From a virus: 23,889 nt of DNA. The notes beneath the pieces were generated by a model, which saw only the letters and a list, made by a program, of their open reading frames with translations, searched no databases and was not told the origin of the DNA. Positions 1 to 23,889 of this stretch are shown piece after piece. The stretch is from IMG/VR virus record IMGVR_UViG_3300045941_000141, positions 1 to 23,889 of that record, one strand, 5' to 3'. Every line of letters begins with the position of its first letter. Within the stretch, counting starts at the first letter, position 1. The position numbers and the translations under genes were made by a program.

Positions 1-1835
1 AGCTGGCAGATGAGGGACATGGGAAGATAGAAGATAGGCTGCTCGAGGCGGATAAGCTATATAGAGCATACAGTCCGGATACGGAAAAAGTCGCGGCAGC
101 GAAAGCGGAACGCCGGGCAGGGGAGATAGAATATGTGCAGATTAACATTCCGTTCTCCACGGCTACGCTGTTGACAGCGCATACCTATTGGACCTCGGTC
201 TTCCTCTCCCGCTCTCCCATCTTCCAGTATATGTCGCTGTCGGAGGGACCGGAGGATAATGTTCTGGCAGTTGAGGCCCTGATTAATTATCAGATGGCCC
301 GAGGGAGGAGCCTCCCGCTTTGGGGCTGGCTGATGGATGTAGGTTATTATGGAAGGGGAATATTGGGTCATTATTGGGCCGAGGAGGTCAAGACTATTGC
401 ACGCTACGAAGAGCGGCCAGTGGAGGTGGAAGGTGTTCCCATCGAGAAAGCCCGACCCGAGCGAGCCATCGTTCGAGAGACGCTACCAGGGTACGCTGGA
501 AATCGGCTCTTCAACGTTCATCCACGAGACTTTCGACCAGATCCAAGGGTCTCACTGTCCGAGCTCCAGCGGGGCGAATTCTGCGGTCGGATCGTACGAC
601 CCTCGTGGAACGATATCGTTATTGGAGAAGCTGAAGGAAGGTACTTCAACGTCGAAGAGTTAAAGAAGCGAACCTCGAGAGCATTCGGCGGCGAGAGCAT
701 CGTGAGCTCGGTGCCGGGGAAGGAATATCCGGATTTAAACCTCGGATCTGGGGTGCTGCCCGAGGGCCCAGGTTTTATTGAGTGCCACGAATATTACGTG
801 AACCTTATCCCAGCGCAATGGGGACTTTCGGCAGGAGCAACGACTCCGGAGAAATGGGTATTTACGTGGTGGAATGACGAGCTGCTGATCGAGGCTCGGC
901 CCTTTGGCCATATTCACGACCGTTACCCTTATGAGGTTCTCGAGTACGAGGTGGATCCGTATTCCATCTCCTCGAGAGGCGTGCTGGAGATGCTTGATCC
1001 GCTGAACTATCTGATGACCTGGCTCGTCAATGTGCATTTCTATAACGTGAGAGCTATCCTCAACGGGACGTTCGTTGCGGATACGGCAAGGTTGATGACC
1101 CCGGACTTTAAGAAGAAAGGTCCAGGGAGGATCTTCCGGCTCAACCCGAGCTATTCCGGGACTGACGTGCGGACGGTACTGGCGCAGCTGCCCGTGGCGG
1201 ATGTGACGCAGCAGAATATCCAGGACCTTAGACTGTTGGAGGATCTGTGCGGACGCCTCATTGGCGCTTCGGCCAATACGATGGGGGTGGTGAACCCAGG
1301 GGGAAGGAAGACAGCTACGGAGATCAGGTCGTCAACAGCTGGTGCAGCGGGCAGGATGAAGACGAATACGGAGTACTTCTCCGCAATGGGTTTTGCCCCG
1401 CTGGGCGGAGCTTTGCTGTCGAACTCGCAGCAGTTCTACAGAGCAGAGCAGAAACTCCTCATTGCTGGGGACCAGTGGCGGAATATGGAGTTTATCCAGG
1501 TCAATCCGATGATGCTGGCTGGGGAGTTCGACTATGTGCCAGTTGATGGGACGATGCCGATAGATAGACTGGCACAGGCGACCCTCTGGCGAGAGATGTT
1601 CCAGGTCGCGGGATCTGTCCCGCAAATTGGGCAGCAATATGATATCGCAGGGATTTTCTCGTGGGTTGCACAGCTTGCAGGGTTGAGGAACATTAACAGG
1701 TTTAAGGTGCAGGTGGCTCCTCCGATGGCTCCGGGTATGTCAATGGCAGGTGCGGGGCCCGAGCTACCGACAGTGGGGAACAGACGGGAGGTACCGTTGG
1801 GAGTGGTAGGTAGGAATGTTGGGCCAGCAGCGTAA
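1..1835 (+). CDS. Portal protein, 5'-truncated by the window edge
   Basis: The reading frame is open from base 3 to a TAA at 1833-1835, giving 610 visible residues, so the true start lies upstream. The portal is the dodecameric ring at the capsid vertex through which DNA is packaged and ejected. Features typical of podovirus-type portals are an early hydrophobic stretch (LPLWGWLMDVGYYGRGILGHYW), a 'NVHPRDFRPDP' segment, a 'PFGHIHDRYPYEV' segment, a helix-rich core (LDPLNYLMTWLVNVHFYNVR) followed by 'GPGRIFRLNP', and a 'GGRKTATEIRS' segment like the G..TATE motif of portal stems. A GTG at 135 could be read as a start, but the in-frame sequence before it (for example AKAERRAGEIEYVQI) reads as normal protein, so it is not the real start. 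Location just before the scaffold and capsid genes fits. Family identity is from recognition of pattern, not from a search. Confidence 0.88.
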   Translation, partial: LADEGHGKIEDRLLEADKLYRAYSPDTEKVAAAKAERRAGEIEYVQINIPFSTATLLTAHTYWTSVFLSRSPIFQYMSLSEGPEDNVLAVEALINYQMARGRSLPLWGWLMDVGYYGRGILGHYWAEEVKTIARYEERPVEVEGVPIEKARPERAIVRETLPGYAGNRLFNVHPRDFRPDPRVSLSELQRGEFCGRIVRPSWNDIVIGEAEGRYFNVEELKKRTSRAFGGESIVSSVPGKEYPDLNLGSGVLPEGPGFIECHEYYVNLIPAQWGLSAGATTPEKWVFTWWNDELLIEARPFGHIHDRYPYEVLEYEVDPYSISSRGVLEMLDPLNYLMTWLVNVHFYNVRAILNGTFVADTARLMTPDFKKKGPGRIFRLNPSYSGTDVRTVLAQLPVADVTQQNIQDLRLLEDLCGRLIGASANTMGVVNPGGRKTATEIRSSTAGAAGRMKTNTEYFSAMGFAPLGGALLSNSQQFYRAEQKLLIAGDQWRNMEFIQVNPMMLAGEFDYVPVDGTMPIDRLAQATLWREMFQVAGSVPQIGQQYDIAGIFSWVAQLAGLRNINRFKVQVAPPMAPGMSMAGAGPELPTVGNRREVPLGVVGRNVGPAA

Positions 1836-1843
1836 CCTGAGCA

Positions 1844-1883
1844 CCTCCGGCGCTCGGCGAGTGCTAGGCGGAGGGTACCAAAA
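1844..1883 (+). promoter_or_regulatory. Hairpin covering the ribosome binding site of the next gene
   Basis: In the 48-base gap after the portal gene, CCTCCG (1844-1849) pairs perfectly with CGGAGG (1869-1874). Inside it GCGCTC (1850-1855) pairs with GAGTGC (1859-1864; one G-U pair) around a three-base loop, leaving a four-base bulge at 1865-1868. The 3' arm contains GGAGGG (1870-1875), which is the Shine-Dalgarno of the gene starting at 1884, nine bases away. The base pairing is seen directly; translational control is inference. No T-run follows, so it is not a standard intrinsic terminator. Confidence 0.5.
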
Positions 1884-2129
1884 ATGCTTGAGCTGACAGT
1901 AGCGGTCCTCTGGTCCGTTACCAACTGTTCTCCCTCTAGGGAGATGGAAAGACTGCTGAAGGGAAGGGGAATGGAGGTGGTGCAACAGCACCAGTTGAAG
2001 GATACCTCGGTGGGAGAGCTGTGGTATCGGGAGAAGGATCAGACGGTGATCCTGGTGCAGAGGTTTCCATCGGGGTTAAGTTGCTCGATAATGACAGGGG
2101 CAGGAGTTTACATGGGAAAGGTGACCTAG
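1884..2129 (+). CDS. Small hypothetical protein (81 aa)
   Basis: ATG at 1884 follows GGAGGG with nine bases of spacing and the gene ends in TAG directly before the next ATG (2130). I do not recognise the product. The N-terminus (MLELTVAVLWSVTNC) is mildly hydrophobic but lacks the positive charge of a standard signal peptide, and the rest is mixed polar (for example VQQHQLKDTSVGELWYREK and VILVQRF), suggesting a small beta-rich or mixed fold. Position between the portal and the holin candidate is the only functional clue. Its ribosome binding site lies in a hairpin, so translation may be held down or coupled to the portal gene. Confidence 0.7.
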   Translation: MLELTVAVLWSVTNCSPSREMERLLKGRGMEVVQQHQLKDTSVGELWYREKDQTVILVQRFPSGLSCSIMTGAGVYMGKVT

Positions 2130-2345
2130 ATGGCGGAGATGACGGCTACCAAAGCGCAAGCAGCTGGGATCGGAGCAGGGGTGGGGAGTGCCCTGGCGAA
2201 GATCATCTCGTGGGCCTGTTGGCAGGCAGGGTTGGACACCTCCACGATTGAGGCGCCGATGGAGGTTATTATATCGGCGATTCTCGCCATGCTTACGACC
2301 TACTATGCACCGGCCAACACGTATAAGCCGGAGCAAAATAAATGA
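2130..2345 (+). CDS. Putative holin (71 aa, two hydrophobic helices)
   Basis: The protein has two hydrophobic segments, roughly residues 12-34 (AAGIGAGVGSALAKIISWAC and following) and 42-58 (APMEVIISAILAMLTTY), then a short polar tail containing YYAPANTYKPEQNK. Two membrane helices with a short 'PANxxKP' end are common in small phage holins, which permeabilise the inner membrane and let the endolysin reach the wall. The gene abuts the upstream stop and overlaps the following lipoprotein gene by ATGA. An M15 endolysin lies three genes downstream, which supports a lysis role. The call rests on size, topology and context; a different small membrane protein is possible. Confidence 0.6.
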   Translation: MAEMTATKAQAAGIGAGVGSALAKIISWACWQAGLDTSTIEAPMEVIISAILAMLTTYYAPANTYKPEQNK

Positions 2346-2644
2346 AGAAGCTCAGTCTTTTGCTGCTCTTGCTGCTGCCGGCGTGCGAGCATTCGCTCGT
2401 GCCGAAAGCGACCTTGGCGCTCGGGGCAAGCTGCAAGGCGTATGCGAATGCCCTCCGAGTCCTGACCCCGATGAAGGCAGAGGGGCAGCTCACCAAGGAG
2501 CAGATCCAGCTGGTGGATAAGAGCAACTCAGCCGTTGATGAGCTCTGTCTGGGAGAGCCGCCCGAGGACATCTACGATGCCATCTCCCGAGTGAGTGCGG
2601 CGACCAACGCAGTTCTGCTGCTGACGCTGGAGGAGAAGAAATGA
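2342..2644 (+). CDS. Small lipoprotein (100 aa)
   Basis: The N-terminus is a classic type II signal peptide: MKK, a run of leucines, then the lipobox L-P-A-C with Cys15 as the predicted lipidated residue. Glu at +2 would not cause inner-membrane retention under the E. coli rule, so outer-membrane sorting is plausible if the host is diderm. The mature part is short and mostly helical, with Cys pairs near 'SCKAYA' and 'DELCLG' that could form a disulfide in the periplasm. The start codon overlaps the holin-candidate stop (ATGA) and the end overlaps the next gene in the same way. A role as an outer spanin-like lysis protein is possible from context, but no spanin family match is evident. Confidence 0.75.
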   Translation: MKKLSLLLLLLLPACEHSLVPKATLALGASCKAYANALRVLTPMKAEGQLTKEQIQLVDKSNSAVDELCLGEPPEDIYDAISRVSAATNAVLLLTLEEKK

Positions 2645-2820
2645 ACCCCGCCTTGATTGCCTTGATCGTCGGCTCGATCGGTCAGGCGCTTGAGTATTCT
2701 CTGAAGCTGACTGCATTGGTGAAGGAGGCGGAGGACATGTCGGACGAGGAGGTGGCTGAGAAGTACCGAGAGCTCATTGCTGACTACAAGGCAGCGAGGG
2801 AGGAATGGAATAATGCCTAG
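2641..2820 (+). CDS. Very small protein (59 aa) in the lysis group
   Basis: This gene begins with an ATGA overlap on the lipoprotein stop and ends with TAG at 2818-2820, eight bases into the endolysin gene. The product has an apolar N-terminus (MNPALIALIVGSIGQALEY), then a strongly charged helix (LVKEAEDMSDEEVAEKYRE and on to AAREEWNN). The first part could be a membrane-associated or amphipathic helix and the second a coiled coil. This layout would suit a membrane-anchored partner of the lipoprotein (inner spanin-like) or an antiholin, but neither can be shown. The tight overlap on both sides is the main reason to accept it as a gene. Confidence 0.65.
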   Translation: MNPALIALIVGSIGQALEYSLKLTALVKEAEDMSDEEVAEKYRELIADYKAAREEWNNA

Positions 2821-3241
2821 CAACGGACCGCCTTGGAAGCTCTCGAGGGAGTCGAAGGAGAACCTGAAGGGGGTGCATGAGCATCTCGTCCAGGTAATCG
2901 AGCGGGCCATCGAGATCAGTCCGCTGGACTTCAAGGTACTCGAGGGCACTCGCTCGATGAAACGACAGGAGCTGTTGCTGTCCGCTGGGGCATCGACCAC
3001 CCTCAATTCCCGGCACTTGACAGGTCATGCGGTGGACCTGGCAGTGCTCCTGGGAGGAGAGGTCAGATGGGACTGGCCCCTCTATCGAATCTTGTGGGCC
3101 TCGGGGGTGTATCCAGCGGCGCAGGAAATCGGGGTGCTGGTCGAGTGGGGAGGGAACTGGGAAAGCTTCCCAGACGGCGGGCATTTCCAGCTCCCGTGGA
3201 TCGCCTACCCGCCAGTGAAGGAGGAGCCGCGGAATGCGTGA
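2813..3241 (+). CDS. Endolysin, M15-family D,D- or L,D-type peptidase (142 aa)
   Basis: The product probably cuts peptide cross-links or stems of peptidoglycan at lysis. Zinc-site motifs of the M15 (VanY / T5 endolysin-like) family are complete: S-R-H-L-T-G-H-A-V-D (His68, Asp75) and D-G-G-H (Asp121, His124). The spacing of seven between the first His and Asp and three between the catalytic Asp and last His is the same as I recall for T5 endolysin. 'GTRSMKRQ' (residues 45-52) matches the substrate-side segment usual in the family. The frame stays open back to 2777, but ATG 2813 has the better ribosome site (GAGGGAGG upstream) and gives the usual compact single-domain length. No signal peptide is present, so it needs a holin. 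The end overlaps the methyltransferase start by eight bases. Confidence 0.9.
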   Translation: MPSNGPPWKLSRESKENLKGVHEHLVQVIERAIEISPLDFKVLEGTRSMKRQELLLSAGASTTLNSRHLTGHAVDLAVLLGGEVRWDWPLYRILWASGVYPAAQEIGVLVEWGGNWESFPDGGHFQLPWIAYPPVKEEPRNA

Positions 3242-3875
3242 GCAGTTGGTAATGGCAGGGCAGTTCTGGTGTCCCGAGCCTGATCGGCAGATGGTTGAGA
3301 AGCTCGGTAATCGGGACGATGTCACCATTAAGGAGGCGATGAACTACGTCACTCACAGGGAAACAGCGGTGGATGTGGGAGCCTACATCGGCGATTGGAC
3401 CCGACCGCTGTGCTTCCTGTTCGACCAGGTGTACGCGTTCGAGCCGGATCCGATCCTGGTCCATTGCCTGTATCGTAACCTGGAGATGCACACAAACGTG
3501 GCCGTGTTTCCGGCGGCTCTGGGGGAGGAGACTCGACGAGCCGGCTTTACCCATCTATCAGGAGGTCGGTCGCACATCGGGGGAGCGAACGGGATCGCCC
3601 TTATTATCCCGCTCGATGCACTATATCTGGAGAGCGCTGGACTGCTGAAGTTCGACTGCGAAGGGTACGAGTTGTTTGCCGTGCGTGGCGCGATCGACAC
3701 TATTCGGACCTTCAAGCCGGTCGTGATCTTGGAGGAGAACGACTGTGCTAGGCGGTACGGACTAAATCCGGCGCAGGCGCGGAAGCTGTTGGAGAGTGAA
3801 GGAATGGAGGTGGTGTTTCGGTATGAGTATCTTCCTGAGAACTGGGATGTGGTGATGGCATGGCCGAAGACATAG
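3234..3875 (+). CDS. FkbM-family SAM-dependent methyltransferase (213 aa)
   Basis: The Rossmann-type SAM fold is clear. Motif I is A-V-D-V-G-A-Y-I-G (residues 45-53), the acidic end of strand 2 is Y-A-F-E-P-D-P (67-73), and the FkbM signature L-K-F-D-C-E-G-Y-E lies at 138-146, followed by 'VRGA'. FkbM enzymes usually O-methylate sugars or polyketide-type hydroxyls, using S-adenosylmethionine in the cytoplasm. Phages often carry them as accessory genes. The gene overlaps the endolysin upstream and the next gene downstream, so it is part of the late transcription unit rather than an isolated insertion. The substrate is unknown; together with the glycosyltransferase at 6175 it may modify a virion or host glycan. 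Confidence 0.9.
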   Translation: MREQLVMAGQFWCPEPDRQMVEKLGNRDDVTIKEAMNYVTHRETAVDVGAYIGDWTRPLCFLFDQVYAFEPDPILVHCLYRNLEMHTNVAVFPAALGEETRRAGFTHLSGGRSHIGGANGIALIIPLDALYLESAGLLKFDCEGYELFAVRGAIDTIRTFKPVVILEENDCARRYGLNPAQARKLLESEGMEVVFRYEYLPENWDVVMAWPKT

Positions 3876-4150
3876 AAGACCAGGTCCGTACGGACATCGC
3901 TACCTATGAGGAGCTGCAGCAGCATCCTGGCTATCGGATGCTCTTGGCAACCTGGAAGGTCAGGGAGCATGCGTTGAAGAGGCAGATCGTAGAGCAAGTG
4001 ATTCGCTCACAGGATCAAGCCTTTGATGTGTGTTCGCTGCAGGGGAACCTCGCTGGCTTCCAGTGGGCGATGAGCACGGTCGAGTCGCTCCTCGCTGGAC
4101 TGAGTCAGGATCTCGAGATGATGGTTGAGCAGAGGAAGATGGAGGAATAG
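3860..4150 (+). CDS. Small helical head-module protein (96 aa), unknown role
   Basis: The start overlaps the methyltransferase end by 16 bases and the stop TAG directly precedes the next ATG. The protein is almost entirely helix-forming with charged heptad-like stretches (for example LATWKVREHALKRQIVEQVI and VESLLAGLSQDLEMMVEQ). I do not recognise a named family. Its place between the portal-side genes and the scaffold-like protein is where many phages carry small head-assembly or portal-associated proteins, so a morphogenetic role is a reasonable inference. Confidence 0.7.
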   Translation: MAEDIEDQVRTDIATYEELQQHPGYRMLLATWKVREHALKRQIVEQVIRSQDQAFDVCSLQGNLAGFQWAMSTVESLLAGLSQDLEMMVEQRKMEE

Positions 4151-4948
4151 ATGGCGACTGATATGCCGGACGTAGCGGCGCCGACGGCAGCAGCTCCGGA
4201 GCCGGCCGAGACTGAAGCGTTCGACCTTTCCTTCCTGGAAGAAGGAGACGAGGACGTTGCCCAAACTCCTACGGAGACCCCGGCGGAAGTGCCGGCGGAA
4301 GTGCCTCCAGAAGAAGAGGTGAAAGAGGAGGAAGCTCCAAAGAAGGAGCCGGAGAAGAAGGAGGAGGAGAAGCCGAAGGAAGAGCTGACGCCAGATCAGA
4401 GGGCGGAACAGCTGCGCCTCCAGAAGGAAGCGTTCATTGCCGAGCTCTCGATGAACTACGAGCAGGCGGTGACGCCGGAGGAGAAGGAGACTATCGGGGA
4501 GGACACAGCCAAGGTGATGGCTCGTATGGCGGCAAAGCTTCATGCCGAGGTATACGAGTCGAGCATCAGGGCATTGTTTACTCAGCTCCCAGTTGCGGTG
4601 CTCGCGTTCGAGGCACAGCGCAGTCAACACACTTCAGCTGAAAGTCAATTTGACGAGCGCTGGCCCGAGCTCAAAGACCGCAAGGAGGCAGTGGGACGCA
4701 TCGCGAAGGTCTACAGGCAGACCAATCCGAGCGCGACCACGGAGCAAGCTATCGCCGACATCGGGGCGATCTCGATGCAGACGTTAGGCCTCAGCACGAC
4801 AGGTACTGCGAAACCGAACGGACACGCGAAGGTCCAGAAGAAGGCGGCTCCACCTGCGCCCGCGGGTGTAGGGAAGACAGCGCCGTCTGCTCCGAAGGAG
4901 AAGAACGTGTTCGAGGAACTTTTACTGTGGGAAGAAGGAGACTCGTAA
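4151..4948 (+). CDS. Probable capsid scaffolding protein (265 aa)
   Basis: The gene sits immediately before the major capsid gene, with the stop TAA touching the capsid ATG, which is the classic scaffold position. Residues 1-80 are low-complexity and acidic/lysine-rich (PAEVP repeats, then EEE/KKE/PKEE runs); part of this comes from a 12-base tandem duplication near 4280-4305. The middle (about 90-215) is predicted helical, and the C-terminus has a basic Ala/Pro linker (AKVQKKAAPPAPA) ending in an acidic 'FEELLLWEEGDS'. Helical, charged proteins of about 250-320 residues with a terminal capsid-binding helix are typical scaffolds, which guide procapsid assembly and then leave. No sequence motif proves this; the call is mostly positional. 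Confidence 0.7.
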   Translation: MATDMPDVAAPTAAAPEPAETEAFDLSFLEEGDEDVAQTPTETPAEVPAEVPPEEEVKEEEAPKKEPEKKEEEKPKEELTPDQRAEQLRLQKEAFIAELSMNYEQAVTPEEKETIGEDTAKVMARMAAKLHAEVYESSIRALFTQLPVAVLAFEAQRSQHTSAESQFDERWPELKDRKEAVGRIAKVYRQTNPSATTEQAIADIGAISMQTLGLSTTGTAKPNGHAKVQKKAAPPAPAGVGKTAPSAPKEKNVFEELLLWEEGDS

Positions 4949-6151
4949 ATGACAGCCTTCGCAGGCCTCCGTGGCACCGGTAGCTTTGCTACCGACGAGA
5001 GGCCGAAGAACTTCAGAGAGCTGATCCTATGGGCCAGCCCGAACGGACAGGCGCCACTGACGGCGCTCATGGCCAAGGCGAAGAAACAGACGACGGATGA
5101 TCCGGAGTTCGCCTGGTTCCAAGAGCGGTTGAACCAGGTCCGGATCACGACCTCAGCGGATCTATCCGCGAGCTCGACCGCGGTGACCACTGCGGCAGGC
5201 GCACTCGACCTGGTGGTGGGTGATGTGCTCCTGATGGAGAAGACGGAAGTCTCGGCCTACAACAATGAACTGGCTCAGGTCGCATCGGTCACCAGCGATA
5301 CCGCGTTCACCATCACCCGAGGTGTTGCGAACACCACTGCGGCAGGCCTGGCGTCGGGCGGCTTCATGACGAAGATCGGCAATGCGTTCCAGGAAGGTAC
5401 GCAGTCGCCGAACATCTCGCAGAGAAACCCGACCAAGGTCCGGAACTACACGCAGATCTTCAAGACCACCTGCGGTATCACCGGCACCGCCGACCACACG
5501 AGGACCAGGACCGGCGACGCCTATATGAACGACAAGAGGCGCAAGGCGTTTGACCACTCGGTCGGGATGGAGTGGGCCTGGTTCTGGGGAGTTCCGTACG
5601 AGGACCTCACCGGCACGCAGCCGAAACGGTTCACCGGCGGGCTCAGAAGCTTCATCACCACCAACGTCTCGATCTTCACCACAACGCCGACCGAGGACAA
5701 CTTCATCGACTTCGTCAACGGCCTGGTGACCCATAACGGGTCAGGGACGCCGGGGAACTCGACGGGAGATGAGCGGCTGGTCTTCTGCGGCAACAGCGCG
5801 TGGACGGCGTTAAATAAGCTGGCGAGGAACTCTGCCTCGACCAGGATCAACTACGACGGCGTCATCGACATCTACGGGATGAGGCTGACGAAGTGGATCA
5901 CGCCGACCTGCACGCTGGCAGTGAAGACGCATCCACTCTTCAACACCCATGCCCGGTTCAGCAAGTCGATGTTCTTCCTCGACATGTCCACGATCGTCTA
6001 CCGGCCGCTCGCCGGACGCGATACGACGTTCAAGGACAACATCCAGGAGAACGACGCCGACACTCGGAAGGGCATGTGGCAATCCGAGGCAGGGCTGGAG
6101 GTGGAGCACGAATACCTGAACGGGTACATCGGGAACTTTAGCGTTCCTTGA
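4949..6151 (+). CDS. Major capsid protein, HK97 fold, SU10-type (DUF5309-like, 400 aa)
   Basis: The product builds the icosahedral shell. The pattern fits the SU10 major capsid family: an N-terminal arm with 'RPKNFRELILWASPNG' and 'PLTALMAKAKK'; a beta-rich insert at about residues 70-145 (VGDVLLMEKTEVS, VASVTSDTAFTITRG); the conserved 'NYTQIFKTTCGITGTA' near 170; a helix with 'HSVGMEWAWFWG'; and a C-terminal domain with 'DIYGMRLTKWITPTC' and 'LEVEHEYLNGYIGN'. Length is normal for the family. Codon third positions are noticeably GC-rich here (70 percent GC in bases 5461-5520 by hand count), as often seen for the most expressed virion gene. It directly follows the scaffold-like gene. Confidence 0.9.
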   Translation: MTAFAGLRGTGSFATDERPKNFRELILWASPNGQAPLTALMAKAKKQTTDDPEFAWFQERLNQVRITTSADLSASSTAVTTAAGALDLVVGDVLLMEKTEVSAYNNELAQVASVTSDTAFTITRGVANTTAAGLASGGFMTKIGNAFQEGTQSPNISQRNPTKVRNYTQIFKTTCGITGTADHTRTRTGDAYMNDKRRKAFDHSVGMEWAWFWGVPYEDLTGTQPKRFTGGLRSFITTNVSIFTTTPTEDNFIDFVNGLVTHNGSGTPGNSTGDERLVFCGNSAWTALNKLARNSASTRINYDGVIDIYGMRLTKWITPTCTLAVKTHPLFNTHARFSKSMFFLDMSTIVYRPLAGRDTTFKDNIQENDADTRKGMWQSEAGLEVEHEYLNGYIGNFSVP

Positions 6152-6174
6152 TGTGAGCTGAGAGGGGAAAGAAG

Positions 6175-6969
6175 ATGGAGGAGCGGTCGGGTGCAATGCG
6201 TGGTTCGACGCAACCCAATAACCACGTATTCCGACCCGACCGCCTCTTCGTCGGCATCTGCTCCAATGGCATGTGGGAGAGCTCCTTCGGGCTAAGCCTA
6301 GCCTTCCTGCTTGCCAGGTTGACGGTGCTGGTAGCGGGGAAGAGGCTCAGCAACTGGAGTCTCGACCACATGCAGGGGAGTATCCTTCCTAATCTGCGAG
6401 AGAGTTTGTTGAAGAAGGCGGAGAACTGGGATGCTACCCATGTGTTATTCCTGGACACGGACCAGGTATTCCCAGCAGACATCTACGAGCAGCTCCGACA
6501 ATGGAACAAGCCGTTCGTCGCCTGCGGAGTTGCAACGAAGTCAGTACCAGCTGCGTGTACAGCCAAGCTGGCTCCTGCCGTGTCCTGGAACCCGACCACG
6601 GAGACTGAACCGCTCAGAAAGGTGTGGAGGGTCGGATGCGGAGTGGCATTGCTGCGCCTCGCCGACTTCCGCAATATCATTAAGCCCAGGTTCCTCATGC
6701 GGTGGCGGGGAGAGACAGAGGAGTATCAGGGCGAGGATTGGGGCCTCTGTGACCGGATGGATCAGGCGGGCATTCCGATCTATGTGGATACGAAGGCCTC
6801 GTGGCAGGTAGAGCATACAGGAAGGTTCCACTACAACCTCCATATGCTTGCAGTACAGGAGGAGATGAGAAGTGCCGAGCAAGAGCGCGAAACAGGCTCG
6901 AACGATGAGGGCGGCCGCACACGATCCGAGCTTCGCGAAGAAGCTGCACATTCCGCAGTCGGTGGCTAA
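6175..6969 (+). CDS. Glycosyltransferase, GT-A fold (family 2-like, 264 aa)
   Basis: The enzyme would transfer a sugar from a nucleotide-sugar. Seen features are the nucleotide-binding start 'LFVGICSNG' (residues 24-32), the metal-binding DxD motif in 'FLDTDQVFP' (Asp94, Asp96), a 'GVALLR' strand, the 'GEDWGLCDRM' acceptor-side acidic motif (186-195) and 'EHTGRFHY' (213-220), a His-containing end seen in many GT-A enzymes. The start ATG at 6175 has GAGGGGAAAG upstream; a second ATG at 6196 is possible. The last about 33 codons are low-complexity and overlap another gene in a different frame. No membrane segment is evident. The target may be virion protein or host surface glycan; the sequence does not say. 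Confidence 0.82.
   Translation: MEERSGAMRGSTQPNNHVFRPDRLFVGICSNGMWESSFGLSLAFLLARLTVLVAGKRLSNWSLDHMQGSILPNLRESLLKKAENWDATHVLFLDTDQVFPADIYEQLRQWNKPFVACGVATKSVPAACTAKLAPAVSWNPTTETEPLRKVWRVGCGVALLRLADFRNIIKPRFLMRWRGETEEYQGEDWGLCDRMDQAGIPIYVDTKASWQVEHTGRFHYNLHMLAVQEEMRSAEQERETGSNDEGGRTRSELREEAAHSAVGG
6857..6864 (+). promoter_or_regulatory. Ribosome binding site that supports the GTG start at 6872
   Basis: AGGAGGAG lies seven bases before GTG 6872 and inside the glycosyltransferase gene. This strong, well-spaced site is the reason to prefer GTG 6872 over the ATG at 6905 for the next gene. Confidence 0.65.
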
Positions 6970-7036
6970 GGAGTTCGTGTCGGCCGATAAGCGGAAGAAG
7001 TCGGAGAAACAGCGAAGGTCGCGCAAGGACTACTAG
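6872..7036 (+). CDS. Small basic conserved phage protein (54 aa), GTG start, overlaps glycosyltransferase
   Basis: Read from GTG 6872 to TAG 7034-7036 in a frame different from the glycosyltransferase, the product begins MPSKSAKQARTMRAAAHDP, continues with 'FAKKLHIPQSVAKEFVSADK' and ends in a Lys/Arg-rich tail. The pattern (SKSxKQ..M.AAAHxPxFAKKxxIPQSVAKEF) is one I recognise from many phage genomes as a short conserved protein of unknown function, often near head genes. It shares 98 bases with the end of the glycosyltransferase. The high positive charge suggests DNA or RNA contact or packing inside the head, but no function is established here. Confidence 0.8.
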   Translation: MPSKSAKQARTMRAAAHDPSFAKKLHIPQSVAKEFVSADKRKKSEKQRRSRKDY

Positions 7037-7037
7037 A

Positions 7038-7889
7038 ATGCCGATCGAAAGCGCCAGTAAGATCGAGGACCTGAACGTCCTGAACCCGCTGGTGAACGAT
7101 CCGCGGAGCGAGGGAGACGATCATCTCCGGCTGATCAAGTCGGTGTTGCATACACTCCTGCCAGCGGTCCCAGGCGCGAGTGGTCCGAAGGTCTCGCAGA
7201 TCTCGAGCGGGACAGCGACGGTGACATCGGCTGCGTTGATGCTCTCCTCGGAGACGCCATCGACGGCAGATGTTCTGGATAACCTGTCGCTAACAGGGGT
7301 GAACGATGGCGCGGTGGTGACGCTGAGGGCGAACTCACCGGCAGCGGAACCAATTACAGTATCAACGGTGGGGAACCTGGAACTGCAGGGTAGCGGTGTT
7401 GTGCTATTGGATACAGCGTTCAAGTGGATTACATTCCAGAGGCTCGGTGCGACTTGGTTCGAAGTGGGTAGGTTTCCGCGGTTGCTTACGATTGAAGAAT
7501 ACGATCTGATGCATCCTATACGCTCCTGTTTGTTCTTCTCCACGAGCCATGATCCGAACGATGATGTTCCAGATCATCTTATTTCTCAGGTAACGTGGTC
7601 TCTCTTGGGAGATAACGACAGGTATCTGCGGATCAACTCCAATGCAGGTGATGTGTTCGATACTGGTGGAAATGCCTCGGTTCCCGTACCGCAGCATCAT
7701 CACACGAATGGAAGCCTGGAAATTACGCTGAATGCCGAGAGTACAGGTGCTGCTGGTGGTGGTTTCACAAGGGCTGAGGTAAAGACCTACAACGTTGAGG
7801 GAGAAACCGGGAACATCGTAGGAACTGTTCCGCAAATTCCAATTACCCCGAAGTTCCGAGACTTCCGCGTCTGGCAGAGGACTGCGTAA
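7038..7889 (+). CDS. Tail fibre protein with conserved attachment N-terminus (283 aa)
   Basis: Residues 8-40 (KIEDLNVLNPLVNDPRSEGD, then DHLRLIKSVLHTLLP) match the N-terminal motif shared by many phage tail fibre or collar proteins, which fixes the fibre to the virion. The middle is beta-rich with Thr/Ser/Val repeats (SSGTATVTSAALML, VVTLRANSPAAEP, ITFQRLGATWFEVGRF). The end carries 'PQHHHTNGS' and finishes 'RVWQRTA', like the C-terminal tip of collar-type fibres that end in a (W/F)xRTA pattern. Binding of a host surface structure is the probable job. The gene starts one base after the preceding stop and overlaps the next fibre gene (TAATG). Confidence 0.85.
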   Translation: MPIESASKIEDLNVLNPLVNDPRSEGDDHLRLIKSVLHTLLPAVPGASGPKVSQISSGTATVTSAALMLSSETPSTADVLDNLSLTGVNDGAVVTLRANSPAAEPITVSTVGNLELQGSGVVLLDTAFKWITFQRLGATWFEVGRFPRLLTIEEYDLMHPIRSCLFFSTSHDPNDDVPDHLISQVTWSLLGDNDRYLRINSNAGDVFDTGGNASVPVPQHHHTNGSLEITLNAESTGAAGGGFTRAEVKTYNVEGETGNIVGTVPQIPITPKFRDFRVWQRTA

Positions 7890-10099
7890 TGTCTGGCTCT
7901 GATATCGACCCGACAGTTGTCACGCTCGGCGTGCCGATACGGAAGTCGCTGCTCCGTGAGCAGATCGAGATCATCAAGCAGGCTATTCAGGATCTCGAGG
8001 CAGGAGGTACGGGTGGTGGAGGAGTTACAGACCACGGGCTGCTGGCAGGGCTCGGGGACGATGATCATACGCAGTACTTTACCAGTCCGAGGGCCGACGA
8101 CTGGTTCCTGACAAAGACAGTTCCACTATCGCAGATCAGCCCGGCGACCACTGAGAGGAAGCTGATCGGGCGATCGGTCGGAGTAGGAGCAGGTATCTGG
8201 ACAGAGATCAACGAGGTTGAGCTTCGCACCATCATTGGCCTGGCCTCTGCATCGGCGAGAGGGTTGGTGCCGGAGACAGGAGGCTCGACAGGAAGGTTCC
8301 TCCGAGACGATTTGACCTGGACCACAGGCGCCGGTGGTGGCGGCTCGGGAGATATGCTCAAGTCTGTCTATGATCCTGGAAACATCAACGGGAGTGCCTT
8401 CGCACTGTCGCTGCATACGGGAGATGCAGGAGATCTGGTGGCGGTGCCAGGGAGCGGACTGGCAGGGACAACGATTGAGGCACAGCTATTCGAGCTGAGC
8501 ATTAATCAGTCAGGTGATGGGAGGACCATCCGAGAGGGAACTGATTTCGGCATGGGTTCGAGCTCGAGCCCGACGGATCTGGTCTGGGGAACTCCCTCTG
8601 GCAACGACGTCACGGTTACGAGCGCAGGTAATCAGCTTCCGGTCCTGATCGCAGGACAGCATGTCGAGGTGGATCATCCCACGGCAGCCAATGATGGAGT
8701 TTATCTTGTTGTAACGTCGACTGTCGGTACGCTCAGTCTGACCAAGATCACGGGAAGTGCGCCGGTTTCAGCGGTAGCTGCGACGGTGGCGCTGACCTGG
8801 TACTATCCCATCGACCCGGCGGATGCCAGAGATCGGTGGCTCGAGGTGCTGGGATCGGTGGCGAACAGCGATCAGCTAACGGCCTCGATGATCATTCGAC
8901 CAGATCCGAGAGTATCGCTGTGGGGGACCAGGCTCGGCGATGCGGCGAGAGGGTATGTTGAGAAGGGAGATGACAGCGCCTTCAGTGTGACCCTGGGTGG
9001 ATTGGGCACAGCAGGTACAGTGACGAGGACGCTGAGCTCGCCAGGCGATAATCTGCATTGGGCTCGGATCACCTCCGATGCCACCTACAAGTTCGTTGTC
9101 GAGACGCATATTCCGCCGGCCGACCTCAGGACGAAATTCTTCTCCGGTGCAGGTGCAACGACACCGGCAGCGACCAACAAAGGGGTAGTGCTGAGCACGA
9201 CAGGTGCGTTCCTCGGGATCGCGCCGCTGGAGGATTTGATCCTTGCCCTCTCTGTCTCGACGGGGAAGATTGCAGATCTAGCAGTAACGGCGGCGAAGAT
9301 CGCAACGGGGGTGATTGCCGAGACCCATCTCGCTGCGGGGGTCAGCCGGAGGTTCTACGAGCCAGTTGATGGCCGAGCCGCGAATGGAAATATCACCAAC
9401 CTCACCAATGCTCATTCTGGCAAGTCGATTAGAATTGACCAGGACACCACTCTCGATGCAGCGTTCGGGGCAGGTTTAACCTCGCCTGATCAGGCCTTCG
9501 TGGAGGTCTGGAATGACAGCGCCGCATCGAAGACCCTCACTCGAGGTGGTACAGGGACGATCAACGGAGCCACCTCTGTAACGATTGCGGCGGGTGGTAC
9601 GATCATTGTGAACTGCCTCAGCAATGCAGGAACGTCTGCTGTCTGCATTGCCCGAGGCGACTTCACGTCCGTAGATATGACGAATAGGAACCTGCTGAAC
9701 ATCGGTGCGGGTTCCACGTTCCAGACTCCCTCGGCGACGCTGGCAGCGTTGGGTGGTGTGCCGCTCGCTGGTGGGACGATGACGGGTGCGTTGCTCGGCG
9801 GCGGCTTTGCCATGTCGGGCTTCACCTATGGTTCGGAGTCGGTCAGCGGCACCTTGAATCAATCCCACGTTGGAAAGCGGCTCACGACTACAGGTACAGT
9901 CACCATTCCTACCAACGTAACTGGCTGGTGGGCGAAGTTTATCCTCGGAGCCGTCACCCATGACTTCACCTTCAATTCCATAACTAAAGACTCGAGCACT
10001 CTCGGTTGGGGTGTGGGAGATCATTTCCTGTTCGAGGTAACCAGCGCTACGACTGCCCAAATGACGCGTACTCCTGCTGCGAACGTCGTGTCCTTCTAG
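7889..10099 (+). CDS. Large tail fibre protein (736 aa)
   Basis: The start overlaps the upstream stop as TAATG. Residues 18-38 form a short coiled coil (KSLLREQIEIIKQAIQDLEA), followed by a Gly hinge and 'DHGLLAGLGDDDHTQYF' (48-64), a motif found in many trimeric phage fibres. 'RFLRDDLTWTTGAGGGGS' near residue 135 is another fibre signature. The central part is beta-rich; near 455-485 the 'GKIADLAVTAAKIATG' segment resembles the It..aKia repeats of fibre shafts. The C-terminus (VTIPTNVTGWWAKF, TTAQMTRTPAANVVSF) looks like a beta-sandwich tip. No enzyme motif is visible. Probable role is receptor recognition as a trimer. Confidence 0.82.
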   Translation: MSGSDIDPTVVTLGVPIRKSLLREQIEIIKQAIQDLEAGGTGGGGVTDHGLLAGLGDDDHTQYFTSPRADDWFLTKTVPLSQISPATTERKLIGRSVGVGAGIWTEINEVELRTIIGLASASARGLVPETGGSTGRFLRDDLTWTTGAGGGGSGDMLKSVYDPGNINGSAFALSLHTGDAGDLVAVPGSGLAGTTIEAQLFELSINQSGDGRTIREGTDFGMGSSSSPTDLVWGTPSGNDVTVTSAGNQLPVLIAGQHVEVDHPTAANDGVYLVVTSTVGTLSLTKITGSAPVSAVAATVALTWYYPIDPADARDRWLEVLGSVANSDQLTASMIIRPDPRVSLWGTRLGDAARGYVEKGDDSAFSVTLGGLGTAGTVTRTLSSPGDNLHWARITSDATYKFVVETHIPPADLRTKFFSGAGATTPAATNKGVVLSTTGAFLGIAPLEDLILALSVSTGKIADLAVTAAKIATGVIAETHLAAGVSRRFYEPVDGRAANGNITNLTNAHSGKSIRIDQDTTLDAAFGAGLTSPDQAFVEVWNDSAASKTLTRGGTGTINGATSVTIAAGGTIIVNCLSNAGTSAVCIARGDFTSVDMTNRNLLNIGAGSTFQTPSATLAALGGVPLAGGTMTGALLGGGFAMSGFTYGSESVSGTLNQSHVGKRLTTTGTVTIPTNVTGWWAKFILGAVTHDFTFNSITKDSSTLGWGVGDHFLFEVTSATTAQMTRTPAANVVSF

Positions 10100-10113
10100 G
10101 GGAGACACTGACT

Positions 10114-10557
10114 ATGCCTATCTCTGCAAATGATCGGTCGAAGATCCTGCGGAACAGCAGGGAGCCTGTCGATCGGATGCCCTACACTAACCCGTTCACG
10201 ACGGGGAATGCTCTGCTGGATAGCTCCCTCGCAGATGTCCAGAACGCCTTCGTCTTCGGACGGCGGGTGGGAGCCTTGCTCAGCGATATTGCGACCGAGA
10301 TCGCCGAGGCGGGAGCAGCGAAGATTACGGCTGGACAGGAGTTGGTACCAGGGAAGGAAGTGGACCAGTTCCTTTGGGCCAGAGATTATCAGGCAGGTGA
10401 CTCAGAGCTGGCGATGAAGAAGATCATCGACCACTTTGGAGAGACGGTGGCAGATGCTGCTGCCATGTATGCCAGGACTGATGTTGAGATCCGCGCCGCA
10501 TTGGTCGAGTTCGTTGTGCCTGCGCTTGCTGCTGCGGTAGCCAATAAGCGTCGCTGA
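10114..10557 (+). CDS. Hypothetical protein in the fibre cluster (147 aa)
   Basis: The frame stays open upstream to 10006, inside the fibre gene, but ATG 10114 has AGGGGAGA eight bases upstream and lies after the fibre stop, so it is the likely start. The product is mostly helical (for example ALLDSSLADVQNAFVFGRRVG, LLSDIATEIAEAGAAKI, EIRAALVEFVVPALAAAVAN). I do not recognise a family. It is not beta-rich like its neighbours, so it may be a fibre chaperone, an adaptor or a minor structural protein. The stop overlaps the next start (TGATG). Confidence 0.7.
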   Translation: MPISANDRSKILRNSREPVDRMPYTNPFTTGNALLDSSLADVQNAFVFGRRVGALLSDIATEIAEAGAAKITAGQELVPGKEVDQFLWARDYQAGDSELAMKKIIDHFGETVADAAAMYARTDVEIRAALVEFVVPALAAAVANKRR

Positions 10558-11294
10558 TGTTCTACTACGGCGCAAATACCATCGCACCAGCGTCCGCATT
10601 CGAGGCGCGGTTTGCCGACCATGACGGCACGAATGATTGGACTGCTCGTGGTGCGGATCTGAGCGGCTCTGCTGACGGTAACGATTGGGCGTTCTCAGTA
10701 TGGTTCAAGGCTGCTACGCTTGGAGCGAACCGTACCATATTTACAAACAGTCTAACAAGCTTTGCGTTCACATGGGATAATACCGATCTCCGAATGGAGC
10801 TGATTATTGAAGATACTGCTGGTACGCAGAGAGTACGCATGTATTGCCTGGACAGCATGGCGACTGGTGTTCCGCATCATTTCTGTGCCTTCGGTGATGG
10901 CACGCTCAGGAATGCTTACATTGATGATGTCGCAGCGACGGTAAATCTGTACGGAAGTAATACGCTTGACTTCACGACCCCCAACTGGAGTATCGGCGCG
11001 CAGCCGACAGGTGCTGTGAAATGGGTCGGCGGGATCGGTGAGCTATGGTTCGGGGTTGGCTCGGCGTTTGCTCTCGACTTCGACACGACGAGCAATCGAA
11101 GAAAGTTCATCACCGCAGGTGGATTGCCAGTGGACCTCGGCGAGAATGGTGAGATCCCGACGGGATCCTCGCCGCTCTCGTACCACAGCTTCCGTACCGG
11201 TGGCTCACCGAACGACTTCGCAACGGAGAGAGGAACCTCAGGCACCTGGACCCTAAATGGTGCTCTAGCTGATGGGGGAGCTATATCGCTATGA
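10557..11294 (+). CDS. LamG / concanavalin-like tail protein (245 aa)
   Basis: The product looks like one LamG-type jelly-roll: 'FEARFADHDGTNDWTARGAD' at the first strand, 'DWAFSVWFKA' (about residues 42-51, the usual 'fSvWfk' strand), 'RTIFTN', 'HHFCAFGDGTLRNAYIDD', and 'GGIGELWF', the end strand common to LamG domains. Such domains bind carbohydrate or act as structural caps in phage tails. Alternatively it could be a capsid decoration protein, but its place between fibre and spike genes favours the tail. The start is a TGATG overlap and the end an ATGA overlap with the spike gene, so translation is probably coupled. Confidence 0.78.
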   Translation: MFYYGANTIAPASAFEARFADHDGTNDWTARGADLSGSADGNDWAFSVWFKAATLGANRTIFTNSLTSFAFTWDNTDLRMELIIEDTAGTQRVRMYCLDSMATGVPHHFCAFGDGTLRNAYIDDVAATVNLYGSNTLDFTTPNWSIGAQPTGAVKWVGGIGELWFGVGSAFALDFDTTSNRRKFITAGGLPVDLGENGEIPTGSSPLSYHSFRTGGSPNDFATERGTSGTWTLNGALADGGAISL

Positions 11295-13645
11295 GCTTTT
11301 ATGCAATGTCCGCAGCGACCAATGGTGGTGGAGCCTCCGCGATCGGCACTACACCGCGGGTCATACCGAATACCGGATATTCAGAGATTGTGAACACGTT
11401 GCCTGGTGGAGCGCCGCTAGCGTACTGGCGGTGTGGTGAGCTGGGCGGATCGGTGCTGACCGATACCAGACCAGGTGCTCGGCATTTCTCTCTTGCAGGG
11501 CTGCCGCTCTACGACACGCCAGGTCTACCAGCGGACAGCGATACAGCTGTTGACATGCGGGGCATTGCGATTGCATCGAGAGCCAGTGATACAGGGCTAC
11601 AGCTGGCTGCATTCTCCCTGAGCTTCTGGTTCAGAGCGCACACAATGCCAGCGCTGATTGATCCGAACGAGTCCCAGATCATTATCGGGAAGGACGCCAG
11701 CGGACTACATGACGGCGACTTTACGGTGTTCACGGAGGAGACTGGCGTAGTTAAGGCTCAGTTCCAATCGAATACGGCGTCCTTTGCGTTGAGCTCGCCA
11801 GTAGTGGCGGAGGAAATCTACCACGTCTGCGTCCGAGCTGACAACACCGGCTTCGATATGTACGTGAATGGGAAGTATGTCGGGAAGAATACTGCATATA
11901 CGACAGCTTGGATCAACAATGTCAATCCCCTTACCATTGGAGTAGCGCCCTGGGCCATTGTCAACTACAACGGAATTGTAGACGAGATTGCGCTCTTCCC
12001 AAGGATTCTCACGGAAGCTGAGGTCTTCTTGCTGGCTCAGCATGTCGAGCTGCCGGAGGCCGTAGGTGACAGCTTCACGGTGCAGGAGGGTACCACAACC
12101 GTCCTGAATGTAGTGGCGAATGATACCTTCGCCGGACCGAAGTCAGGACTGACAGTGACAGTGGTTACATCTCCAGGTGGAGGAGACACCGCAACACCCG
12201 ATGCGAATAAGGATATTGTGTACGTTGCAGGAGCTGTGGGAGCAACGACGGCGAGGAGCTTCGCCTATAAGATAACCGATCCGAACGGAGAGAGTAACAT
12301 AGCCACGGTGAACATGACGATACAGGATGTCGCTGCACCGCCAACCGGAGCCGAGAACTGCTACAATGAGAGCGCGGCAGATGTGGTGGAGATCGGGACA
12401 GGGAGTGGAGATATTGGAGTAGCACTGGCAGCAGCTATTCTTAATGCACCGGCAGGCAGGAACATTTTGATCCTTCCGGGGACGTATACTGGTGGAGTTC
12501 AGACATTCCGAGCCTCAGGTACAGCGGCGGCGAAGGTGATCGTGAGGCCGAAGCCTGACCCGCTTGTGGGAGATATCGGAATTGTCACTGTCAACAACGC
12601 CAACTGGACTTTGGCAGATGGAGTTGGCTCGGAAGGAGTGTGTAAGCATCTGGTAATCTCCAAGATCTATTTCAACCAGAGCCGGGTGGTGCTGGCAGGA
12701 GACAACAATCGCGTGGCGAGGTGCCGGTTCCGCACAATCTCTGGCACTGCACTTCAGGTGGGCGATAATAACGGCAGGCATTTCCGGAATTGTCGGATCA
12801 GTAACTGCGATTTCAGTGAGTTCACCAATGGGCTTAGTCAACATAACCCGATCAATGTTCGGAACCTCTTCGGTCAAGGCAACGCAAGGAATCTTCTAAT
12901 CGATCGTTGCTACTTTCATGACGTGAACGTAGAGGGGATCAATGGAACAGAGATTATCGGTACGTATGCAAATGTCCCTGGATTGCAGAACCCGGTGAGA
13001 GGAGAGACTGTTACGATAACTCACTGTTTGTTCTCCGACTGGATATTGAGGAAGCCAGCGAGTGCGGGCGGCGAAGGCGAGCTTATCACCATCAAGAGTG
13101 CCGGATGGGTGGTGAAGTTCTGCACTTTCCTAAATACGAACCTCGAGGTTACATTCAGGACTACACGAGATACGGAGCTGCGAAGCTGTTGGTTCGAGGG
13201 CGGAGACAACATTCGGGTAATGGGAGATGATAATCTGGTGATCGGGAATAAGGTGGTCGGCCCGGACATCATGTACATTAGGGCTGGAAACGCTACAACG
13301 CAGGAAGCGATAGCGTTGTCAGAACCTGATGGGATCGGCGTGTACGCTCGGTGTGCAAGGAATCTCGTGGTGGGAAACGTGATGGATACGGGAAGGATCG
13401 AGGTTGGCTTCTATCCCGATGCCGGTATCAGGCAGTCCGCCATTGATAATGTGCTCGAAGCGAATTCGAGGCTGGCAGGTGAGCCGCACTACATTCTGCA
13501 TACCACGCAGTTTGGTTTCACGCCGGCGCAAGAGAGGACTACAATCCGCACAACCACCTCACATCCGTATGAGGCACCGGTGAAGCTGCTGCCTAGCCAG
13601 GTCGGCCTCATGGTTCCTGATCAATACTGTCCGACGGGGACCTAA
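11291..13645 (+). CDS. Tailspike with LamG, Ig-like and PL6 lyase-like beta-helix domains (784 aa)
   Basis: Three regions follow in order. Residues about 35-250 are a LamG domain (APLAYWRCGE, FSLSFWFRA, YVNGKYVGKN, GIVDEIALFPRILTEAEV). Residues about 251-345 are a bacterial Ig/cadherin-like domain (FTVQEGTTTVLNVVANDT and SFAYKITDPNGESN). Residues about 355-740 are a right-handed beta-helix starting 'AAAILNAPAGRNILILPGTY', like polysaccharide lyase family 6 (alginate lyase / chondroitinase B). The PL6 site is present: Glu595, Glu597 and Lys602 in 'GEGELITIKS', and Arg623 in 'TFRTT'. The spacings (E-K 7 and 5, K-R 21) equal those I recall for chondroitinase B Glu243, Glu245, Lys250 and Arg271. 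It probably degrades an acidic surface polysaccharide at adsorption. The Asn calcium ligand is not certain. The fold call is from pattern only. Confidence 0.82.
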   Translation: MSFYAMSAATNGGGASAIGTTPRVIPNTGYSEIVNTLPGGAPLAYWRCGELGGSVLTDTRPGARHFSLAGLPLYDTPGLPADSDTAVDMRGIAIASRASDTGLQLAAFSLSFWFRAHTMPALIDPNESQIIIGKDASGLHDGDFTVFTEETGVVKAQFQSNTASFALSSPVVAEEIYHVCVRADNTGFDMYVNGKYVGKNTAYTTAWINNVNPLTIGVAPWAIVNYNGIVDEIALFPRILTEAEVFLLAQHVELPEAVGDSFTVQEGTTTVLNVVANDTFAGPKSGLTVTVVTSPGGGDTATPDANKDIVYVAGAVGATTARSFAYKITDPNGESNIATVNMTIQDVAAPPTGAENCYNESAADVVEIGTGSGDIGVALAAAILNAPAGRNILILPGTYTGGVQTFRASGTAAAKVIVRPKPDPLVGDIGIVTVNNANWTLADGVGSEGVCKHLVISKIYFNQSRVVLAGDNNRVARCRFRTISGTALQVGDNNGRHFRNCRISNCDFSEFTNGLSQHNPINVRNLFGQGNARNLLIDRCYFHDVNVEGINGTEIIGTYANVPGLQNPVRGETVTITHCLFSDWILRKPASAGGEGELITIKSAGWVVKFCTFLNTNLEVTFRTTRDTELRSCWFEGGDNIRVMGDDNLVIGNKVVGPDIMYIRAGNATTQEAIALSEPDGIGVYARCARNLVVGNVMDTGRIEVGFYPDAGIRQSAIDNVLEANSRLAGEPHYILHTTQFGFTPAQERTTIRTTTSHPYEAPVKLLPSQVGLMVPDQYCPTGT

Positions 13646-14116
13646 ATGGCTGGATTGCAGGAGCCCTTCGGTGATGACCTGGACTTCTTCGACGACGGGA
13701 CCGGGTTTCTCAATGATCCAGAGGCGCCGTACTGGGTGCTTGGTCTTGAGATCATTCCTTCCGAGGTGGAGGAGGATATCCTGATGAGCTTCGTGGTGTC
13801 CGTGCGCGAAGGAGAAGCGAGGACGTATCTGGTGGAGGTAAAAGATCCGGCAGGAGAGCCTATAGATCTGACGGATCAGCAGATCAAGTGGGTGGTGGCG
13901 GAGGTGGGAGGAGCCGAGTCCGTCATCGAGAAGAATGCGCCAGCGGGGGTGGAGCAGCTATTTCCAGGGATGGTCCGATTGATGCTCGCTTCGGGTGATA
14001 CTCTTGGTCTGTCCGGGGTATATCACCAGGAGGTGAAGGCTACGGTCGGCGGGCTGCCGAAGACGATCAGGTCGGGGATCTTAACAGTTATACCGTCTTC
14101 GACAGGAGCTATGTGA
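13646..14116 (+). CDS. Ig-like / baseplate-upper-type tail protein (156 aa)
   Basis: The second half has the layout of a beta-sandwich often found in phage BppU-type N-terminal domains: 'REGEARTYLVEVKDPAGEPI', 'DLTDQQIKWVVAEVGG', 'VIEKNA', 'GMVRLMLASGDTLGLSGVYH' and 'SGILTVIP'. Such proteins are small structural linkers that present the receptor-binding parts. The first 45 residues are acidic (GDDLDFFDDGTGFLNDPE). The ATG touches the spike stop, and the TGA overlaps the next ATG. A role linking the spike to the tail is inferred from the neighbours. Confidence 0.72.
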   Translation: MAGLQEPFGDDLDFFDDGTGFLNDPEAPYWVLGLEIIPSEVEEDILMSFVVSVREGEARTYLVEVKDPAGEPIDLTDQQIKWVVAEVGGAESVIEKNAPAGVEQLFPGMVRLMLASGDTLGLSGVYHQEVKATVGGLPKTIRSGILTVIPSSTGAM

Positions 14117-14733
14117 TGAGAAGGGATGAAGCAGTTTTTCTGATCCAGTCGAGGTTCGGCGGGATGGAAGGAGAGGAGGACAGGATTATTGCCGAGCTGC
14201 AATTCGCACAGGAGCTCTACGAGCGGTCTGTGAAGAAGCCTTGGTTCCTGGTGACGACAGGGCTTCGGGACGTGACCGAACAAGGCTCCACGTCGTTGGT
14301 AGGACTAGATCCGCAGTTCCTACAGGAGTACGAGCCTGGATCTGTGTGGGTGAAGCCGTCGCCCACGACAGTGAAACTGTTGCAGAAGCTGAGCTTCGAC
14401 ATCGGGATGAACAGGCGCGGCACTGGAATGCCTACCCATTACGACCTGATCGGTGATCAGCTTCATGTGTTCCCGGTTCCAGACCAGACATATGAGTTGA
14501 TCATCCGATACTACGGGAAGGACGAGAGATTGCATGGAGATATCGAGAACAAGTTCCTTCAGTATGCGCCGGATCTGCTTATTGCCAGGGCCGGCCTGAA
14601 CATCGCGAAGTATGCCGAGCCCTCGATGCTCCAGGTGTTCCAAATGGACGAGCAGGAGGCTCATGCCAGGCTGGTCGCGGAGAACGAGGCCAGGATCCAA
14701 GCGAACCTCGACTTGACGCTTGATGAGACGTAG
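14116..14733 (+). CDS. Head-tail adaptor / tail tubular protein A-like (205 aa)
   Basis: The product resembles the helical adaptor proteins that sit under the portal in short-tailed phages. Typical features are an N-terminal helix ('AVFLIQSRFGGMEGEEDRII'), 'KKPWFLVTT', a central 'GMPTHYDLIGDQLHVFPVPD' followed by 'YELIIRYYGKD', where F.P.PD..Y.L..RYY is the recurring adaptor pattern, then 'LQYAPDLLIARAGLNIAKYA' and a final long helix. The start can be GTG 14113 or ATG 14116; ATG is preferred because it gives the TGATG overlap used by its neighbours. It is followed directly by the nozzle gene, the usual pairing (gp11/gp12 of T7, gp4/gp10 of P22). Confidence 0.8.
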   Translation: MRRDEAVFLIQSRFGGMEGEEDRIIAELQFAQELYERSVKKPWFLVTTGLRDVTEQGSTSLVGLDPQFLQEYEPGSVWVKPSPTTVKLLQKLSFDIGMNRRGTGMPTHYDLIGDQLHVFPVPDQTYELIIRYYGKDERLHGDIENKFLQYAPDLLIARAGLNIAKYAEPSMLQVFQMDEQEAHARLVAENEARIQANLDLTLDET

Positions 14734-14735
14734 AG

Positions 14736-16328
14736 ATGGCTAGGCTTGCTGTAGGGTTCCAGGGTGCTCCAGGTGTCATTCGTGACATCAATCCCGAGCT
14801 GCTGGGCGCTAACATCCTCTCGAATGCGAACGGGGTACGGCTGGCAAGGGGGGCATATCATAGGGTTCTAGATCCAGCTCTTCTGCTGAACGCGACAGGC
14901 ATTACGCCGAACTGGCTTCTGCCGGTTGATACAGCGGCAGGGCCGCTATGGCTGATTACTACCGACACGAAGGTCTACTCCTTGACGGGAAGTTCCCTCC
15001 AGCACATCAGCAAGGTGGTGGGAGGCTATAGCGCTTCAGGCAGGTGGTCCGGTGGAGTGCTGAGCGGGATACCTGTCATCACGAATGGAGTTGACGTGCC
15101 ACAGGCGTGGACGCCGGTTGCAGCATCTCAACTCCTCACCGATCTGCCGAACTGGCCGCCCACCCACAGGGCTATCGTGATGCGGTCATTCGGAGTAGTG
15201 CTGATTGTGCTTGGGATGGTGGTAGCTGGAGTGGTGAAGCCGTGGACTGTGAAGGTCAGTCACCCGGCCGACCCCGGCGCGCTGCCTGTCTCATGGGACG
15301 AAGCTGATCCGACCAGAGATGTTCTGCTGTTCGATCTAGCGGATACGACGGACAAGCTCGTTGATGGTATGCAGCTTGGCGAGATCTTCATCGTATATAA
15401 GGAGAATAGTACGTGGACACTCAGAACCTACAGGGGCCAGTCGCTGTCGCAGCTATTCCAGGTTAACAACATCTTTCGGGAAAGCGGGCTGCTGGCGAGG
15501 GATTGCATTCAGTCGGTTCGAGGAGGTGGACATTTTGTGGTGACGCAGGACGACATTATTGTCCACTCGGGAACATCGGGCTCGATGCAGAGCATCGGAT
15601 ATAGCAGGATCATTCGGGACTTCTTTAGGGAGGTGTCAGCCGAGCACTATCAAAAATCCTATACCTATAAGGACGACTTCAATAACGAGATCGTCATTTG
15701 CTTTGCGCCTGAAGGAGAGAGCGAAGTAAGCAGGGCGTGGGCGTGGAACTGGTCGGACAACACCTTTGCTCCACGGGATGACCTGTCCGGATTTCATTAT
15801 ATCGCTCAGGGCTCCTATACTCCGCAAGATGCACTGGATACCTGGGATACTGCAGTGGGAGTATGGGCAACGGATATTGCTCCGTGGAACACCTTTACGA
15901 ATACGAAGAGACTTCGAATTCTATTGGCTGCTGGCGACGAGTCCCTATATAGGTTCGATGCGGAGCATACGGAGGGAGAGACAGAGACGGAGCAGAGTCT
16001 CGAGCGAACTGACTTTCACTTCACCGCAGACAAAGACGGTAATCCTATTCCTGCTCCCGATCACTTCAAGTTCTACCGGAGTATGGCTCCGCAGATTAAT
16101 GCGCCGATGGGTACGGAGTTCGAGATCCAGTTCGGCTATCGAGACGAGGTTGGAGAGGACAAGCCAATCAACTGGTTTCCTCCGAAGCGCTTTAAGTTGA
16201 GGAGGGGAGTTCGGGTGTGGATCCTGCGAAGAACTAGGTTCCTCTCGTGGCGGATCAGCTGTATGACTTCGACAGCCTGGACCTGCTCGGGCTATCTCAT
16301 AGAGCAGGACCTGAGAGGACGGAACTGA
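14736..16328 (+). CDS. Tail nozzle / tubular protein B-like (530 aa)
   Basis: This protein probably forms the tip of the short tail. It has the beta-propeller-like pattern of nozzle proteins: 'PGVIRDINPELL', repeated short strands such as 'PLWLITTDTKVYSL' and 'GIPVITNGVDVPQAWTP', the characteristic 'PVSWDEADPTRDVLLFDLAD' segment, 'GEIFIVYKENSTWTLRTYRG', 'GHFVVTQDDIIVHSG', and an end resembling 'RYLS.R..S....W.LSGY......GR' ('RFLSWRISC', 'CSGYLIEQDLRGRN'). The length is within the usual 500-800 range though on the short side. The stop overlaps the next ATG (TGATG). Identification is by pattern and by pairing with the adaptor gene. Confidence 0.82.
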   Translation: MARLAVGFQGAPGVIRDINPELLGANILSNANGVRLARGAYHRVLDPALLLNATGITPNWLLPVDTAAGPLWLITTDTKVYSLTGSSLQHISKVVGGYSASGRWSGGVLSGIPVITNGVDVPQAWTPVAASQLLTDLPNWPPTHRAIVMRSFGVVLIVLGMVVAGVVKPWTVKVSHPADPGALPVSWDEADPTRDVLLFDLADTTDKLVDGMQLGEIFIVYKENSTWTLRTYRGQSLSQLFQVNNIFRESGLLARDCIQSVRGGGHFVVTQDDIIVHSGTSGSMQSIGYSRIIRDFFREVSAEHYQKSYTYKDDFNNEIVICFAPEGESEVSRAWAWNWSDNTFAPRDDLSGFHYIAQGSYTPQDALDTWDTAVGVWATDIAPWNTFTNTKRLRILLAAGDESLYRFDAEHTEGETETEQSLERTDFHFTADKDGNPIPAPDHFKFYRSMAPQINAPMGTEFEIQFGYRDEVGEDKPINWFPPKRFKLRRGVRVWILRRTRFLSWRISCMTSTAWTCSGYLIEQDLRGRN

Positions 16329-16579
16329 TGGCAGAGCAGGTGGGTGTTGGGTTTCCGGAAGGTGGCTCGGTTCAGGATAGAGTTGCGTTCCTGACTGACG
16401 AGATACGGAAAGTGATGACAGAGCTGGATGAATACAGGGTTGCGTTCAAGTCAGTTACCCATGTAGCGCCAGCTAAGCCCCGAGAAGGAATGGTGAGGTT
16501 CGCCGATGGGACGAACTGGAACCCGGGAGCTGGGAAGGGCTATTACGCGTATGTGTCTGGAGCATGGGCAAAGCTATGA
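16328..16579 (+). CDS. Small tail-associated protein (83 aa)
   Basis: An N-terminal helical/coiled region (SVQDRVAFLTDEIRKVMTEL and onward) is followed by 'KPREGMVRFADGTNWNPGAG' and 'GYYAYVSGAWAKL'. The 'P.p..G.v.yADGt.WnPG.G.G.Y.Y..G.W..L' end is widespread in small phage tail or fibre-tip proteins. An upstream in-frame ATG at 16247 lies within the nozzle gene; the ATG at 16328 makes a TGATG overlap with the nozzle stop and is the better start. It may be a trimeric fibre-like tip or head fibre. Confidence 0.72.
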   Translation: MAEQVGVGFPEGGSVQDRVAFLTDEIRKVMTELDEYRVAFKSVTHVAPAKPREGMVRFADGTNWNPGAGKGYYAYVSGAWAKL

Positions 16580-16980
16580 ATATCTTTCCCATTCCTCCGG
16601 ATAGGATCAGAGGGTTAAACAGCAATGTGTGGGAGGGGCTCGAGCGGAGCCTGACGTTCAACGATCGGGGCTTCGAGGTCGGAGATATCAAGGAGCTGCT
16701 GGAGCAGGGTCGGCTGGTGTTGGTAATCTTGACAGATGGACCGGTGTGGCAAGCAGCAATCGTATGTGAGCATGTGAAGTACCCACAGATGCTTCGGGTT
16801 CGGATCTTAGCTATGACGGGGTTTGCTCCCCTCGAGGTGTGGCTGTATGAGTTCCGAGACCGAATGCTCGACTATGCGAAGAATGTGGGAGCGAGCGGGT
16901 TTGAGGCGGTGCTTCGACCTGGACTTGCCAGGAAGCTGGGGTTTGCCCATGCACCTCGCTGGGCGGTGATGGAGAGCTAA
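16576..16980 (+). CDS. GNAT-like phage protein (134 aa)
   Basis: The protein has an alpha/beta order common in small GNAT-like proteins carried between podovirus tail and ejection genes: 'DIKELLEQGRLVLVILTDGP' , a strand pair 'AAIVCEHVKYPQMLRVRILAM', then a helix 'LYEFRDRMLDYAKNVGASGF' and 'VLRPGLARKLGF'. The acetyl-CoA loop (QxxGxG/A) is not evident, so activity is doubtful. The start is taken at ATG 16576 because it forms an ATGA overlap with the upstream stop; ATG 16564 would add four residues and has a poorly spaced ribosome site. Confidence 0.65.
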   Translation: MNIFPIPPDRIRGLNSNVWEGLERSLTFNDRGFEVGDIKELLEQGRLVLVILTDGPVWQAAIVCEHVKYPQMLRVRILAMTGFAPLEVWLYEFRDRMLDYAKNVGASGFEAVLRPGLARKLGFAHAPRWAVMES

Positions 16981-16981
16981 G

Positions 16982-17869
16982 ATGTCCGGTGGCGGTGGCG
17001 GTGGAGATGCGACAACGACCACAGAGCCGTGGGAGCAACAGAAGCCTTACCTCACGTACCTGTTTAACCAGGCGAAGGATCTGTATAAGCAGGGAATGCC
17101 CGAGGCATATCCTGGAGAGTATGTTGCAGGGTTCACGCCAGCGGAGAAAGCAGGACAGAGGCTGGCTAAGAGGACGGCAAGAGGAGGAATGACAGATGTT
17201 GCCAGGAGTGCTGCGAGAGCACAGCAGTTTCTGACCAATCCGGACCTTCTCAGCCCAGAGAGCAACAAATACCTGAGAGCCTCAGCGGCTGGTGCTGTTA
17301 GGCCCCTTTATGAGCAGCTGACTGAGACGGCGCTTCCCGCGATCAGAGGGGAGGCTGTTACTTCTGGTGCCTATGGAAGCAATCGTCAGGGTATTGCGGA
17401 GGGTCTGGCTGCGGGGAGAACGTCTCGAGCAGCTGGCGACATCACTGCACAGATGTACGAGAGAGCGTATGCCGAAGGCCTCGATGCGTTGGCGAAGGGT
17501 ACGGCGCTGACTCCAACGGTGCAGGCGGCGCAGCTGGCTCCGGCCCAGACCCTCGCTGGGGTGGGTGCGCAACGGCGCTCGTATGAACAGGCACTTATTG
17601 ACTCGGCAATTCAACAGTATAACTACAATCAGGCACTTCCGTATCTGAACCTCGCTCAGTATCAGAACTTCATTCAGGGAGGATATGGAGGGCAGACCAC
17701 TTCGCAGTCGTCGATGCCGGGAGCAAATCCGTTCCTCGCTGGTCTTGGGGGAGCTCTTTCCGGGGCAGCCTCTGGCGCAATGCTAGGCTCCTTCGGTGGG
17801 CCGCCCGGCATGGCAATAGGTGCTGGTGCTGGTGCCCTCGCGGGAACACTACCTGTACTCTTAGGTTAG
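16982..17869 (+). CDS. Putative internal virion / DNA ejection protein (295 aa)
   Basis: The protein begins MSGGGGGGDATTTTEPWEQQ, continues with 'PYLTYLFNQAKDLYKQGMPE' and 'YVAGFTPAEKAGQRLAKR', and is helical and Ala-rich in the middle. The C-terminal 45 residues are Gly/Ala-rich and hydrophobic with GxxxG-type spacing (GLGGALSGAASGAMLGSFGG, GMAIGAGAGALAGTLPVLLG), which suits membrane insertion. This Gly-Thr start and Gly-rich hydrophobic end is a recurring pattern in proteins coded between tail nozzle and giant internal proteins of podoviruses. It probably travels in the head and enters the host envelope with DNA. Exact family is not known to me. Confidence 0.7.
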   Translation: MSGGGGGGDATTTTEPWEQQKPYLTYLFNQAKDLYKQGMPEAYPGEYVAGFTPAEKAGQRLAKRTARGGMTDVARSAARAQQFLTNPDLLSPESNKYLRASAAGAVRPLYEQLTETALPAIRGEAVTSGAYGSNRQGIAEGLAAGRTSRAAGDITAQMYERAYAEGLDALAKGTALTPTVQAAQLAPAQTLAGVGAQRRSYEQALIDSAIQQYNYNQALPYLNLAQYQNFIQGGYGGQTTSQSSMPGANPFLAGLGGALSGAASGAMLGSFGGPPGMAIGAGAGALAGTLPVLLG

Positions 17870-17881
17870 AGGAGAGAGAAG

Positions 17882-18160
17882 ATGCCACCTGCTGCCCCTG
17901 TCAATCCGCAAATGGATGCGGCGAATAATGCAGCGCAGACTGGAGTTGCAGCTCCAGATATCCAGGACCTATATGCCGCGATGACACAGCTCGGAGGTCT
18001 GTTGAACCAGCAACAGCCCGAGCTGATGCGGCCACCTGACGCCGCGATCGCAGGCAAGGCCGATCTGGCGCAAGCCCTGCTAGGTCGTCCCCTCCCCGGC
18101 CCACAGGGCGTCGTAGCGCCGGGAGGACTGGGTCAATTCCTCGTTCCTGTGGGGAGATAA
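17882..18160 (+). CDS. Small Pro/Ala/Gln-rich protein (92 aa), unknown
   Basis: A good ribosome site (GAGGAGAGAGAAG) precedes ATG 17882. The protein is short and rich in Pro, Ala, Gln and Gly (for example QMDAANNAAQTGVAAPDIQD and LPGPQGVVAPGGLGQFLVPVG), with one likely helix (LYAAMTQLGGLLNQQ). Nothing identifies a family. Its place within the ejection-protein group suggests a minor virion component. Confidence 0.65.
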   Translation: MPPAAPVNPQMDAANNAAQTGVAAPDIQDLYAAMTQLGGLLNQQQPELMRPPDAAIAGKADLAQALLGRPLPGPQGVVAPGGLGQFLVPVGR

Positions 18161-18163
18161 CCG

Positions 18164-19399
18164 ATGGCTATTGCGCCTCCTCCGTTGCCTTCGCCGAAGC
18201 CGAACGTTCCGATTACTCCTGCAACGGTGGCGCCGACTACTGCTCCGATGACGATGCAGGAGGCGCAACATCAGGAACGAGTCTCGGGCTGGCAGAAGTT
18301 CTTCACAGATGTGGGAAAGGACCCTAATGCTCTAGGCTTCCTCGTCGCAATGGGTTCTACCTTGACACGTCCGACGAACCTCGAGCCAGTAGCGCAGGTC
18401 AATCAGGCCCTTGTAAATGGCATGGCCATGATGGGGCTGATGTCGCAGTCAGCGAGGGAAAGGGCCAGACAGGCGAATGAGGAGCAGCTGGCTACGCGCC
18501 GGGTCGCCGTAGCGGAGCGTGGTGCAACAGCTGAAGAGCGCCGCACGATGACGGGGGAGGAGGCGCTAGAGGTTGAGCGGAGAAGAGCAGACATTGCTGC
18601 GCAGCAGGCTCGAACTGAGGCGGCGCTGGGAAGTGCGCGGCTTGGGTTGCAGGGGAAGGAGATGAGTCTGGCCGAGCAGCGTCTTGCGTTGCAGGGGCGG
18701 GAGCTTGATATCTCCGAGCGCCGCCTTGGGACGGAGATGGATCTAGAGGAGAAACGGCTCGAGCTGGCTGGTCAGACACATCTCCTTGCGAAGCAGAAGC
18801 TTGGCCATGATATGCAGCTGCTCGAAGCACAGCTTGCGGCTGCTTCCACAGAGGCTCAGACAGCGGCGCAAAAGCAGAGGCTGGAAGAGGCAAAAGCAGT
18901 CTTTGCTACGGTGAATAAGGAGACGAAGACAGCAATGGAGCTGGCTGAGACGCCGGAAGATGCGGAGATTATTCTACAGGATGCTTTGCAAAAGGTGACA
19001 ACGTACTTCAGAGGAGCTGGCGTAAATGTTCCTGCTTATACTCCGCCAGAACCAGAGCTGACGGAGGAGGAGATCTTCCAGCAAATCACTGCGATGAACC
19101 CGGATGCGCCAGAAGAGGTGAGGAGGCGAGCTGCACAATCCAGGGCAGGAACACTTCCGCCGGAGCCGACCACGGCAGTTGCCGGGACCACGCCTCCACC
19201 GCCCGGTCCGTATAAGTTCATCGAGGAGGTAGCTGCAGAGCCGACTGCTTCGCCAGAGGAGATTGCTGAGGCGATTGCGCAAGCTGAGCAATTGCGAGAT
19301 GCTTCGGCAGCGGTAGATCCCGAGCTGATGTATCTCCTCGCTCGGCTGCATATGCGGCAAATGGGCGCAGCAGCGAACGTTCCGATGGGTCCGAGGTAG
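18164..19399 (+). CDS. Coiled-coil internal virion protein (411 aa)
   Basis: After a Pro/Thr-rich N-terminus (about residues 1-30) comes 'SGWQKFFTDVGKDPNALGFL', then from about 85 to 245 a long charged coiled coil rich in Glu, Arg, Gln and Leu (for example ARQANEEQLATRRVAVAERG, AEQRLALQGRELDISERRLG, EEKRLELAGQTHLLAKQKLG). The last third alternates Pro-rich linkers (PPEPTTAVAGTTPPPPGP) with short helices. Long helical proteins in this position usually are ejected internal proteins that build or stretch the trans-envelope channel. No catalytic motif is seen. The stop lies two bases before the next ATG. Confidence 0.72.
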   Translation: MAIAPPPLPSPKPNVPITPATVAPTTAPMTMQEAQHQERVSGWQKFFTDVGKDPNALGFLVAMGSTLTRPTNLEPVAQVNQALVNGMAMMGLMSQSARERARQANEEQLATRRVAVAERGATAEERRTMTGEEALEVERRRADIAAQQARTEAALGSARLGLQGKEMSLAEQRLALQGRELDISERRLGTEMDLEEKRLELAGQTHLLAKQKLGHDMQLLEAQLAAASTEAQTAAQKQRLEEAKAVFATVNKETKTAMELAETPEDAEIILQDALQKVTTYFRGAGVNVPAYTPPEPELTEEEIFQQITAMNPDAPEEVRRRAAQSRAGTLPPEPTTAVAGTTPPPPGPYKFIEEVAAEPTASPEEIAEAIAQAEQLRDASAAVDPELMYLLARLHMRQMGAAANVPMGPR

Positions 19400-19401
19400 C
19401 G

Positions 19402-22400
19402 ATGCTGATAGATCCCGAAACGGGACTTAAGGTTCCATCACTACCGGCGACAGTTGACCCAGTGACGGGGCTGAAGATCCCCGCGCTGAGGGAGCCGAAC
19501 TGGCGCCAGCTGGGTCCAGCTGCGAAGTCAACAGCGGAAGAGCCAGGGATCCTCTCCATCCTGGGTCGGGGCGTGGCGAGAGGGGCGTTGCAGACCGGGG
19601 CCCTCCTGACCGAGGCGACAGGGTTCGAGGATACGTCAGAGAAGCTGGATCGAGCGGCAGCGGAGTGGAAGCGGCAGGTTGGGAGCTTCAGCGAGGTCGA
19701 AAGTGTTGGAGACTTCGCCACGTGGGCGGCGGAGGAGATTGCCACGAATGCGCCGAACATCGGGTTGATCATTGCGGGAGCAGTTGGTGGTGGTGCGCTG
19801 GCTGGACCAGTGGGGGCGATTGTTGGAGCATTTGCTCCAGACTTGCTGTTGCAGAAGGGCGAGACAGAGAAGGCGATTAAGCAGGAGGGACTCGAGCCAA
19901 CCTGGACCAATACCCTTCCTGGTGCCTTCACGAAAGCTGCCCTCGATGTCCTGCCGCTGATGTCAATTGCGAGGAGGCTCGGTATAGCTCCTGCCCTCAT
20001 CAACCGAGCAGCTGTCAATGCGGGGGTCAAGTCGGGGCTGCTGGCGAAAGCTGCCATTACGGGGAAATACATTCTAGCGGAGGCAGGACTCGAAGCTGCT
20101 CAACAATACATTGACCAGTTTACGGTTAATATCTTGAAGGAGGGAAAGCTCCGCTTTAAGCCGAACAGTGCTGAGTGGAAGGAGCTGATGAATGCAGCGG
20201 CAGCTGGTGGCGTTGCAATAGCTCCCTTCGGCCTTGCTGCCGCTATAAAGGATGTTGAGCCGGAGACGATGGCTCCGCCCGAGGAAGAGTTCGAGCGGCC
20301 AGTTCCCCTTCCCCCCGAGGGAGAGCCGCCAACGGAACCTGGTCCACCTCCTGTTGAGGCGCTGCCTCCCGAGCCTCCAGAAGGTAGACCAGGCCCAGCG
20401 CCAGCACCGCCGACAGAGCCAACACCAGCTCCTCCAGCTCCGACACCTCCTGCTGAGCCAGTGCCTCCACCGGAGAAGCGCACGAGAGTACCTGGGCTGC
20501 CTGGTTTTACCTCCGTACGACAACCAGGCGAAGTGAATACCAACTCCTTGTTTGAGGGAGATGAACTTGTAGGCACCTTCAAGCTGTGGAACGGCAGGTG
20601 GAACGTCGAATATAGGAACCAAAGCTTTGAAGCTCCAGAAGAGATGACGCTGGCCGAGGCCATCACGCAGACGCAGAAATTCTATGAGGCTTATTATAAG
20701 AAGACTGAGACAACGCCAACTCCGCCTCCGACAGAGCCTCCTGCTGGACCTGTTCCTAAGCCGAAGGGACCTAAGCCGAAGCCTGCACCGACCCCGGCTC
20801 CAGAGCCGCCGCCAGAAATTACAGAACTGCCACCACCTCCTCGAATAAAGGCTTTGTCTCCAGAGGCTGAAAGCAGTGTCTTCGAGGAGTCACATCTGGA
20901 AGCAATGGAGACTGGAGGACGAACCACTTCAATTGCAGATTGGCTCGCAACGAAAGCGGCTCGAGGAGATGCTATACCAGAAGAGCTTGCCGACTTCGAC
21001 AAGGTTGGCAGGGCGGGATACAAGGCTAGTAGTACACCTCGCTTTATTCCTCGAGGTAAGGCCTTCTTACTCCCTGGTGGGCCGAAAGGTCTCGTGAAGG
21101 TTACGACAGACTATAACGTGGTAAAGAAGCTCGATCCAGCAGAGCCTCTAGTCCTGGACATTAAACCCGGAGCCAAATCAGTTTATGGCATTCCGTATAG
21201 GATGACAGCGAAAGGCTCTACTCCATCGGTGTACTACTTCAGGGAAGGTGATGTTAAGTTCCGAGCCGGTGACACTGGCATTGCAGAAACGGCAAAGAGG
21301 GAGATCATCCGCAGGACCAAGATTGCGAAAGGTTTATCGCGGTTCTCGACGAAGCGAGATATGCCTCCGGGTACGCAACGAATATCAAATATCGCACGAG
21401 TGTACGTTGCGCCTGCTACTCGAGAGCTCAATCAAGCAGATCTGGAGGCAATCGACAAGATTTTCCCTGGCAAGTCACAGCTCTACGTTAGTCCGACTGC
21501 GATTGCCACACCGCAACGAGTGAAGAATATCACGAAGCTTTTGAACCAATGGATTGAGAAATACCTTGGTGACGGGAAGTTACACCTCAATATCAACGAG
21601 GCACCGCTGGGCCATGCAGATTGGAGAGGAGGCGCAGACGTTGTTGGTGCTGGTGTCTATGAAATAGAGATTCGCTCAGATCTCGCAGTTGGTGATCTAT
21701 CGCAGCTATATCAAACCTTGGCTCACGAGTTTGGTCACGTGCTGGAGTATCATTATTATCATAGAGCACCTATGGAAGTTAAGGAGTCTATTGACTCAGC
21801 TTATGTCGAATGGCTACAACATTACCTTCCAATGTCGCAGCAAGAATTTGCTCAAGAGTATGGAGGATTTGGAGATCCTCGGCTAGCTACCTTAAACACA
21901 CGTACTGTGATAGATTCGTTAAATAGTAATAATCGTCTTGAGAAGGAGTTCTTCGAGTATGCTCTAAGCTTTCCGGAGTGGTTCGCACAGCAGACCTCCA
22001 TCTATCTACAGCGTACAGCGGAGTTCCATGATAGCAAGTTGAAGGAATTTTTCGAGGGACTGGTGGAGCTGCTGAAGAATTTCTACAATCATATCAAGCC
22101 GCATCTGCGCCCAGCTGTTGCGTTTGAGAACTGGATGGGGGTTGTAACAGCGACATCGCAGATTGAGCGAGAGCTCGGATATATTCCTGGCGGTGGGATG
22201 CAAGAATCATACAGGGGGTACTACAGTGGCACCTCGGCGCAGTCAGCTTTTGGACAGATCGAGAAAGTGATTGATGGGGCAATTGGTTTACCGATGCGGC
22301 CCTCGGTGGACAAGTTCGGGAAGTTCTCCGAGTATGTTCTGACACTCCTTCAGATTGGTCAGAAGTTCCCGCATCTGGCTCCGGTGCAAAAGTATATCTC

Positions 22401-23889
22401 CCTCATTCAAGAGCAGTGGACAGATAAGATCCGAGTGACGTCTCTTGCTGACGAGACCCGCGGGGCGTGGAATAAGCTGGGGAAGAACCAGGGCGAGCGA
22501 CTAGCAAAATTCCTCTATGATGTTACCCTCGATAGTCTTGACAAGCACCGGAGGTTAACCACAGCCGAGCTCGATACATGGCGCAGCAAGCATGGCTTGA
22601 GCGACTCCGCCATGCGCGTGTATACGCAAATGGACCTGAACTTTCAGGACATCTTACAGGAGATCGAGCAACATCTGAGGGCCCAAGCAGCAAAGGTCTT
22701 CGCAGCGGATAAGTTCCAGCTGGATATCGCGATGGAGAAGCTGGATAAGGAGTTTCAGCTGCTTCGGGATAGGAACTACTTCCCCTTGACGAGGTTCGGC
22801 CAATATTCGGTAACGTTGAAGGCGCCACGGGATCTTATGTGGGAGGGGAAAAAGTTCAAAGCTGGCGATGTGATGTCCTTCGAGACGTATGAGATGAAGA
22901 GGGAGGCTCAGAGTAGAGCGAACTCATTAAGGAAGCTGCCGAACGTTGATGTGGAAGAGAGTTATATTCCTGATACTCCCTTCACCTTCTCGGGCTTTCC
23001 GCCTGCAATGCTTGAGTCTATGAAGATGGAGCTTGGGCTAGATGCTCAGCAGCTAAAACAGTTCAGAGATATCGTTTATAGGTTGTCTCCGGGTCAGAGC
23101 TTCAAGAAGCACCTTCTCCGAAGGAGAGGTGTAGCTGGGTTCTCCGCAGATGCGAAGCGGGCATACGCTAGCTACATGATGCATGCTGCGTCACACATCT
23201 CTAGAATGAAATTCTATCAGCCGTTGCAAGAACAGATCGGTATCTTGGCAGCAGGTCGCGGTTCGAATACCGTGGCGCGGCAACGCTTGGTTGAGTACTT
23301 ACGTAATCATTACTCCTATATGGTCAATCCGGGGAACGAGTGGGCAGCAGTTAGGTCAGCGTTATTCACCTACTATCTCGGCTTCTCTATCAAGTCTGCG
23401 CTGGTTAATCTCACCCAGATCCCGATGGTAGGATATCCTTATTTGGCGTCGAGGTATGGTGATGTCCAGGCTGTTGCTGAACTGACTAAGGCTATAAAGG
23501 ATGTTTTTACCTTTAGACCACTGTCGCCGGTTGAGGAGGCCCTTATCCAGCAAGGACAATCGTACCTGAATGAGAGCCTAGCCTCCGAGCTAGCGGCAGT
23601 GGCTGAGGGCTCGAACCTCGATCGGATGTTGGGGGGAACGGATAAAGCTAGATATGTCCGAGCTTTCCAGCGCGGCTCAGCCTTCCTCTTCAAACATGCC
23701 GAGATGATTAATAGGAGGATCACGTTCCTGGCGGCTGTCCGTCTAGCTGCCGCAACTGGGGTCCTGGATGTAGAGGCAGCAGGGCGAGCAGCTGTCCAGA
23801 CCTCGATGTTCGAATATCAGAAGTGGAACCGTCCACAAATAGCACGAGGGAAGAAGTCGGTATTCTTTGTATTCCAGCAGTATATGCAG
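19402..23889 (+). CDS. Giant internal virion (polyvalent) protein with zinc-peptidase and PLxRFG modules, 3'-truncated
   Basis: ATG 19402 opens a frame with no stop for 1496 codons to the window end. Order of regions: about 110-150, a Gly/Ala-rich hydrophobic segment (NIGLIIAGAVGGGALAGPVG) that may enter the membrane; about 285-365 and 435-485, Pro/Glu-rich linkers; about 535-660, an unrecognised beta-rich region; about 740-870, a zincin with 'TLAHEFGHVLEYHY' (His775, Glu776, His779) and a possible third zinc ligand Glu859 in 'EWFAQ'; about 1040-1490, a helical module with 'NYFPLTRFGQYSV' (Pro1128-Gly1133, the PLxRFG motif), 'RGVAGFSADAKRAYASY', and 'FTYYLGFSIKSALVNLTQIP'. The last parts match the large polyvalent virion proteins that phages inject with DNA. 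The peptidase may act on wall peptides or host proteins on entry. Gene size and end are unknown. Confidence 0.85.
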   Translation, partial: MLIDPETGLKVPSLPATVDPVTGLKIPALREPNWRQLGPAAKSTAEEPGILSILGRGVARGALQTGALLTEATGFEDTSEKLDRAAAEWKRQVGSFSEVESVGDFATWAAEEIATNAPNIGLIIAGAVGGGALAGPVGAIVGAFAPDLLLQKGETEKAIKQEGLEPTWTNTLPGAFTKAALDVLPLMSIARRLGIAPALINRAAVNAGVKSGLLAKAAITGKYILAEAGLEAAQQYIDQFTVNILKEGKLRFKPNSAEWKELMNAAAAGGVAIAPFGLAAAIKDVEPETMAPPEEEFERPVPLPPEGEPPTEPGPPPVEALPPEPPEGRPGPAPAPPTEPTPAPPAPTPPAEPVPPPEKRTRVPGLPGFTSVRQPGEVNTNSLFEGDELVGTFKLWNGRWNVEYRNQSFEAPEEMTLAEAITQTQKFYEAYYKKTETTPTPPPTEPPAGPVPKPKGPKPKPAPTPAPEPPPEITELPPPPRIKALSPEAESSVFEESHLEAMETGGRTTSIADWLATKAARGDAIPEELADFDKVGRAGYKASSTPRFIPRGKAFLLPGGPKGLVKVTTDYNVVKKLDPAEPLVLDIKPGAKSVYGIPYRMTAKGSTPSVYYFREGDVKFRAGDTGIAETAKREIIRRTKIAKGLSRFSTKRDMPPGTQRISNIARVYVAPATRELNQADLEAIDKIFPGKSQLYVSPTAIATPQRVKNITKLLNQWIEKYLGDGKLHLNINEAPLGHADWRGGADVVGAGVYEIEIRSDLAVGDLSQLYQTLAHEFGHVLEYHYYHRAPMEVKESIDSAYVEWLQHYLPMSQQEFAQEYGGFGDPRLATLNTRTVIDSLNSNNRLEKEFFEYALSFPEWFAQQTSIYLQRTAEFHDSKLKEFFEGLVELLKNFYNHIKPHLRPAVAFENWMGVVTATSQIERELGYIPGGGMQESYRGYYSGTSAQSAFGQIEKVIDGAIGLPMRPSVDKFGKFSEYVLTLLQIGQKFPHLAPVQKYISLIQEQWTDKIRVTSLADETRGAWNKLGKNQGERLAKFLYDVTLDSLDKHRRLTTAELDTWRSKHGLSDSAMRVYTQMDLNFQDILQEIEQHLRAQAAKVFAADKFQLDIAMEKLDKEFQLLRDRNYFPLTRFGQYSVTLKAPRDLMWEGKKFKAGDVMSFETYEMKREAQSRANSLRKLPNVDVEESYIPDTPFTFSGFPPAMLESMKMELGLDAQQLKQFRDIVYRLSPGQSFKKHLLRRRGVAGFSADAKRAYASYMMHAASHISRMKFYQPLQEQIGILAAGRGSNTVARQRLVEYLRNHYSYMVNPGNEWAAVRSALFTYYLGFSIKSALVNLTQIPMVGYPYLASRYGDVQAVAELTKAIKDVFTFRPLSPVEEALIQQGQSYLNESLASELAAVAEGSNLDRMLGGTDKARYVRAFQRGSAFLFKHAEMINRRITFLAAVRLAAATGVLDVEAAGRAAVQTSMFEYQKWNRPQIARGKKSVFFVFQQYMQ
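20260..20490 (+). repeat. Pro/Glu/Ala-coding low-complexity linker inside the giant gene
   Basis: The sequence is a run of CCx, GAG and GCx codons coding for PPEG/PEPP/APAPP/PTPAPP-type protein. A second, shorter run lies at about 20710-20850. These are protein linkers rather than DNA elements, but such short degenerate repeats are sites of length change between related phages and of assembly error. Confidence 0.6.

What the first reader, a model, noticed from the sequence alone, without database searches (positions are those of the whole stretch)
19402..23889. Giant injected protein combines a zinc peptidase and a PLxRFG polyvalent module
A single frame of at least 1496 codons holds a hydrophobic segment, Pro-rich linkers, a complete HExxH site with a downstream Glu, and the PLTRFG helical module. 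Polyvalent phage proteins are known to carry several effector domains that enter the host with DNA. A zincin in this setting could open the wall or cut a host defence or stress protein at the first moment of infection. Because the frame leaves the window, automatic callers may drop it.
Basis: partly seen in the sequence, partly recalled or inferred. Interest (0 to 1): 0.75.

Follow-up and report, generated by a model that had tools for sequence, protein, structure and literature searches.

The report
Phage polyvalent protein with zinc peptidase
A tailed phage carries an 1,818-residue protein, probably packed in the virion and ejected into the host, in which a probable zinc peptidase sits just before a widespread C-terminal module; this is an ordinary design among phage 'polyvalent' proteins, and here it was found to be nearly universal for that module.

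Summary
The frame 19402-23889 (+) encodes HEFGH (775-779), a downstream Glu (E859) and PLTRFG (1128-1133). A longer contig of the same phage (one mismatch, at its very end) completes it: 1,818 aa with a stop. Across 25 zincin homologues at 18-25% identity, H775, E776, G778, H779, Y853, E859 and A862 are invariant. A model (mean pLDDT 83) shows a minimal zincin fold, and its best structural neighbours are phage polyvalent proteins. The C-terminus matches NCBIfam PLxRFG (NF032893, 322 bits against a cut-off of 100). It is not new in kind: zincin-like peptidases are already described as the commonest domain of polyvalent proteins (Iyer 2017, PMC5512222). I add a census chosen on the module alone: 40 of 46 non-redundant PLxRFG proteins carry HExxH or HExxxH 300-600 residues upstream of the motif (0.84 expected), 45 of 46 within 900, none downstream. 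The window's spacing is 353. The peptidase is best read as a partner of the PLxRFG module, most likely processing its own giant protein, rather than a free host-targeting or wall-opening effector. Cleavage, targets and ejection are inferred, not shown. No methylase or helicase was found, so 'DarB-like' or 'DNA methylase' labels would be wrong.

The parts
19402..23889 (+). Giant polyvalent gene, first 1,496 of 1,818 codons; the stop lies beyond the window (L002:4634)
19402..20271 (+). N-terminal region (aa 1-290) like a virion structural protein, with a hydrophobic Gly/Ala-rich stretch (around aa 111-161)
   Evidence: phrog_6958 'virion structural protein', aa 46-279, E 7.2e-8; hydropathy; shared with Vibrio phage VS-ABTNL-3 by alignment
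20299..20481 (+). Pro-rich linker 1 (aa 300-360, 49% Pro)
20704..20856 (+). Pro-rich linker 2 (aa 435-485, 43% Pro)
20857..21468 (+). Orphan region (about aa 486-689), no relative found; possible payload domain
   Evidence: no match in phage records, IMG/VR (own contig only) or PDB sequences (best E 1.5)
21469..22116 (+). Zincin-like metallopeptidase domain (aa 690-905)
   Evidence: alignments A1 and A3; model pLDDT 82.7, pTM 0.72; BFVD neighbours prob 1.00
21724..21738 (+). HEFGH (aa 775-779), predicted zinc ligands H775 and H779 and catalytic base E776
   Evidence: H, E, G, H invariant in 25 homologues
21958..21960 (+). Invariant Y853, possible transition-state Tyr
   Evidence: invariant column; role inferred
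21976..21978 (+). E859, predicted third zinc ligand, in the SFxEWFA-type motif
   Evidence: invariant column; helix 190-205 of the model
22234..22773 (+). Helical segment before the motif (aa 945-1124), in the place taken by LPD39 in other PLxRFG proteins
   Evidence: model; LPD39 (PF18858) lies directly before PLxRFG in L060, L078 and L085; the window itself has no Pfam hit there
22774..23889 (+). PLxRFG module (aa 1125-1496 in the window; to about aa 1800 in the full protein)
   Evidence: NF032893: 216 bits in the window, 322 bits complete (positions 2-674 of 681), cut-off 100
22783..22800 (+). PLTRFG motif (aa 1128-1133)
   Evidence: Y, F, P, R, F, G of the motif invariant in 37 sequences
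16982..17869 (+). DNA-ejection-like protein upstream, supporting an ejection-cluster context
   Evidence: phrog_4287 'DNA ejection protein' E 1.1e-23; homologous to VS-ABTNL-3 PVS_22, annotated 'putative DNA injection protein' (E 3e-20), and to a Mel-JY34 gene (E 5e-47) in the same order
18164..19399 (+). 411-aa gene ending directly before the giant gene; a gene of similar size lies there in both named relatives
   Evidence: gene order; no confident family; weak match to Mel-JY34 (E 0.009)

Best explanation
The gene encodes a large internal (ejection-type) virion protein of a tailed phage. Its parts, in order, are: an N-terminal structural segment with a hydrophobic stretch, Pro-rich linkers, an orphan domain, a zincin-fold zinc metallopeptidase, and the LPD39-like/PLxRFG C-terminal module. 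H775 and H779 with E859 most likely bind zinc, and E776 activates water. The peptidase is a standing partner of the PLxRFG module. Its most likely job is to cut the giant protein itself, in the head or during or after ejection, so that payload and module can separate. Shown by sequence: the complete frame, the motif and its conservation, the module and the conserved spacing. Inferred: catalysis, packaging and ejection, self-cleavage. My estimates: active zincin 0.85, ejected with the DNA 0.75, self-processing as the main role 0.45.
For: Seven invariant residues, including H775, E776, H779 and E859, at 18-25% identity. Model with an N-terminal helix, three strands, a HExxH helix (pLDDT about 92) and a Glu helix (about 93). 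BFVD best hits E 8.6e-7 and 3.6e-6, prob 1.00, the second a 'Large polyvalent protein associated domain' protein. PLxRFG NF032893 at 322 bits. Census: HExxH or HExxxH 300-600 residues before PLxRFG in 40 of 46 non-redundant proteins (0.84 expected), 0 of 46 downstream; 8 of 11 named phages have it 370-600 residues upstream and 10 of 11 within about 715. The two bacterial-contig relatives of this zincin clade also carry the module; in one (L110) it lies between methylase/helicase-like sequence and PLxRFG. Ejection-type neighbour with conserved gene order. Iyer 2017 proposes autoprocessing for polyvalent zincins and cites cleavage of P1 DdrB.
Against: No cleavage site or product is known. A few PLxRFG proteins (L066, L083, L098) show no HExxH/HExxxH at the usual place, so the peptidase is not obligatory. 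Iyer 2017 notes that N4 virion RNA polymerase is packaged unprocessed although it holds such a domain. Zinc geometry was not measured.
Confidence: 0.5

Rival explanations
1. The zincin is an injected effector that cleaves a host protein (a defence or stress factor) early in infection.
For: Polyvalent zincins have been proposed as possible effectors (PMC5512222); the fold is weakly nearest to the M34/ATLF (lethal-factor) group among solved structures (E 1.7e-3 at best, TM below 0.3).
Against: A freely shuffled effector would not be expected to keep one place, whereas this motif keeps its place before the PLxRFG module in most proteins. No target is known.
Confidence: 0.27
2. The zincin helps to open the cell envelope during ejection by cutting wall peptides or an envelope protein.
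For: No wall hydrolase was recognised in the neighbouring structural genes examined; the ejection-type context suits envelope work.
Against: No match to known wall peptidase families. The same module-zincin pair occurs beside methylase/helicase-like payloads that would act in the cytoplasm.
Confidence: 0.12
3. The domain is a structural zincin-like fold without a real proteolytic role in infection.
For: A few module proteins lack it altogether.
Against: Complete retention of H, E, H and Glu across 25 sequences at about 20% identity, including members found through the module and not through the motif.
Confidence: 0.1

Closest known systems
Zincin-like MPTase domains of polyvalent proteins (Iyer, Burroughs and Aravind 2017, PMC5512222)
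   Same: HEXXH helix, downstream Glu in a later helix, three-stranded core, inside a multidomain phage protein
   Different: Lacks the Asp three residues after HEXXH reported for one widespread phage clade (here E782); which of the 12 published clades it belongs to could not be tested
PLxRFG domain proteins (NCBIfam NF032893, 'tail-700'), e.g. Klebsiella phages SopranoGao and LASTA
   Same: Module above cut-off; HExxH at a similar distance upstream (SopranoGao 399, window 353)
   Different: Different N-terminal part; the window protein has no recognised methylase or helicase
Microcystis phage Mel-JY34 XAI96480.1 and Vibrio phage VS-ABTNL-3 PVS_24
   Same: Same place in the genome, same zincin and same module; 22-25% identity in the zincin, 29-36% in the module
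   Different: Annotated 'hypothetical protein' and 'putative DNA methylase'; the orphan region 486-689 is not recognisably shared
Phage P1 DarB and DdrB
   Same: Large head proteins of a phage; DdrB has a predicted C-terminal zincin and is processed (PMC5512222)
   Different: DarB-defining methylase and helicase not found here
M34/ATLF zincin fold (lethal-factor group)
   Same: HExxH motif and later zinc Glu; best Foldseek neighbour among solved structures
   Different: E 1.7e-3 at best and TM below 0.3: fold-level resemblance only, no family match

Membership tests
Polyvalent-protein zincin-like MPTase (Iyer 2017) | HEXXH motif on a helix | tested here: met
   HEFGH 775-779, helix 99-117 of the model
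Polyvalent-protein zincin-like MPTase (Iyer 2017) | Glu on a later helix as third zinc ligand | tested here: met
   E859 invariant, helix 190-205; zinc distance not measured
Polyvalent-protein zincin-like MPTase (Iyer 2017) | Core of three strands with a preceding helix | tested here: met
   H37-55, E59-65, E76-82, E85-91
Polyvalent-protein zincin-like MPTase (Iyer 2017) | Asp three residues after HEXXH (one widespread phage clade) | tested here: not met
   E782 there, and the column varies among relatives; excludes that clade only, not the superfamily
Polyvalent-protein zincin-like MPTase (Iyer 2017) | Placement in one of the 12 published clades | not testable with these tools
   The clade alignments are on an FTP site that is not held
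Polyvalent-protein zincin-like MPTase (Iyer 2017) | Proteolytic activity and zinc binding | not testable with these tools
   Needs experiment
PLxRFG domain (NF032893) | Score above the curated cut-off over the whole model | tested here: met
   321.9 bits against 100, positions 2-674 of 681
DarB-like antirestriction protein | Adenine methylase and SF2 helicase domains | tested here: not met
   No such Pfam hit; the PHROG 'DarB-like' match covers only the C-terminal module
Ejected internal virion protein | Present in virions and delivered with the DNA | not testable with these tools
   Indirect support only: phrog_6958 match and ejection-type neighbour
ImmA/IrrE (M78) peptidase | PF06114 above its cut-off | tested here: not met
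   No hit for the window domain; 8 of 25 relatives match weakly, best E 0.002
M34/ATLF peptidase | Significant profile or fold match | tested here: inconclusive
   No Pfam hit; Foldseek E 1.7e-3, TM below 0.3

The most novel reading that the evidence does not exclude
The zincin and the PLxRFG module form one fixed, self-processing delivery unit used across very different tailed phages: different zincin types (HExxH and HExxxH) keep the same place before the module while the N-terminal payload is exchanged, so the peptidase would be a general release device for ejected phage cargo.
Probability: 0.35. Interest if true: 0.6.

Novelty: new member of a known kind. Interest (0 to 1): 0.33.

Why it matters
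PLxRFG proteins are common, very large, and described as uncharacterised in the papers found. Showing that nearly all carry a zincin motif at a set distance before the module gives them a testable biochemical activity and a simple hypothesis, self-processing for cargo release. It also warns against naming them methylases or antirestriction proteins on the strength of the C-terminus alone.

Tried and rejected
(1) Wall peptidase or ImmA/IrrE identity: no supporting profile match. (2) DarB-like antirestriction: the match is the C-terminal module only. (3) Identity of region 486-689: no relatives in phage records, IMG/VR or PDB sequences; a Colicin D match at E 1.5 was disregarded. (4) Fold of the PLxRFG module: confident model (pLDDT 84.9, pTM 0.84) but no PDB match better than E 0.84. 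(5) Profile search of the PDB with the zincin alignment: only generic HExxH matches, best E 0.002. (6) F116 has payload and module in two genes, which looked like evidence against self-release, but relatives PA8 and phiC725A have one long gene there, so a sequencing frameshift or local break is likelier.

Full report
Observation. The frame from ATG 19402 to the end of the window is open for 1,496 codons. It holds one HExxH (HEFGH, 775-779), E859, one PLTRFG (1128-1133), a hydrophobic stretch near residue 123 and two linkers of 49% and 43% Pro. The window is a whole IMG/VR record. A second record, IMGVR_UViG_3300045952_000323 (46,649 bp), carries the same phage: 10,799 bases identical, and over the 3,663 shared bases of the gene's 3' part a single difference 19 bases from the contig end. 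That contig is broken inside this gene, between residues 266 and 276, and it supplies the missing end: 1,818 residues and a stop.

Setting. The window encodes a portal/head-tail adaptor-like protein, a major head protein, tail proteins, a DNA-ejection-like protein (16982-17869, phrog_4287, E 1.1e-23), a 411-aa protein and then the giant gene. The other contig adds DNA primase/helicase, DNA polymerase, a ParB-methyltransferase fusion, a Sak4-like protein and large terminase. In Microcystis phage Mel-JY34 and Vibrio phage VS-ABTNL-3 the homologue of the ejection-like gene, a gene of 350-400 codons and the giant gene lie in the same order. This supports, but does not show, that the giant protein is packaged and ejected.

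The peptidase domain. Pfam finds no significant family in the window protein. Alignment with Mel-JY34 and VS-ABTNL-3 keeps HExxH and E859 at 22-25% identity. A search of IMG/VR with that alignment gave 25 further loci, and the module search gave more; in 25 aligned sequences H775, E776, G778, H779, Y853, E859 and A862 are invariant. Loci were found partly through the pattern AHE[FM]G, so their HExxH is not independent evidence; those found through the module (L043, L045, L046, L048, L050, L052, L056, L090, L092, L108) are free of that particular bias, although they were kept because they matched the zincin profile. AlphaFold2 on this alignment gives mean pLDDT 82.7 and pTM 0.72, with the helix, three strands, HExxH helix and later Glu helix of a minimal zincin. 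Foldseek against viral models gives E 8.6e-7 and 3.6e-6 with prob 1.00, the second being a 'Large polyvalent protein associated domain-containing protein'. Among solved structures only a weak resemblance to the lethal-factor (M34/ATLF) group appears (E 1.7e-3, TM below 0.3), in keeping with the published HHpred link of another polyvalent zincin. An active-site Tyr shortly before the zinc Glu is known in M34 enzymes (own knowledge); Y853 could be its counterpart, but this is a lead only.

The module. NCBIfam NF032893 (PLxRFG) matches the complete protein over positions 2-674 of 681 with 321.9 bits against a cut-off of 100. In other members Pfam LPD39 lies directly before the motif. The module is modelled with confidence (pLDDT 84.9) but resembles no solved structure.

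The census. From 73 IMG/VR loci found with the module alignment, I took the proteins with at least 600 residues before PLxRFG. Of 46 non-redundant ones, 29 have HExxH 300-600 residues upstream (0.49 expected from shuffles) and 40 have HExxH or HExxxH there (0.84 expected); 45 have one within 900 residues; none has one in the 600 residues downstream (0.89 expected). HExxxH is a published variant of polyvalent zincins. I did not model each of these motifs as a zincin, so 'zincin' is inferred for clades other than the window's. In 11 named phages, 8 have such a motif 370-600 residues upstream and 10 within about 715. L083 and L098, relatives of L082 which has the motif, show none, so loss occurs. 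The two hits of the window's zincin clade in bacterial genome contigs (Endozoicomonas and Legionella MAGs) also carry the module; the first has methylase/helicase-like sequence N-terminal of the zincin, judged by reading the translation and not by a profile.

Mechanism. Iyer and colleagues proposed that polyvalent zincins process their own polypeptides, citing P1 DdrB, and noted effectors as an alternative. A fixed seat beside a constant module, with exchangeable N-terminal parts, fits a device that acts on the protein itself better than a freely shuffled effector. This is inference; no cleavage is shown, and N4 virion RNA polymerase is a published counter-example to pre-packaging cleavage.

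Known or new. The domain type, the module and their occurrence in giant phage proteins are known. [quoted passage not shown] I found no statement of the near-universal zincin-PLxRFG pairing, but the library is partial and the supplementary tables of Iyer 2017 could not be read. I file the finding as a new member of a known kind, with a modest general result attached.

Noticed in passing
L011:3429-8801 (VS-ABTNL-3 PVS_24); phrog_10089: PLxRFG proteins are labelled 'DNA methylase' or 'DarB-like antirestriction' through the C-terminal module alone; the window protein shows no methylase or helicase.
   Followed up: partly
window 20857-21468 (aa 486-689): Orphan region between the second Pro-rich linker and the zincin, with no relatives in any collection searched; possible payload domain.
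   Followed up: partly
window 3234-3875: FkbM-type methyltransferase (PF05050, E 7e-11) encoded between the portal-like and major head genes.
   Followed up: no
window 11291-13645: Probable tail spike with Laminin_G_3, Big_9 and beta-helix matches; a second Laminin_G_3 protein lies at 10557-11294.
   Followed up: no
L002:8739-10028 (-): ParB-like domain fused to a DNA methyltransferase in the replication module of the same phage.
   Followed up: no
L110:3-10325: Endozoicomonas MAG contig with a protein of at least 3,441 residues joining methylase/helicase-like sequence, this zincin clade and PLxRFG; probably phage-derived.
   Followed up: partly
L123 (Pseudomonas phage F116, CDS 59 and 60): The polyvalent gene is split in F116 but single in relatives PA8 and phiC725A, suggesting a sequencing frameshift or a local break.
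   Followed up: partly
IMGVR_UViG_3300045952_000323 ends: The longer contig starts and ends inside the giant gene (aa 266-276), as expected for a circularly permuted or circular assembly of about 46.7 kb.
   Followed up: partly
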